A stretch of DNA of 58,585 nucleotides from Candidatus Peribacteraceae bacterium. GTDB taxonomy: Bacteria > Patescibacteriota > Gracilibacteria > Peribacterales > Peribacteraceae. Location of the stretch: NCBI GenBank assembly GCA_028711445.1, contig JAQTSD010000001.1, positions 1-58,585 of the forward strand, given 5' to 3'. The position numbers and the translations under genes were made by a program. This document shows positions 1-58,585 of the stretch, piece after piece (position 1 is the stretch's first letter; every line of letters starts with the position of its first letter). A model generated the notes under the pieces. The model had not been told where the DNA came from. It worked only from the letters and a program-made list of their open reading frames with translations, and made no database searches.

Positions 1-2
1 AT

Positions 3-584
3 GTTGTCATACAATCGAAGGGTACGGCCACAGTGTCGGATTTTCCTGTTGATTGTGTTGTCGTATTCGGCGCCGCAGTCCATTCCCGGGATGATCCCGG
101 CCCGGGGATTCTCAGACGTACGCAGACTGCGGCTCAGTTGTATCGCAGTGGAGATGTCCAGACCATTATTCTCGCAGGAGGCAAGGGACGCACTATCCAA
201 GACTCGGAAGCAGCCGTCATGCGCAAAGTGGCAATGTTGAATGGTGTGGCGCCCGAACACATCAAAACGGAAGATCGATCCGAAAATACGTGGGAAAATC
301 TCCGAAACACGTTGCCGCTCACAGAGGGCTGTCAATCCGTCCTTGCGGTCTCCGATGGCTATCACCTCGCTCGGATCGCCTCCTTTGCGAGGCGCCAGGG
401 GTGGGGGATGCCTTTTCATACCTATCCGGCCTCTCCGAAGCCTCCTCTGATGTTCCAAACGCTGAGTGTTCTGCGGGAGGCGCTTGCACTGATCTACTAT
501 GCATATATTGAGCCGTACAGTGGGGGAATTGCCTTTATGCGCACATTGGGAACAACTCATGTGCTCAGGGATTATGTCAATTGA
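3..584 (+). CDS. DUF218 (YdcF/SanA-like) protein, 5' end outside the window
   Basis: The reading frame is open from the first bases of the window, so the true start is probably upstream; GTG at 33 is only the first internal start. The visible part has the DUF218 layout: a beta strand ending in VVVFGAAV, then RTQTAAQLYRSG, the strand IILAGGKG, an Asp/Glu-rich stretch with SENTWENL, and the SDGYHLAR motif near the C-terminus. The family binds unknown small molecules at the membrane and is linked to envelope integrity in Enterobacteria. The usual N-terminal membrane helix would lie outside the window. The TGA stop is directly followed by the dif-like site. The family call is fairly safe; the substrate is unknown. 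Confidence 0.75.
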   Translation, partial: VVIQSKGTATVSDFPVDCVVVFGAAVHSRDDPGPGILRRTQTAAQLYRSGDVQTIILAGGKGRTIQDSEAAVMRKVAMLNGVAPEHIKTEDRSENTWENLRNTLPLTEGCQSVLAVSDGYHLARIASFARRQGWGMPFHTYPASPKPPLMFQTLSVLREALALIYYAYIEPYSGGIAFMRTLGTTHVLRDYVN

Positions 585-585
585 A

Positions 586-613
586 TCTTAACATAAAATG
601 CATTATGTTAACT
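586..613. other. dif: dif-like Xer recombination site
   Basis: A 28-bp site with two 11-bp arms, TCTTAACATAA and TTATGTTAACT, around the 6-bp centre AATGCA. The inner nine bases of the arms are perfect inverted repeats. The right arm differs from the remembered E. coli XerD-binding arm TTATGTTAAAT at one base and from the B. subtilis arm TTATGTAAACT at one base, and the 11-6-11 spacing is that of dif. It lies between the DUF218 stop and the xer start at 649. Near-symmetrical arms fit one recombinase binding both sides. That it is functional is inferred. Confidence 0.75.
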
Positions 614-648
614 AGGAAAGACTGTGGATAACCCATCCCCCGCCCTCT

Positions 649-1593
649 ATGTTCGCATCCAAGGCTCCTTCCGTTACAGCACTCACGCAGGCCATCGATC
701 GTTACTTAACCTTCCTCAAGGCCGAGCAGAACAAGTCTCCTCTGACAATCGAGACCTACCGGCAGTCCCTTAGGCTCCTGACCGGGCTTTCCGGAGTCAC
801 CGATCCCCTGCTCTTCTCGAAGCAATCGATCCGCGTGTACAAGTCCGCGTTGCACTCTTTCCGGACGCGTACGGGTCACGAACTCATGATCCGTACGAAG
901 AATCACCACTTGACGATCCTGCGTGCTTTCTTGCGTTATCTCATTCAAGAGGAAGAGATAGATGTCTTCCCGCCGGACCGCGTGCAACGGTTCAAGGAGG
1001 AACAACGCCAGGTGAAAGTTCTTTTCCGCGAGGAATTGGATGAATTATTGAATGCGCCCGATACCGAAACCAAGGAAGGTAAAAGGGACAAGGCGATCCT
1101 CGAGCTCTTCTTCTCGACGGGCCTGCGTCTCGCGGAACTCAGGGGCCTCAATTGCAAAGACATCAACTACGCGACGCGGGAGATCTCGGTGCGCGGCAAA
1201 CGGGGGAAGATCCGGGTGGTCTTCATCTCCGACCGCGCGGCAGAGGCTCTGAAAGCGTATCTGGACGCCCGTCTCGATCATCTGACTCCCCTCTTCATCC
1301 GTAATCATGACCAAGCGCGCAACGTCATGCCGCCGGGGGAAGAGTATCGGTTGAGCCGGATATCGATCTATAACGGGGTGAAGAAGTATGCGCTTTTGGC
1401 TGGGATCATGAGCAATCCCTCTCCGCATACGCTTCGCCATTCCTTCGCGACGGACTTGTTGCGCAATGGAGCGGATTTGAGGAGTGTGCAGGAGATGCTC
1501 GGACATAAAGATTTATCGACTACTCAGATATATACGCACGTTACCAATCCACAGCTGAAGGAAGTACATAGAAAGTTTCATAGTAAAGGATAG
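649..1593 (+). CDS. xer: Tyrosine recombinase Xer (chromosome dimer resolution)
   Basis: A 314-residue phage-integrase-type recombinase of typical Xer length. The N-terminal SAM-like domain (about residues 10-95) begins DRYLTFLKAEQNKSPLTIETY. The catalytic domain carries the first Arg in TGLRLAELRGL, the HxxR block in HTLRHSFATDLL, the second His in LGHKDLSTTQ, and the nucleophilic Tyr in IYTHV. It should resolve chromosome dimers at dif during division, and the dif-like site at 586-613 lies just 35 bp upstream. No second Xer is in the window, so a single-recombinase system (as with XerH or XerS) is possible. A clear Shine-Dalgarno is absent. Function is well supported; whether it needs FtsK is not visible. 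Confidence 0.95.
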   Translation: MFASKAPSVTALTQAIDRYLTFLKAEQNKSPLTIETYRQSLRLLTGLSGVTDPLLFSKQSIRVYKSALHSFRTRTGHELMIRTKNHHLTILRAFLRYLIQEEEIDVFPPDRVQRFKEEQRQVKVLFREELDELLNAPDTETKEGKRDKAILELFFSTGLRLAELRGLNCKDINYATREISVRGKRGKIRVVFISDRAAEALKAYLDARLDHLTPLFIRNHDQARNVMPPGEEYRLSRISIYNGVKKYALLAGIMSNPSPHTLRHSFATDLLRNGADLRSVQEMLGHKDLSTTQIYTHVTNPQLKEVHRKFHSKG

Positions 1594-1689
1594 AATTGAA
1601 TGAAAGGAGGCATTGTTCGCATTATAAAATGGCTATTTAACGGCATTGCTGGCCTTTTGATGCTAGATGAACCGGAACTCATAAAACCT

Positions 1690-1724
1690 CCGGACAGCAG
1701 TAGGAGAACCCTACCGCCGTCCGG
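1690..1724 (-). terminator. Intrinsic terminator of the 1755-2069 gene
   Basis: CCGGAC and GTCCGG pair as the outer stem, GTAGG and CCTAC as the inner stem, with a GC/GC pair between them. On the minus strand the hairpin is followed by AGGTTTTAT. It sits about 30 nt past the stop of the minus-strand membrane gene. Confidence 0.6.
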
Positions 1725-1754
1725 GAAAAGATTGGCTGATCTCACGCAGATGCG

Positions 1755-2069
1755 TTATTCAGCCTGCTTGTCCTCCGTGAGCATCACGACGAGCCGCCTT
1801 TTGAAGAAGAGGCTCTTGAGGTTCGGTACCTTGTAGGTGTCCATCATCAGATTGATGAAGATCACCAGGTACACGATACGGAATGCCCACGAGCCCATGA
1901 TGGCGGAGAGGAGCCCACCCGCGATCTGCGGCCCGAAGATCACCTCCACCGGAATCGCAGCGAACGGCAAGATGAGCGCTGCGAGGATGCAGAGAACGAC
2001 GGTGAAGATGAGGGCTATGACCTCGTTAAGGGCCATAGCGATCAAAAACTCAACAATCCGAGTCAGCAT
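1755..2069 (-). CDS. Small membrane protein, function unknown
   Basis: A 104-residue protein with three predicted membrane segments: MALNEVIALIFTVVLCILAA, a second around LPFAAIPVEVIFGPQIAGGLL, and a third around AFRIVYLVIFINLMM. The tail is charged (KSLFFKRRLVVMLTEDKQAE). It is one of the few genes here with a textbook Shine-Dalgarno: AAGGAGG lies about six nucleotides before the ATG at 2069. An intrinsic terminator follows at 1724-1690. I recognise no family. A competing reading frame on the plus strand (1600-1836) runs straight through that terminator and is less convincing. Confidence 0.7.
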   Translation of the reverse strand: MLTRIVEFLIAMALNEVIALIFTVVLCILAALILPFAAIPVEVIFGPQIAGGLLSAIMGSWAFRIVYLVIFINLMMDTYKVPNLKSLFFKRRLVVMLTEDKQAE

Positions 2070-2206
2070 CGTTTCCTCCTTTTTGGAACGGCAGGATCAC
2101 GGCGAAGCGAAGGGACAAGATGCAGATCTTTGTCCTGTCTGGAATTTTGCACAAGGGAGAATCCGTCGATTCTTCGACAGAAGAAACGGTGGTACAATGC
2201 ACAATT

Positions 2207-2590
2207 ATGGAACTCTCCACTTTCTCCACCATCACCGGCATTCTCGTCCTCCTCATTGGCCTCCCCCTGCTCGTTGCAGGCGCTTCCACCGCCGCATTCG
2301 TACAGCAGCTCATGCGCAATGCTCTTTGCATGCGCATCACAGGAGCGGTCATCGTCATTCTCACAGTGCTGGCGCTCCAGCAGGGCTACCGGATCGGCAC
2401 GGATACAGCCGGTCTCCTGCGCCTCGTCGCGTGGATCGGTCTTGTCAAAGGCATCACTGCCACATGGTTTCCGAACGTCCTTAGGGGACTCTCCGAGCGC
2501 ATGGTGAATTCGGTAGCCCTGCGCCCCGTCTTCGGAGCGGTTGCAATCGTTCTTGGCGGACTGCTCCTGTACGGCGCGCAGCTGGTGTAG
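2207..2590 (+). CDS. Four-helix membrane protein, function unknown
   Basis: A 127-residue, strongly hydrophobic protein with about four membrane helices: TGILVLLIGLPLLVAGAS, ITGAVIVILTVLALQQG, LLRLVAWIGLVKGITATW and FGAVAIVLGGLLLYGAQLV. The ATG at 2207 is preferred over an upstream start at 2120 because a -10-like TACAAT (2193-2198) sits eight nucleotides before it, as for many genes in this window. It is divergent from the small membrane gene at 1755-2069. No family is recognised. Confidence 0.65.
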   Translation: MELSTFSTITGILVLLIGLPLLVAGASTAAFVQQLMRNALCMRITGAVIVILTVLALQQGYRIGTDTAGLLRLVAWIGLVKGITATWFPNVLRGLSERMVNSVALRPVFGAVAIVLGGLLLYGAQLV

Positions 2591-2685
2591 TGCGTTGTAG
2601 TCCGATGATGTACGCATCGCGGTGCGGGCGAATTACTCGTAGTTCCTCGCCGCGTTCGTCCCATGGCACTCTTCTTCCTTACTCC

Positions 2686-3081
2686 TTAAAGCACTTCCAC
2701 CAGCGTTCCCTCCTTCGCTTCCTTATTGACTTTCATTCCGACTTCCTGCCCCTTGCCCGCTGACGGGACAGGCGTGTGATCGATCTGGAGCGACATCACG
2801 CGCTGTGTGAATGCTTTCTCGCCGTGCGAGAGGCGGATGGCATCTCCCACTCGTAGAGGTTTGGTGAGCTCGACGACCGCGACAGAGATACGATCATAGA
2901 AGTGTGTCACCTTTCCCACGGGAGTCCCCTTCTCCGCTTTCTTCGCCACAATTTTCTTGGTGGCTTTCTTGGCTGGTTTCTTCGCGGCCTTCGTCACCTT
3001 CTTCTTCATCACCTTCTTCGCCTTCTTGACGATCTTCTTTGCAGGCTTGCGGGCTTTCTTGGATTTCTTCGCTTTTGGCAT
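2686..3081 (-). CDS. Lys/Ala-rich tail fused to an EF-Tu domain II-like fold
   Basis: About 131 residues from the ATG at 3081; an upstream ATG at 3108 adds nine unlikely residues. Residues 1-50 are almost entirely Lys, Ala, Val and Pro in histone H1-like repeats (KKARKPAKKIVKKAKK). Residues 55-131 resemble the beta-barrel domain II of translation elongation factors: PVGKVTHFYDRISVAVVEL, LRVGDAIRL, then QIDHTPV and VGMKV. There is no GTPase domain. The basic tail suggests binding to DNA or RNA, and the barrel suggests a ribosome- or tRNA-related role; both are inferences. A GATAAT box lies 16 nt before the start. Confidence 0.7.
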   Translation of the reverse strand: MPKAKKSKKARKPAKKIVKKAKKVMKKKVTKAAKKPAKKATKKIVAKKAEKGTPVGKVTHFYDRISVAVVELTKPLRVGDAIRLSHGEKAFTQRVMSLQIDHTPVPSAGKGQEVGMKVNKEAKEGTLVEVL

Positions 3082-3251
3082 AGAGATGAGGGGGAAAATT
3101 ATCTTCATTGTAGCTTGCGGAATGATGCGGTAAAGCGTCGACTTTTTCTCTCTGGATCGCAGTTATCGGCGATTTGACGAACGAAGAAATTCATTCGTAT
3201 GAGGTGGTGAGGATCGGCTTCCTGTCCGCGGATGCAAATGCGTATCGGTCT

Positions 3252-3280
3252 TTGAGTGCGGGCATAAATAGCCGTACAGT
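3252..3280 (+). promoter_or_regulatory. Promoter of the TMTC-like gene
   Basis: TTGAGT, 17-bp spacer, TACAGT. The -10 box ends eight nucleotides before the ATG at 3289, predicting a leader of one or two nucleotides. Confidence 0.55.
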
Positions 3281-3288
3281 ACTGACTG

Positions 3289-5253
3289 ATGAACGATCAC
3301 GAGTATCCCATGACCATGGGGTTTCTGAGGCCCCCTTCCCGTTTCGTCCTCCTCTGGATCATCGGCGGATTCTTCGCGCTCACGCTCGTCGTGTACGCGG
3401 CGTCGTTCAGTGGCCATTTCGTCCGCTGGGATGACGGGATGCTCATCTACGAGAACCCCTTCATCCGAGGGATCAATCTCGGAACCCTGAAGAAGATTTT
3501 TACAACCTACGATCCTGAACTCTATATCCCACTCACGTTCTTCAGTTATCAGATCGATTATCTCATCGGCGGCATCTATCCCGGGATCTACCATTTGCAG
3601 AACTTCCTGTGGCACACGGGCAACGCACTCCTCGTCGCGTGGCTCTGTCTCCTTCTCTCGCGGCGCAGGTGGGTCGCGGTCGTTTGCGGTATCCTCTTCG
3701 CCGTCCATCCGCTCCATACCGAGGCGGTCGTGTGGGCGAGCGCTCGCAAGGATGTGCTCTCGACCTTCTTCTTCCTGCTTTCGATCATTGCGTATCTCTC
3801 GTACCGCGCTCACAGGCAGCGCGGGTCATACTATGGAAGTATCGTCGCCTTCCTCTTGGCGCTCCTTGCCAAGGTGTCAGTGCTCACTCTCCCCGTCGTT
3901 CTCCTCCTGATCGACGTTTTCCAGCGTCGCAAATGGAGTGTATGGATGTTCGTCGAGAAGCTTCCGTACGTTGCTCTCTCCTGCGTTTTCGGCGTCATTG
4001 CTTGGATCGGCAAGGCTGGCGTTCTTGGTTCGTCTCTGCTCACGGAAAAAGTTCTCATGGCACCGGTGAGTGCAGTCTTCTACCTGGAGAAGATTTTTCT
4101 CCCTGTGCGCCTCTCGGTCCTCTACCCGTTCGAGGGAACGCCGACTCTCGCGCGAATGGACATCCTCATCCCCTTCATCATTTGTATTCTCCTCGCTGTT
4201 GCGATGGTTCTGACTTGGAGGAAGCGGCCGGAGGTGTCCTTCGGTCTTGCTTTCTTCTTTGTGACGGTCTCCCCCACTCTGCTCAATTTTGCCAAGGGAG
4301 ATTTCTTTTACTTCGCTTCCGATCGCTATGCGTATGTCCCCTCGATTGGTGTTCTTCTGATGGTTGCGATGCTCCTGGCACTTACAAGCGAGCGTTCCGA
4401 GGCATGGGCGAAATGGTCCACGATTGGTGCCGTGATCGTGTCTATCATCTTCTCCGGATTGGCGCTGAGACAATCGCTCGTCTGGCACGACAGCACATCA
4501 CTCTTCACTCATACGCTCTCGCTCTATCCGGACGCATATGTGGCCCTTAATAACCTCGGCAATGTGTACCGTCAGCAAGGGGAAACACAGCAAGCCATGG
4601 AGTCCTACGAGAAAGCCCTCTCTGCGAGCGAACGCTACAGTCTTCATCGCGTACCGGGCAGCGTGGATACCGCGCGGTCGAAAATCCTGAGCAACCTTGG
4701 GTCTGTCTATCGTGAATCCGGCGAAACGCAGAAGGCAACCGATGCTTACAAGCGAGCCCTCGTACTCAATCCCGGTAATGAGTACGCGCACCTCGGCGCG
4801 GGCATCCTCGCGGGGCAGGCAGGTCTCTACCAGACGGCGGAAGCGGAGTACCGTGCCGCCCTCCAGATCGCGCCGGGATTCTCGACCGCCCTCATCAATC
4901 TCGGCGCGCTGTACGTGGGTATGGGTAGGATCGAGGACGGTATCCGTGAGTATGAGCGTGCCATCGATATGAATCCCTTCTATCCTCAGGCGTTCTACAA
5001 CTACGGAGTGGCGCTCAATAAGGTGGACCGCAATCGCGAGGCGATCGTGGCGTATCGCAAGGCCGTTGCCCTTGCGCCGAACTTCGTCGCCGCACGCTTA
5101 AATCTTGCAATTCTCCTCTACGAGCGACAGGATCGCGAAGAGTCCATCCGGCAGTTCTCTGAAGTGCTGCGCTATGATCCGACGAACAGGATGGCGCTCT
5201 CCGCGTTGAGACAAATCGAGGCTCAGAGCACATCGTCTTCCCGCACAAGGTGA
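3289..5253 (+). CDS. Multi-pass membrane protein with TPR domain (TMTC/GT-C-like)
   Basis: 654 residues. The first 400 carry about ten membrane segments and GT-C-type signatures: an Asp-Asp motif in the first external loop (HFVRWDDGMLIYENP), a His in LQNFLWHTGNALL, then FAVHPLHTEAVVWASARKDVL. The last 250 residues are about five or six tetratricopeptide repeats (ALNNLGNVYRQQGETQQAMESY and similar). This is the architecture of TMTC-type O-mannosyltransferases and of many bacterial TPR glycosyltransferase-like proteins, so transfer of a lipid-linked sugar to surface proteins is plausible but unproven. It is monocistronic with its own promoter. Confidence 0.8.
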   Translation: MNDHEYPMTMGFLRPPSRFVLLWIIGGFFALTLVVYAASFSGHFVRWDDGMLIYENPFIRGINLGTLKKIFTTYDPELYIPLTFFSYQIDYLIGGIYPGIYHLQNFLWHTGNALLVAWLCLLLSRRRWVAVVCGILFAVHPLHTEAVVWASARKDVLSTFFFLLSIIAYLSYRAHRQRGSYYGSIVAFLLALLAKVSVLTLPVVLLLIDVFQRRKWSVWMFVEKLPYVALSCVFGVIAWIGKAGVLGSSLLTEKVLMAPVSAVFYLEKIFLPVRLSVLYPFEGTPTLARMDILIPFIICILLAVAMVLTWRKRPEVSFGLAFFFVTVSPTLLNFAKGDFFYFASDRYAYVPSIGVLLMVAMLLALTSERSEAWAKWSTIGAVIVSIIFSGLALRQSLVWHDSTSLFTHTLSLYPDAYVALNNLGNVYRQQGETQQAMESYEKALSASERYSLHRVPGSVDTARSKILSNLGSVYRESGETQKATDAYKRALVLNPGNEYAHLGAGILAGQAGLYQTAEAEYRAALQIAPGFSTALINLGALYVGMGRIEDGIREYERAIDMNPFYPQAFYNYGVALNKVDRNREAIVAYRKAVALAPNFVAARLNLAILLYERQDREESIRQFSEVLRYDPTNRMALSALRQIEAQSTSSSRTR

Positions 5254-5277
5254 CAGTAAACTCAGGATCGCTATACT
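5250..5277 (+). promoter_or_regulatory. Promoter of the malic enzyme gene
   Basis: GTGACA, 16-bp spacer, TATACT, starting at the stop codon of the TPR gene. The ATG at 5290 is 12 nt past the -10 box, so the leader is only about six nucleotides. Confidence 0.6.
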
Positions 5278-5289
5278 GCCGCTACTCAT

Positions 5290-6432
5290 ATGGACTTTTC
5301 AGCAGCATCACTTCGGGCTCATCTGAAGGCAAAAGGCAAACTGTCGGTGGAAGGTAAACTGCCGATTAAGAATGTGACGGACCTCTCCATTGCCTACACG
5401 CCGGGCGTGGCTGCACCGTGTCTTGCAATTGCCAAGCGCGCGGAGGATGTCTATCGCTACACTATCAAGGGAAATTGCGTCGCCGTGGTGACGGACGGCT
5501 CGGCGGTCCTCGGCCTCGGCAATATCGGGGCGAAGGCATCGCTCCCCGTGATGGAGGGCAAGTGCGCGCTCTTCAAGAGGTTCGCCGGCATCGATGCGTT
5601 CCCCATCGCCATCGACTCGCAGGACCCGGACGAAATCGTCCGAACGGTCCAGCTCATTGCTCCGATTTTTGGGGGTATCAATCTCGAAGACATCTCGGCG
5701 CCGCGGTGCATCGAGATCGAGCAGCGACTCATTGAGTCACTCGATATTCCGGTGATGCATGACGATCAGCACGGTACGGCGATTGTCGTCCTTGCGGGAC
5801 TGATCAACGCGCTCAAGATCGTAGGAAAGCGGGCTGCGGATGTGAAGATCGCGCTCTCGGGCGTAGGCGCTGCCGGTTCGGCGATCGCGAAACTGCTTGT
5901 TCGCTACGGCATCGGGGATATCGTCCTTGTGGATTCCAAAGGGATCGTGAGCGGACACCGGGATGACCTCAATTCGCTGAAGCGCGAGCTCAGCATCATT
6001 ACGAACAAGCGGAACATCTGCTGCACGCTCTACGACGCGTGCAAGGATGCGGATGTCTTCATCGGTGTTTCCAAGCCCGGTACGCTCAAGCCTGAGATGA
6101 TCAAAGTGATGGCCCGCGATCCCATCATCTTCGCGATGGCCAATCCCGTGCCGGAGATCGCGCCGGAAGAAGCGGTTAGGGCTGGTGCGGCAATTGTTGC
6201 GACGGGCAGGAGCGACCTACCCAATCAATTGAATAATTCGCTCGCCTTCCCGGGTATCTTCCGCGGAGCACTTGATGCTCATGCGCGGCGCATCACCGAC
6301 GAGATGAAGATCGCGGCTGCTTCGGCACTCGCTGCACTCGTGAAGCGTCCGACTGCGCTGAAGATCATCCCCTCCCCCTTCGATCGCGGTATCGTGCAGG
6401 CAGTCTCGGGCGCGGTGAAGCGGCTGGCGTAA
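5290..6432 (+). CDS. Malic enzyme (oxaloacetate-decarboxylating malate dehydrogenase)
   Basis: 380 residues, the short bacterial malic enzyme without the phosphotransacetylase-like domain of MaeB. It converts malate to pyruvate and CO2 with reduction of NAD(P). Visible family motifs are the Tyr-containing IAYTPGVAAPC, VAVVTDGSAVLGLGNIG, the catalytic Lys/metal region GINLEDISAPRC, the metal-binding HDDQHGTAIV, and the dinucleotide-binding GVGAAGSAIAKLL followed by VLVDSKG. FAMANPVPEI and RSDLPNQLNN are also typical. It could feed pyruvate from a C4 acid or replenish NAD(P)H. Cofactor preference cannot be read safely. Confidence 0.93.
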   Translation: MDFSAASLRAHLKAKGKLSVEGKLPIKNVTDLSIAYTPGVAAPCLAIAKRAEDVYRYTIKGNCVAVVTDGSAVLGLGNIGAKASLPVMEGKCALFKRFAGIDAFPIAIDSQDPDEIVRTVQLIAPIFGGINLEDISAPRCIEIEQRLIESLDIPVMHDDQHGTAIVVLAGLINALKIVGKRAADVKIALSGVGAAGSAIAKLLVRYGIGDIVLVDSKGIVSGHRDDLNSLKRELSIITNKRNICCTLYDACKDADVFIGVSKPGTLKPEMIKVMARDPIIFAMANPVPEIAPEEAVRAGAAIVATGRSDLPNQLNNSLAFPGIFRGALDAHARRITDEMKIAAASALAALVKRPTALKIIPSPFDRGIVQAVSGAVKRLA

Positions 6433-6455
6433 AAGAAGTTTCAAAAAATGTGTAA

Positions 6456-6479
6456 CACATCTCCGGATGTGCCGTTTTA
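6456..6479 (+). terminator. Weak hairpin after the malic enzyme gene
   Basis: CACATC and GATGTG pair around TCCG and are followed by CCGTTTTA. The stem is short, so this is a tentative terminator. Confidence 0.3.
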
Positions 6480-6589
6480 TGATTCCCATGTCCCATGACA
6501 CCCGTTCCGTCGGCATCGCCCTCCTCGCCTCGATGGTGATCGTGGGCATCGCGGCACATCTACCGTATATCATCGGAATCGGATGGTAG
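6479..6589 (+). CDS. Possible 36-residue single-helix membrane peptide
   Basis: A short open frame starting at ATG 6479 or ATG 6488. It encodes MSHDTRSVG, a hydrophobic helix GIALLASMVIVGIAAHLPYI, and the end IGIGW. It lies in the 206-bp gap between malic enzyme and the Cys-rich gene. A TATGAT box overlaps the first ATG and would suit neither start exactly. Small membrane peptides are common, but length alone makes this uncertain. Confidence 0.3.
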   Translation: MIPMSHDTRSVGIALLASMVIVGIAAHLPYIIGIGW

Positions 6590-6638
6590 GGACGGACAAG
6601 CTCTTTCATCGTAGGTTCTCTGCGGTATACTTTTCACC

Positions 6639-7595
6639 ATGCTTTTCTCATCTCTCTTGTGTATCGGAACGCTGTTCGCGTTCTCTCCAGTTTTTGCCAG
6701 TGCCGAGATTGCGCTGTCCAACCCTTCTTTTCTTGCTGTGGAGAATGCCGAGGATGAATGTGAGGTGAACGGTTGGTACAATGATGAGACGTGCGATGAG
6801 GGATGCCCCAAACCGGACCCCGATTGCGCAAAAGTGGGCAACTCCCAAGAGGATACCGACGACGAGTGCGAAGCGAACGGTTGGTACGGAGATGGGATGT
6901 GTGATGAAGATTGCCCAAACGTTGATCCGGATTGCACGGGAGCGGGAGCGGAGGAAGATGACCCTTGCGTCCTATACCGCTCGTACAACGACGGGGTGTG
7001 CGATGACGATTGCTTCCAGCCGGATCCGGATTGTACGCATGGCGAACAGGCATCCTCCGAGGTACCGGTTATTATTCCCACGCAGCGCTCCAGTGCGACG
7101 ACAGTGATTCCCGCGTGTCCGAATAGCAATCCCGTACGTTGTCTGGATGGCACCTGTGTCTCGAAGCTTCCCGACTGTGGTAAACAGTCGTCAGTGCCTA
7201 CCGGATCCTCTGTGGCATCACAGATGTCATCTGCGGGCATCGCTCAAGATAATGAAATGCTGCAGGCATATATCACGCAGTTGAAGCTACAGAATTCGTC
7301 GATCACCGATGTATCCTTGCAGGATGGGATCCTCTCTGTATCCGCGACCCGCTCCGCCCGCATTCTCTGGTTCATTCCAAGAGACTACATCCTCACGATT
7401 CTCGTAGATGGCGCGGATGTCACATCTTCGGTGCCCTTCTGGCTCTTCATAGCATCGGATGATGCTTCAGACGTCGTGTCCGCTATCCAATCGGCAATGA
7501 CCGAGCAAGCGGACGCATTTGTGGCATTGCCGAGCGACCTCATGCGCGCGCAGTTCACATTGCAGGTGATCGATGCGATTCTTCGGACACAATGA
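6639..7595 (+). CDS. Secreted protein with three Cys-rich LNR-like repeats
   Basis: 318 residues. A signal peptide (MLFSSLLCIGTLFAFSPVFASA) is followed by three repeats of about 25 residues with the pattern C-NGWYxDxxCDxxCPxxDPDC at residues 41-125; the third is more divergent. The Cys spacing and the acidic DPDC end resemble Notch/LNR calcium-binding repeats. A Ser/Thr-rich linker with another Cys cluster (PNSNPVRCLDGTCVSKLPDC) leads to a 110-residue C-terminal domain with a possible helix around RILWFIPRDYILTILVDG. A TATACT box (6626-6631) ends seven nucleotides before the ATG, so the mRNA should be leaderless. The stop overlaps the next gene. The role is unknown; surface adhesion or calcium binding is a guess. 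Confidence 0.75.
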   Translation: MLFSSLLCIGTLFAFSPVFASAEIALSNPSFLAVENAEDECEVNGWYNDETCDEGCPKPDPDCAKVGNSQEDTDDECEANGWYGDGMCDEDCPNVDPDCTGAGAEEDDPCVLYRSYNDGVCDDDCFQPDPDCTHGEQASSEVPVIIPTQRSSATTVIPACPNSNPVRCLDGTCVSKLPDCGKQSSVPTGSSVASQMSSAGIAQDNEMLQAYITQLKLQNSSITDVSLQDGILSVSATRSARILWFIPRDYILTILVDGADVTSSVPFWLFIASDDASDVVSAIQSAMTEQADAFVALPSDLMRAQFTLQVIDAILRTQ

Positions 7596-8110
7596 CAACA
7601 TCTGCTCCGAGATGCGGCGCGGTCTTCCTGCTGTCTTGCGGCATGACGTTTGCGCTTGTGGGGTGCGGGAGCCCTCCTTCCTCGGGCGGTACGAATGCCA
7701 GTCTCACGCTTCCCCTTTACCCCGCTCTCACGTGGTCCATTCCGCGTGAGGCAGTGCGCACCTTCAGTGCTTCCGGAACGGTGAAAGATGTTCCCGGTTT
7801 CGAAACCATGGCGTTGGCGCAAGACGATGAGAATTTTCCATTCGTCTATGCGGACAGCGAGTATCCCGATGAGGATTTCTGGCGTTTCTACCTCGAGTCG
7901 AAGACGATCGACGACATGGGCTATGCCCTCATCGCATCCGAGGAGAAGGATGACCGCAGTTTGATCGCTTTCGGAGATGAAGAGGGACATGCATTGGTGC
8001 TGTCGCACATCATGCAGTATGACGCGGTCGAGGATGGTGAGCCGCTCTGTCCGTGTACCTACGCGTTCACGATCTTCTCCGATGATCCGCGGGTGGTTTT
8101 GATGCGGTGA
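7592..8110 (+). CDS. Lipoprotein, function unknown
   Basis: 172 residues. The N-terminus MTTSAPRCGAVFLLSCGMTF ends in the lipobox LVGC, followed by GSPPSSGG, so the mature protein should be lipid-anchored at the membrane. The mature part is acidic, with SASGTVKDVPGFETMALAQ and SEYPDEDFWRFYLES. It starts in the ATGA overlap with the Cys-rich gene, implying translational coupling and a shared envelope role. No family is recognised. Confidence 0.7.
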   Translation: MTTSAPRCGAVFLLSCGMTFALVGCGSPPSSGGTNASLTLPLYPALTWSIPREAVRTFSASGTVKDVPGFETMALAQDDENFPFVYADSEYPDEDFWRFYLESKTIDDMGYALIASEEKDDRSLIAFGDEEGHALVLSHIMQYDAVEDGEPLCPCTYAFTIFSDDPRVVLMR

Positions 8111-8176
8111 GGGGGGATATTGAGGTGCCGTGTCACTCTGAGTGTCCAGCCGCTCATGGGACGCTTGCGTCCAATC

Positions 8177-8249
8177 AGCCTCCTGTCGGAGGCTCTGGCT
8201 CCCCGTGGAGCCAACCTACTGCTGAGGAACTTTTTGCATTAGCAAAAAG
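8177..8249. repeat. Three tandem hairpins in the intergenic region
   Basis: AGCCTCC/GGAGGCT around TGTC (8177-8194), TGGCTCC/GGAGCCA around CCGT (8196-8213), and CTTTTTGC/GCAAAAAG around ATTA (8230-8249). The last could end transcription from tyrS on the minus strand and from the lipoprotein gene on the plus strand. The rest of 8111-8327 holds no gene that I can support. Confidence 0.5.
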
Positions 8250-8327
8250 CCACGAATCCATGCACGCGGCTCGCACCTCATCATGACACCTGGGCTCACG
8301 TACTATATTTCAAGGAATAGTTACCTT

Positions 8328-9512
8328 TTATTTCCACACCACTCTCACAAACTTCCTCTTCCCCACCTGTACCACTACCCCCTTCGCCAAGGCTTCGGGG
8401 GTCAGGCCTTCCTCAATAGTCTGCTCTAAACTCTGAACAACTTTGTTATTCAACTTCACGCCACCCTGTTCGATGAGCCTGCGCGCTTCGGACTTACTGG
8501 GGGCGAGTTTTCCATTCACGATGGCATCGATGACAGTACTTCCCTTCTTCACGGAGAGTGTGGGCATATCCTCCGGTTGCTCCTTATTCTTGAAGACGCG
8601 GTCGAATGCCTCCGCCGCTTCCTTCGCCGCTTTTGCTCCGTGGTAGAGCGTCGTGATCTCGAGCGCGAGGCGGGCTTTGGCGTCTCGAGGTTTGCCTTTC
8701 AAGATGGCCTTCACCTCCTCCATCGGGACATCCGTGCAGCACTCGAAGTAGGTGGCCATGAGGTCGTCTTTCACGCTCATGACCTTGCCGTACATGTCGT
8801 TTGGCTCGTCCTCAAGGTAGATGCAGTTGTCGTAGGTCTTGCTCATCTTGCGGCCATCGGTGCCTTCGATGATCTTCACCGTGAGCACGAACTTCTCGCG
8901 CTTCGAGAGTGCTTTCTGAATAGTGCGGCCTGCGAGCATGTTAAATTCCTGATCCGTTGCACCCAGTTCGCAATCCACATCGAGGTGCGCGGAGTCGTAT
9001 CCTTGCAGTAGCGGATAGAGGAACTCATTCACGTAGATGGGTTTCCCCTCTTCTTCGCGCCGCACGAACATGTCGCGCTGCTCCATCTGCTGCTTCGTGA
9101 AGAAGCTTGCGAGTTTCAAAATTTCCTGCAACGAAAGCTTCTCCAACCATTCGTGATTGTAGACAACCCTGACTTTTTCAAAATCAAGGATTTTGCTCGC
9201 TTGTGCTTTGTAGGTTTTGAAGTTCTCCTCGATCTGCTCCCGCGTGAGGGGAACGCGCGCTTCGTCACGCCCGGACGGATCGCCGATCATGGCTGTGAAG
9301 CTCCCAATGAGAAAAATCACCTCGTGGCCGGCATCGGCGAATGCCTGCAGCTTGCGTAGGGGCACGGTGTGCCCGATGTGGAGCTTGGAGCCGGTGGGAT
9401 CCACTCCGTTATAAATTCGAAGGCGCTTGCCGGAGGCGAGCTTCGCCTTGGCGAGATCTTCGGGAATCACTTTTGCGACGGCGCGGGTGAGGAGTTCATC
9501 GATCGGCGTCAT
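8328..9512 (-). CDS. tyrS: Tyrosyl-tRNA synthetase
   Basis: 394 residues from the ATG at 9512. A longer frame up to 9647 exists, but a TATGCT -10 box at 9525-9520 lies seven nucleotides before 9512 and the extra residues are not TyrRS-like. Class I synthetase signatures are clear: RIYNGVDPTGSKLHIGHTVP holds the HIGH motif, GTDGRKMSKTYDN the KMSKS loop, and DCELGATDQEFNMLAGR is a typical TyrRS block. The C-terminal S4 RNA-binding domain (about residues 330-394) contains SKSEARRLIEQGGVKLN. It charges tRNA-Tyr in the cytoplasm. It is monocistronic. Confidence 0.95.
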   Translation of the reverse strand: MTPIDELLTRAVAKVIPEDLAKAKLASGKRLRIYNGVDPTGSKLHIGHTVPLRKLQAFADAGHEVIFLIGSFTAMIGDPSGRDEARVPLTREQIEENFKTYKAQASKILDFEKVRVVYNHEWLEKLSLQEILKLASFFTKQQMEQRDMFVRREEEGKPIYVNEFLYPLLQGYDSAHLDVDCELGATDQEFNMLAGRTIQKALSKREKFVLTVKIIEGTDGRKMSKTYDNCIYLEDEPNDMYGKVMSVKDDLMATYFECCTDVPMEEVKAILKGKPRDAKARLALEITTLYHGAKAAKEAAEAFDRVFKNKEQPEDMPTLSVKKGSTVIDAIVNGKLAPSKSEARRLIEQGGVKLNNKVVQSLEQTIEEGLTPEALAKGVVVQVGKRKFVRVVWK

Positions 9513-9752
9513 GCTTGCCAGCATAGCAGCGGCATGCGCAGAAGAGTAGACCGTCGAAGTCCCTTGTTTATAGGCATACAATAGCTGGAAGATCATTCCA
9601 TCTTTCCCTGCACTCTCATGGATCGATTTCCGACTTCCCTCCTCCATTAGGTGTATCCGGAATGATGTGGAACGCCGGCATCTACAAGACGTATCCGAGC
9701 GGCGAGGCTCTGCGAAAGAGTTGGGAGGCGTACCGCGTACAGCTGCGAGCCG

Positions 9753-12700
9753 CTACTTTGAAATCGGATGATTGTCCTCCGCAGTCGCCTCCTCAAGCGG
9801 AATCATCTCCGCAATAGCGAGGATCGCCGGATCCATTCCGAGTGTGCGAGCGACCGCGATGGCCTGCGATGGTTGGTGACCTGTTTGTTTGAGGTAGTCG
9901 AAGGAGAGAGTCCCGTCTGCATTCAACTGCGTATGGAAGTGATGTGCGGAAGCGCATTCGGGATGTGCCGCCGTGAAGGCATCGATGAACTGGTGGTGGT
10001 GCGACGCCATGTACAGGCGATGTCCTTTCCCGAGAAGATGGCTGCAGACGCCGTAGCTTAAGGCTCCCTGATACTTCGGGGAGGTGGTGGAGAATGCTTC
10101 GTCCACGCCGAAGAAGGTGTGCCCTTGCTGCGTCCTCTCGCTCAAGCGTCTCCAGTGCATCACCTCGTTGCCAAACGCGCTCAAGTTTTCGTCTTCGTTC
10201 GCCTGCACGCGGTCCAGATAAACGACGCTCTCATGTACGGGCGTGGTCATGGAAGCGGCAGGTGCGTGTCCGGTGGCTTGCGCGGAGAGGAGTGCGAGGG
10301 AGACCTTCTTGATGTCGAACGTCTTGCCGGACATATTCGCGCCGGTGGCCAGTTGCACCCGCTGTTCTCCGGCGAATGTGCAGTCGTTGCGCACCTGTTC
10401 TTCTTTCGGTTTGGTGACGCTCCAACCCCCCTCGATGGCCAGCTCTCCGGTATCATTGAAGGCGACGCGGCAGTAGCCTTCCTCCTTCATGGTCCGTGCG
10501 AACGCGAGGATGGCGGAGAGCGTTGTGATTTCATCGCGTATCCAATCGAGCGTCCGGTTATTCGCATTCTGGCACCATGCATCTTGCATCTTCGAGTAGT
10601 GGTGTTGGTCTGCCGATTGTTCGGCTGCGATCTGCTCGAACATGATCCGGAGTTCTGCTCCACTTCTTTTGCCGTTCAAGAATGTATCGAAGATACTCTC
10701 GAGATAGTGCGAGAGGCGGTGCAGATGAACGGAGTCGTATGAGCGCAGGCATTGCACCAGCTCGTCGACGGCGGAGCCGTCTCGCAATAGATGCTCGAGA
10801 ACTTGGATAAGGATGCCGTCTCTGCGGATGATGAAGATATCATCCTTGGTGACTTTCTGGAAAGTGTCGTACATCCGTGCGATGTGCGTACGGACGCGTC
10901 CGGTATCGCAGGAGCGAAGCGCAAGTGGTCGAATGTGCGGGGAGAGCTTCGTCACGATGCGATCGACGACGGCGAGCATGGGCTCCTTGCAGCTGTGATA
11001 GGGGTGCTCCTCCTTGCATGGGATGCGCGCAACGGCGTATGCCTCTCGAACCGGCCGGAAGCAGCGATCGAGTACTTCGGCTTGGTCTGTTCGAGGATCA
11101 ATCATGGCGGAAATCCTTTCCTCCAGGCTGTTTTCGCATTCCGCTTGGAGAGCACAGATGCGCGTGAGGTCGGCCATATCCCTCTCCACGCCAATCGCTG
11201 TGAGATCGAGGGAGAGCAGGTCGGCGTTGAGGGCGATGACTTCCAGAAGCAATTGGCCGTCGAGAGCCTTGAATCCCAGATCCACCCTGTCGCCGAGGAA
11301 ATGTTCCGCGCATCCTTTGAAGAGGTGCTCGTTGAATGCGATGAGGCACTGTGCGTCGCAGCGTTCCGCCGCCCAGAGCAGCGCCCAGACGTTCTGGACG
11401 GCGTTTGTGAGATCCTGATTGCGGTCTCCCTCCATGAGGGCGTCGTACATCTTCTGACGCTCGAGAAGTTCTTTCGTGTCACCTGTCGCCCCCTCGAAGA
11501 GGAGCGCCTTGGTGCACTTCTGGAAGGCCTGTGGCTGCCCGGGCATGAGCGTGTGATCCACGTGGTACCGCAGTTCCGGATCGTTGCTCAATTGAAGGAA
11601 GAAGGGGTGGTCCCTGAGTGCCTTCCATTCGCGTGCTTCATCGGTGTCCCGTACTTTCCGGGCGTGGTTGCAGCGGTCATCTTCAGTGAAGCACCAGTCG
11701 AGGCGTCGGTAGCTCTCCCCGTGCCATTTCTGTTGTTGTGTGATGACCATTTCGTCCGCGTACGGGAGGAACATGCGCAGCGAGCCTGATTGGCTCTTGA
11801 GGGCTTCGCGTTCTTCGGGGCTGTAAGCGGTGATGGGGGGGAGGTGGAGCGGAGGAGTGTTCGCGGGGAGGTGCTCGCGACGCAGGTAGGCATCCGCCGC
11901 GTCCGTCACCTCCGACGGCATGCCCATGCGGCGCGCAACTTCGATGGCGTGCGATTCGTCGATCCCCTCCTCGATCTTGTAGAGAAAATCGATATCGCCG
12001 TTCGGTTTCGTCCCTGTGCGGAAGTGGTGTATGCCGCAGTCAGCCATCCGGGCGCATCGTGCGAGGAATTGCTCGTTGTGGTTCGCCATCATGAGGCGTG
12101 CCCCGCGATTCTGCAGGTATGTGAGGAGTCCCACGCAGAGGCGGTACTGATCCTCTGGTGACGTGGTGGAAGCGAATTCGTCGCTCAAGACGTACGGGCG
12201 ACCGCGGCATGCTGCGATGCCTGCTTGTAACTGGTTCACCTCCTTGCCGAATGCGCTTAGGTCGTGCGGCGCGTCCGTCGAGGCGCGGTCGAGGTAGACG
12301 AGGCTGTCATAGAGCACGGGGAAATTGCCGGACCGCGCAGACACATATCCGAATGATTGTGCCCAGCGGTGCATGGAAAGCTCGCGCCTGAGTGCGAATG
12401 ATTTCCCGGACATGTTTCCCCCACAGAGAATCGTCACGGGACGGTCGGCTGGCGCATCGTTCGGCACCTGCCGGATGTAATGATCGCCTTCTCTTCTGTA
12501 GCTGTACGCCTTCTTCTCTTTAAGTGCATTCCATCCCCCGTGGTAGTCGCGTGGCTGCGCGGAATCGAATGTCGCTCTTCCAAATCCTTCATTCATGACA
12601 TGCACGGCAGCGCTGAGAATCGCTCCGGCTTTCACGATGTCGCCCGTGATCCCGCTCACTCTCTTCTCTAGTGTATGGAGCCCTTGCAGCGATGGGTCTG

Positions 12701-13448
12701 CCAGCGCGTCTTGTAAGATGCTCTCCGGGGTGATGGAGGGAAGATCTTGTATGCTCTCAAGCAAGTGTGTGCCGATTTCCTGCAGAACCGGATGAGTTTG
12801 ATCACGCAGAGACTGTGTAAAATCGAGCATCATCTGCTTACCTTGCCCGGCGGCGTGCAGGGATTGCAGCCCCGGTATATCTTTCGGGCGATCATCGTCG
12901 GTGGAGACATCTTCATGCAGGAACGTACGAACGGATTCAGGATTGACGCCACATTCCAAGAGTTGTTCGATGCGCTTCTTTGGTCTCTTGCCATGGAGCA
13001 GTGCATGCTCTTGTTCCTGCTTGTCGGAATCAAGAAGCGCATGGAGAGCCCTCGACAGTGTGTAGGCCTTCTCGAGATGCCTGCAGAGTCGCTGGAGCAG
13101 GTTGACATTGCTTATGAGGAGGCGGATCACTTCCTGTCGTGACCTGATCACTTGAGGATCGAGGCAGGGGTGGTCGAGCATGTCCTCGACGAGGGCATGT
13201 TCGCCTGCGGATCCGCTGAACTTCACATCATTTAATCCGTCCAGGTGGTAGCCATAACTTGGTTGAGCTTCCGAGAGCGTCGTCACGGTTGCGGCGTCGG
13301 AGTTATCGTAGAAAACGTCGAGTCCGTGCTGGCGGATGGGCGTGGTTTCCGCTTGTGAAGCGGGTGAGGATTGCTGTTCGCGTTGTGCAGCGAGGGCAGC
13401 GAAGCTCGTGACTTTCTCCCATTGCAGTGCGGGTGGTTTCTTTTCCAT
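9753..13448 (-). CDS. Giant protein with two MutS-family ATPase domains in one chain
   Basis: 1231 residues in two related halves. Half 1 has a MutS core-like helical region (ALVEDMLDHPCLDPQVIRSR, about residue 85 on), Walker A GGNMSGKS near residue 342, YLDR...LSAFGKE, and Walker B VLSDEFASTTSP with Asp423-Glu424, then ANHNEQF. Half 2 repeats this: GANMSGKT near 1036, YLDR...LSAFGNE, FFGVDEAFSTTSP with Asp1116-Glu1117, then ASHHHQF. MutS works as a dimer with paired ATPase sites, so this chain could fold as an intramolecular dimer. I see no mismatch-reading domain I with its Phe-x-Glu, no MutS2 Smr domain, and the usual GRGTST after Walker B is replaced by STTSP. A DNA-clamp role is inferred; mismatch repair cannot be assumed. 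Confidence 0.85.
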   Translation of the reverse strand: MEKKPPALQWEKVTSFAALAAQREQQSSPASQAETTPIRQHGLDVFYDNSDAATVTTLSEAQPSYGYHLDGLNDVKFSGSAGEHALVEDMLDHPCLDPQVIRSRQEVIRLLISNVNLLQRLCRHLEKAYTLSRALHALLDSDKQEQEHALLHGKRPKKRIEQLLECGVNPESVRTFLHEDVSTDDDRPKDIPGLQSLHAAGQGKQMMLDFTQSLRDQTHPVLQEIGTHLLESIQDLPSITPESILQDALADPSLQGLHTLEKRVSGITGDIVKAGAILSAAVHVMNEGFGRATFDSAQPRDYHGGWNALKEKKAYSYRREGDHYIRQVPNDAPADRPVTILCGGNMSGKSFALRRELSMHRWAQSFGYVSARSGNFPVLYDSLVYLDRASTDAPHDLSAFGKEVNQLQAGIAACRGRPYVLSDEFASTTSPEDQYRLCVGLLTYLQNRGARLMMANHNEQFLARCARMADCGIHHFRTGTKPNGDIDFLYKIEEGIDESHAIEVARRMGMPSEVTDAADAYLRREHLPANTPPLHLPPITAYSPEEREALKSQSGSLRMFLPYADEMVITQQQKWHGESYRRLDWCFTEDDRCNHARKVRDTDEAREWKALRDHPFFLQLSNDPELRYHVDHTLMPGQPQAFQKCTKALLFEGATGDTKELLERQKMYDALMEGDRNQDLTNAVQNVWALLWAAERCDAQCLIAFNEHLFKGCAEHFLGDRVDLGFKALDGQLLLEVIALNADLLSLDLTAIGVERDMADLTRICALQAECENSLEERISAMIDPRTDQAEVLDRCFRPVREAYAVARIPCKEEHPYHSCKEPMLAVVDRIVTKLSPHIRPLALRSCDTGRVRTHIARMYDTFQKVTKDDIFIIRRDGILIQVLEHLLRDGSAVDELVQCLRSYDSVHLHRLSHYLESIFDTFLNGKRSGAELRIMFEQIAAEQSADQHHYSKMQDAWCQNANNRTLDWIRDEITTLSAILAFARTMKEEGYCRVAFNDTGELAIEGGWSVTKPKEEQVRNDCTFAGEQRVQLATGANMSGKTFDIKKVSLALLSAQATGHAPAASMTTPVHESVVYLDRVQANEDENLSAFGNEVMHWRRLSERTQQGHTFFGVDEAFSTTSPKYQGALSYGVCSHLLGKGHRLYMASHHHQFIDAFTAAHPECASAHHFHTQLNADGTLSFDYLKQTGHQPSQAIAVARTLGMDPAILAIAEMIPLEEATAEDNHPISK

Positions 13449-13546
13449 AAAAGGGAGGTATTCCAGCAGACGGGTGCTTGTTCAGCAAGAGAATGAAGAT
13501 GGAATTCTTCGCAATGTATGACGTTTTGCCGCTACACTGCATAACG

Positions 13547-14479
13547 ATGGATCTCACCTGCGCAGAGCGCGGTCGGCTCGACGCTTTCCTCGCACAAGCC
13601 TGCGGGGGTTTGAGCCGCGTGAAGGCGGGCGCGCTCGTTCGGACGGGCTGCGTTCTTGTGAACGGCCGGATCGTTCGTAAGCCTGCGCAGATCGTGCAGC
13701 CCGGGGATCGCGTCGAAGTATCTCTCTCGGAAGAACCCGTCTCCGAGTCGCACCTCACGCCCGTTGATTTGCATCTTCCCATCCTCTACGAAGATGGCGC
13801 GTGCCTCGTGATAGCGAAGCCCGCCGGCGTCGCCGTTCATCCCGCGCCTGGTATGAAGAAGGGCGAGCCGACGATCCTCCACGGGATCGCTCATCTCTTC
13901 GCCGAGCGGAAGATCCCCTTCGGCGCTTCTTCTGTTCTCGTGCACCGCCTCGACCGCGAGACGACGGGATGCCTGCTCATTGCGAAATCCCCGCAAGCGC
14001 ACGCCGCGCTCCAGAAGGAGTTTTCCGATCGCACGGTTCGGAAGTTCTACCTGGCGATTGTCGCCGGCGTCCCCTCCCACGCCGCGGCCGTCATCGACGC
14101 GCCGGTTGGTCGTAATCTCACGGATCGCACGAAGATGTCTGTTCTCAAGACATCCGTCAGCCGCGAGGCGAAAACGACCTACCAGACACTTGCGGCTGGC
14201 ATGGACTGTGCGCTCCTGCTCTGCGAGATTCACACTGGTCGCACGCATCAAGTGCGCGTGCATTTGCGTTCCGTCGGTCATCCCATCCTCGGCGATCCGA
14301 CGTACGCATCCTCATCAAGTGAGAAGATAGCGACTCATTATGGGATTGTTGGAATGTGTCTGCACGCGTGGAAATTGACATTCACGCCGCCCGGGCAGCT
14401 TCATGAGCAGACGGTGATTGCTTCGTTGCCGAAGCAGTTCGAAGAAGATCTGGGCAGGGTAGGACTTGTTCTTCCTTAG
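13547..14479 (+). CDS. rluD: RluA-family pseudouridine synthase (RluD-like)
   Basis: 310 residues from the ATG at 13547, chosen because TACACT (13533-13538) ends eight nucleotides upstream; an earlier ATG at 13478 adds 23 unlikely residues. An N-terminal S4 domain (RLDAFLAQACGGLSRVKAGALVRTGCV, VNGRIV) precedes the catalytic domain with the motif VLVHRLDRETTGCLL, whose Asp is the catalytic residue, then EIHTGRTHQVRVHL and GHPILGDPTY. The enzyme isomerises uridines in 23S rRNA. The rRNA position modified cannot be told from sequence. Its stop overlaps the convergent FecR-like gene by three nucleotides. Confidence 0.9.
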   Translation: MDLTCAERGRLDAFLAQACGGLSRVKAGALVRTGCVLVNGRIVRKPAQIVQPGDRVEVSLSEEPVSESHLTPVDLHLPILYEDGACLVIAKPAGVAVHPAPGMKKGEPTILHGIAHLFAERKIPFGASSVLVHRLDRETTGCLLIAKSPQAHAALQKEFSDRTVRKFYLAIVAGVPSHAAAVIDAPVGRNLTDRTKMSVLKTSVSREAKTTYQTLAAGMDCALLLCEIHTGRTHQVRVHLRSVGHPILGDPTYASSSSEKIATHYGIVGMCLHAWKLTFTPPGQLHEQTVIASLPKQFEEDLGRVGLVLP

Positions 14480-16191
14480 TACCGCACTGTGTACGTTAGG
14501 GTGTCTAAGATCATGTTGTTCTTGTCGCGCGTCACGATGCGGTAGAGATTCCGCCCGCGGCTTAAGGTTCCGTATTGCACGTCTGCGATGTAGTTCCACG
14601 TGATCTTGCCGGGCAGGTAGAGCTTCAGGCGGTAATCGTTTACCCAGATGCTTGCGGTTGCGGGGGAGGTTATCCCTTCAAGAAGGAAGGAGCTGCCGGT
14701 CGAGGTAAATTGCGTGCCGGCGGCCGGACCGGTGACGGCAAGGCTCCCCGGGGAAAGCGGAGCGTTATCGGGAAGAGTCGCGGCATCTTCTGTCGGTATG
14801 GTGGAGGGGGCAGCGGCACCCGTCCCGGCAAGTTTCACCAGACCTTCCTGTCCTTGATTGAAAAGGATTGTGATCACGGCGGGAGTGCTGCGGTAGCCTC
14901 CTTTGTTGATGGCGACGACGGAGTAGGTGTTCGATCCCGGCTGCATGTTGGCAAGCTTGGTGGAGGCGAGGTAGCTCCAAGTCCGCTCGCCCGGCGTGAA
15001 AAGCTGCAAGCGGTAGTCGTTCACGACGATGCCCACTGTTCCGTCGGGGGCCTCGCCGCTGATCTCGATAGGATCATGCATCGTTGCATACGTCTCCCCT
15101 GCCTTTGCCGGGGTGAGGATTATCGGAGCTTCCGGCGGTTTGCGGTCGCGCTTCAGAATGCGTTGAATCTTTTCATTCACCGTGCCATCGGCGTTGAGCG
15201 CTTCGACGAGCACCGTCACCTCGTCCTCGTCTGGAAGCGATATTTCCCGCTCGAAACGGCCGTTCGTCGTCTCCACGATGTAGCCGTTGATCCGTACCTT
15301 CTCAGCGGGTTTGCGCACGGAACCGATCACCTTCACGGTTGCTGTCTCCAGTGTAATGCCTTGTGTCGGCTCGCTCACAGTGAGGACGTCCTGGCTCTCC
15401 GTCTCGGGGGGTGCAAGTGTTCCGCTGCCGCTCACATTCACACCGATCGAGTAGCGCATCGATCGACTCTCCTCTACGAACGATGAACGAACCATGAGGG
15501 GGTCCAATGGCGAGCGGAAGCGGTAGAGGTTGCCGGCGAGCGGAGCACCCGCGGGGATCGTGAACTGTTGTCCTTCACCGATGATCACAGACGTACGATT
15601 GCCGGCGACAAGCACGGAAATGCCTTGGCCGTCGGCGGCGAAGGTCGTGAAGGCCGAGGGCGTCACGACGACTTCTGTTCGAGAAGGCAGGGTGAGATTC
15701 ATCTGGGTCGTATGTATCTCGCGCAGGATACTGCCTGAATAATCATCCACTGTTGGTGTCGAAATCCAAGCGGATCCTCCGTTCAAGGCAAGGACGATAC
15801 GCGATTGTTTCACGCCATGCTCGCTCTCGACTACCTGCAGGGTCGTCGTGGTATCGAGTCGCACGATGGTTCCATCGAAGAGTGCCAGAGCCGCTCGTGC
15901 ATTTCCGCTCGTAGTCACCTGATCTTTGGGATAGAGCTTCAGGCGATTCTCCGCGCGTTTCAGTTCCCCTCCGTCAATGGAAACGTTCACGGTTCCGGGC
16001 CCTTCCGTCAGGAGAACCGCCGCATTTTGGCGGACAGCATTGCCCACGTTGAAAAACTGCATCACTTTCCTTCCTAGATAAAAGAGAACCAGAGCAATGA
16101 GAATCAGGGCGATGATTGAGCGCAGCGCTGAGAGCGATCCCGGAGCGGTCGCGAGCGGGTACTGGCCGGTGTAGTGACGGCGTCGAAGCAC
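14476..16191 (-). CDS. Membrane-anchored FecR-domain protein with Ig-like repeats
   Basis: 571 residues from a GTG at 16191. One membrane helix near residues 25-45 (SIIALILIALVLFYLGRKVM) is followed by a FecR-like beta-rich domain (about 60-230) with LKLYPKDQVTTSGNARAALALFDGTIVRLD. The C-terminal part has Ig-like modules; two copies share INDYRLxL-type cores (VVNDYRLQLFTPGERTWSYLA and VNDYRLKLYLPGKITWNYIA). FecR domains outside TonB systems sense or bind at the cell surface; partner and ligand are unknown. TATGAG or TACTAT boxes lie 8-11 nt before the start. It ends in a 3-nt convergent overlap with rluD. Confidence 0.7.
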   Translation of the reverse strand: MLRRRHYTGQYPLATAPGSLSALRSIIALILIALVLFYLGRKVMQFFNVGNAVRQNAAVLLTEGPGTVNVSIDGGELKRAENRLKLYPKDQVTTSGNARAALALFDGTIVRLDTTTTLQVVESEHGVKQSRIVLALNGGSAWISTPTVDDYSGSILREIHTTQMNLTLPSRTEVVVTPSAFTTFAADGQGISVLVAGNRTSVIIGEGQQFTIPAGAPLAGNLYRFRSPLDPLMVRSSFVEESRSMRYSIGVNVSGSGTLAPPETESQDVLTVSEPTQGITLETATVKVIGSVRKPAEKVRINGYIVETTNGRFEREISLPDEDEVTVLVEALNADGTVNEKIQRILKRDRKPPEAPIILTPAKAGETYATMHDPIEISGEAPDGTVGIVVNDYRLQLFTPGERTWSYLASTKLANMQPGSNTYSVVAINKGGYRSTPAVITILFNQGQEGLVKLAGTGAAAPSTIPTEDAATLPDNAPLSPGSLAVTGPAAGTQFTSTGSSFLLEGITSPATASIWVNDYRLKLYLPGKITWNYIADVQYGTLSRGRNLYRIVTRDKNNMILDTLTYTVRY

Positions 16192-16246
16192 GATAAGGTC
16201 TCATAGTATGGATGAATGAGAATTTCATGCAAGAGACTTTCGAAAG

Positions 16247-16300
16247 AGGAAATCGAGGATGCCAAGGATCCTCGTTATTCTTGAATTCTTTGGTTTCCTT
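16247..16300 (-). repeat. 54-bp palindromic repeat, copy A
   Basis: Read on the minus strand it runs from AGGAAACCAAAGAA to ATCCTCGATTTCCT. The same ends occur, with a diverged middle, at 17501-17554 on the plus strand. The terminal six bases AGGAAA/TTTCCT are inverted repeats. The two copies face each other across the PilB-like gene. Confidence 0.55.
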
Positions 16301-16336
16301 AAAGTCGATGAACAGCAAGAATAGATTTGTTTGCTG

Positions 16337-17449
16337 CTATACGCTGACACGCACCACCTCCGACGGAGACGTAACGCGGTCGGCGATGTATTTCTCCCCC
16401 CACATGCGCATACTCCAGTATCCCTCCGCTTTTGCCTGAGCTTCGATGGCTGCGGAGGTTTCGTTCGTCAGGATCATCTCGCGGATCTTCGGAGTGACGA
16501 TGAGCAGCTCCGGAATGGCGGTCTGCCCTCCGTACGTATCGTGAGCGAGCGGGTCGCATTTTACTCCTTCCTTGCTGCACTCGGGCGTGAAGGTTCGCAC
16601 GAGACGCTGAGCGAGGATCGCTCTCAGCGACGGAGCAAACGTGTACGGGCTGACTCCCATGGACAGAAGGCGGGGGATGGCTTCGATGGCCGAATTCGTG
16701 TGAAGGGTCGAAAGCACAAGGTGACCCGTGAGTGCGGCGTCTACCGCTGTCTGAGCGGTTTCAAGGTCGCGGATCTCACCGACAAGCACGACATCTGGGT
16801 CGTGGCGGAGGATGGAGCGCAAGCCGCTTGCGAAGGTGTAGTCATGATCGAAATCAACTTGACTCTGGACGATCCCGGCCAACTCGTATTCGATCGGGTT
16901 CTCGAGGGTGATGATGTTGCGCTCCGTGCCGACGAGTGTCTGAATGAGTGAGTACAGCGTCGTCGTCTTTCCCGACCCTGTGGGTCCCGTGACGAGGATG
17001 AGCCCGTTCGGCAGTTGCACAAGCTGTGCGAGTTTTGTGTGGATCTCCGGCGGCAAGCCGAGTTTCTCCAAAGGTACGATCCCCTTCTTTGGGTCGAGGA
17101 GACGAAGCGTGAACTTTTCGCCGAAACGTGTGGGCATGCTCGCGACGCGGACGTTAACGATCCGGCCCGGAGCCTCGAACGTGTACTGTCCGTCCTGTGG
17201 GATATTCGTGATGTTGAGCTTGAGCTTGGAGAGAAATTTCACGTGGCGCACAAGCTGGTCGTAGGCCGTCGCGGAAATGTGTGCAATGAGCCGCAGGACA
17301 CCGTGGAGGCGTACTTCCGTGCGTACGAATGTTTTCTCCGGCGAGAAGTGGATATCCGAGATGCCACTCGACATCGCGTACTCCTGCAGTTTGAGCAGGA
17401 GTGATTTCCCATCCAGCGCCTCCCAGGAAGTTTGTGTAGGCTCAACCAT
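16337..17449 (-). CDS. pilB: Type IV pilus / type II secretion ATPase (PilB/GspE family), short form
   Basis: 370 residues, against about 560 for full PilB. It lacks the N-terminal MshEN/N1 domain and begins at the N2 domain (MSSGISDIHFSPEKTFVRTEVRLHG in outline). The ATPase core has Walker A GPTGSGKTTTLYS near residue 157, the Asp box ITLENPIEYEL, Walker B region LRHDPDVVLVGEIRD and the His box TGHLVLSTLHTN. These are PilB/GspE rather than PilT forms. Only CSKEGVKC remains where the zinc motif would be. It would power assembly of pili at the membrane. An extended -10 TGGTATAAT (17466-17458) lies eight nucleotides before the ATG. Confidence 0.88.
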   Translation of the reverse strand: MVEPTQTSWEALDGKSLLLKLQEYAMSSGISDIHFSPEKTFVRTEVRLHGVLRLIAHISATAYDQLVRHVKFLSKLKLNITNIPQDGQYTFEAPGRIVNVRVASMPTRFGEKFTLRLLDPKKGIVPLEKLGLPPEIHTKLAQLVQLPNGLILVTGPTGSGKTTTLYSLIQTLVGTERNIITLENPIEYELAGIVQSQVDFDHDYTFASGLRSILRHDPDVVLVGEIRDLETAQTAVDAALTGHLVLSTLHTNSAIEAIPRLLSMGVSPYTFAPSLRAILAQRLVRTFTPECSKEGVKCDPLAHDTYGGQTAIPELLIVTPKIREMILTNETSAAIEAQAKAEGYWSMRMWGEKYIADRVTSPSEVVRVSV

Positions 17450-17457
17450 ATCGAAGT

Positions 17458-17466
17458 ATTATACCA
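17458..17466 (-). promoter_or_regulatory. Extended -10 promoter of the PilB-like gene
   Basis: TGGTATAAT on the minus strand, a perfect extended -10. The ATG at 17449 follows after eight nucleotides, so the transcript should be almost leaderless. Confidence 0.65.
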
Positions 17467-17500
17467 CAGTTCTCGTACGAATGGAATCCACTGCGGGAAG

Positions 17501-17554
17501 AGGAAACCAAAGAAATCGAAGAAATCAAAGATGACAAGGATCCTCGATTTCCTT
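17501..17554 (+). repeat. 54-bp palindromic repeat, copy B
   Basis: It begins AGGAAACCAAAGAA and ends ATCCTCGATTTCCT(T), like copy A at 16247-16300 but in the opposite orientation. It contains the palindrome AAGGATCCT. It sits between the promoters of the PilB-like gene and the PBP gene. Confidence 0.55.
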
Positions 17555-17639
17555 GAAGTTTTTGAAATCTTTAATTTCTTAATTTGATTTGAATTATTTC
17601 ACAGCACACCTTGTTCGTATATGTGTTATCCTCTCTGCC

Positions 17640-20180
17640 GTGGCTCTGCGGATCCCCGGAACACCTTCCGAAACGCAACGGAAGCGCTCTCTTCATCAGC
17701 GCATGTTTCTTGTGCACGGATTCATTTTCATTGCTTTGCTCATTATCGTCGCTCGATTGATCGAGCTTCAGGTGATCCGTGGGACTGAGTATCACGAGCT
17801 CGCGCAGGCGCAACACTACGGCGGCGTCGTCCTGCCTGCGAAACGTGGAGAGATTCTTTCGTACAATTCCAAGACCGGTGAAACGAGCATTCTTGCTACG
17901 AATACGACGCTCGACATGGTGTACGTCGATCCGGTCATCACGGACGATCCGGCGAAGATAGCGGATCTGCTTTCGACCGCGCTCGTGACCGAGCAATTCC
18001 ACGCGCTCTGTTCGAAGGGCGATCCTGCGTGCCCACGAGAATTGGTCCCCTATTACGCTGCAGCGTTTGATCCTCTTGCACGCGTGGCGAAGGCATTCAC
18101 CGGTGTGCTTCTGGAACCAGAGCGTCTTAAGGTAATGCAGACTCCTCTTGATCCTGCGCAGATACCGGATCTCGGTGAGGTACGCAGGCTCTTCGCGCGT
18201 GCGATTGAGAGTCGCATCGGAGAGAAGCGGGTGACGTTCGTGCCGCTCGTTTACAGTGCGACGAAGGCACAGATCCAAGCCGTGAGAGATCTCGCCGTTC
18301 CCGGTGTGGATGTATCTGTGGGAAGTCGTCTCATCTCGGCGGATCCGGAAGTGGTGAATCAGATGCAGTTGGGCTCTATCGCCCGTCAACTTTCGGATAT
18401 CGTCGGCATGGATCAGACGGCACTCAAAAATCTATTGCGCAGCAGGCCGCTCCGTTACGTGCCGATCATGCGCGCACTTCCGCCGAAGCTATCGTCTGTC
18501 ATCCGGGAACTCAAGCTTCAGTCGCTCAAGGACACGCGCGAACGCAAGCAGAATGCACCGACCCGGGAAGCGGCGGACCGCATCGCGGATCCCCTACGCT
18601 CGATTGCGCTGCTCGCCGAGCACTGGCGGTACTATCCGGACGGGACAGTGGGATCGCATGTTGTGGGTTTTCTCAACGCATTGCAGGAAGCGCAGTACGG
18701 TGTTGAGCGCACGTTCAATCCGCAGCTGCGGGGACAAGAGGGGCTCATTTCCACTGTGAGTGATCCGCAGGGAGGACAGATCCTCACGTCCGAACAGACG
18801 ATCGTCGATCCGAAGGACGGCGACACTGTTATTCTCACCATCGATCGCTTCATCCAACAGGAAGTCGAGCGTGCGCTCTCCGAGTGGGTGGAGAAGGTCG
18901 ATGCGGAGAGCGCTCAGGCGATCGTGATGGATCCGTTCACCGGGCGCATATTGGCTATGGCGAACGCTCCCCTCTTCAATGCGAATGATTATGGAATGGT
19001 TTACGAGAAAGAGCCGATCTATCTCGATGATGGCAAGCGCAAAGAGATCGTTGTAGATATCATTCATCCGCAGACAAATGCTTTCGTGCTTCGAGGATAT
19101 ATCGGCGATATCTTCACGTCCGAAGGGCGGGCAAACCTCAGCACCGAGAAGAGTAAGCAACTTACGGAAATCGAACAGCTCTACGATCTCAAAGATGTCG
19201 TGCGCTACTATATCTATCTCGGGGAGAACAACCGCATGGAGATCTTCCCGACGGATTCTCCCGATGTGTGGTTGAAGTATAAGAATTCCATTGGCGTCGG
19301 CGCGTATCTGAACAGAGTCGTGCAATCCATCTACGAGCCTGGATCGGTCTTCAAGCCGATCACGATGGCCATCGCCCTCGATCAGGGCGAGGTGACGCCC
19401 ACGGACACATACGAAGACCTGGCACCTGTGAAAGTGGATGAGTATACGATCAAGAACGCTCTCAACACGTACTTTGGCCATGTGACGATGACGAACTGCC
19501 TCGAATTTTCCATCAATACCTGCATGACGACCGTTTCCGCTAAACTAGGGCGCAAGCTCTTCTACACGATGATCGAACGCTTCGGGTTCGGACGTGTCAC
19601 AGGTATCGAACTGGAGGATGAACAACCGGGTGAAGTGCTCCCATGGCGCAACTGGAGCAATGCGCTGCTCGCAACATCCGCGTACGGGCAGGGTCTCTCA
19701 TCGACGCCCCTCCAAGTGATCACGGGGTGGTGTGCGCTCGCGAACGGCGGCAAGCTCATGCGTCCCACGATCATCGATTCGATCGTGCATAACGACGGCA
19801 CGGCGGAGAAGACCCAACCGAAAGTCATTGATCAGGTTATCACCTCAGACGCCTCCGCTACGATCACAGCGATGCTCGTGAGCTCCGGTCGCAACGGCTA
19901 TGCGAAGGCTGGCAAAGTTCCAGGCTACCGCATCGCCGGTAAAACAGGGACGAGCCAGATCGCCGGTCCGGGAGGTAAGTACGAAACGGGTACAGGTTCC
20001 ACCTTTGCCACGTATGCCGGCTATGCCCCACCCGATCACCCGAAGTTCGTTCTCTTGGTGAAGCTCGATCGACCGAAGGCAAAAGGTATCATCCACGGCG
20101 CGCAGGCCGCCGCGCCGGTCTTCAAGGAGATCGCCGCGTTCCTCTTCAAGTACTACGGGATTCCGCCGGACGACTTATAA
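17640..20180 (+). CDS. Class B penicillin-binding protein (PBP2/FtsI transpeptidase)
   Basis: 846 residues from GTG 17640, chosen because the extended -10 TGTTATCCT (17624-17632) ends seven nucleotides before it; a TTG at 17589 gives 17 more residues. One membrane helix (FIFIALLIIVARLIELQVI) precedes the PBP dimerisation domain (ISTVSDPQGGQIL). The transpeptidase carries EPGSVFKP (SxxK, near 569), FSIN (SxN, near 625) and GKTGTSQ (KTG, near 768). It cross-links septal or side-wall peptidoglycan outside the membrane. Between NANDYG and YLNRVV an insert of roughly 85-90 residues extends the usual short linker before SxxK. FtsI and PBP2 cannot be separated by context. Confidence 0.92.
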   Translation: MALRIPGTPSETQRKRSLHQRMFLVHGFIFIALLIIVARLIELQVIRGTEYHELAQAQHYGGVVLPAKRGEILSYNSKTGETSILATNTTLDMVYVDPVITDDPAKIADLLSTALVTEQFHALCSKGDPACPRELVPYYAAAFDPLARVAKAFTGVLLEPERLKVMQTPLDPAQIPDLGEVRRLFARAIESRIGEKRVTFVPLVYSATKAQIQAVRDLAVPGVDVSVGSRLISADPEVVNQMQLGSIARQLSDIVGMDQTALKNLLRSRPLRYVPIMRALPPKLSSVIRELKLQSLKDTRERKQNAPTREAADRIADPLRSIALLAEHWRYYPDGTVGSHVVGFLNALQEAQYGVERTFNPQLRGQEGLISTVSDPQGGQILTSEQTIVDPKDGDTVILTIDRFIQQEVERALSEWVEKVDAESAQAIVMDPFTGRILAMANAPLFNANDYGMVYEKEPIYLDDGKRKEIVVDIIHPQTNAFVLRGYIGDIFTSEGRANLSTEKSKQLTEIEQLYDLKDVVRYYIYLGENNRMEIFPTDSPDVWLKYKNSIGVGAYLNRVVQSIYEPGSVFKPITMAIALDQGEVTPTDTYEDLAPVKVDEYTIKNALNTYFGHVTMTNCLEFSINTCMTTVSAKLGRKLFYTMIERFGFGRVTGIELEDEQPGEVLPWRNWSNALLATSAYGQGLSSTPLQVITGWCALANGGKLMRPTIIDSIVHNDGTAEKTQPKVIDQVITSDASATITAMLVSSGRNGYAKAGKVPGYRIAGKTGTSQIAGPGGKYETGTGSTFATYAGYAPPDHPKFVLLVKLDRPKAKGIIHGAQAAAPVFKEIAAFLFKYYGIPPDDL

Positions 20181-20432
20181 ATTCATGAAAGACAAACCTG
20201 TGGTTTTTCTCTCATGAGCTCTCTTTCCCCTCAATAAGAAGGCGCTCCATGCGGGCAGAGCCCGCCTTCGCGCATTATCAAATAGCACAACGATGGAACT
20301 CAGACCAATTTGCGATTAAAATGCATGTCATTCTGAGCCCGTCGAACGACGACGTGCCGTGATGAATACAAATGGTTCGCAGTTCGCCGAGCTCACATGA
20401 CATAGCTCAGGGCAAAAAGCGTTGAGTGTGGT
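20181..20432. other. Gene-free interval with GC-rich hairpins
   Basis: Between the convergent PBP and glmS genes. It holds the hairpin GCGGGC-AGA-GCCCGC and a competing pairing GAAGGCG/CGCCTTC around it, and a fragment resembling common bacterial intergenic repeats (CATTCTGAGCCCGTCGAAC). No convincing T-run or reading frame is seen. Confidence 0.4.
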
Positions 20433-22238
20433 TCATTTAACTGTAACGCTCTTTGCCAGATTCCGCGGCATGTCGGGATCCTTCCCCCGTTTCACCGCGA
20501 GGAAGTAGGCGAGGATTTGGATCGGGATGATATTTACGATGGCCTGTGCTGCTCCGGCATCCGGGACCTTGATCCACTCGTCGAAGACCTCCTTGCGTTC
20601 GGGCGACACGCCGATGATGAACGCGCCGCGGGCGGAGAGCTCCCTGGCATTAGAGAGGATGTCAGCAGTCACTTCGTCCTTGCCGGTGAGAACGATGCAG
20701 GGGGTCCCCTTCTCGATGAGGGCGATCGGTCCGTGTTTGAGCTCGCCACCGGCGAATCCTTCCGCGTGGATATAGCTCACTTCCTGGATCTTGATCGCGC
20801 TCTCAAGAGCCATGGGGTAGTTCCAGCTCTTCCCGATGATGTAGAGATTTTCGTGGCGTTTGATGGTGTCGGCCAGTGCCTCGAGGTGCTCGACGTAGCG
20901 TGGGTTGAGCATGTCATTAATCATTTCGCTCGTTTCGAGCAGCAGCAGCTTGCCCTCTTGCAGCTTGTCCGCGAGCGCGTAGGCGATCAGGAGCAGCACG
21001 GCCATCTGGCCGGTCAATGCTTTCGTCGAAGCGACGGCTCGCTCCGGGCCTGCGTTGATGAGGAGCGTGTAATCGGATTCGCGTGCCACCGTGGACCCCT
21101 GCACATTCACGATGGAGAGGACTTTTGATCCTTTGGCTTTGGCGATCTTCATCGCCTCGAGCACGTCCGCCGTCTCGCCGCTCTGGGTGACCACGATCAA
21201 GAGGCTCTCGGGTTTGAGGAAGTGATGGAAGAGTTTGAATTCGCTCGCAGGCGCATAGTTCACGTGATGTCCCGCGAGCACGGAGAAGAAGTACTCCGCG
21301 GCGACACACGCCTTGCCCGCCGTGCCGCAGCCGACGAGGAACGTGCCCTGTGCATGTTTGATCGCTTGGGCAATCGTGCGGATTTCCTCCTCGTCTTGAT
21401 TGATCGCGCGGGCGATGGAGTCCTTCTGGTCCATGATTTCCTTGAGCATGAAGTGGCGATACTCTCCCTTCTGCGTCTGCTTCACCGACCAAGAGATCTC
21501 GATCTCGCGCTTCCGGACTTCATGGCCCGTGCGGATGTCCAAAAAGAGAATGGTCTTGCCGTCGGTCGCGATCATCTCTCCGTCATCGAGGTACTGCACC
21601 GTGCGTGTGTGTGCGAGGAACGCGGGAATGTCCGATGCAATGAAGTACCCGTCCGTATCCACGCCGATGATGAGCGGTGAGCCTTCGCGGGCAGCGACGA
21701 GCGTTTGGGATTCCGTGTGAAGTGCGAGGAAGGCATAGCGGCCAGAGAGCCTGAGGCAAGCCCGACGGACGGCTGCGGTGAAATCACCGGATACCGATTC
21801 GCTCTTTTCTGTGTTCGCATCCCGCGTTTTCAGTTCCTCCTCGATCAAGTGTGGGAGTATTTCCGAATCCGTGTCGGAGCGGAAGGTGTGCCCTTTCCTC
21901 TTCAGATCCTCTTTCAATTCTTCGTAATTCTCCACGATGCCGTTGTGGACGACGGCGATCGTGGATGTTTCATTGAGGTGCGGGTGCGCGTTCTCTTTCG
22001 TCACGCCTCCGTGCGTTGCCCAACGTGTGTGACCAATCGCGATGGAACATGCTGTGCCAAAATCAGCCGGATCCACCGCGGAGATTTTGCCGGTCTCTTT
22101 CTGGATTGTGAGCGTGTTGCCTGTCTTGCATGCCACGCCCCACGAGTCGTACCCGCGGTATTCCAAGCTCTTCAAGCCGTCGATGGCGAGGCTGCCGGCA
22201 TCGACTCTTCTCCCGACGTATCCGAAAATCCCGCACAT
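20433..22238 (-). CDS. glmS: Glutamine-fructose-6-phosphate aminotransferase
   Basis: 601 residues from the ATG at 22238, so that the catalytic Cys directly follows Met (MCGIFGYVG), as the class II amidotransferase mechanism requires; a longer frame to 22277 would bury it. The glutaminase domain shows GHTRWATHGG and VVHNGIVENY. Two SIS isomerase domains follow, with VGCGTAGKACVAAEYFF, VTQSGETADVLEA and EGFAGGELKHGPIALIE. It makes glucosamine-6-phosphate, the first committed step towards UDP-GlcNAc and peptidoglycan. The 5' side shows a short promoter-proximal leader, so there is no room for a glmS ribozyme. Confidence 0.96.
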   Translation of the reverse strand: MCGIFGYVGRRVDAGSLAIDGLKSLEYRGYDSWGVACKTGNTLTIQKETGKISAVDPADFGTACSIAIGHTRWATHGGVTKENAHPHLNETSTIAVVHNGIVENYEELKEDLKRKGHTFRSDTDSEILPHLIEEELKTRDANTEKSESVSGDFTAAVRRACLRLSGRYAFLALHTESQTLVAAREGSPLIIGVDTDGYFIASDIPAFLAHTRTVQYLDDGEMIATDGKTILFLDIRTGHEVRKREIEISWSVKQTQKGEYRHFMLKEIMDQKDSIARAINQDEEEIRTIAQAIKHAQGTFLVGCGTAGKACVAAEYFFSVLAGHHVNYAPASEFKLFHHFLKPESLLIVVTQSGETADVLEAMKIAKAKGSKVLSIVNVQGSTVARESDYTLLINAGPERAVASTKALTGQMAVLLLIAYALADKLQEGKLLLLETSEMINDMLNPRYVEHLEALADTIKRHENLYIIGKSWNYPMALESAIKIQEVSYIHAEGFAGGELKHGPIALIEKGTPCIVLTGKDEVTADILSNARELSARGAFIIGVSPERKEVFDEWIKVPDAGAAQAIVNIIPIQILAYFLAVKRGKDPDMPRNLAKSVTVK

Positions 22239-22249
22239 AGGATGGGAGG

Positions 22250-22277
22250 ATTCTAGAGATTTTTGGCTTAGGGTCAA
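22250..22277 (-). promoter_or_regulatory. glmS promoter
   Basis: TTGACC (22277-22272), 16-bp spacer, TAGAAT (22255-22250) on the minus strand. The glmS ATG at 22238 is 11 nt past the -10 box, giving a leader of about five nucleotides. Confidence 0.65.
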
Positions 22278-22564
22278 TCAATTGACTATGAAAGAAGGGA
22301 GAGGCTTCTGATCGCGCGGATGCATGTACATGCTTCCCAATTTCCTTTGCCGGACGGGAAAGCCCTGCCCCACACTTTTACTTTGCCAGACGGGACTCGC
22401 CGACGAGGAGGCGCAGGACCGGGTAGAGGGGCTCTGTGGCGCGCCGGTGTTTTGACTCCACCTTTGCCGCCGGACAAAGGTGGGAGAGAGGGATTTAAGA
22501 AGGAAGATCAATAACCACGCACGAACATCCGAGTAATCAATACCTTTTCCCTCCTTCTCTTTCC
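22278..22564. other. Gene-free interval with a strong hairpin
   Basis: No supported gene between the divergent glmS and rpsT promoters. CCACCTTTG/CAAAGGTGG (22458-22483) form a 9-bp hairpin with an 8-nt loop. TTTGCC.GACGGGA occurs twice (near 22347 and 22383). The Pro- and Ser-rich frames across it look like translations of non-coding repeat sequence. Confidence 0.4.
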
Positions 22565-22593
22565 TTGACGCCCCCTTCCCCTTCCCCTACCCT
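22565..22593 (+). promoter_or_regulatory. rpsT-ruvX promoter
   Basis: TTGACG, 17-bp spacer, TACCCT. The ATG at 22605 follows after 11 nt, so the leader is about five nucleotides. Confidence 0.6.
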
Positions 22594-22604
22594 TTCGCCG
22601 CTCT

Positions 22605-22874
22605 ATGCCTATTACGAAGTCTGCCATCAAGCGTGCCCGGCAAGATGAGAAGCGGCGCATTCGTCGCCGCCCGTTCTCGACGCACATGAAAACCATGATT
22701 TCCAAAATCATTGCTCTTGCGAAGGAGGGGAAAAAGAGTGAAGCGGAGAAGCTGCTGCCGCTCGTCTTCAAGTCGATCGATACCGCAGCGAAGAAGCACC
22801 TCATTCATCCGAAGAACGCTGCACATAAGAAGAGTGCAGTGAGTAAGCTCTTGAGAGCGAGTGCGAAGAAGTAG
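22605..22874 (+). CDS. rpsT: 30S ribosomal protein S20
   Basis: 89 residues, the normal S20 length. The protein is a basic helical bundle beginning MPITKSAIKRARQDEKRRIRRR, with KTMISKIIALAKEGKKSEAE in the second helix and the family's closing IHPKNAAHKKSAVSKLL. S20 binds 16S rRNA early in 30S assembly. It is followed after one base by ruvX, suggesting one transcript. The promoter leaves almost no leader and no Shine-Dalgarno is visible. Confidence 0.95.
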   Translation: MPITKSAIKRARQDEKRRIRRRPFSTHMKTMISKIIALAKEGKKSEAEKLLPLVFKSIDTAAKKHLIHPKNAAHKKSAVSKLLRASAKK

Positions 22875-22875
22875 T

Positions 22876-23262
22876 ATGCAAAATATCCTCGCTCTGGACA
22901 TCGGCGTACGTCGTACGGGTGCGGCGTTTGCAGATATCACAACGAAAATTCCCCTTCCACTGGAAACGATTACTCATACTTCGCTCAAACAATTGTGTGA
23001 TCGTGTGGCAATCCTCTGTCAGGAGCGGGTCATCGATGTGGTCGTGCTCGGCTGGCCACTCCTGCCTTCGGGGAAAGAGGGGGCACAAGTGAAGATTGCT
23101 GAGGATGTCAGAGAAACACTCCAGAAAGCCGGTCTATGCGTGGAAGTGCTCGATGAGCGCTACACAACGCCAAGAAGTGGAGATATCGCCCCGGATCCGG
23201 ATAGTGCCGCTGCTTGTGCTCTTCTCGGGGTTTTTCTTCAACGGAAGGGCTTTGGGAAATAG
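22876..23262 (+). CDS. ruvX: RuvX/YqgF RNase H-fold nuclease
   Basis: 128 residues from the ATG at 22876, one base after the rpsT stop. The fold begins with ILALDIGVRRTGAAFAD, where the Asp of ALDIG is the first catalytic acid. VVVLGWPLLPSGKEG matches the family's GLP..dG loop, and VEVLDERYTTPRSGD its DERltT motif with the second acid; DPDSAAACALL gives the last. The family acts on Holliday junctions and in 16S rRNA 5' end maturation; linkage to a ribosomal gene suits the latter. Confidence 0.9.
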   Translation: MQNILALDIGVRRTGAAFADITTKIPLPLETITHTSLKQLCDRVAILCQERVIDVVVLGWPLLPSGKEGAQVKIAEDVRETLQKAGLCVEVLDERYTTPRSGDIAPDPDSAAACALLGVFLQRKGFGK

Positions 23263-23290
23263 TTGACAAAGTCATAAAAGTCTGTAAATT
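23263..23290 (+). promoter_or_regulatory. Promoter of the sigma-region-4/HARE-HTH gene
   Basis: TTGACA (consensus) starting right after the ruvX stop, 16-bp spacer, TAAATT. The start codon is 147 nt downstream, so this gene, unlike most here, has a long leader. Confidence 0.6.
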
Positions 23291-23327
23291 GTTATCCTTT
23301 TGCTCTTTGGACAACTCTGTTCTACCT

Positions 23328-23375
23328 ATGGAGAGAAAGCCACAACTCATTCTCTCCGTCTACTGGTTCTGTTAG
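23328..23375 (+). CDS. Possible 15-codon leader peptide
   Basis: ATG 23328 to TAG 23373-23375 encodes MERKPQLILSVYWFC. It overlaps an RNA hairpin in which GGAGAGAA pairs with TTCTCTCC around a 12-nt loop. It lies in the long leader of the 23438 gene. Whether it is translated is not known; the arrangement resembles a leader peptide that could couple translation to expression. Confidence 0.3.
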   Translation: MERKPQLILSVYWFC

Positions 23376-23437
23376 ATGATCTTTCGCATCTGTCAAATAT
23401 TTGGTAGAAAGAGGGTTGTTTCTTTTTCCCCACTCCC

Positions 23438-24532
23438 ATGCCTGATACCGCCACTTCTTCGCAGCATAAAGCTGGAGCACAGATCACCAACCTCAATCTC
23501 GAGGAGCTGCTCACAAATCTTTTCCTTGTTTTGACGGAGAAAGAGGCAAGCGTGATTCAGAAACGCTTCGCTCTTCTTGGCAATCAGAAGCAAACGCTTG
23601 AGAAGATCGGCAAGCATTTCAATGTGACGCGTGAACGCATCCGGCAGATCGAATCAATCGCGCTTGGGAAGCTCCGGCGCACGGTGCGTACGACACGTTT
23701 CGATGAGGTGAATCAGTTGGCGAAGTCTCTACTCTCCGTGAGCGGAGGGGTCATGCGGGAGGACACGCTCATCTCGAAGGTGCTCATGCGCATCCAGGGC
23801 GGGAAGGAAGTGGATGGGGCGATCCTGCGTCTCTCCTTCTCCATCGATTCCGAAATGGCACTTGGTGCGCACGGCAATACCTTCGTACCGTTCTGGAGAC
23901 TTGAGTCCCTTGCCATGGATGATGTAAACAAGATCGTGAACGGTATTTCAAAGATCTTGAAGAAGCGCAAATCCTGTATGAAGGCCGATGAGATCATTTC
24001 CGCCATCCAGGCACTCAATCTGTTTGAAGGCCGCATGCCGAGCGCGGAGCTTATCGGGAGTTCTTTGACCATCGACGAGCGTTTCCGGGAGATCCTGGAA
24101 GGATGGGGACTCACTGAGTGGCGCTTCGTCCGGCCTCGCTCTATCCGCGATAAGGTAGAGATCATTCTCAAAAAGTCCGGTGAGCCGCTGCACTTTATGG
24201 AAATCGCAAACCGCATCCGAGAGGCGGGTTTCGACAAGAAGAATGTCACGGTGCAGGCTGTGCACAACGAGCTCATCCGTTATCCGCAGTTCGTCCTCGT
24301 CGGGCGTGGCTTGTATGCGCTTCGGGAGTGGGGCTATGAACCGGGGACCGTGTCGGATGTCATCGAGCGGATTCTCAAGGAGAAGGGGGCACTGTCAAAG
24401 AAAGAGATCATTGCCGAGGTCGCCAAGCAGCGTACTGTGAAGGTGGGCACGATTTCTCTTAATTTGCAGAAGATGCCCTATTTCAAGCGCGTAGGCCGTG
24501 CCGTGTACGCTTTCGATCCGTCGAAGAGGTGA
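23438..24532 (+). CDS. Sigma-70 region 4 plus HARE-HTH regulator
   Basis: 364 residues. Residues 20-85 are a sigma-70 region 4 helix-turn-helix: LTEKEASVIQKRFALL, then TLEKIGKHFNVTRERIRQIESIALGKL in outline, the promoter -35-reading unit. There is no region 2. The C-terminal half holds two winged-helix units of the HARE-HTH/RpoE-delta type: RDKVEIILKKSGEPLHFMEIA...PQFVLVGRGLYALREWG and DVIERILKEKGALSKKEIIAE...PYFKRVGRAVYAF. Such proteins probably bind RNA polymerase or promoter DNA and adjust transcription. The long leader with a hairpin suggests post-transcriptional control. The domain calls are good; the role is inferred. Confidence 0.85.
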   Translation: MPDTATSSQHKAGAQITNLNLEELLTNLFLVLTEKEASVIQKRFALLGNQKQTLEKIGKHFNVTRERIRQIESIALGKLRRTVRTTRFDEVNQLAKSLLSVSGGVMREDTLISKVLMRIQGGKEVDGAILRLSFSIDSEMALGAHGNTFVPFWRLESLAMDDVNKIVNGISKILKKRKSCMKADEIISAIQALNLFEGRMPSAELIGSSLTIDERFREILEGWGLTEWRFVRPRSIRDKVEIILKKSGEPLHFMEIANRIREAGFDKKNVTVQAVHNELIRYPQFVLVGRGLYALREWGYEPGTVSDVIERILKEKGALSKKEIIAEVAKQRTVKVGTISLNLQKMPYFKRVGRAVYAFDPSKR

Positions 24533-24586
24533 TGTGTTAAGGTAAGATGAGGTTTAGGATGAAGGTCCAATCCTCTCCCCTTTCGT

Positions 24587-25444
24587 ATGCGTCATCCCTT
24601 TCTCGTCGGCTTCCTCTGCATTACATCTCTTCTTACGCTCTCTGCCTGCGGTAAGCCGCCTCTACCGGAATTGCCTATAGGGGAGCAGACGGTCACAGGA
24701 TTTCTTATACCCGCTTCTCTCTCCGTCGTACGCCGTGGATCGCATATCCTGCGACAGAGTGGGATGGATATCACCTACGTAGAAAGTAAGACGGTGAATC
24801 TGAGTGCCTATGATGGACAGGAGGTTACTTTGAAAGGAGTCTACGAATTGAACACGGATCCGAGTGATCTCCCTGTTCTCGTCGTAGCCAAAATGGATGG
24901 AGTCGCACAGTCGACCTACAGGATTCCTCTCTCCAATCTTCGTACTTCTCTGGAGGTGCCATTCACTTGGAAAATGGCTCAAACCGCAACTGGTACCGTT
25001 TTCACGGTTTCAGGGTCGTCCACTCCCCTGCTCGTCGTGACAGAGTCCATAGCGGGGCCAACTCCTCCCAAGGGATTTGCCATCGTCGTCGGATCCCTTC
25101 CTGCCATTCGTGGTATCGACGAAGTGACCGGTCAAGAAGTGGTCTCTTTCCTACGTGATACGCGGGTCTTAAGCTTCCGATTCTCTGCACGGGGACTACC
25201 TGATGAGGAACAGCGGAAATCCGAGTGGCTTGCGGCACTCAAAACCGTATCTGTCGACGGACTCTCTTCCTCTACCTCATCACTCTCGTCCGGTGCGACG
25301 CAGTCAGGATCCAGTGTTGGTATCCCCTGTGGCGGAACTGCGGGCATCCTCTGTCCATTGGGGTATTTCTGCGACATTACGGATGTAGCCGAGAACATCG
25401 GTAAATGCAGAACAGTGAAGGGGGGGCAGAAGTCATCTTTGTAG
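24587..25444 (+). CDS. Lipoprotein with OB-like domain and C-terminal Cys-rich module
   Basis: 285 residues. The lipobox LSAC follows the hydrophobic leader FLVGFLCITSLLT. Residues 35-110 contain GSHILRQSG...ESKTVNLSAYDGQEVTLKGVY, a beta-rich unit that recurs in the lipoprotein at 56543 (GTHRLLLPDG...ESSSVDLNGYVDERVMVQGSI). The C-terminal end is a Ser-rich linker and a small Cys module, PCGGTAGILCPLGYFCD...GKC, seen in many CPR secreted proteins. It should be anchored outside the membrane. Ligand and function are unknown. A TAAGAT box lies further upstream, about 45 nt before the ATG. Confidence 0.7.
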   Translation: MRHPFLVGFLCITSLLTLSACGKPPLPELPIGEQTVTGFLIPASLSVVRRGSHILRQSGMDITYVESKTVNLSAYDGQEVTLKGVYELNTDPSDLPVLVVAKMDGVAQSTYRIPLSNLRTSLEVPFTWKMAQTATGTVFTVSGSSTPLLVVTESIAGPTPPKGFAIVVGSLPAIRGIDEVTGQEVVSFLRDTRVLSFRFSARGLPDEEQRKSEWLAALKTVSVDGLSSSTSSLSSGATQSGSSVGIPCGGTAGILCPLGYFCDITDVAENIGKCRTVKGGQKSSL

Positions 25445-25510
25445 AACCGCAAAATATCTCATATCCGGAGTGCCCTCTCTGGCTGTACGGGAATCCTCTG
25501 TACTGCTGTT

Positions 25511-26147
25511 GTGGCGGTAGGCCTCCCGCAGCCGATTGCGATGTTATTGACGCAAACGCTACACATCTCTGTTGTTCGTGCAGCCAGTGGCGAGACTATG
25601 GAATTGGGGTCGGGGGCAATCGTGGAATCAGTTGTTGGAGAGGGAGCGAATGCATCGGGAACGGTTTTGGATGGCACGAGTGGCAGCACCGCATTGCTCG
25701 TTTATCCTGAACAACGTCGAAAGGAGAAGGGTCTTGGCGATCTTCTTGAAACGAAGACGGGATCTGCCATTTCATCTTCTTTGAGTTTCAGTTGCTTGCT
25801 CATGCAAGGGGAATCCGGCGCAACCATCGAACCTTCCGCCCGGAACGGGTCCATTGTCATACATGAAACGGGAAGCATCATTGGTGCCTCAGGGGCCAAA
25901 TTCCGGCGGGATCGCGACCTTTCATGATGTGGAAACCGGTACGCACCGGTTGGAGATTCACATATCGGGCGATCGAATGGAGCAGCACGACCTCATCCTC
26001 GAGTCGCCTTCCGGCCTTACTATGGAAGCACTCAAGAGTCTCGATGTCTTGCTCCCGGTCATCTCTGTCATTCTATCGGAGTCGACACTTGGTAATATAA
26101 TCTTCGGTTATTTTGTATGGAGCGGTAAACGACCGAAAAATCGTTAA
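25511..26147 (+). pseudogene. Frameshifted gene for a secreted or membrane protein
   Basis: Two adjoining frames look like one gene broken by an indel. Frame 1 (GTG 25511 to TGA about 25926) has a hydrophobic start (VGLPQPIAMLL), then EGANASGTVLDGTSGSTALLV and NGSIVIHETGSIIGASG. After the GGGG run near 25895, frame 2 continues sensibly with SGGIATFHDVETGTHRLEIH and ends in a hydrophobic stretch LDVLLPVISVILSES before 26147. A one-base change near 25890-25905 would join them. It may be a decayed gene or a sequence error. No family is recognised. It directly precedes the recA control region. Confidence 0.5.
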
Positions 26148-26159
26148 GTAACGTATATA

Positions 26160-26177
26160 GGTGTACGATATTACACC
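26160..26177. promoter_or_regulatory. Palindrome 1 upstream of recA (candidate SOS-type operator)
   Basis: GGTGTACGATATTACACC: 6-bp inverted arms GGTGTA/TACACC around six bases. It matches palindrome 2 at 15 of 18 positions; the starts are exactly 80 bp apart. Confidence 0.6.
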
Positions 26178-26239
26178 ACAATGATCTGATTGACTCAGCA
26201 AGCAGAAATATTTGATCGTATGTCCATTTCAATTACAGT

Positions 26240-26257
26240 GGTGTACGTATTTACACC
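26240..26257. promoter_or_regulatory. Palindrome 2 upstream of recA (candidate SOS-type operator)
   Basis: GGTGTACGTATTTACACC, with the same arms as palindrome 1. It ends 26 nt before the recA ATG at 26284, where a repressor could block transcription. I found no other copy of this motif in the window. Confidence 0.65.
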
Positions 26258-26283
26258 TTTACTTCCTCCTCCTCTCCCCTACC

Positions 26284-27372
26284 ATGACGCCCGTATCCGC
26301 TCCCCAGAAACATACTATGAAGACGGACATGAAAGCCGAACCGAAGGCCGTGAAGTCGGCCAAAGATCCCAAGGACGACGCGATCAGTGCTGCACTTGCA
26401 CAGATTGAGAAGCAGTACGGTAAGGGTGCCATCATGCTCATGGATCCAGCACAGCAGGCAGTGAACATCGAGCGGTTTTCCTCCGGCTCCCTCTCTCTTG
26501 ATCTTGCACTCGGTGGAGGCGTTCCGAAGGGGCGTATCATCGAGATTTTTGGTCCCGAATCTTCCGGCAAGACGACCCTCGCGCTCCATGCGATTGCAGA
26601 GTCACAGAAGACTGGCGGGCGGGCGGCCTTCATTGATGCCGAGCATGCACTTGACGTCCAATATGCACGTAAGATCGGTGTGAACGTGGACAATCTTCTT
26701 ATCTCCCAGCCGGATGACGGTGAGCAGGCGCTTGAGATCACAGAAACTCTCGTGCGTTCCGGCGCCATCGATGTCGTTGTCATTGATTCCGTTGCCGCGC
26801 TCACGCCGCGTGCGGAAATCGAGGGTATGATGGGTGACAGTCACATGGGTTTGCAAGCGCGTCTCATGAGCCAGGCTCTGCGCAAGCTCACATCCATCGT
26901 AAGCAAGACGAGCTGTTCAGTGATTTTCATCAACCAGATTCGTATGAAGATCGGCGTCATGTTCGGTAATCCCGAAACCACGACTGGCGGTAACGCGCTC
27001 AAGTTCTACGCATCCATTCGTTTGGACGTCCGACGCATCGACAAAATTCTTGAGAAGGGGGTTGCAGGAGAAGGCGCGGCAGCACAAGAAATCGTCGGGA
27101 ATCGAACCCGCGTGAAGGTTGTGAAAAACAAGATCGCCCCCCCCTTCCGACAGGCGGAATTCGACATTCTCTACGCACAGGGCATCAGCCGCGAGGGTGA
27201 CGTACTCGATCTGGCCGTGAAGTACGGCATTGTTGCGAAATCAGGCGTGTACTTTCGTCGCAATGATGAAACCCTCGGTCAGGGTCGCGAGCAGGCACGG
27301 CTCTACCTCGCGCAGAATCCGAAGCTGATGGAAGTACTGACTAAGGAAATCCGGGAGGCAACGAAGATATAA
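26284..27372 (+). CDS. recA: Recombinase RecA
   Basis: 362 residues from the ATG at 26284; an in-frame start at 26212 would place palindrome 2 inside the coding region. After a Lys-rich N-terminus come Walker [26 protein letters not shown], Walker [28 protein letters not shown] and the L2 loop [21 protein letters not shown]. The last residues lack the strongly acidic tail of E. coli RecA. It drives strand exchange and, where LexA exists, repressor self-cleavage. Two matching palindromes upstream suggest DNA-damage control. Confidence 0.97.
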
Positions 27373-27558
27373 TGATCTTCGAAAGCTCGGTCACTCAAAA
27401 TATGAGTTTGCTGTTGTTCCTGTGTTATTCTCGGGAGTATCGCCTAAAACGTTTTATATCGATGTTCTTTCCACATCCTCTCCACAATTTTCCCGCGTAG
27501 CGCACACCAGTAGGCACCCCATTCAAGCCCGATCGTTTGCTGACGGGACCTCATGCAG

Positions 27559-27564
27559 TACAAT
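27559..27564 (+). promoter_or_regulatory. -10 box of dnaB
   Basis: TACAAT ending eight nucleotides before the ATG at 27573; predicts a 2-nt leader and fixes the dnaB start. Confidence 0.5.
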
Positions 27565-27572
27565 CCGCTTCC

Positions 27573-28933
27573 ATGCCTCTCACTACTACGCCTCACGTCG
27601 AAACTCAGCCGCACTCCGTCGAAGCGGAGCGTACGGTCATCGGAGCACTTCTCATCGATCCAGATGCCATCGTGCGCGTGACCGATTTCTTGCGACCGGA
27701 GGATTTCTACGACCCGACTCTACGGCAAATCTTCGAGGCGATTTTTGCGCTCTATCAGCAACATGAGCCTATCGACTTCGTAACGGTGAGCAGCAAGCTC
27801 ATGGATAATAAGAAGATTCAGGAGATCGGCGGGAGCGCTTTCCTCGCACAATTGGCTTCCGACGTGCCGACAGCCTCGCATATCTACCAGTACGGCCAGA
27901 TTGTGAAGACAAAAGCCGTTCACCGTCGCATCATTGCAGCGGGGCAGAAGATCTCTGCGCTTGGTTATGAAGAAGGGCGTCATGTTCCTGAGCTTCTCGA
28001 AGAAGTGGAGAAAATGGTCTTTCAGATCACGAATACGTATCTCAAAGAGAAGTTCATGCATATTCGCGACATTCTCGAAATGCGCTACGAACGATTTGCC
28101 GAGCTGCATGAGTCTAAGGAGGAGGATGCCGTGAAGGGTGTCCCGACGGGGTTCAATGCTCTGGATTCCAAGCTCTCTGGCCTTCAACCGAGCGATGTCG
28201 TCATCATCGCCGCCCGTCCGAGCATGGGCAAATCATCCCTCGCGCTTAATATTGCCCAAAATGCCGCTATCCGTAGTGGAAAAGTAGTCGGCATCTTCTC
28301 TCTTGAAATGAGCAAGAACAGCTTGTTGATCACCTGTTTGTCTCCATGCTCGGTGTTGATTCTTGGAAACTGCAGCGTGGCAGATTGGATGACAGCGACT
28401 TCCAGAATATGGGTCCGATCATGGACGAGCTCAACAAAGCCAATATCTTCATCGATGATTCCGTCGTCTCCTCCATTCCCGAGCTCAGGGCGAAGGCGCG
28501 TCGCCTCCAGATGGAACACGGGCTCGATTTGCTGATCATTGACTACCTCCAGCTCATGAGTACGGAGAACGCGAGTTATGCAGGGAACCGCGTACAGGAG
28601 ATCTCCGAGATCTCACGTTCCATTAAACAGCTGGCGCGCGAACTCCATATCCCCATCGTGGCACTCTCCCAACTGTCGCGCGCGGTAGAGAGCCGTCCGG
28701 GGAACATCCCGCAGCTCTCTGACCTGCGCGAGTCCGGTTCCATCGAGCAGGATGCAGACGTTGTGCTCATGATGTATCGCGAAGATTACTATGAAGAGGA
28801 CTCCGACCGTCCCGGGATGACGGACATTTACATCCGTAAACACCGTAACGGTCCGGTAGGGCGTGTGGAGCTTCTCTTTAAGAAAGAACAGATGCGTTTC
28901 TACGATGTGGATCGGGTACACTCTGCACCGTAG
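27573..28933 (+). CDS. dnaB: Replicative DNA helicase DnaB, with a -1 frameshift
   Basis: The start at 27573 (MPLTTTPHVETQPHSVEAER) is set by the -10 box. The N-terminal DnaB domain (TVIGALLIDPDAI) and Walker A region ARPSMGKSSLALNIAQNAA are in frame 1, which then reaches IFSLEMSK. The rest of the helicase core continues in another frame: EQLVDHLF, LDLLIIDYLQLM, LSQLSRAVESRPGNIPQLSDLRESGSIEQDAD and the C-terminal YIRKHRNGPVG. The join is at AGCAAGAACAG (28311-28321); one extra G after 28316 restores MSKEQLVD. As DnaB is essential, a sequence error or a very recent mutation is likelier than true loss. Frame 1 alone would stop at 28535. Confidence 0.85.
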
Positions 28934-29010
28934 CCGTAGGCATTTCAGCTTATCCTTGCCGCATCCCGTCCGTATTTCCTCCCGGCAGTTCTTACGTTAC
29001 CCTTTCTCTC

Positions 29011-30069
29011 ATGCCCATCTTCTTCACACCCGTTCGTCCGGATCTCTCTGTCGCCGCTATGCTCGGTTATGCGGTGTTCGCGTTCGCCATCGGCCTCCTG
29101 CTCACCCCGTACTTCGTGAATTTTCTGAGACGCAATCGCCTGGGAAAGCAGTTGCGACTCGAAACAATTGACGGGCGCGATCCTGCGGTCTTCCGCAAGT
29201 ATCATGCTGAAAAGGGTGGTACTCCGACCATGGGTGGTATCCTCATCTGGGGATCGATCTTCCTTACGGTCTTTCTCTCGCGTCTCTTCTCCTACTTCGG
29301 TGTGGTGGAGCACTCCCTCCTGCAACGTGGTCAGGTGTACTTGCCACTCTTTATGCTTCTCGCGCTAGGCATTCTCGGGGCTGTGGATGATTACCTGAAT
29401 ATCGCCGGCATCGGCAAGCGCGGATTGGGATGGCTGCCAAAGCTCTTCTTTCTCTTGCTTGTCAGTGGTAGTTGCGCGCTGTGGTTTTACTGGAAGCTTG
29501 GATACAATGAGATCCATGTGCCGTTCTACGGCTCGTTTGCGGTTGGCTGGTGGTACATTCCGATTTTCATCTTCATCATCATCGCGACGGCGAATGCCGT
29601 GAATTTCACGGATGGTCTCGATGGCCTCGCGAGCGGGCTGCTCCTCATCGCCTTCCTCTCGTTCGGTGTCCTCGCTTACATCGAAAACCTCTCAGTGCTT
29701 GCGGCCTTCTGCGCGGTATGCGCCGGCGCAATCGCCGCGTTTTTATGGCATAATGTTCCCCCTGCCCTTTTCTTTATGGGCGATACAGGATCGCTCGCTC
29801 TCGGTGGCGTACTTGGTGTCATAGCGCTCATGACCGATGAAGTGCTGCTGCTGCCGTTCATCGGTTTTATCTTTGTTATCGAAATGCTTTCGGTCATCAT
29901 CCAACTTACAAGTAAAAAGCTGCGCGGAGGGAAGAAAATATTTCTCGCTGCACCCATTCATCACCACTTCGAAGCACTCGAGTGGGGGGAAAGCAAAGTG
30001 ACGATGCGTTTTTGGATTATCGGAGCTTTCTTCGCATTTCTCGGAATTATTTTAGGGGTGTTCGGTTGA
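29011..30069 (+). CDS. mraY: Phospho-N-acetylmuramoyl-pentapeptide transferase MraY
   Basis: 352 residues with about ten membrane helices. Diagnostic motifs are KGGTPTMGGILI, GAVDDYLNI (Mg-binding Asp pair), TANAVNFTDGLDGLASG, FMGDTGSLALGG and APIHHHFEALEW. It attaches phospho-MurNAc-pentapeptide to undecaprenyl phosphate, making lipid I on the inner face of the membrane. In many bacteria mraY lies in the dcw cluster; here it stands between dnaB and gap1, so the cluster is dispersed. A TACCCT box ends seven nucleotides before the ATG. Confidence 0.96.
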   Translation: MPIFFTPVRPDLSVAAMLGYAVFAFAIGLLLTPYFVNFLRRNRLGKQLRLETIDGRDPAVFRKYHAEKGGTPTMGGILIWGSIFLTVFLSRLFSYFGVVEHSLLQRGQVYLPLFMLLALGILGAVDDYLNIAGIGKRGLGWLPKLFFLLLVSGSCALWFYWKLGYNEIHVPFYGSFAVGWWYIPIFIFIIIATANAVNFTDGLDGLASGLLLIAFLSFGVLAYIENLSVLAAFCAVCAGAIAAFLWHNVPPALFFMGDTGSLALGGVLGVIALMTDEVLLLPFIGFIFVIEMLSVIIQLTSKKLRGGKKIFLAAPIHHHFEALEWGESKVTMRFWIIGAFFAFLGIILGVFG

Positions 30070-30128
30070 GTAAACTTCTGTTTGCCAGCTTCCATTGCAG
30101 TCTGATTTGGCATGTGTATCATTAACAC

Positions 30129-31142
30129 ATGTTACGCGTCGCCATTAACGGATACGGACGTATTGGAAGGGTTGTGCATCGGCAATTGATTGAACGGTTT
30201 CCTACAGAAATTTGCGTGGTCGCCGTGAATGCGTCCAGCGACGCAGCGATGCGCCGCTATCTTCTCAAGTACGATACGCTCCATGGCCGCTTCGGCCACT
30301 CTGTGGAAGTGGAGGGTGAAGATCTGCGTATAGAGGAGAACCTTGTTCGTGTCGTAAAAGAGAAAGATCCTACCAAGTGTCCCTGGAAGGAGCTCAAAGT
30401 CGATCTTGTCGTGGAAGCTACGGGCAAGTTCCGCACGCGGGAAAAAGCACAGGCACACCTTGTCGCGGGAGCTAAAGCCGTCCTCATTACTGCGCCTCCC
30501 AAGGATGACACGCCCATGATCGTTCGTGGTGTAAATGATGATGTGCTTCAGAGTGCGCTTCCCATTGTGAGCGCGGCTTCCTGCACGACTAATTGCATTG
30601 CTCCTATTGTCAAAGTCTTGGACGGGTGGAAAGGCATCCGACGTGGACTTCTGTGCACCACGCACTCCTATACGAGCTCGCAGAATCTTCTGGATAATTC
30701 CACCGACAGTTCAAAGCTGCGCATCGCGCGTGCCGCGGCGCTCAATATCATCCCTTCCACCACAGGAGCCGCGAAAGCGGTCGGCAAGGTCTTTCCGCAC
30801 CTCCAGGGAAAACTCGACGGCATGGCACTGAGAATTCCTGTGCCCGACGTTTCCGCTTCCTACCTCGCTTTGGAACTCAACGAACCCTCAACCGCGCAGG
30901 AGGTGAACCGGACACTTGCGGAGGCAGCCGAAGGCAACCTCAAAGGTATTCTGGCGGTAGAGGAGGGTTTCCTCGTTTCTTCGGATTACCTCTCCGATCC
31001 GCACTCGAGTACGGTGGACTTAGATTCCACAATGGTTATTGACGGCTCTCTTGTGCAGCTTCTGGCTTGGTATGACAATGAGTGGGGCTATTCCATGCGT
31101 GTTACGGAGATGGCCATTCAGATTGGCAAGTTTCTGCGGTAA
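30129..31142 (+). CDS. gap: Glyceraldehyde-3-phosphate dehydrogenase 1, NADP-type features
   Basis: 337 residues. The Rossmann motif is INGYGRIGR, the catalytic Cys lies in SAASCTTNC and the catalytic His in CTTHSYT. After the second beta strand it reads VVAVNASSD, where the NAD-selecting Asp32 of glycolytic enzymes is Ala. In the loop near residue 187 it has LDNS, with Ser in place of Pro188. Both changes are linked to NADP use in characterised GAPDHs. It precedes fructose-1,6-bisphosphatase by nine bases, which suggests a gluconeogenic role like B. subtilis GapB. A TATCAT box ends six nucleotides before the ATG. Cofactor use is inferred. Confidence 0.93.
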   Translation: MLRVAINGYGRIGRVVHRQLIERFPTEICVVAVNASSDAAMRRYLLKYDTLHGRFGHSVEVEGEDLRIEENLVRVVKEKDPTKCPWKELKVDLVVEATGKFRTREKAQAHLVAGAKAVLITAPPKDDTPMIVRGVNDDVLQSALPIVSAASCTTNCIAPIVKVLDGWKGIRRGLLCTTHSYTSSQNLLDNSTDSSKLRIARAAALNIIPSTTGAAKAVGKVFPHLQGKLDGMALRIPVPDVSASYLALELNEPSTAQEVNRTLAEAAEGNLKGILAVEEGFLVSSDYLSDPHSSTVDLDSTMVIDGSLVQLLAWYDNEWGYSMRVTEMAIQIGKFLR

Positions 31143-31151
31143 ACTCTTACC

Positions 31152-32090
31152 ATGAATCCCTCCCCTTCAGCCCCGGCGGAACGCCGCAGCCTCAATTCAC
31201 ATCTCTACCACGTCTCGAAGGCGCCGGATAATCTGCGTCATCTCATTCTCGATATTTCGCGTGCTGCCAAGTACATCAGCTATGCCATTCAGACGACGGA
31301 AGCCGGACTCTCCGGCACGGTAAACATGTTCGGCGAACAGCAGGAGAAGCTCGACATTCTTTCCGACCAGCTCATCCAAGAACATCTACAGGAGAGCCGT
31401 CTCGTCGCCTCGTTCGCCTGTGAAGAACATGACAGCGTGATTGAACTCGATCCGAAGGCTTCGTACTCCGTTGTCTTCGATCCCCTGGACGGCTCATCCC
31501 TCGTGGACGTCAATTTCGCCATCGGTTCCATCTTCGGGATTTACGCAGGGAAAGAGCTCATCGGACGTAAGCCTTCCGAACAGGTTGCCGCGCTTTATGT
31601 GCTCTACGGTCCCCGGACGATCCTCATCTACTCGACGGGCAAAGGTGTCCACGAGTTTCTCCTCAATGACGTCGGGGAATTCATTCTGCTGCGGGAGAAT
31701 CTCGGCATCGCCGATACTGCGAAGAACTACAGCCCAGGTAATCTTCGCGCCCTTGAAGATAATCCCGGCTACAAGCAAGCGCTTGATCAATGGTTGAAAG
31801 AGCAGCTGACGCTGCGCTATTCGGGATGCCTTGTCGCAGACGTTCATCATATTTTCTCGAAGGGTCAGGGTATTTTCACTAACATTGGTGGCAGCAAGTA
31901 CCCGCGCGGTAAACTCCGTCATGTCTTCGAGTGCGGACCTTTTGCGTATCTCGCCGAACAAGCCGGTGGGGCTGCGTCGGATGGAAAGAAGGCAATTATC
32001 GACTTGCCTATCGAAGCAGTGGATCAGCGTTGCCCGCTTATCATCGGCTCGAAGAAGGAGGTGGAGAGAGTATGTAAAATGTTGCAGTGA
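31152..32090 (+). CDS. fbp: Fructose-1,6-bisphosphatase, class I
   Basis: 312 residues. The metal and substrate motifs are present: FACEEHDSV (Glu loop), VVFDPLDGSSLVDVNFAIGSIFGI, YSPGNLRA, SGCLVADVHHIF and KYPRGKLRHVFECGPFAYLAEQAGG. It removes phosphate 1 from fructose-1,6-bisphosphate, the irreversible gluconeogenic step. It lies nine bases after gap1, and a TAAACT box formed at the gap1 stop ends six nucleotides before its ATG, so it may also have its own leaderless transcript. Confidence 0.95.
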   Translation: MNPSPSAPAERRSLNSHLYHVSKAPDNLRHLILDISRAAKYISYAIQTTEAGLSGTVNMFGEQQEKLDILSDQLIQEHLQESRLVASFACEEHDSVIELDPKASYSVVFDPLDGSSLVDVNFAIGSIFGIYAGKELIGRKPSEQVAALYVLYGPRTILIYSTGKGVHEFLLNDVGEFILLRENLGIADTAKNYSPGNLRALEDNPGYKQALDQWLKEQLTLRYSGCLVADVHHIFSKGQGIFTNIGGSKYPRGKLRHVFECGPFAYLAEQAGGAASDGKKAIIDLPIEAVDQRCPLIIGSKKEVERVCKMLQ

Positions 32091-32138
32091 TACAAAATTG
32101 CATTCAAAACATCATCCAAGGTATGTCACCCCATGAGC

Positions 32139-32426
32139 TCAATCCCAAAACGGATCCTTCGTTGCCTTCTCAATCGCTTCATCTAATATTTGCGCACTGA
32201 CCGGCTCTTTCTCCTTTTTCTTACCAAAGACGCGTTCGAGAGAGTGAACGGTTCCCCAGGGATACGTGCGCTTCCGACGACGTCTCTCACCCTTGGTATC
32301 TTCCACCTCCTCTTCTTCTTTCATTGCGAGGGGCTTGGGGAGACCAGCCTTCGTCCATTCGACCGGCCCAATGATTGTTTGGGTTTTTGGGTCGAAATAG
32401 ACGAGATCCTGTGGTCCGAAATCCAT
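32139..32426 (-). CDS. Hypothetical charged protein
   Basis: About 95 residues from the ATG at 32426; a TTG at 32444, directly after the stop of the upstream membrane gene, is an alternative. MDFGPQDLVYFDPKTQTIIGPVEW is followed by a strongly charged middle (KEEEEVEDTKGERRRRKRTYPWG) and an acidic/basic tail ending KATKDPFWD. No membrane segment or family is recognised. It is probably co-transcribed with the membrane protein upstream. Confidence 0.5.
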   Translation of the reverse strand: MDFGPQDLVYFDPKTQTIIGPVEWTKAGLPKPLAMKEEEEVEDTKGERRRRKRTYPWGTVHSLERVFGKKKEKEPVSAQILDEAIEKATKDPFWD

Positions 32427-32444
32427 AAGCAAAGGGGGGAGCAA

Positions 32445-33059
32445 TTACTCTCGTGGCAACAACCTGTGTTCCTCTGGCAATGGCGGAGGAGGTGGAGGCG
32501 GGAGAGGTTTGAGAGGTAATTCTTGTTGGTCCTTGCTAACGATTGCCGGCGCATCATCGTAGGGATGATGGAAGAGCTCCTCCACCTGGTTTCGTCGTTG
32601 CTCCTGCACGCGCAAAAACGCATAGAGCAGTACGACGAGACTTCCAATGAGTGAGACATAGATGCCGAATCGCACCTCCATACGAGAAAACTCAAAGGTC
32701 ACTTTTGTGAGAACAGACAGTGCAGCAAGCACGAGGACTGTTGCCAGTACGCCGAGGAAAAGACGTACATATTCACGATATTGCTTGCGGATCAGAACAG
32801 GACCTCCCGTGAGAGGAATGGCCGTGATGAGGAGAATCGCAAGATGACAAAGGAGAGCAGTCAATCCGATGAATGAGGTGTAGAAGCCTAAACCAGAATA
32901 CGTGAGAGAATTGCCGCCGAGCATCTCTCCTCCTATCCAAGGAAGGAAAACACCGATCATTGCGGCGCATGCACCGACATTGAGAATCTGCTCCTCCGTT
33001 TCCAGCGCCTTGAGCCGTCGTAGGAAGGTCGAGGACACATTTGTGAGCATAGCACGCAC
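32445..33059 (-). CDS. Four-helix membrane protein with Pro-rich tail
   Basis: 204 residues from GTG 33059, with ATG 33050 as an alternative. Four membrane segments: ILNVGACAAMIGVFLPWIGG, FIGLTALLCHLAILLITAI, FLGVLATVLVLAALSVL and YVSLIGSLVVLLYAFL. The tail carries a run of nine prolines (KPLPPPPPPPPLPEEH). It is divergent from the glycosyltransferase at 33087, and both promoters fit in 27 bp. Function unknown. Confidence 0.65.
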   Translation of the reverse strand: MRAMLTNVSSTFLRRLKALETEEQILNVGACAAMIGVFLPWIGGEMLGGNSLTYSGLGFYTSFIGLTALLCHLAILLITAIPLTGGPVLIRKQYREYVRLFLGVLATVLVLAALSVLTKVTFEFSRMEVRFGIYVSLIGSLVVLLYAFLRVQEQRRNQVEELFHHPYDDAPAIVSKDQQELPLKPLPPPPPPPLPEEHRLLPRE

Positions 33060-33086
33060 GGTGAGAAATCACTAGACTGTGCCCAT

Positions 33087-34139
33087 ATGACAGTGGCAAT
33101 CGATGTCCGTGAGGCCTTGAAATCGCAGAGAACGGGCAAAGGCCAGTGGACGCGGGGGTTCGTCACCGAATTGATTTCCCGGCGGATCCCGCTTGTTCTC
33201 CTTACGAATGCACCGATCCCTGCAAGTTGGCAAACCGAGCATGTGCGGATTCTTCGTAGGCCACCCGGACTCCTCTGGCACTGGGCTATCGCCCGCGCAA
33301 TCAGAGCCGATCGGAGTATCACGCATATCGTCAGCACCACGAGCTTCATCGTTCCGGCGCTCTTACCGAAACGCATTGTGAGCTTGCCGGTCATTCATGA
33401 TCTCATCGCATTTGCCGGCGATCGGCACGAGTGGAAGGCACTACTCATTGAGCGCATGACACTCTCGAGAGTTCTTGCGAAAGCTACACACATTTTAGCG
33501 CTCAGTGAAGCTACGAAACGAGATCTTCTCGTAAAATTCCATACAGTGAATGCGCCGTCTGTAACGGTGATTGGAGCGGGACCGACGTTCGCTTCGCCGA
33601 CACAGATGTTCTCGGGGGAGTCGTTCATCTTATGTGCGGGTACACTTTGCCCCCGCAAGAATCAGTTGCGACTCATACGTGCCTACGCTTCTCTTCCCGT
33701 CGCCGTACGTGCTCAGCATCCCCTCCTTCTCGTCGGAGGTCGTGGCTGGCAGGATCACGAGATCATCGAAGCCGCACACAAAACAGACGGGGTGCAGTGG
33801 AAAGGTTATGCATCACAAGAGGATTATGCACGATTGCTGCGATCATGCTTGTTCCTCGCACATCCGTCTCTCTCGGAAGGTTTCGGCCTGCAGGTACTCG
33901 ATGCCATGGCAAGTGGTGTCCCCGTTCTCATCTCGGACCGCGGCAGCCTGAAAGAAGTGGCAGGGGAAGCCGCGCTCATCGTCGATCCGGAGAGTGAGGT
34001 ATCCATCGCGCAGGGTCTTAAAAAGCTCCTCTCGGATGCTCCTCTCAGGATGGAGCTGAGTCGGCGCGGTCGTGAGCGGGCGTCGCGATATTCTTGGGCC
34101 AGAACGGTTGATCTCTTCCTCCGTGCGGTTCATTCTTAA
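33087..34139 (+). CDS. GT4-type glycosyltransferase
   Basis: 350 residues of GT-B fold. The N-terminal domain opens AIDVREALKSQRTGKGQWTR. The C-terminal domain holds CAGTLCPRKNQLRLIRAYA, the GVQWKGYAS strand and the donor-binding HPSLSEGFGLQVLDAMASGVPVL in which EGFGL is the E-x7-E motif region. It should transfer a nucleotide-activated sugar to an envelope acceptor; donor and acceptor are unknown. TAGACT (33073-33078) ends eight nucleotides before the ATG. nadK follows after three bases. Confidence 0.88.
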   Translation: MTVAIDVREALKSQRTGKGQWTRGFVTELISRRIPLVLLTNAPIPASWQTEHVRILRRPPGLLWHWAIARAIRADRSITHIVSTTSFIVPALLPKRIVSLPVIHDLIAFAGDRHEWKALLIERMTLSRVLAKATHILALSEATKRDLLVKFHTVNAPSVTVIGAGPTFASPTQMFSGESFILCAGTLCPRKNQLRLIRAYASLPVAVRAQHPLLLVGGRGWQDHEIIEAAHKTDGVQWKGYASQEDYARLLRSCLFLAHPSLSEGFGLQVLDAMASGVPVLISDRGSLKEVAGEAALIVDPESEVSIAQGLKKLLSDAPLRMELSRRGRERASRYSWARTVDLFLRAVHS

Positions 34140-34142
34140 ATC

Positions 34143-35033
34143 ATGCTTGCCTACAAGCGGATCGGCGTTACGGTGAAGTCCGGCCTCGACAAGAAAGACA
34201 AAGCCGTGCAACACATTATGGATATTTTACAGAAGCTCGGCGCACACATCTGCTTGGACGTGAAACGTGCGGAGGGCTATGCGAAGGTGAAAGGTGTCGA
34301 ACCTCTTGAGTGCATCGAAAACGTAGATCTCCTCATTGTTATCGGAGGGGATGGGACGATTCTGCGTGCCTTTCGTGAGATGAAAAATCTCTCCATCCCT
34401 ATTTTAAGTGTGAACTGGGGGACGGTTGGATTCCTGGCGGAGACCAATCTCATCGAAGCGGACCAATTGCTTCCGGAGCTCCTCTCTGGCGGCGGCACTC
34501 TCGAAGAGCGCGGTGTTCTGCATGTGGAAGTATTACGTGGTAAAGAGGCATTTTTCAATGGCTATGCTCTCAATGAGGCCGTGATCGCGCAGGGAACGAT
34601 TGCACGTCTCGTCGATCTCAAGGCATCTGTGAACAGCGAAAATCTCACGACGTTTCATGCGGACGGTCTCATCATCTCCACGCCTACCGGTTCTACAGCT
34701 TATTCACTTGCCGCAGGAGGGCCCGTGGTTCATCCCACCATTTCCGCGACGATCCTGACGCCGATCAATCCGCACAGCTTCAGCCAAAAACCGATTGTCA
34801 TTCCGGGCGACTCCGCGGTAGAAGTGGAAGTGCTCACGCGCGAGAACAAGTTCCGAGATACGGAGGTTGTTCTCACATTGGATGGACAAGTCTATGTACC
34901 TCTCAAACATCATGACCGCATCAGTGCATGCGTGAATCGTCAAAAAATCCGGTTCTTGCGAAGAAGCCAGGATACTTTCTTCTCGACCTTGAGAACCAAG
35001 CTGAAGTGGGGGGAATCGACGGATCGGACATAG
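34143..35033 (+). CDS. nadK: NAD kinase
   Basis: 296 residues, typical length. The catalytic VIGGDGTILRAFR motif, NWGTVGFLAE, ALNEAVIAQG and the conserved GLIISTPTGSTAYSLAAGGP are all present. It makes NADP from NAD and ATP in the cytoplasm. The start is three bases after the stop of the GT4 gene, so the two are likely co-transcribed. It ends before the convergent purA gene, with no clear terminator between. Confidence 0.95.
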   Translation: MLAYKRIGVTVKSGLDKKDKAVQHIMDILQKLGAHICLDVKRAEGYAKVKGVEPLECIENVDLLIVIGGDGTILRAFREMKNLSIPILSVNWGTVGFLAETNLIEADQLLPELLSGGGTLEERGVLHVEVLRGKEAFFNGYALNEAVIAQGTIARLVDLKASVNSENLTTFHADGLIISTPTGSTAYSLAAGGPVVHPTISATILTPINPHSFSQKPIVIPGDSAVEVEVLTRENKFRDTEVVLTLDGQVYVPLKHHDRISACVNRQKIRFLRRSQDTFFSTLRTKLKWGESTDRT

Positions 35034-35074
35034 TTTCTACGAGATGACATCCAAATATTCAATTCATTGCTCCT

Positions 35075-36304
35075 CTACTCTCTCACAATCATCTCCTCTC
35101 TCCCCGGCCCCGTGCCGATGAAACTGGCCGGAATGGAGGTCTTTTCTTCGATGAAGCGGATGAACTCCTGCGCCGCTTTTGGAAGCTTGTCGAAAACCGT
35201 GATCCCCTGCGTGGATGTGCGCCAGCCGGGAAGTTGTTGATAAATGGGACGTCCCGCACCGTCGATGCCGACGCCTACGTGAATCACCTTCTCTTCGTCC
35301 AAAACATCGAGCTTGGTGATGTTCCAGTGTGTGAAGCCGTTTAAGAGAGCAGCCCGTTGCAGATCAGGTATATGGAGCCAGCCACAGCGGCGTGGCCGGC
35401 CGGTTGTCGCTCCGTACTCCCCTCCCCGCTTGCGCAATCGTTCGGCGATCTCCCCTTCCGCTTCGGTGAGGAAAGCACCGGAGCCGACACGGGTGCAGTA
35501 AGCTTTTGCCACGCCAACGCAAGAGGTGAGAATGCTTGGAGGAAGTCCAAGGCCTTGCAGAGCTCCGGCCACCGTCGTTGCACTGCTGGTCACGTACGGA
35601 TACGTACCGTGATCGATGTCGAGGAGTGTCCCCTGCGCCCCCTCGATAAGAACGGAGGCTGCCTGGCGGATCTTCGTGGGTGGATCGCCGATACATCCCT
35701 TGAGAACATCCACGGCCTCCCGGAGATGGGAAAGTTCTCCTTCCACATCGATTGTCACACCGTAGAGTTCCTTCACGGATTCTGCCCTTGTCGTGAGCTC
35801 TGTACGGAGATCGTCTGCGAGATGCTCCATGCGGATACCCGAGCGTGCGGATTTTTCCATGTAGGCCGGCCCGATGCCGCGCTTTGTCGTACCAATCCCC
35901 TCTCCCTTCACTTTGCTTCTTCGCGTTTCGAGCACGGTGTCGATCTCCTTGTAATAATCAAAAAGAATGTGTGCGCTGGAGGAAATGGTCATTCGTGAAA
36001 CGACTTCGATACCTGCCTCCTTCAGTGCCGCAATCTCCTCAAGGAGTGTGGGCAGATGAATAACCATCCCCGCGCCGAGCATGATGGGCTTGCCTTTATG
36101 GAGGCAGCCGGAGGGAAGAAGATGGAAGACGCGTTTCACGTCACCAACAACGATTGTGTGTCCGGCATTGGCTCCACCGCTTGCACGCGCGATTACGTCG
36201 AAGTGCTCCGCCAGGAGATCAATAACTTTCCCTTTCCCTTCGTCTCCCCATTGCGCTCCGATGACGGCGCATCCCTTTCCAAGTGATGTGCAGATGGTGT
36301 GCAT
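35075..36304 (-). CDS. purA: Adenylosuccinate synthetase
   Basis: 409 residues, slightly shorter than the E. coli enzyme. The P-loop-like GAQWGDEGKGKVIDLLAE, the catalytic ASGGANAGHTIV, GTTKRGIGPAYMEK and EGAQGTLLDIDHGTYPYVTSS are diagnostic, and it ends FIGTGPGREEMIV. It joins IMP and aspartate with GTP in AMP synthesis. A GATAGT box (36318-36313) ends eight nucleotides before the ATG. It lies downstream of prmC on the same strand, but this box could drive it alone. Confidence 0.95.
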   Translation of the reverse strand: MHTICTSLGKGCAVIGAQWGDEGKGKVIDLLAEHFDVIARASGGANAGHTIVVGDVKRVFHLLPSGCLHKGKPIMLGAGMVIHLPTLLEEIAALKEAGIEVVSRMTISSSAHILFDYYKEIDTVLETRRSKVKGEGIGTTKRGIGPAYMEKSARSGIRMEHLADDLRTELTTRAESVKELYGVTIDVEGELSHLREAVDVLKGCIGDPPTKIRQAASVLIEGAQGTLLDIDHGTYPYVTSSATTVAGALQGLGLPPSILTSCVGVAKAYCTRVGSGAFLTEAEGEIAERLRKRGGEYGATTGRPRRCGWLHIPDLQRAALLNGFTHWNITKLDVLDEEKVIHVGVGIDGAGRPIYQQLPGWRTSTQGITVFDKLPKAAQEFIRFIEEKTSIPASFIGTGPGREEMIVRE

Positions 36305-36329
36305 GTGCTCACACTATCACGTCCGAACC

Positions 36330-37124
36330 TTATTCGAGAAGGGCGGATACCTGATCTTCCTGACATTCCAAAACCACGCCTATGCAAAAAGGATGACGCC
36401 GTGCCTGTTTCATCAGCATTTGGAGGACACTCAAGCCGTCCTTTCCTGCGAATAATGCCCCTGCAGGCTCAAAACCTGCTACGTCGCGGGGAAGAGTATG
36501 CCCTTCTGGAATATACGGGGGATTGCTCACGACGAGGAACGGTTCTGAGATCTGCCTGAGAGGTTCTAAGAGGTTGCCCTGCATGAAGCGGATGCGGTCC
36601 GCGACTTTCAGTCGCCTGGCGTTCTCGGATGCGACCTCCAAGGCTTCCTTACTAAGATCGACGGCCATCACCCGCAGGTCAGGCATCTCGCATGCGAGCG
36701 TACCAGCGATGCAACCGCTGCCTGTTCCGATGTCTGCCACTATAGTGGCGCGGATATGCTGCTTCAGCATCTTGGCCACCGCGACGATTCCACGATCGAT
36801 TTCTTGCGTCTCATCATGAGGGACGCGAAGGATATCCATGGCAAGTGAGACGAGTCCTTCCGTAGACGGGCGCGGAATCAGCACATGCGGATTGACGGAG
36901 AACGGACGGCCGAAGAACTCCTGCACTCCCATGATGTACGCAACCGGTTCCCCTCGCCTGCGCCGGGAAACGAATGCTTGAAATGCCGCCTGTTTGTCGG
37001 CCGGTAGGTCGTCTTCTCCATGTGCGATAAGCCATGTTCGATCCTTGCCGAGTGCAGTCGAAAGGAGAACTTCCGCTTCCGGCGGGGGGATCGAGCTCAT
37101 TCGGAGTGCATCATGAATGCGCAT
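36330..37124 (-). CDS. prmC: Release factor glutamine methyltransferase
   Basis: 264 residues from the ATG at 37124, chosen because TACAAT (37139-37134) ends nine nucleotides upstream and the 38 residues before it look non-coding and include the 27-bp palindrome. The N-terminal helical domain has RRRRGEPVAYIMGVQEFFG; the SAM-binding core has VADIGTGSGCIAGTLA, and the catalytic motif is VVSNPPYIP. It methylates the GGQ glutamine of class 1 release factors. Confidence 0.93.
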   Translation of the reverse strand: MRIHDALRMSSIPPPEAEVLLSTALGKDRTWLIAHGEDDLPADKQAAFQAFVSRRRRGEPVAYIMGVQEFFGRPFSVNPHVLIPRPSTEGLVSLAMDILRVPHDETQEIDRGIVAVAKMLKQHIRATIVADIGTGSGCIAGTLACEMPDLRVMAVDLSKEALEVASENARRLKVADRIRFMQGNLLEPLRQISEPFLVVSNPPYIPEGHTLPRDVAGFEPAGALFAGKDGLSVLQMLMKQARRHPFCIGVVLECQEDQVSALLE

Positions 37125-37137
37125 GCTGTCGGCATTG

Positions 37138-37164
37138 TAGAGACACCCCGGCGGGGTGTCTCTA
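37138..37164. repeat. 27-bp perfect palindrome between divergent prmC and GT4
   Basis: Arms TAGAGACACCCCG and CGGGGTGTCTCTA around a single G. The left end overlaps the prmC -10 box by two bases, and the right end lies 24 bp before the -10 box of the GT4 gene. It could be an operator or a hairpin at the start of a transcript. Confidence 0.6.
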
Positions 37165-37200
37165 GGGACGTATCCGCTTTTTTCCCGTACAATGCATATC

Positions 37201-38235
37201 ATGCCGCTGATAGGAATCGATTGTCGGTTCGCTTCCACCCAATCCGGACTGGGGCGCTACACGCGCGAATTGGTGACACGCATGGCTTTGCTCGCTCCGG
37301 AGTCTTTCGTTCTCTTCGTGCGTTCTTCAGAGGAGCCTTGGCTCTCGGCTGTTCCGGCGAAACTTCGGCGCATCGGCGCCCCTTTCCGTTCCTATGGTTT
37401 CGCTGAGCAGGTGTCCTTTCCGGGACTCATCAGGAAGTCAGGCATCCGCCTCTTCTTCTGCCCGCATTTCAACGTGCCGCTTCGCTGCCCTGTCCCATTC
37501 GTCGCCACCATCCACGATCTCATCCTCCATCGCTATCCGAATACGCGAAATCCGTTCAAACGTATCGCTTACCGTCTTCTCATGCGTTCCACGATTCGGC
37601 ATGCTTGCCACCTCATCACTGTCAGTGCTTTCGCCGCCCAGGAAATCGTCTCACAGTACGGAGAACAGTTTCGTAGGAAACTCTCAATCATTCCTGAAGG
37701 CGTCTCGAAGCGTTTCGTGCCGCAGCCTGCATCTGCCGTTGAATCAGTGCGACAAAAATACAGCTTGTTTAAGCTATTTTATCTGTACGTCGGCAACGCG
37801 AAGCCGCACAAGAACATCCACATACTTCTTGATGCCTTTCGCCGCAATCCGAATGGTCGCGAGCTCCTTCTTGTCATGAGCGGACCCGAAGTGAAGCAGT
37901 TGCACCTGCCGGAGAACGTGCGCATCCTCTCCACTGTTCCGGAAGAAGATCTCCCCGCACTCTTTTCGGCAGCGGATGCGTTTGTCACCGCAACGCTCTA
38001 TGAAGGATTCTGCCTCCCGGTTCTCGAGGCACTCGCATGCGGCTGCCCTGTCATCGCAAGCAATCGCGGCGCGATTCCGGAAACCGTGCGCGGGACATCT
38101 GCACGACTCGTAGAGCCCGAGAGCGAACAATTGGCACATGCCCTCGCACATCCGCCCGCCCGCTCCCCTCTCGTTTCTCCTCCGTCATGGGATGAAGCCG
38201 CATCGACAACACTCGATCTGTTACTGGCAGCGTAA
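37201..38235 (+). CDS. GT4-type glycosyltransferase
   Basis: 344 residues from ATG 37201: TACAAT (37188-37193) ends seven nucleotides before it, whereas the longer frame from 37156 would start inside the palindrome region. It begins IGIDCRFASTQSGLGRYTREL, the nucleotide-sugar fold of capsule and mannosyl transferases. The C-terminal domain has YVGNAKPHKNIHILLDAF and the donor site TATLYEGFCLPVLEALACGCPVIAS. It likely decorates a surface polysaccharide. It shares no operon with the GT4 at 33087. Confidence 0.88.
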   Translation: MPLIGIDCRFASTQSGLGRYTRELVTRMALLAPESFVLFVRSSEEPWLSAVPAKLRRIGAPFRSYGFAEQVSFPGLIRKSGIRLFFCPHFNVPLRCPVPFVATIHDLILHRYPNTRNPFKRIAYRLLMRSTIRHACHLITVSAFAAQEIVSQYGEQFRRKLSIIPEGVSKRFVPQPASAVESVRQKYSLFKLFYLYVGNAKPHKNIHILLDAFRRNPNGRELLLVMSGPEVKQLHLPENVRILSTVPEEDLPALFSAADAFVTATLYEGFCLPVLEALACGCPVIASNRGAIPETVRGTSARLVEPESEQLAHALAHPPARSPLVSPPSWDEAASTTLDLLLAA

Positions 38236-38311
38236 ATCCCTGTGTTCATTGGCCCTTGCTTAATCGAGCCTATTGGACGTACAGTGAAAGACGACGTTCC
38301 CCAATATTTCC

Positions 38312-38671
38312 ATGAAGAATCTTCTCCTGCGCGCCGGAATCGTTTCTTTCCCGGTCGCCCTTTTTGTTTTCGCGGTGATTGTTTTAAGCGGCGTCTCGCA
38401 GGAGTCGGTAGATGCAGCTGGCACGTGTACGAAGAACGGCGATTGCGGTAATACGAAGGCGATGTATTGCGACAAGATTGCAAAGGTCTGCAAAGTCAAA
38501 GGTACTACCGGTTATTGCAAGAAAAATCTCCAGTGTGCCTCCGGACAAATCTGCAACCGTAAGTCGAGGACGTGTATGCAGAATACGTGCCAGAAGAATG
38601 CGGATTGCAAGACTTCTCTCTATCTACCTTCGAATTTCAGCTGCAACAAGACCACGCACACCTGCCAGTGA
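38312..38671 (+). CDS. Small secreted Cys-rich protein
   Basis: 119 residues. The N-terminal membrane or signal segment (AGIVSFPVALFVFAVIVLSGV) is followed by about 80 residues with twelve Cys arranged in three similar blocks: CTKNGDCGNTKAMYCD, GYCKKNLQCASGQIC, and CQKNADCKTSLYLP. The pattern C-x3-xxC recalls Dickkopf/EB-type disulfide modules. It should be exported and disulfide-bonded, perhaps by the DsbA-like protein in this window. Function unknown. Confidence 0.65.
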   Translation: MKNLLLRAGIVSFPVALFVFAVIVLSGVSQESVDAAGTCTKNGDCGNTKAMYCDKIAKVCKVKGTTGYCKKNLQCASGQICNRKSRTCMQNTCQKNADCKTSLYLPSNFSCNKTTHTCQ

Positions 38672-38672
38672 A

Positions 38673-38966
38673 GTGGATCATCTTCGTACTTTCCTTCCTC
38701 AGGTTCTCAGGAAGCGTGGCATCTATCACGAAGCTGAAATGGCTTTGATCGCCCATCAGAGCATGCAATGGCTCAAAGAGTCTCTCCCGGGTTGTTATGC
38801 CGCGCTAAAAGTTCGGTCGTATGCCGATGCGACATTGACAATTGAAGCGGCTGACGCTTCCTCTGCCTTGGAAGTACAACAGGCTTCCGAGGGGCTGCTT
38901 ACGTATTTAAGCGAGGAATGCGGGCATGATCGTATCAAAGCCATTCGCCTCGTACCTACATTCTGA
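38673..38966 (+). CDS. DUF721 / DciA-like protein
   Basis: 97 residues from GTG 38673, two bases after the preceding stop. The pattern matches the DUF721/DciA KH-like domain: ALIAHQSMQWLKESLPG, then LKVRSYADATLTIEAADASSALEVQQ in outline, and a closing IKAIRLVPTF. In bacteria without DnaC or DnaI, DciA loads the replicative helicase; dnaB lies in this window. A shorter start at ATG 38742 is possible. The family match is moderate, made from pattern alone. Confidence 0.6.
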   Translation: MDHLRTFLPQVLRKRGIYHEAEMALIAHQSMQWLKESLPGCYAALKVRSYADATLTIEAADASSALEVQQASEGLLTYLSEECGHDRIKAIRLVPTF

Positions 38967-38992
38967 CGGACGGCGAATGGCCTGCATTTCGC

Positions 38993-39021
38993 TTGCGTCT
39001 GCCGGTGCGCTTCCGTACACT
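38993..39021 (+). promoter_or_regulatory. rpsP promoter
   Basis: TTGCGT, 17-bp spacer, TACACT. The predicted transcript starts near 39028 and has a leader of about 35 nt, longer than for most genes here. Confidence 0.6.
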
Positions 39022-39062
39022 GCGCCCGTTCCCGTCCTTATTTACAAAGGACTGTTCCTGTT

Positions 39063-39419
39063 ATGCTCACCATTCGTCTTCAAGGCACCGGCAAGAGAAA
39101 CAACCGCACATTTCGGATCGTGTTGGCCGAGAAGAGCGCTCCCGTGAAAGGCAAAGTGCAGGAAATCCTCGGGCATTACCTGCCGACACGCACGCCCAAA
39201 ACGTTCGAGTGCGATATGGAGCGCGTCAGTTTTTGGATCGGTCGCGGAGCGCAGGTCAGTAATACCCTCGCTCGTCTCTTTAAACGTCAGGGCGCGAAAG
39301 ACATGGAGCGATTTATTACAACCTATACGAAGAAGAAGTCGAAGGGCGAAGAAGAGGCCGTCCCGGCTCCGGCCGCTGCTCCTGCAACTGCGGAGACCGG
39401 CGAAAAGCCTGCAGCTTAG
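39063..39419 (+). CDS. rpsP: 30S ribosomal protein S16
   Basis: 118 residues. The S16 core is complete: MLTIRLQGTGKRNNRTFRIVLAE, then GKVQEILGHYLPTR and VSFWIGRGAQVSNTLARLFK. After it comes a Lys-rich and then Ala/Pro/Glu-rich extension (PAPAAAPATAETGEKPAA), common in longer S16 proteins. AAAGGA 11 nt before the ATG is a weak Shine-Dalgarno. In many bacteria rpsP is followed by khpA, rimM and trmD; here khpA is nearby but on the opposite strand. Confidence 0.95.
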   Translation: MLTIRLQGTGKRNNRTFRIVLAEKSAPVKGKVQEILGHYLPTRTPKTFECDMERVSFWIGRGAQVSNTLARLFKRQGAKDMERFITTYTKKKSKGEEEAVPAPAAAPATAETGEKPAA

Positions 39420-39446
39420 GAGTGATGGCCATTCGGTAGCACTGCC

Positions 39447-39539
39447 GTGGTACTCAGAGTGCCACGTGAGTCCACCTTCGATACGTTCTTCGCTCGTTGC
39501 GCGCTTGGAACACTCAATAACACATGAGGTGTATCGAAG
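39447..39539. repeat. Inverted repeats between rpsP and the pilin-like gene
   Basis: GTGGTACT/AGTGCCAC around CAG (39447-39465) and the long-range pair CTTCGATAC (39476-39484) / GTATCGAAG (39531-39539). One of them may end convergent transcription. No T-run is visible. Confidence 0.4.
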
Positions 39540-39567
39540 AGGCGACACAGCAAGATCGACAGGGTCT

Positions 39568-39885
39568 CTATTGCAGACTCGCGAAGATTTGATTCACCAG
39601 ATCGATGATCGTGGAGAAGTTCAATTCAAACGGAATGTCGAGGAGCACCGTGATGAAGCGCACCAAGAAGAAGGCGATAAAACAAACGAGCAGGCCGATC
39701 ACCGAGAAACGGATGGTATTCACGGCCTTCTTGATCTTTTCCTCGTTCCCGGCAGAGAGAATGAAAGTGATGCCGCCGATAATGATGTAGAAGAGACACA
39801 GAATCGTCGCGATAATGAGAGCAAAAGCGATGAAGGTGGCGACAATCTGAACAATCGATGCGTTTTCGAGGAGATCGCGGAGCAT
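39568..39885 (-). CDS. TrbC/VirB2-like small membrane protein
   Basis: 105 residues with two long membrane segments: ATFIAFALIIATILCLFYIIIGG and FSVIGLLVCFIAFFLVRFITVLL, joined by the loop ILSAGNEEKIKKAVNTI. This two-helix form with a GG-ITFILSAGNEEKIKKA loop is the common CPR relative of VirB2/TrbC pilins, the subunit of conjugative or DNA-uptake pili. There is no classical signal peptide. It lies 32 bp after khpA on the same strand. Pilus function is inferred. Confidence 0.65.
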   Translation of the reverse strand: MLRDLLENASIVQIVATFIAFALIIATILCLFYIIIGGITFILSAGNEEKIKKAVNTIRFSVIGLLVCFIAFFLVRFITVLLDIPFELNFSTIIDLVNQIFASLQ

Positions 39886-39916
39886 GGGAAGGGTTGGGAA
39901 GAAGGAGGGAGAGGAA

Positions 39917-40198
39917 TTACGCGGTCGCTTCTACGGGCTCAAGCACTTTCAGGTTGATGCGCTGTGCTGTATTCCCTCCGATGATCCGCAGAAGCGTTCG
40001 GAGTGCCTTGATCGTCTGGCCGTTCTTGCCGATGAGCTTGCCCATATCCCGATCACTCACGGCGACCGTCAGCAGAATCCCCAAATCATCGACTCGGGAA
40101 TCTATCTTCAGTTGGTCACGATCCTCAACGAGGGATTCAAGAACGTACTGGAGAAAGGCATACCCGGGGAGTTTCGTCGTCTGCTCAGAGCTTGTCAT
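39917..40198 (-). CDS. khpA: KH-domain RNA-binding protein KhpA
   Basis: 93 residues. A single KH domain with the GxxG loop in GKLIGKNGQTIKALRTLL, preceded by ILLTVAVSDRD. KhpA (YlqC) works with KhpB in binding small RNAs and mRNAs and influences cell elongation in Firmicutes. The promoter TATACT (40214-40209) ends ten nucleotides before the ATG and lies just before the end of the upstream LPKTG gene region. The partner khpB is not in the window. Confidence 0.88.
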   Translation of the reverse strand: MTSSEQTTKLPGYAFLQYVLESLVEDRDQLKIDSRVDDLGILLTVAVSDRDMGKLIGKNGQTIKALRTLLRIIGGNTAQRINLKVLEPVEATA

Positions 40199-40225
40199 GA
40201 TGCCGTGCAGTATACGGATCTTTCC

Positions 40226-42028
40226 TCAGCAGGGCAAACGAAGCTTCCGGCGGGTCATCCAGAATGTCGGCGCAGAAGCGACGAGACTCATCATCCCTGC
40301 GAGCAGAGTGTCGAGAGCCGCCCCCGTCTTCGGAAGGTCTGACATGACGCCGATACGAGCGGTGAGTACACGTTCCGTAAGGGATACGGTCTCCATCCCT
40401 TCTCCCGTGGCGGTCACCACATTCGCAATGACTGTACCGTGTGGAACATCCCGCGCAATGCGGACATCGTATCGCACCGTCCATTCTTCACCTGGATCAA
40501 GAGTCGGTACTGTCCAGATCAGAGCTCCGTCGACCATCTCTCCCGTCTGGCCAGAAATCACGGAAACGTATGGAGAATTCATACGATCCTCGATGCGAAC
40601 ATTGGTGAGTCGGTGACCGAGAGTATTCTTCATGTACACCGTGAAGCCGACAACGGAACCCGGCTGCACCTCCGTACGATCAGCCACTTTGCGCAGCATG
40701 ACGCTGTCAGTCGTCACCGTGCGGTTGATGAGGGCGAGATCTGCAACCTCTGTCGTATCCACCGCCTCGCGTCCGAGAGCGGATACCGTGTTCTTCAGGA
40801 TTGTTCCGAGCGGGGCATCGCTACGGACGCGTGCTGTTACATGCAGGGTGCGCTGACCTTCCGGACTGATTGTGAGGCCATGCCAGTGAACGTTCTTTCC
40901 ATTCCACTGACCCCCTTCCGTTGCGGAGACAAATTCCGTGTATACGGGTAGAGCATCAGTAAGATCTACATCCGTGGCAAGCTTGGTGTGATTGTTACGG
41001 AGCACGATCTCATAGGTCAGTTCCCTACCGGCGATTGTGGCCGTCTGACCATCATCTACGGAAAGATCCACAACCGACGGCGGAGTTGTATTGTAGAGAA
41101 CGGACGTTGTGTCCACTCCGATGGACGGTCCGGAGGAAGCCTTCATGCGGATCACAGCAAACTGAGGGGCATCGCGATCAATCACCGCATCAATCACATA
41201 CTCCAGGATGTCATCTGCAGCGATAAACTCGTTATCCCAGTAAATCATCTGACCTTGGAAATGGTACTGATCCGTCGCGCCGATGAGACGCAATTGCGGA
41301 GGTAACGCCGCGCGGAGTTCGAAAGTCCGATCACAGCCGTCGGTATTATCAACTACGATCGAGTAGTGCAGTGCCTCATCGGGTTCTGCAAAGACCTTTC
41401 CGTCATCGACGGAAATGAGAAGTGGAAGCGGGAGAGGCTCTTCACCGGCTACAAGCGTCGTGTCCTGAGCATTCTGTCCTTCGGCATTCGCTTCAGCAAC
41501 GAGCAGTGTCTCTTCGGGGGTATTCGGATTCACACTCATCGTAACAATGAGCGAACGTGTTGCATGCGGGGAAATGGTCACATCTCTCCAGAGGACGAAT
41601 GCACCGCGCGAACTGCCTCCGTTACTCACAGAAAGAACATCCGCATAGGACGGTGGGAAGAACTGCACGTCCGTCGTGAAAGGCTGTTCGCTCTCGGAAC
41701 GGACAGCAACTGTATAGACGAGAGCATCACCGATCTGCACCTCATCCAAACCGTCGCTCACGGCAATGAAAAAATCGGATACATGCACGCCCTCATTGTC
41801 GTCGAAGAGTGATTCACAATGAATATCGGCCGGATAATCCGTCTGCCCATCCCGATCATTGTCGAGAGCATCCGAGCATTCCGGTGCCCGTGCGCTTGTT
41901 TGCTCAGCGGGAACACCAACGAGGATGGAATGCGCAATCGTCACTACAAGAGACAGGAGTCCCACCAGGGCGATCGTCTGAAGTCTGCGGGATGCGGAAG
42001 CCATCTGGGAAGATGGGAAAAGAGACAA
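40226..42028 (-). CDS. LPKTG surface protein with DUF11-type repeats
   Basis: 600 residues. A signal/membrane segment (TIALVGLLSLVVTIAHSILVG) is followed by a Ca-binding-like ECSDALDNDRDGQTDYPAD motif, and then about four DUF11/CARDB-like beta modules with recurring pieces such as ALVYTVAVRSES, LTYEIVLRNNHTKLATDVDLTDALP and VVGFTVYMKNTLGHRLTNV. The C-terminus is a sortase signal: LPKTG, a hydrophobic stretch (LDTLLAGMMSLVASAPTF) and RRKLRL. It should be anchored to the cell wall or membrane by a sortase that is not in the window. The start at 42028 follows from the promoter at 42065-42037. Confidence 0.85.
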   Translation of the reverse strand: MSLFPSSQMASASRRLQTIALVGLLSLVVTIAHSILVGVPAEQTSARAPECSDALDNDRDGQTDYPADIHCESLFDDNEGVHVSDFFIAVSDGLDEVQIGDALVYTVAVRSESEQPFTTDVQFFPPSYADVLSVSNGGSSRGAFVLWRDVTISPHATRSLIVTMSVNPNTPEETLLVAEANAEGQNAQDTTLVAGEEPLPLPLLISVDDGKVFAEPDEALHYSIVVDNTDGCDRTFELRAALPPQLRLIGATDQYHFQGQMIYWDNEFIAADDILEYVIDAVIDRDAPQFAVIRMKASSGPSIGVDTTSVLYNTTPPSVVDLSVDDGQTATIAGRELTYEIVLRNNHTKLATDVDLTDALPVYTEFVSATEGGQWNGKNVHWHGLTISPEGQRTLHVTARVRSDAPLGTILKNTVSALGREAVDTTEVADLALINRTVTTDSVMLRKVADRTEVQPGSVVGFTVYMKNTLGHRLTNVRIEDRMNSPYVSVISGQTGEMVDGALIWTVPTLDPGEEWTVRYDVRIARDVPHGTVIANVVTATGEGMETVSLTERVLTARIGVMSDLPKTGAALDTLLAGMMSLVASAPTFWMTRRKLRLPC

Positions 42029-42032
42029 AGGC

Positions 42033-42065
42033 AGATACTTTAAAGTATCTTTAGTATTGTGTCAA
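42033..42065 (-). promoter_or_regulatory. Promoter and palindromic operator of the LPKTG gene
   Basis: On the minus strand TTGACA (42065-42060), 17-bp spacer, TAAAGT (42042-42037), eight nucleotides before the ATG at 42028. The perfect 18-bp palindrome AGATACTTTAAAGTATCT (42033-42050) covers the -10 box, and its half AAGTATCT recurs at 42064-42071 beside the -35 box, as expected for a repressor site. Confidence 0.65.
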
Positions 42066-42190
42066 GTATCTATTAATGGCTTATGTAAGGTGTATATATG
42101 AGCTATGTATAGTATATATGGCACTAAGTTACGACAATGAAGTGCAACCTCGTAAAAGCCATGAATGTACCACGGCTTGCGAGCGGAGTG

Positions 42191-42268
42191 TGGTGGGTGG
42201 TACAGGAGTCGAACCTGTGACCTTCTGGGTGTAAACCAGACGCTCTAGACCAACTGAGCTAACCACCC
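42191..42268 (-). tRNA. tRNA-Val (anticodon UAC)
   Basis: The minus strand folds into a full cloverleaf: acceptor GGGTGGT/ACCACCC, D arm with GCTCAGTTGG, anticodon arm TCTGG-TTTACAC-CCAGA, T arm with GGTTCGACTCC, discriminator A and encoded CCA (42193-42191). Anticodon TAC reads Val codons. Confidence 0.95.
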
Positions 42269-42339
42269 GTCTTCTCCAAGTCTATCAGATCATCGAGAGG
42301 AATGTTGCTCTCGCGAGATTCTCCACGTACACTGGCTCC

Positions 42340-42555
42340 ATGAGCTCCTTTTTGACTATCGTGCAAGTTGTCCTGAGCGGACTTCTCATCCTGAGCATCA
42401 TGCTGCAACACCGCGCTTCCGGTCTCTCTGCAACATTTGGCGGAGGCGGAGCGGTTGTCATGCAGCGACGCGGAGCGGAGAGAGTTCTCTATATCCTCAC
42501 GATTTGGATGAGTATCGCCTTTTTCCTCATTCCCGTCGTCCAGTGGTATCTGTGA
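42340..42555 (+). CDS. secG: Preprotein translocase subunit SecG
   Basis: 71 residues with two membrane helices (IVQVVLSGLLILSIMLQ and ILTIWMSIAFFLIPVVQWYL) joined by the Gly-rich loop GLSATFGGGG, the SecG hallmark. It stabilises SecYEG during export. TACACT (42328-42333) ends six nucleotides before the ATG, so transcription is predicted to begin exactly at the A of the start codon. The downstream oligopeptide-binding gene is 38 bp away. Confidence 0.93.
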   Translation: MSSFLTIVQVVLSGLLILSIMLQHRASGLSATFGGGGAVVMQRRGAERVLYILTIWMSIAFFLIPVVQWYL

Positions 42556-42592
42556 AGATCGGAGAATAGGAAGACTCCCCTGATTTCTTGCT

Positions 42593-44815
42593 GTGTTGCA
42601 ACTCCCCCCTTCCGCTTCGATTGTTTCACGCTGGGAGCGGATCCTCCTCGCAGTGTGTGTTGTCGCGTTCTGCGTCAGCTTGCTTCTGCTCTTTCGGCGA
42701 TTCTATGTCGAATCCACCATTCTGCGTCCGTCACCCGGTGGAACATATATTGAAGGCTCTGTCGGCGAACTTCAGCCTCTCATCCCGTGGTTCACTGTTA
42801 CGAACAATGTGAATCGTGATATCGTTTCCCTTGTTTTTGCAGGACTACTCAAATACAACCCGGAGACGAAACATATCGAAGAGGATCTGGCAACACTCTC
42901 AGTGAGTGCCGACAAGCGCATCTATACGCTCACACTCAAAGATGGGCTCTTCTGGCATGACCACACGACGGAGCACCCCCATCCGGTGACCGCGAATGAC
43001 GCTCTTTTTACCTTCAAGACGATCCAAGACCCCGCCTTCCCCAATCAGCTCCTGCGCCAGAACTTCCTCGGTGTGAGCATCGACAAAATCAATGACCGGA
43101 CGATCCGGTTCAAACTTGATGAACCTTACAGTTTCTTCGCGAGTAATCTGACGATCGGCCTTCTTCCGCAGCGGTCGTTCGAAGGGATTCCACCGAGCAA
43201 GATGGATCAGGCGATCGATTTCGGTACCGCACCGATTGGTGCCGGCCCTTATGTATTCAAGAGCATCATCGAAACGGAGATCTCCACCGAAGTGACTCTT
43301 GAACGATTCCCGCGAACCCTCGAACCGACTTATCACTTGAGTCGGGTAATTTTCCGCATCTTCCCGGACTACACCACTCTTCTCTCGGATATCCGGAACT
43401 TGGATGGTGTACGCCTCGTGCCTCGCGGAAAGGATGGGAATCCGATTGTCCCCCACCAATTCAAAGCGAGCAATTATACATTGCCGCAGTACGTTGCAAT
43501 GTTTCTCAATCTCGAACGCCCTATTCTGCGAGACCAGAATTTGCGACTGGGTTTACAATTGGGAACAGACAAACAGGCAATCATCGATGCCATCGGAGAG
43601 ACGACTATTGTCGACACCCCCCTTCTCGAACTGGATACGACCGATTGGCGGTATCAATTCTCCCCGCAGGCAGCACAGGGTGCACTCTTCTCTTCGAATT
43701 GGCATCTGCCCGAGAAGATTCGTCTGCAGAGATTACTCGAGATGAAAGAAGCGAACGATGTCGGTCCGCTCCAGATCGACCCCGTCGTTCTCCTCGATAC
43801 GGGAGCTGTCCTCACCGTAACCGGCTCCGTCGTCGATGTTGGCAGCGGCGCCGCGCTCCTCGATCATTCTGTATCAGTGATCGCAACCGCTACGGGGACA
43901 TGGGCCGTCGCTCTCCCAACGGCGAACGAAACGGGTAGTTTGCGGCTTGGTTACAATCTCGTAAAACTCACCAATCATAAAGGGGCTGTCATCGATTCCT
44001 TTTATCTGTGGCGCACCTCCGATCCCAAGGAATTCCGCAGGGCAGCTGAAGAGCAGCGCCTGCTCGCTCTCTTTGTCCAATCGCGGGATAGGCCGGAAAC
44101 CTTGGAAGAAGACCAACGGATCACCACGCAAGATCTCTTCCTTGATCGAGGAATGCTCCGCCGCAGAATCGAAAGCGATCCAGTGGAGATCCGCATAAAC
44201 GACAAAGGCGATACACTGAAATTGAAACTTCTCACGACTGCCGCTCCTCCCGAATATGGTGAAGTTGCCCGCATCACCGCTGAGCAGTGGCGTTCATTGG
44301 GTGTGGATGTCACGGTAGAAGTCGTCGCTGCCCGCAACATCTTCGAAGATAAACTTCTCCACAGAGATTACGACGTCTTGCTCTTCGGCCAGTCACTCCT
44401 CGACAATCTCGACAGCTTCCCTTACTGGCACAGTTCGGGAGTGCAGAAGCTCACGGGCAACCGCAATGATCTCCGCCTCGATGCGTACAATCTTTCACAG
44501 TACTCTTCTCTTGAAGCCGACTCGCTCTTGGAGCTCATCCGTAAGACACAAGACGAGAAAGAACGGCAACAGTCACTTAGTGATCTAAAGGAGATTCTGA
44601 AAACCGATGTTCCGGCGATCTTCCTCTATTCGCCTCTCTACACGTTCGCCTACAGCAAAGAACTCCATGGCGTGAAACTCGGGGCGCTCTCTCTCCATTC
44701 CGACCGCTTCCTCACGCTGCACAATTGGTTCGTGAAAGAGGAACATGTATTCCTTCCGGGCAAGAGCTGGTGGTCGTTCCCGGGTTGGCTGCTCTCCCTC
44801 CTGCATCTGAGCTGA
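42593..44815 (+). CDS. ABC-type peptide-binding protein (SBP family 5) with inserted domain
   Basis: 740 residues from GTG 42593. Instead of a lipobox it has an N-terminal membrane helix (ILLAVCVVAFCVSLLLLF). The family-5 fold is clear: GSVGELQPLIPWFT, LKYNPETKHIEEDLA, YTLTLKDGLFWHD, VTANDALFTFKTIQDP, and after a break PPEYGEVARITAEQWRSLGVDV and YDVLLFGQSLL. Between about residues 385 and 510 lies a beta-rich insert (VLTVTGSVVDVGSGAALLDHSV...TANETGSLRLGYNLVKL) that looks Ig-like and is not part of standard OppA. The C-terminus has another hydrophobic patch (WWSFPGWLLSLLHLS). Permease genes are not adjacent. It may bind peptides at the membrane. Confidence 0.85.
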   Translation: MLQLPPSASIVSRWERILLAVCVVAFCVSLLLLFRRFYVESTILRPSPGGTYIEGSVGELQPLIPWFTVTNNVNRDIVSLVFAGLLKYNPETKHIEEDLATLSVSADKRIYTLTLKDGLFWHDHTTEHPHPVTANDALFTFKTIQDPAFPNQLLRQNFLGVSIDKINDRTIRFKLDEPYSFFASNLTIGLLPQRSFEGIPPSKMDQAIDFGTAPIGAGPYVFKSIIETEISTEVTLERFPRTLEPTYHLSRVIFRIFPDYTTLLSDIRNLDGVRLVPRGKDGNPIVPHQFKASNYTLPQYVAMFLNLERPILRDQNLRLGLQLGTDKQAIIDAIGETTIVDTPLLELDTTDWRYQFSPQAAQGALFSSNWHLPEKIRLQRLLEMKEANDVGPLQIDPVVLLDTGAVLTVTGSVVDVGSGAALLDHSVSVIATATGTWAVALPTANETGSLRLGYNLVKLTNHKGAVIDSFYLWRTSDPKEFRRAAEEQRLLALFVQSRDRPETLEEDQRITTQDLFLDRGMLRRRIESDPVEIRINDKGDTLKLKLLTTAAPPEYGEVARITAEQWRSLGVDVTVEVVAARNIFEDKLLHRDYDVLLFGQSLLDNLDSFPYWHSSGVQKLTGNRNDLRLDAYNLSQYSSLEADSLLELIRKTQDEKERQQSLSDLKEILKTDVPAIFLYSPLYTFAYSKELHGVKLGALSLHSDRFLTLHNWFVKEEHVFLPGKSWWSFPGWLLSLLHLS

Positions 44816-44954
44816 GTAGTGGCAGGGCATCGAACCTCCTTCTCTCCAAGTTCATTTGTTAAGGATACTGGTGCAAGTTGAAATTTGCAGAGAGCCCACT
44901 ACGAAGCCATTTTCGCTGCTTCTTGCCGCACAGAGTGTGAAGTATTATTGACCC

Positions 44955-44983
44955 TTGACTCAGCCTGACACTGCGGATAAGAT
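44955..44983 (+). promoter_or_regulatory. rplI promoter
   Basis: TTGACT, 17-bp spacer, TAAGAT. The predicted leader is about 45 nt, the second ribosomal-protein gene here with a real leader. Confidence 0.65.
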
Positions 44984-45034
44984 GCTTCGGCTTCGGAGAA
45001 GAAAAGCACACTTATCATCCGAACACTTCGTCCC

Positions 45035-45484
45035 ATGGAAATCATTTTACTTCAGGACATCCCCGGCATCGGTAAGAAGAACGACCTCCTGCTTGTCGGG
45101 GACGGCTACGCCTTGAATTGCCTCCTCCCGCAGAACAAAGCACTCGTCGCCACCCCCACGGTGCGCCGACGCTATGCAGAGCAGATCAAGAGACGCGCGG
45201 AAGAGAAGGAATTGGAGAAGAAGCTCAAGAGCGGTGCCGCCGCGCAGATCGCCAACAAGGAAATCCGCTTCACGAAGAAGGCCACGAAGACCGGCAAGCT
45301 CTATGCCTCCATCACGGAGGAGGACGTCGCCGAGGCCGCGAAGGAGCAGCTGAAAGTAGAGCTCGCCCCGACCGCTTTCGAGCTGGATGAGCCGATCAAG
45401 GCTCTCGGGACCTTCGAGATCAGAGTGAAGATTGTCGATGCCACCTACCCGCTCAAGGTGACGGTCGTGCAGGAGAAGAAATGA
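45035..45484 (+). CDS. rplI: 50S ribosomal protein L9
   Basis: 149 residues. The N-domain is typical: MEIILLQDIPGIGKKNDLLLV, then DGYALNCLLPQNKALVAT. A charged connecting helix (AEEKELEKKLKS) leads to a C-domain with LYASITEEDVAEAA and IKALGTFEIRVKI. L9 sits near the L1 stalk and helps keep the reading frame. Some CPR lineages lack L9, so its presence carries taxonomic information. It is monocistronic, with tRNA-Ile 48 bp downstream. Confidence 0.95.
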   Translation: MEIILLQDIPGIGKKNDLLLVGDGYALNCLLPQNKALVATPTVRRRYAEQIKRRAEEKELEKKLKSGAAAQIANKEIRFTKKATKTGKLYASITEEDVAEAAKEQLKVELAPTAFELDEPIKALGTFEIRVKIVDATYPLKVTVVQEKK

Positions 45485-45532
45485 GAGAGGATGTCCTGGT
45501 ACATTCAGTGTAGAATACTGGCCGGTTCCTTC

Positions 45533-45609
45533 GGGCCAGTAGCTCAGTCGGTTAGAGCGCCGGACTTATAAGCCGGTGGTCGATGGTTCAACTCCATCCT
45601 GGCCCACCA
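45533..45609 (+). tRNA. tRNA-Ile (anticodon UAU)
   Basis: Cloverleaf: acceptor GGGCCAG/CTGGCCC, D arm GCTC-AGTCGGTTA-GAGC, anticodon arm CCGGA-CTTATAA-GCCGG (one A-G mismatch next to the loop), T arm GATGG-TTCAACT-CCATC, discriminator A and encoded CCA. The body resembles tRNA-Ile2 that bears CAU and needs lysidine, but position 34 is T, giving UAU. A TAGAAT box lies at 45511-45516. Confidence 0.88.
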
Positions 45610-45627
45610 TTCAATTTCTACAAAGAT

Positions 45628-46326
45628 TCAATGATCACCCTTGGTTTTTCTACGTGCTTTTTGGACTTTACTGCGAGGTGGTTTTTCAGAATTACTCTCA
45701 CCAGAATATTGTTCATCGTCCTTTCCTATACTTTTACCAAATAGCCAGCTTATAATTATGTTAAGAATGATTGGAATAGAGAATATCCAAACTGGTAGTT
45801 GCTGCATTGCATATGCAACAAAATTTATAATATCATCAATTACAACAAATACAGCAAATGAACTAATTGCCCAATAAAAGAAAATACGTGCAGCCGCCGA
45901 CCATCTCCGTCTGTATATGACAGCTTCTCTTTTAGCTTCATCCGCTGCTAATTGATTTCGAAGATAGGCTTCATTCTCTGGATGTATCCTCTTGAAAGCC
46001 TTGCTTCTCATGTAATGAGCCAAATTTACCAGTTCATTACCTGCGTAATAATTTCTTTTTATTGAAGCAAGAATTGTCAAAGAAAAGAATATCACTGCAA
46101 CAAACCACGCGATCTTTTCTCCATGGCCTGGATTATGAGGAACATTTTCATTAAAAATACCTTGCCAGTATGAAAACAATAGTCCTAGTGCAATGGATGA
46201 TATAGTTATCAGATGCTCAAAGGATTTTATTCCAATATTTACACCTAAACTGAATACCTGATTACTTGCGTCAAACCTGCCTTTTATCTCAGCATCAAAC
46301 GATTGGCATTTGCTAGTATCTTCCAT
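45628..46326 (-). CDS. AT-rich four-helix membrane protein, likely acquired
   Basis: 232 residues. Four membrane segments in two pairs: SFEHLITISSIALGLLFSYW and IAWFVAVIFFSLTILAS, then a charged helical middle (HYMRSKAFKRIHPENEAYLRNQLAADEAKREAVI in outline), then IFFYWAISSFAVFVVIDDI and WIFSIPIILNIIISWLFG, and a Lys-rich tail. The layout recalls SLATT-type membrane effectors, but I cannot confirm it. The gene is visibly richer in A+T than its neighbours and uses many AAA, ATT and TTT codons. It begins 18 bp past the 3' end of tRNA-Ile, a usual site for integrated DNA. Function unknown. Confidence 0.75.
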   Translation of the reverse strand: MEDTSKCQSFDAEIKGRFDASNQVFSLGVNIGIKSFEHLITISSIALGLLFSYWQGIFNENVPHNPGHGEKIAWFVAVIFFSLTILASIKRNYYAGNELVNLAHYMRSKAFKRIHPENEAYLRNQLAADEAKREAVIYRRRWSAAARIFFYWAISSFAVFVVIDDIINFVAYAMQQLPVWIFSIPIILNIIISWLFGKSIGKDDEQYSGESNSEKPPRSKVQKARRKTKGDH

Positions 46327-46394
46327 GCGCTCAATAATAATACGTTTGACATATTTTTGGAACTCCTACGACTACGCTCGGGGCTCGTTCAGGG

Positions 46395-47756
46395 TCAAAC
46401 GCCTGATCTGCTCATGCGTTTCACAAACTCCCTCGCCTCCGCTTTCCGCGTCACTTCACCCCGCACTTGCGCGTCGTGGAGCGCTTTGAGCACCTCCCCC
46501 ACCCTCTCGCCCGGATCGATGCCGAGGAGCTCCATCACCTCATCGCCGGAGATGAGCTGCTTGGGCGGGCGGGGATTGCGATCGAGGAACGTGTGATAAT
46601 CCTGCACGATCCTGCCGTAGAGTGTGTAGTCAGAAGGCTCCGTGCCTGCGATATCGAGCCAGAACAGCTGCAGAAGCTCGTGGAACCACGGGTGGAAGTA
46701 CCAGTGCGCCTTGCGCTCATCGGGCATGGAGAAGAAGTTCGTCATCATCATGTGATGCTCGATCAGCCACGCGATTTTGTTTCGCTGTTTGGCATGGCAT
46801 TGCAACCGCTCGAGGACGGCGGCAGCGATCTCGGCGGAGATCGGCGCATGTGCATCGAAGCGTATGCGTTCTTTGAGATCGAACGTTTTCGCTTTGCCGA
46901 TATCATGAAACAAGGCCGCGAGACGCACATCCAAGTCGTGCTCCTCGATGAAGGACTTGAGGATCATCATCGTGTGATCCCACACGTCGCCTTCGTGGTG
47001 GTAGTCCGCCGGTTGCGCGATCCCCTTGCATGCGTAGAGCTCGGGTATGATGTATTGGAGGATGCGCATCTCCCATAGATCCTCGAATGCACGCTCGGGC
47101 CGCGGTCCGAGGAGCATCTTCTCGATCTCTCGATATTGCCGGCTGCCGGAGAGGTGTTCGGCTAAGGGTGCTCCTTCCATGAGCGCTTGGTAGGTCTCCG
47201 GGTGATACTGGCCGTCCAAAAGAGCCCGGAAACGCACGACGCGCAGCAATCGGAGTGCATCGTGCTTGATGCGCACGCCGGGATCGCCGATGAAGCGGAT
47301 GAGACGCTCCCTGAGGTCTCCCTCTCCATTGAAGGGGTCGAAGAGCATGCGGGAAATGGGGTGCCAGTACAGCGCATTCACCGTGATGTCGCGGCGGACG
47401 GCATCTTGCTCTCTGGTTCCGAAGACGACAGACTCCGGATGGCGCCCGTCCGAGACTTCGTCGTCTTCGCGAAAAGTCGTCACCTCGAACGGGAAACTCC
47501 TTTCCGTCACGATGAGGCTGCCGAGCTCAGCAGCCGAGGCGTCGTGCTTCGGAAAGGTCTTCTGCACCATTTCCGGCGTCGCAGCCGTCGCGATGTCGAT
47601 GTCTTGCGGAATCCTCCCCTGCAGCATGTCGCGGATGCAGCCACCTACCCACCACGTGTCGCAACCGGCATCCGTAAGCTTCTCCACGACTCCGTACGCC
47701 CGCGAGCCGTGGGCGGTCGCGAGTGTCTTATCGACGATATCACGGGGAATGGGCAT
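46395..47756 (-). CDS. cca: CCA-adding tRNA nucleotidyltransferase with HD domain
   Basis: 453 residues. The nucleotidyltransferase head has WWVGGCIRDMLQGRIPQDIDIAT, with the metal-binding DxD, then TFREDDEVSDGRHP and RRDITVNAL. The RNA-binding neck has RLLRVVRFRA. A C-terminal HD phosphohydrolase domain shows YHHEGDVWDHTMMIL and LFHDIGKAKTF. All four tRNA genes here encode CCA, so the enzyme would repair 3' ends. A TAGTGT box (47770-47765) ends eight nucleotides before the ATG. A poly(A) polymerase role cannot be excluded. Confidence 0.9.
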   Translation of the reverse strand: MPIPRDIVDKTLATAHGSRAYGVVEKLTDAGCDTWWVGGCIRDMLQGRIPQDIDIATAATPEMVQKTFPKHDASAAELGSLIVTERSFPFEVTTFREDDEVSDGRHPESVVFGTREQDAVRRDITVNALYWHPISRMLFDPFNGEGDLRERLIRFIGDPGVRIKHDALRLLRVVRFRALLDGQYHPETYQALMEGAPLAEHLSGSRQYREIEKMLLGPRPERAFEDLWEMRILQYIIPELYACKGIAQPADYHHEGDVWDHTMMILKSFIEEHDLDVRLAALFHDIGKAKTFDLKERIRFDAHAPISAEIAAAVLERLQCHAKQRNKIAWLIEHHMMMTNFFSMPDERKAHWYFHPWFHELLQLFWLDIAGTEPSDYTLYGRIVQDYHTFLDRNPRPPKQLISGDEVMELLGIDPGERVGEVLKALHDAQVRGEVTRKAEAREFVKRMSRSGV

Positions 47757-47872
47757 CGCGTGCTACACTACCATCATCCGTCCTTCCTGAGCAGTGCTCC
47801 ACTTCGCCGTCGCCCTTCGGCTTCGCTCAGGGCAACTCGTAGAATGATCTTCGGAAATGTCTCTTCCTCACA

Positions 47873-48694
47873 ATGCTCCACTTTGCTGTTGCCGGCGTCC
47901 CGCTCTCCACCCCCGCGCCCGGCGGTACGGTGGAGGGTTTGCGGAGCTTAAAGAAACTCGGGCTCACGGCGATGGAGATCGAGTGGGTGCGCAGCGTACC
48001 CAAGAGTGAGGAGCGCATGGCGGAGATCCGGGAGACCGCCGAGGAGCTCAAGATGGCTCTCACGGTGCATGCACCGTACTTCATCAATCTGAATTCTCCG
48101 GACCATGCCAAGCTCGCCGCGAGCAAGAAGCGCGTAATTGACGCGCTCACGATGGCGGAGCTCGCCGGCGCACGCTCCGTCTGCGTGCACGCGGCCTTCA
48201 ATCTCGGCATGCCTCCGCAGAAGGTGTACGACAACGTGCGTCGGGCGACGGAGGACATCCTCAAGGCACGGAAATCCTTTTCGCACGTGAATCTCGCCTA
48301 CGAGACCATGGGCAAGCCCACCCAGTTCGGCACGCTCGAGGAAGTATTGAAATTGAGCAAAGAGTTCGGGCTCTACCCCTGCATCGATCCCGCACACATG
48401 CACGCGCGCACGAACGGCGCGTGGAATTCGGCAAAAGAGTGGGATGAGATGTTTGAGCTCTATGAACAGTATCTGGGGAAGAAGGCGCTGCAATCCGTCC
48501 ACATGCACTTCTCCGGCATCGCCTACACGCAGAAGGGGGAACGCAAACACCTGCCGCTCAAGGAGAGCGACGCCCGGTGGGAGGATTTTCTCAAGGTTCT
48601 CAAAAAGCGAAAGATCGAAGGAGTGGTGGTGTGTGAATCACCGCTCATGGAGGATGACACGCTACTGATGCAGAGAACGTTTGAGAAGTTTTGA
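47873..48694 (+). CDS. Endonuclease IV-like TIM-barrel protein
   Basis: 273 residues. The AP endonuclease 2 barrel can be followed by its metal ligands: TVHAPYFINL (His), SVCVHAAFN (His), VNLAYETMG (Glu), PCIDPAHMHA (Asp-x-x-His), SVHMHFSGI (His), RKHLPL and VVCESP (Glu). These nine-ligand positions match the trinuclear zinc site of Nfo. Endonuclease IV cuts DNA at abasic sites in base-excision repair; the same fold also serves sugar isomerases, so the substrate is not certain. No clear -10 box is seen near the ATG. Confidence 0.8.
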   Translation: MLHFAVAGVPLSTPAPGGTVEGLRSLKKLGLTAMEIEWVRSVPKSEERMAEIRETAEELKMALTVHAPYFINLNSPDHAKLAASKKRVIDALTMAELAGARSVCVHAAFNLGMPPQKVYDNVRRATEDILKARKSFSHVNLAYETMGKPTQFGTLEEVLKLSKEFGLYPCIDPAHMHARTNGAWNSAKEWDEMFELYEQYLGKKALQSVHMHFSGIAYTQKGERKHLPLKESDARWEDFLKVLKKRKIEGVVVCESPLMEDDTLLMQRTFEKF

Positions 48695-48724
48695 AACCAA
48701 TGTGCAATTAAAAGCGGATAAGCA

Positions 48725-48822
48725 CGTCATGGTGAGGAGGCCCGCGCTCATGGTTCGAGACGTGCTTCGCTACGCTCAGCACTCCTCACCATGACGAGCG
48801 CGGGCCGTCTCGAACCACGACG
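48725..48822. repeat. 98-bp interleaved inverted repeat, copy 1
   Basis: Order of blocks: A (CGTCATGGTGAGGAG), B (GCCCGCGCTC), C (ATGGTTCGAGAC), hairpin GTGCT...AGCAC, then A', B', C' in the same order rather than reversed. Related copies lie at 51986-52083 and 58144-58241. Confidence 0.8.
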
Positions 48823-48879
48823 TACCTGTCTTGGCACATCATTTTCATCGATTCTATTCAATCCATCAAAAGTCTTTGC

Positions 48880-48885
48880 TAAGGT
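48880..48885 (+). promoter_or_regulatory. -10 box of gap2
   Basis: TAAGGT with a weak TTCAAT 17 bp upstream. The leader to the ATG at 48910 would be about 18 nt. Confidence 0.4.
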
Positions 48886-48909
48886 ACGTTCAACGTTTCC
48901 CCTGCACCC

Positions 48910-49914
48910 ATGAACATCGCCATCAACGGTTTCGGACGGATCGGCCGCCAAGCGCTCCACATCATCCTCAAGAAGTTCCCTGACGTAAATGTCGTCCTCA
49001 TCAATGATTTGTGTGATGGGGCCACGATGGCACACCTGCTCGAATTCGATACCAACTATGGGCACTTCGATTGCGCCGCTTCCTTCGCAGACGGCGTGCT
49101 CACGGTGAAAGGCCGGAAGATCCCTGTCACGCAATCGAAGGATCCCGCAGCACTCCCCCACAAGGATCTCAAGGTGGACGTCGTCCTCGAGTGCACGGGG
49201 AAGTTCTGCAAGCGCGAGGATGCGGCTCTCCATCTCAAGGCGGGTGCCAAAAAGGTGATCCTCTCCGCTCCGGGCAAGGATGAGATCGATGGGACGTTCG
49301 TCCTTGGCGTGAACGAGGGCACGTACGACCCCAAGAAAATGCATATCCTCTCCAACGCCTCCTGCACGACCAATTCTCTTGCGCCGGTGGCCAAGGTGCT
49401 CGATGAAACGTTCGGCATCGAATACGGGCTCATGACGACGATCCACAGTTACACGAACGATCAGGTGATCCTCGATATCGCGCACAAGGACCTGCGAAGA
49501 GCCCGCGCCGCCGCGCTCAACATGATCCCCACGACGACGGGTGCGGCCAAGGCGGTCGGTCTCGTGCTCCCGCAGCTCAAGGGTAAATTGAACGGCCTCT
49601 CGGTTCGCGTCCCCACGCCGACCGTGAGTCTCACGGACCTCACGGTCCTCACGAAGAAGAAGGTGACTGTGGAAGCGATCAATGCCGCCTTCGAGAAGGC
49701 GGCCAATGGTGCCCTCAAAGGCATCCTCGGCGTCGAGAAGCGCCCGCTTGTGAGCATGGACTACAAGATGGACGAGCGATCGAGCATCGTGGATGCCCCC
49801 TCAACCCAAGTCATTGGCGGCAACCTTGCGAAGGTCTTCGCATGGTACGACAACGAGTGGGGGTATTCGAACCGTCTCGTGGAGCTGGCGAAGTATGTGG
49901 GGAGCAAGCTTTGA
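48910..49914 (+). CDS. gap: Glyceraldehyde-3-phosphate dehydrogenase 2, NAD-type features
   Basis: 334 residues. INGFGRIGRQAL opens the Rossmann fold, and VVLINDLCD keeps the Asp that selects NAD. The catalytic Cys is in SNASCTTNS and the His in TTIHSYTND; LDIAHKDLRRARAAALN is the usual glycolytic form around residue 187. The protein ends WYDNEWGYSNRLVELAKYV. It is the likely glycolytic enzyme, paired with gap1 at 30129, which has the NADP-type residues. It stands alone between a dispersed repeat and a hairpin cluster. Confidence 0.94.
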   Translation: MNIAINGFGRIGRQALHIILKKFPDVNVVLINDLCDGATMAHLLEFDTNYGHFDCAASFADGVLTVKGRKIPVTQSKDPAALPHKDLKVDVVLECTGKFCKREDAALHLKAGAKKVILSAPGKDEIDGTFVLGVNEGTYDPKKMHILSNASCTTNSLAPVAKVLDETFGIEYGLMTTIHSYTNDQVILDIAHKDLRRARAAALNMIPTTTGAAKAVGLVLPQLKGKLNGLSVRVPTPTVSLTDLTVLTKKKVTVEAINAAFEKAANGALKGILGVEKRPLVSMDYKMDERSSIVDAPSTQVIGGNLAKVFAWYDNEWGYSNRLVELAKYVGSKL

Positions 49915-49921
49915 AGGAAAC

Positions 49922-49998
49922 AGCCAACAATTATTGGCTCCCTCCACCCCTGGTGGAGCTGATGTAACCCATCCCCTCTCCCCCATTGGGGGAGAGGG
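49922..49998. terminator. Hairpin cluster between convergent gap2 and dnaK
   Basis: Three hairpins: AGCCAA/TTGGCT, CTCCACC/GGTGGAG, and the 11-bp CCCTCTCCCCC/GGGGGAGAGGG around ATT (49974-49998). The last matches a widespread intergenic repeat type. No T-run follows on either strand, so their role as terminators is uncertain. Confidence 0.45.
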
Positions 49999-50012
49999 TG
50001 AGGGGGCAAAAA

Positions 50013-51911
50013 CTACTTTTTCTTCTCCTCATCCACCACCTCCGCGTCCACAACATCATCCTTCCCCTTCTTTCCACCCTTCTCTTCCTTGCCCTGCTTG
50101 CTCGCAGATTCATAGATGATCTTGCTGATCTCCTGTGCCTCGCGTGAGAGCTCTTCCGTCACTTTCTTGAACTCTTCGGTCGATGCATCCTCCTTCTTGA
50201 GGAGATCTTTCACAACTGCGATCTTCTCGTTCACCTTCTTCTTCAGAGGATCAGGGAGCTTCGCATCGTGCTCGCGCATCTGCTTCTCGATATTGAAGAC
50301 CATCGCATCCGCGCCGTTGCGCGCCTCGATCTTCTCCTTCTTCTTCTTGTCCTCCTCCGCATGCACCTCGGCATCTTTCTGCATGCGGTTGATCTCGTCT
50401 TTGGAGAGCCCTGTCGACCCCTGGATGGTGATGTGCTGTTCCTTGCCCGTACCCTTGTCGGTAGCCGTCACATGCAGGATGCCGTTCGTGTCGATGTCGA
50501 AGGTTACCTCGATTTGCGGGATGCCGCGCGGGGCCGGCGGGATCCCATCGAGAATGAAACGCCCAAGAGATTTGTTATCCGCAGCCATCTCACGTTCCCC
50601 CTGTACCACGTGTACTTCCACCGACGGTTGGCTGTCGGCGGCTGTGGAGAAGATTTGGCTTTTCTTCGTCGGGATACGCGTATTGCGTTCGATGATCTTC
50701 GTTCCGACTCCACCAAGTGTCTCAATGCCGAGCGAGAGCGGCGTGACGTCTACGAGCACGATGTCCTTATGGATGTCTCCGCCGAGCACGCCTGCCTGCA
50801 CCGCGGCGCCGATGGCCACCACTTCGTCCGGATTCACGCCCTTGTGCGGCTCACGCCCGAAGATCTCCTTCACCTTGGCAACGACCGCCGGCATGCGCGT
50901 CATGCCTCCCACGAGCACCACCTCGTCAATCTCGCTCTTCTTGAGCTTGGCATCTTTCAAAGCAGCTTCGCACGGCTGTGCGGTCTTTTCGATCAACGCT
51001 CCCACGAGCGACTCCAGCTTCGCACGGCTGAGCTTCATCTGCAGGTGTTTGGGGCCGGTCGCATCCGCGGTAATGAATGGCAGGCTGATTTCTGTTTCAG
51101 CGGCAGAGGAGAGCTCGATCTTCGCTTTCTCCGCAGATTCCTTGAGACGTTGAAGGGCAATCGTATCTTTACTCAGATCTACACCCTGCTCTTTCTTGAA
51201 CTCTCCCAGGATCCACTCGATGATTACCTGATCGAAATCATCTCCGCCAAGCTGCGTATCGCCGTTGGTCGCACGTACCTCGAAGTGCCCCTCGCCTGAG
51301 AGCTCGAGCACCGTGACATCGAAAGTCCCTCCGCCGAGATCGTAGACGATGATGTTGTGCTCCTTGCCTTTATCCAGACCGTAGGCGAGGGCGGCCGCCG
51401 TCGGTTCGTTGATGATGCGCACGACCTCGAGACCGGCGATCTGACCGGCCTCCTTGGTCGCTTGGCGCTGGGAATCGTCAAAATACGCCGGCACGGTGAT
51501 GACTGCCTTATCCACGGTGGTGCCGAGGAAGGCCTCTGCATCCGTCTTGAGCTTCTGCAATACCTTCGCACTTACTTCCTGCGGAAGCATCTCTTTTCCG
51601 CGGATGTCGATGACCGCTCGATCTTCCTTTCCCTTCTTCACTTTGAACGGGAGCCTTTTGGTCTCCTGCTCCACTTCCTCGAAACGTCTGCCGATGAGAC
51701 GCTTGGAGGAATAGACAGTATTTTTTGCGTTCGTGACCGCTTGACGCTTGGCAGCCACTCCCACCAACACGTCGCCGTCTTCCTTATAGGCAACAACAGA
51801 AGGAGTCGTACGGTTGCCTTCCGCATTTGAGATCACCGTCGGCTCGCCGCCTTCGATGACAGCCATGCAGGAATTCGTGGTCCCAAGATCGATTCCAATG
51901 ATTTTAGACAT
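50013..51911 (-). CDS. dnaK: Chaperone DnaK (Hsp70)
   Basis: 632 residues from the ATG at 51911 ([21 protein letters not shown]); the longer frame to 51983 would translate the promoter. The ATPase domain has [26 protein letters not shown] and [13 protein letters not shown]; the substrate-binding domain has [15 protein letters not shown] and [12 protein letters not shown], and a helical lid ends in a Lys/Glu-rich tail [13 protein letters not shown]. It refolds proteins with DnaJ and GrpE, which are not adjacent. A CIRCE site over the promoter predicts heat-shock control by HrcA. Confidence 0.97.
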
Positions 51912-51924
51912 AGAAGAAAAGGGG

Positions 51925-51951
51925 TTAGCACTCGCTAGTTTAGAGTGCCAG
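51925..51951. promoter_or_regulatory. CIRCE element (HrcA operator) of dnaK
   Basis: TTAGCACTC, nine bases, GAGTGCCAG. The left arm is the CIRCE consensus and the right arm matches seven of nine positions of GAGTGCTAA. It overlaps the -10 box and the transcription start. Confidence 0.9.
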
Positions 51952-51965
51952 ACACAAAGAGTCAA
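51937..51965 (-). promoter_or_regulatory. dnaK promoter
   Basis: Minus strand TTGACT (51965-51960), 17-bp spacer, TAAACT (51942-51937). The start site is predicted near 51930, giving a leader of about 19 nt. The CIRCE site covers it. Confidence 0.75.
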
Positions 51966-51985
51966 AAGAAAAAGAGGTAACAAAT

Positions 51986-52083
51986 CGTCATGGTGAGGAG
52001 GCCCGCACTCATGGTTCGAGACGCCCTTCGCTACGCTTCGGGTTCCTCACCATGACGAGTGCGGGCCATCTCGAACCATGACG
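51986..52083. repeat. 98-bp interleaved inverted repeat, copy 2
   Basis: Same block order as copy 1. Block B reads GCCCGCACTC and B' GAGTGCGGGC: both arms changed together compared with copy 1. The central hairpin also changed on both sides (CCC/GGG instead of GTGCT/AGCAC). Confidence 0.8.
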
Positions 52084-52119
52084 CATTTTCGGCTTTCTCT
52101 ATTCAATTTCTTCCTCTGA

Positions 52120-53460
<1,341 letters not shown>

Positions 53461-53489
53461 GTTCTCTACAACTGCGGACATTGTGGCTT

Positions 53490-53572
53490 GCCCCGTACCG
53501 ACGCGCCTCTATACTTGATGCACGTCCAATGCGTTGGTTTTGTGTAATTCGTAAGCGCGTCTGGTACGGGGC
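53490..53572. repeat. Inverted repeat bracketing the tRNA-Ala promoter
   Basis: GCCCCGTACCGACGCGC at 53490-53506 and GCGCGTCTGGTACGGGGC at 53555-53572 are complementary with one unpaired T. The right arm enters the tRNA acceptor stem. The tRNA-Ala promoter, TTGCCC-16-TATACT (53488-53515), overlaps the left arm and extends past it. Confidence 0.55.
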
Positions 53573-53645
53573 TGTAGCTCAGTTGGCTTAGAGCGCCGCA
53601 TTCGCATTGCGGAGGTCAGGGGTTCGACTCCCCTCAGCTCCACCA
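53568..53645 (+). tRNA. tRNA-Ala (anticodon CGC)
   Basis: Cloverleaf: acceptor GGGGCTG/CAGCTCC with one G-T pair, anticodon arm CCGCA-TTCGCAT-TGCGG, T arm with GGTTCGACTCC, discriminator A and encoded CCA. Anticodon CGC reads GCG. The promoter TATACT at 53510-53515 predicts a precursor with a 46-nt leader. Confidence 0.95.
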
Positions 53646-53863
53646 CTCAATCTATTGTAGACAGTCTTGAGTGAGATACCGAGGATACCGGCTGCTTTCA
53701 CCTTATCGCCATCAGTCGCCGCAAGTAACTCTTTTAGCAATGCATCCTTTACTTGTGTCTCGATATTCCTGGAGACATCCGTAATAGTCACCTGAATTCG
53801 CAGACTCAATATCGTACCTTTCCTCGAAGATTCGATAGCCACAGATGAGAGTTGTTCTGGCAC
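53588..53863 (-). CDS. Fis-type helix-turn-helix protein running into tRNA-Ala
   Basis: 91 residues if started at GTG 53863, which lies nine nucleotides after the -10 box TACAAT; the ATG at 53872 touches that box and should be upstream of the transcript start. The C-terminal half is a Fis/HTH_8 unit: VKDALLKELLAATDGDKVKAAGILGISLKTVYNRL in outline. The last 20 residues are read from the antisense strand of tRNA-Ala and give the artefact-like SGGAEGSRTPDL. The gene may have lost its true end. A DNA-binding role is plausible. The N-terminus shows no sensor domain. Confidence 0.6.
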   Translation of the reverse strand: MPEQLSSVAIESSRKGTILSLRIQVTITDVSRNIETQVKDALLKELLAATDGDKVKAAGILGISLKTVYNRLSGGAEGSRTPDLRNANAAL

Positions 53864-53872
53864 AGGGTACAT

Positions 53873-53900
53873 ATTGTAAGTTGATTTATCTTTTGGTCAA
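53873..53900 (-). promoter_or_regulatory. Promoter of the Fis-like gene
   Basis: Minus strand TTGACC (53900-53895), 16-bp spacer, TACAAT (53878-53873). The predicted start near 53866 favours GTG 53863 as the start codon. Confidence 0.55.
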
Positions 53901-53901
53901 C

Positions 53902-53977
53902 TGGTGGCCCAGACCAGGATCGAACTGGTGACACCTCGCTCTTCAGGCGAGTGCTCTACCAACTGAGCTACCGGGCC
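53902..53977 (-). tRNA. tRNA-Phe (anticodon GAA)
   Basis: Minus-strand cloverleaf: acceptor GGCCCGG/CTGGGCC with one G-T pair, anticodon arm CTCGC-CTGAAGA-GCGAG, T arm with AGTTCGATCC, discriminator A and encoded CCA. Confidence 0.95.
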
Positions 53978-54071
53978 ACGCGCGCACTATAGCAAGATTG
54001 ATCGCGACGGAATAGTCGTGCGTCACAATCGAAAGTGCTGTTTGGAGTGAGGAACCTTCACTTGTCAGATA

Positions 54072-54100
54072 TTGACATTATTATAAAAATATATTACAAT
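54072..54100 (+). promoter_or_regulatory. Consensus promoter of the VanW gene
   Basis: TTGACA, 17-bp spacer, TACAAT in a strongly AT-rich stretch. The predicted leader to ATG 54136 is about 29 nt. Confidence 0.7.
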
Positions 54101-54135
54101 ATTCATAATAGAATTAGACAACACACATACATTAC

Positions 54136-55572
54136 ATGCAACACCCCCCTTCACACCTCAAGCATCTCACGCAGACTTTCACAGTCCTCTTGAGCATCTT
54201 AACCATTCTCATCACGCTTCCACGTATGCCGCAGAATGACGGCGCTTCGATTGTTCCGCAGCACAGAGCGGCTCCAGAGATGATCACGGGGCGAGTCACC
54301 CCGCAGGCGGTCGAGAATGCCGTCCATGTCCCCGATACCATGGAGTATCGCGTCGCCCGCAGACTGAAGACTCGCTTACAGACGACAGGATCGCCCTCTC
54401 CGGATCTCGAAACCCTTGTCGGGGGGCTTACCGAGCGTGAAGAGCTTATGCGCCAGACGATAGCCGCCATCGTGCAGACCGATACGGGTGAGAGGGTGTC
54501 CGATTGGGAACTCTCGCTCGAGCGAACGCCGACGTGGATCGCTCCATCATTTTCTCTGACATCTGCACACTTCACCGTAAGTTCACAACGCATTCAAGGA
54601 TACCTGCAGAGCAATCCCCTTCCCGGCACTGTCCGACCGATCGACGCAACCGTACTGTCGACGCAGACAGACGAGGATACTATCCTCCGAGCGCAGACAG
54701 ACACGATCGCCCAAGGCGGCTACGAAACGGATGATGTGCAAGTGTCTCGGGCGATTGCGGACGCTTTCGCGACACACATGTCTTCCCTCGTCCTTACTGT
54801 CCGACAACGCGGAGGGCGGATTTCCTACCTCGATGAAAACGGCCGACAACTGACGCTAGAACGCCTCTCCGTCGGTCAATCGAATTACAAGTATTCCCCT
54901 GCCGACCGTATCTTCAACGTCCGGAAGGCCCTCAAAGAACACGTCAACAATGTCATTGTGCCTGCAGGACAGGTCTTCTCGTTCAATGCAACGCTGGGTG
55001 GAGCGGTGAGCCTTGGGAACGGCTGGCGCAATGCGAAAGTCATCGTCAGCGGTACGCAACTGGAGATGCGACCGGGCGGCGGCATCTGCCAGACATCCAC
55101 AACCGTGTACCGCGCTATCGTGAACGGCGGTTTCCCCGTCATCGAACGCCGCTCCCATAGCTTGTATGTCACCTATTACAAACAGTACGGCGTTGGTATC
55201 GATGCAACAGTCTATTCAGGAACGCAGGACCTCACTTTCGTGAATGACACCGGTGCCCCTCTGCTTATCCAAGCATCAGACAATCCGGAGACTTCCGACG
55301 CAACGGTCAGTTTCTACGGAATCCCTGACAACAGAACGGTACAAGTGGAGGGTCCATATTTTTCCCGCAACGCTCCGGATGATCTGCTTGTGAACAATCG
55401 TCATGTTGCCGGTAATGAGATTGTCTGGGTTCAAACCGTCAATCGGCCAGACGGCACCGAAGAGAAAAACCTCATTGTCTCACGGTATCTCAATATGCCT
55501 CGCTCGCTCGCAGCCGAATTCCAAACGCCTGCGGACACGACGAAGGAGCTGATGGCCAGCAGGGCCTTATGA
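54136..55572 (+). CDS. VanW-family secreted protein
   Basis: 478 residues. One membrane or signal helix (FTVLLSILTILITLP) is followed by a poorly conserved region of about 250 residues and the VanW domain: FNVRKALKEHVNNVIVPAGQVFSFN, GWRNAKVIVSGTQLEMRPGGGICQTSTTVYRA in outline, and FPVIERRSHS. VanW occurs near vancomycin-resistance genes, but its reaction is unknown; many CPR genomes have similar secreted VanW proteins that probably act on the cell wall. It has a consensus promoter and is followed by the DsbA-like gene on the same strand. Confidence 0.88.
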   Translation: MQHPPSHLKHLTQTFTVLLSILTILITLPRMPQNDGASIVPQHRAAPEMITGRVTPQAVENAVHVPDTMEYRVARRLKTRLQTTGSPSPDLETLVGGLTEREELMRQTIAAIVQTDTGERVSDWELSLERTPTWIAPSFSLTSAHFTVSSQRIQGYLQSNPLPGTVRPIDATVLSTQTDEDTILRAQTDTIAQGGYETDDVQVSRAIADAFATHMSSLVLTVRQRGGRISYLDENGRQLTLERLSVGQSNYKYSPADRIFNVRKALKEHVNNVIVPAGQVFSFNATLGGAVSLGNGWRNAKVIVSGTQLEMRPGGGICQTSTTVYRAIVNGGFPVIERRSHSLYVTYYKQYGVGIDATVYSGTQDLTFVNDTGAPLLIQASDNPETSDATVSFYGIPDNRTVQVEGPYFSRNAPDDLLVNNRHVAGNEIVWVQTVNRPDGTEEKNLIVSRYLNMPRSLAAEFQTPADTTKELMASRAL

Positions 55573-55688
55573 AGCTGTACCACCGCATATACCGAACGTA
55601 AAACGGACATGACTTTTCTCATACACAAGAAGTGCTATGCTTCGCTTCGCGCATTTCGATGACGCTTTTATTTTCTTCTCACCATACG

Positions 55689-56393
55689 ATGGATTCTCAA
55701 CGTTCCAACAGTATCTGGTTCTCCATTTCCATGGGCCTTCTCGGCGTCATCGTGGGCTACGGCCTCTCGATGGCTGTCGGCAAGCCCGCTGCGTCGACCA
55801 CTCCACCACCGACTGCTGCTCAACCGACAGACCCGGGAGAAGAACAGCCGACCGTCGTGACCGTGAAACCGATCGGTGAAAATGACCATGTTCGCGGAAG
55901 CAAGGATGCCAAGCTCACTCTTTTCGTCTACAGCGATTTCGAATGCCCGTACTGCAGCCGTCATCATCCGACTCTGAAGCAGCTCCTGCAGGCATATCCT
56001 GAAGATGTAAATATGGTCTTCAGACACTTCCCGTTGAGTTTCCATGCCAATGCGCAAAAAGCATCTGAGGCTGCTGAGTGTGCGGGAGAGTTGGGAGGAA
56101 ACGATGCTTTCTGGCAGATGCATGACATGTTGTTTGAGAAGGGTGTCGGTGCAGAGAAGTACAGCGGTTATGCAAAAGATATTAAGCTCAACGCAACGAA
56201 ATTCGACGAATGCCTCTCGAGCGGTAAGACAGCGGAGCGCATCAAGGATGATGAGGAGAGTGGTACGCAGGCCGGCGTCCGTGGAACGCCTGCAACGATC
56301 ATTTACAACAATGAGACGGAGGAGGCACAGCTCATTTCCGGCGCTCTCCCGTTTGCCAACTTCAAGACCACGATCGACGGCATTCTGAAGTGA
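55689..56393 (+). CDS. DsbA-like thiol oxidoreductase
   Basis: 234 residues from ATG 55689; starts at 55659 and 55632 add residues that look non-native. A membrane anchor (IWFSISMGLLGVIVGYGLSMA) and a Pro/Thr-rich linker precede the thioredoxin fold with the redox motif DFECPYCSRHH, VFRHFPLSFH, and the cis-Pro loop GVRGTPATII. It forms or reshuffles disulfides outside the membrane, which suits the Cys-rich exported proteins in this window. An intrinsic terminator follows closely. Confidence 0.9.
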   Translation: MDSQRSNSIWFSISMGLLGVIVGYGLSMAVGKPAASTTPPPTAAQPTDPGEEQPTVVTVKPIGENDHVRGSKDAKLTLFVYSDFECPYCSRHHPTLKQLLQAYPEDVNMVFRHFPLSFHANAQKASEAAECAGELGGNDAFWQMHDMLFEKGVGAEKYSGYAKDIKLNATKFDECLSSGKTAERIKDDEESGTQAGVRGTPATIIYNNETEEAQLISGALPFANFKTTIDGILK

Positions 56394-56413
56394 TTCTGAC
56401 TCAAACATTCTGA

Positions 56414-56437
56414 GGGGCGGCTTTGCCGCCCCTTTTT
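56414..56437 (+). terminator. Rho-independent terminator after the DsbA-like gene
   Basis: GGGGCGGC, loop TTT, GCCGCCCC, then five T. It starts 20 nt after the stop and is the clearest terminator in the window. Confidence 0.92.
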
Positions 56438-56486
56438 GCAGTCTACAGAGCGACAAATTACTGTTTGCTGCTTCAAAGACGAATGA

Positions 56487-56516
56487 TTGTACCCGGAGAC
56501 TGCTCCTCGCTATACT
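56487..56516 (+). promoter_or_regulatory. Promoter of the second lipoprotein gene
   Basis: TTGTAC, 18-bp spacer, TATACT. The leader to ATG 56543 would be about 20 nt. Confidence 0.5.
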
Positions 56517-56542
56517 AGCGCTCCCGTTTCCCCTTTATTCCA

Positions 56543-57484
56543 ATGCGCATTCCTCTTGCTCTGCTTGCAACCACTCTCTTGCTCGTGGCATGCACCACCG
56601 CTCCCGCAACGGAAGACCCCTCCATTGCGACAAGTTCCTCAAGCGAGCCGACGCAAGGGTCGGGAGCAGAGATGGAGACGAGAAATGTGAGCTACGAGGG
56701 AACTGTGAAACCAGCTGGCATCAGCATCTACCAACAAGGGACGCATCGTCTACTGCTCCCCGACGGACGCTTCATCCTACTGGAGAGCTCAAGCGTCGAT
56801 CTGAACGGATACGTGGATGAGCGTGTGATGGTTCAGGGGTCCATTCGCCCCACCGTGGAAGCGGGTGGGGTTATCATGCGCGTGGATAACATTGCTCTCC
56901 TGGAGCCAAGAAATGGAGCATCATCTCTGTCGAGTAGTATGGAGTCGAGTGTGACAGTCAGCAGCATCGCCTCCTCCACTCCTCCCACGACAGCATCTTC
57001 GAAACCAGGAGTAAGCCAGACGCAGAGCAGCACCGCGGATGTCGCCTCTTCGACTCCTCCCATCATTGAAAGAGAGACGCTCTCACCGGAAGTAGAGGCG
57101 CGCACCAAGACGATGGAGAAAGACAAGACAACGGCTGATCAGTGGACACAACAGTACTGCACGGGGCACATCGGCTTCTGCGTTCCGGTTCATCGCAACT
57201 GGTACTACAAATCATTCGGGACAACCACATCAGCATTGTGGCACGTGGAAATGAGCTCTGAAGATATCGCCTCGGTTTATGCAGGGCCGATTCAAGTGGA
57301 TCTCTATCCGGGTTCCGTCTCTGCGAAGAAAGCGACGGACGGGCAGGTGCGTGTGCAGGGCTCGGAAGTGGTGGGCTTCCGTGAGTGGACGGAAAATCGG
57401 CATTTTGAGATTTCTGCACCGGCGAGTCTGGAAGCTGCAGTGGGGTACATTACAGTGCACGTAAGTCAATACACCGAACAGTAA
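56543..57484 (+). CDS. Lipoprotein related to the one at 24587
   Basis: 313 residues. The lipobox LVAC closes a short leader (MRIPLALLATTLL). Residues 50-120 carry the beta-rich unit GISIYQQGTHRLLLPDG...ESSSVDLNGYVDERVMVQGSI, shared with the lipoprotein at 24587. A long Ser/Thr-rich linker (about 130-200) follows, then a C-terminal domain with YCTGHIGFCVPVHRNWYYKSFG and AVGYITVHVSQ. It should be lipid-anchored with the C-terminal domain held away from the membrane. Function unknown. Confidence 0.7.
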   Translation: MRIPLALLATTLLLVACTTAPATEDPSIATSSSSEPTQGSGAEMETRNVSYEGTVKPAGISIYQQGTHRLLLPDGRFILLESSSVDLNGYVDERVMVQGSIRPTVEAGGVIMRVDNIALLEPRNGASSLSSSMESSVTVSSIASSTPPTTASSKPGVSQTQSSTADVASSTPPIIERETLSPEVEARTKTMEKDKTTADQWTQQYCTGHIGFCVPVHRNWYYKSFGTTTSALWHVEMSSEDIASVYAGPIQVDLYPGSVSAKKATDGQVRVQGSEVVGFREWTENRHFEISAPASLEAAVGYITVHVSQYTEQ

Positions 57485-57537
57485 GATGGCTTCTTTGGCG
57501 TTGCTTTAAGCATAACGAAGTCTGCTAAGATACCATC

Positions 57538-58113
57538 ATGCCTCTCTTCACGTACAAAGGGCACAAGGAGGATGGCTCCGTCACGGAAGGTGGCGTAGAT
57601 GCCGTGAGCCTGCAGGCTGCGCGGGATTCGCTTCTTGAGATGAAGATTTTCGTGGATGATATCCAAGAAGAAGGTGGAGAGCCCACCGTAGATTTTTCGA
57701 ATGCATGGACGGTGAGTGACGAATCGCAAAAAGCCCCTTTCGCTCCGAATGTTGCCGTGCATGATGACCCAGTGGCGCCGACCTATGATGCAGGATTGCC
57801 GCCCGCTCCTCCGGCAATGCGCGTCTATTTCCCGATCATCGACACCCTGCGTCTCTATGCAGGATGGCTACTTGCCGGATATATCCTCGCTTTCGCACTC
57901 GGTTCCTATCAGGCCTTCAAGCCGCTTCCATTCGAGATTCCTTATGTGATGGCTTTTCTGACCTCCCCGCTTATCCTGAGCTTCTGTCTCGCCGCATTTC
58001 TTTTCCTTCTCTTCACAGATCTCCATCGATTACTGAAAAGAGGAGTCTTCAAAGGATTTGTTCTTACTATCCTCGCCGCGGGAGTCTTCGTGCTTTTCCG
58101 CATCAACGTTTAA
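57538..58113 (+). CDS. Membrane protein with PilC/GspF-like N-terminal unit
   Basis: 191 residues. The first 45 (MPLFTYKGHKEDGSV, then VDAVSLQAARDSLLEMKIFVDDI) follow the start of PilC/GspF platform proteins, a small unit that normally precedes the PilC membrane domain. Here a Pro/Asp-rich linker of about 50 residues leads instead to three or four helices: LYAGWLLAGYILAFALG, VMAFLTSPLILSFCLAAFLFLLF and GFVLTILAAGVFVLF. TAAGAT (57526-57531) ends six nucleotides before the ATG, predicting a leaderless mRNA. A pilus-related role is a guess. Confidence 0.65.
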   Translation: MPLFTYKGHKEDGSVTEGGVDAVSLQAARDSLLEMKIFVDDIQEEGGEPTVDFSNAWTVSDESQKAPFAPNVAVHDDPVAPTYDAGLPPAPPAMRVYFPIIDTLRLYAGWLLAGYILAFALGSYQAFKPLPFEIPYVMAFLTSPLILSFCLAAFLFLLFTDLHRLLKRGVFKGFVLTILAAGVFVLFRINV

Positions 58114-58143
58114 CAACAATCGGCGGCGAAAAAGCGACCAATA

Positions 58144-58241
58144 CGTCATGGTGAGGAGGTCCGCGCTCATGGTTCGAGACGTGCTTCGTTGCGCTCAGCA
58201 CCCCTCACCATGACGAGCGCGGGCCGTCTCGAACCATGGTC
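58144..58241. repeat. 98-bp interleaved inverted repeat, copy 3
   Basis: Closest to copy 1. Block B has a C-to-T change (GGTCCGCGCTC) that still pairs as G-T with B'. It lies between convergent genes. Confidence 0.78.
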
Positions 58242-58262
58242 ATTGCCGCACTCATCATACTG

Positions 58263-58585
58263 TCACAGCCCCAGCTGCTTGCGGATCTCATCCGCTTTCT
58301 GCTGCTCGGTCTTGCGGGCCCCCTCCTGAACGGTGACGACTTGGAGATCCTTCCAATCTGCGGCGTGCTTCTGCTCGAGTTTCATGAGCTGCGTCAGGTG
58401 TTTGGGGGAGAGCTCAGAGAACTTGCGCCTCTCCTCATCGAGGATCTTCTGCAATTCATCGATCTGGAATTGACTCAACTTCGGGATCGCTTGAATGATC
58501 CGCCACTTCTCATCGCGCGTGAGGGAGATACTGCCGCGCAAAAGGGTGAGGAAGAGTTGCTCGTCGAACGTTGTATCCGCATGAG
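58263..58585 (-). CDS. Helical hypothetical protein, 5' end outside the window
   Basis: The frame is open to the window edge, so the start is missing; an internal TTG at 58541 is not convincing. The visible part is helical and charged: DEQLFLTLLRGSISLTRDEKWRI, then LSQFQIDELQKILDEERRKF and a long amphipathic helix ending in EIRKQLGL. It resembles short helical domains at protein C-termini in CPR genomes. No function is assigned. Confidence 0.6.
   Translation of the reverse strand, partial: HADTTFDEQLFLTLLRGSISLTRDEKWRIIQAIPKLSQFQIDELQKILDEERRKFSELSPKHLTQLMKLEQKHAADWKDLQVVTVQEGARKTEQQKADEIRKQLGL

Follow-up and report, generated by a model that had tools for sequence, protein, structure and literature searches.

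A conserved family of tandem MutS proteins from Peribacteraceae and other bacteria, interpreted as a likely single-chain pseudo-dimer

The window (the whole 58,585-nucleotide stretch analysed here) carries a tandem MutS gene at 9753-13448 on the minus strand, which starts with ATG and encodes a protein of 1231 amino acids in a single frame. A profile search of the genome identified MutS_V (PF00488) twice in this protein, at 11883-12431 (60.1 bits) and at 9804-10352 (44.7 bits), both above the curated cut-off of 30.2; the Pfam total for the protein is 95.7 bits (E 4.5e-27). This confirms a sequence-only reading of the locus, which had described two complete MutS-type ATPase domains in one 1231-residue protein, and each half, searched as an HMM target, belongs to the MutS superfamily. 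The N- and C-terminal halves share 33% identity across 273 residues (E 4e-36). A weak MutS_III match (residues 87-213, 23.1 bits against a cut-off of 34.1) was the only other Pfam domain found in the protein, in agreement with the earlier statement that no mismatch-reading, Smr or nuclease domain is visible. Neither mismatch-reading nor connector domains were found in it, and MutS_I, MutS_II, MutS_IV, Smr and nuclease domains were likewise absent from Pfam scans of the 16 relatives scanned singly. The protein is acidic (pI 5.7); we dropped this value as a hint of DNA binding, as MutS1 controls are only slightly less acidic (6.0-6.6) and too similar to discriminate.

Each MutS domain V ATPase is preceded by its own predicted helical lever region. 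Following a variable N-terminal tail (residues 1-39, 13332-13448) that is poorly conserved in alignment A2, the N-half lever/core region, which resembles MutS domain III, spans residues ~83-287 (12588-13202) and was assigned from AF2 helices together with the weak MutS_III match. It includes the RQ helix, with R104 invariant in alignment A2. The N-half ATPase occupies residues ~338-522 (11883-12437). A linker with a small beta element (residues ~523-638, 11535-11882), read from AF2 secondary structure at lower pLDDT, leads into the C-half helical lever/core (residues ~639-990, 10479-11534), assigned from the AF2 model; the ELLERQ (660-665) and YDSVHLHRL (904-912) motifs conserved in the alignments lie within it. 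The C-half ATPase (residues ~993-1215, 9804-10472) follows.

MutS ATPases normally act as a pair of separate molecules, and are the textbook case of composite ATP sites formed across two chains. Both halves of the tandem protein contain a full set of the corresponding motifs, located where the sequence-only reading had placed them. Walker A was read as GGNMSGKS in the N half (residues 343-350, 12399-12422) and GANMSGKT in the C half (1036-1043, 10320-10343), and Walker B as SDE (422-424, 12177-12185) and VDE (1115-1117, 10098-10106), the Asp-Glu pair being followed by STTSP in each case. The Walker A to B spacing, estimated earlier at about 80 residues, is 79 in each half. The signature stretches are DLSAFG at 396 and NLSAFG at 1088. 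The LSAFG of the N half (397-401, 12246-12260) is predicted to complete the C-half ATP site, and that of the C half (1089-1093, 10170-10184) the N-half site. The His switch blocks read ANHNEQF at 455 and ASHHHQF at 1148; H457 (12078-12080) is invariant in alignment A2, and H1150 (9999-10001) occupies the same alignment column.

We predicted the structure of residues 40-1231 with AF2, omitting the variable tail, and that of the homologue L204, which is 29% identical to the window protein (alignment A4). The models have a pLDDT of 84.3 and pTM of 0.76 (window protein, 17-row alignment), and a pLDDT of 81.1 and pTM of 0.72 (L204), on input alignments that are shallow at 16-17 rows. The order of elements is alike in both: a helical region, an ATPase, a short linker, a longer helical region and a second ATPase. 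As pTM, an indirect measure of packing, exceeds 0.7 for two halves of similar size, the models suggest that the halves hold a defined mutual arrangement, and from the same scores we infer a dimer-like packing. Foldseek returned MutS/MSH chains as the top PDB matches of the AF2 model (probability 1.0), and a profile search against the sequences of solved structures matched both halves to MutS-family chains.

A family search seeded with the window protein and with alignments built from its relatives, in which full and partial tandem proteins were counted, yielded 19 proteins from 16 genomes in several bacterial phyla, the window included. The closest carriers belong to Candidatus Peribacteraceae/Peribacteria (G083, G063 and G016, in the last of which the gene is split over two contig ends). 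Further members occur in other families of the class (G112, G159, G190, which is isolate LH_M95, G227 and G284), in a Saganbacteria genome and its phylum (G305; G674, with three copies; G712, with two adjacent copies) and in Omnitrophota (G307, G391, G423 and G617). Code-25 Patescibacteria lineages are among the carriers, and three carrier genomes have to be read with genetic code 25 (TGA = Gly). MutS_V was present in 17/17 members scanned, each complete member gave two half-HMM matches, and all 5 relatives read out in full contain two MutS_V domains. Beyond the unusual layout itself, nothing favours an assembly artefact or the accidental fusion of a neighbouring pair of mutS-like genes. The reading frame is single and intact in 17 proteins, which come from independent and unrelated assemblies, span several phyla and are encoded in two genetic codes, and the dN/dS of 0.10 between the G083 and G016 copies indicates purifying selection on a protein in use. 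With the layout conserved in at least 16 genomes we reject assembly error, the probability of which is negligible. No unfused two-gene precursor was seen among 80 GTDB loci. The tandem proteins thus constitute a real, conserved and apparently undescribed family: as the sequence-only reading had supposed, we found no description of a tandem or fused MutS in the literature searched, a scope that stops short of most subscription journals. The family represents a new layout within the known MutS superfamily.

Both halves could be read in 17 proteins, and in 15 of these neither half deviates at any of the five catalytic columns (Walker A Lys, signature Ser, Walker B Asp-Glu and switch His). One of the two deviants, L200, has lost the N-half signature Ser and nothing else. 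The other, L203 from G423, lacks the Walker A Lys, the Walker B Asp and the switch His in its C half and the signature Ser in its N half, but has kept Walker A/B/His in the N half and the signature Ser in the C half. For sites composite across the N-C interface, this would mean that one whole ATP site has gone and the other has been retained; such a split is not expected from pairing of each half with the identical half of a second chain. Although this co-decay is seen in a single protein and L200 does not repeat it, we consider it likely that the ATP sites are intramolecular and composite between the N and C halves. The earlier suggestion of a built-in heterodimer is best recast as a pseudo-heterodimer, in view of the divergence of the two paralogous halves, the complete catalytic motifs of both, the pair of confident AF2 models and the L203 pattern. 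A natural one-chain MutS would be of practical value: the asymmetry of MutS is hard to study in homodimers because one mutation hits both sites, and here each ATP site could be mutated alone.

The distribution of other mismatch repair proteins bears on function. The window genome (1.25 Mb, 99.7% complete, 45 contigs) has two MutS_V matches, both of which are the tandem gene, and no other MutS_V protein. Only 4/74 Peribacteraceae genomes encode a MutS_V protein, and in all four it is the tandem protein. MutL (PF01119) was not found in any of six Peribacteraceae tested, the four tandem carriers included. Outside the family, ordinary MutS1 is present in 12/12 carriers, and MutL in 11/11 of those tested. 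A reduced mismatch-repair MutS that replaces MutS1 in Peribacteraceae could account for the tandem protein being the sole MutS_V protein of its four carriers there. This reading is largely refuted, and we regard it as very improbable: the protein has no domain I or II, MutL was not found in the six Peribacteraceae tested, 70/74 Peribacteraceae live without any MutS_V protein, and every carrier outside the family also has MutS1. The same observations argue against classical mismatch repair as the repair component of the 'DNA clamp, repair or defence' role proposed earlier. That Peribacteraceae should have a MutS lineage, when no other part of the mismatch repair machinery was found in them, instead points to a MutS function outside repair.

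The best overall explanation, and one we consider reasonably probable, is a single-chain MutS pseudo-dimer that would serve as an accessory ATP-driven clamp or remodeller; the lack of mismatch-reading parts and of any tie to MutL separates it from mismatch-repair MutS. Internal duplication of a minimal MutS core, comprising the lever/core domain III and the ABC-type ATPase domain V, would have given two halves that diverged and that may fold together in the manner of a MutS dimer. ATP site 1 would be built from the N-half Walker A/B and His plus the C-half signature Ser, and site 2 would be the reverse. This asymmetric two-site ATPase could then open and close the levers around or against a substrate, in an accessory protein that would be encoded by a horizontally moving gene. 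As substrate we put first, though at less than even odds, a nucleic-acid structure (a junction, a stalled fork or invading DNA), as opposed to the ribosome or another protein. Against DNA binding stand the undetected clamp domain (MutS_IV) and, with the reservation given above, the acidic pI. One MutS heterodimer, MSH4-MSH5, reportedly stabilises Holliday junctions (PMC3828297).

Comparison with the known MutS groups places the tandem protein outside each of them, with scores far under the NCBIfam cut-offs. For MutS1, TIGR01070 gave 88.8 bits (cut-off 641.7) and NF003810 gave 112.7 (cut-off 480). The tandem protein shares with MutS1, MutS-alpha and MutS-beta a domain V ATPase with all motifs, the C-terminal helices of domain V and, by AF2 prediction, a helical lever like domain III, but domains I and II and clamp IV were not detected and there are two cores per chain. 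UvrA and ABCE1 also have two ABC-type ATPase modules per polypeptide, a likeness by analogy only. They belong to different ABC families and do not have the MutS lever architecture.

MutS2 similarly consists of a lever and ATPase with no domains I/II, and works as a dimer whose ATPase is used to split stalled ribosomes (PMC10897456). One could accordingly imagine the tandem protein splitting or remodelling stalled ribosomes, as a single-chain counterpart of the MutS2 dimer or, in functional terms, of the twin-ATPase ABCE1. In favour of this, MutS2 is among its best solved-structure matches, a MutS2-level match was found in none of 18 genomes tested, and the window genome has no second MutS_V protein. 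However, the tandem protein, besides being fused, has neither the KOW nor the SMR domain on which MutS2 depends for binding to collided ribosomes (PMC10897456), its score against the MutS2 model TIGR01069 is 86.5 bits where the cut-off is 400, and absence from 70/74 Peribacteraceae would be odd for a housekeeping factor. We judge a ribosomal role improbable.

KamC, a MutS-type ATPase annotated as the lysine 5,6-aminomutase reactivase, is another minimal domain III + V protein and provides the best-scoring named NCBIfam model (NF052383, 140.5 bits), which would be in keeping with a KamC-like protein-remodelling ATPase. The score is nevertheless far under the cut-off of 300; KamC has a single core and forms a separate clade in the tree (support 98-99), and a comparison of what flanks four KamC loci with the neighbours of the tandem genes gave no real correspondence, only one weak match that is unrelated. 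A KamC-like role is thus distinctly improbable.

In the window the tandem gene lies between tyrS and rluD. The congeneric genome G001 has tyrS immediately beside rluD and lacks the tandem gene in an otherwise collinear block (u654, u380, u318, u172, fecR, X370, pbp and glmS, at 73-98% identity), whereas G063 has the tandem gene in this same block but between pbp and glmS. The window tyrS matches that of G001 at only 61% identity but those of two genomes from a different genus at 67-68%, and may therefore have been part of the exchange. The tandem gene moves horizontally, is sporadic and is found at different chromosomal sites. It is also rare, with the window genome and G159 the only carriers in a sample of 380 genomes from the window's phylum.

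A search for conserved neighbours, which the sequence-only reading had proposed, came back negative: all-against-all BLAST of the flanking genes of 18 loci revealed no recurrent partner, only one housekeeping block common to two Peribacteraceae and a few scattered pairs. Individual copies do have suggestive surroundings. An OLD/GajA/PtuA-like ATPase, a terminase small subunit and a recombinase are encoded near the G083 copy, the G159 copy adjoins a TrwB-like coupling protein gene, and a Fic gene separates the two copies of G712. These neighbours hint at mobile or conflict genes, at an enrichment too low to claim. A role in defence or conflict, in which the protein would sense or block foreign DNA, is compatible with a single-chain dimer and would explain them along with the patchy distribution, the different insertion sites and tree groupings that cross phyla. 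Set against this, PADLOC gave 0 matches for the tandem protein, most carriers have the gene amid housekeeping genes, and phage, plasmid and IMG/VR collections contained no tandem MutS carrier. We therefore regard a defence role, part of the earlier proposal, as rather unlikely; only a few of the carriers lie close to defence or mobile genes.

A maximum likelihood tree of half-proteins addresses the origin of the fusion. All 18 N halves cluster together (SH-aLRT 82), and the 18 C halves make up a second clade (84). The two clades are sisters (98) and are separate from MutS1, KamC and the small relatives of MutS. Removal of the longest branches gave support of 98 (N), 93 (C) and 98 (N+C), and a repeat run agrees. 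Support is by SH-aLRT only, the taxa are without true MutS2 and, as rooting is by midpoint only, the sister relation is a statement on an unrooted tree. This topology indicates that one internal duplication made the fusion. The sub-groupings of the N subtree are in large part repeated in the C subtree, which is what one would predict for halves that have stayed joined since a single duplication. Some of them unite different phyla, as for one G674 copy that groups with code-25 Patescibacteria.

Separate duplications of the MutS core were found in giant proteins of Omnitrophota (L291-L297) and in two genomes of the Saganbacteria phylum (L208/L209), making the architecture a recurrent one and not a curiosity. 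It is possible, if somewhat doubtful in its full extent, that the tandem proteins are undescribed, horizontally moving single-chain MutS dimers with a job other than mismatch repair (mobile-DNA conflict, or remodelling of nucleic acid or protein) and that head-to-tail duplication of the MutS core has arisen at least three times independently in candidate-phylum bacteria, in which case a MutS dimer has repeatedly been hard-wired into one asymmetric chain. Like members of the tandem family, L291-L297 and L208/L209 have a pair of MutS-type domains, arranged head to tail within a single ORF; they differ in being independent duplications in the tree and in their Walker B surroundings, and often reside in proteins of ~1,350-5,000 aa with signal-peptide-like starts.

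A protein with the MutS_V domain was absent from 70 of the 74 genomes in the window's GTDB family, and MutL was undetected in all six genomes of the family that were tested. On the basis of both absences, MutS-MutL mismatch repair appears to be missing from the family. The insertion of the window's tandem gene adjoins tyrS (8328-9647), which is 61% identical to its counterpart in the same-genus genome, against 73-98% for the other genes of the collinear block. This greater divergence hints that tyrS may have been exchanged jointly with the tandem gene.

Genes for a resolvase/recombinase and a terminase small subunit lie near the tandem MutS gene of another Peribacteraceae genome (L028:762-9583), together with an OLD/GajA/PtuA-like ATPase-TOPRIM gene. 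A Fic-domain gene sits between the two neighbouring copies of a Saganbacteria-phylum genome (L207:5673-15166).

Two genomes of the Saganbacteria phylum encode another tandem MutS pair (L208:8193-11318 and L209:2-2863), whose Walker B motifs are DEPG(R/K)GT-like; it forms a duplication of its own in the tree (96-99). A distinct group of tandem MutS-type ATPases is embedded in Omnitrophota proteins of about 1,350-5,000 residues (L291-L297, from genomes G502, G391, G617, G439 and G492), several of which have signal-peptide-like starts. For six of these, the N-half and C-half clades are sisters in the tree, and L297 looks like an additional duplication. At an Omnitrophota locus (L033:2500-8307 and L033:8261-13732), a tandem MutS of 1823 residues and its neighbour, which contains an epimerase-like stretch, have a similar signal-peptide-like leader region in common. 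Export of an ATP-dependent MutS would, if true, be puzzling.

A structure search of BFVD with the AF2 model of the tandem protein matched the entomopoxvirus protein AMV130 (Q9EMR9, 1384 residues). The alignment spans 1388 columns and nearly the whole model (E-value 8e-7), but with a poor RMSD; AMV130 might be a further two-core protein.
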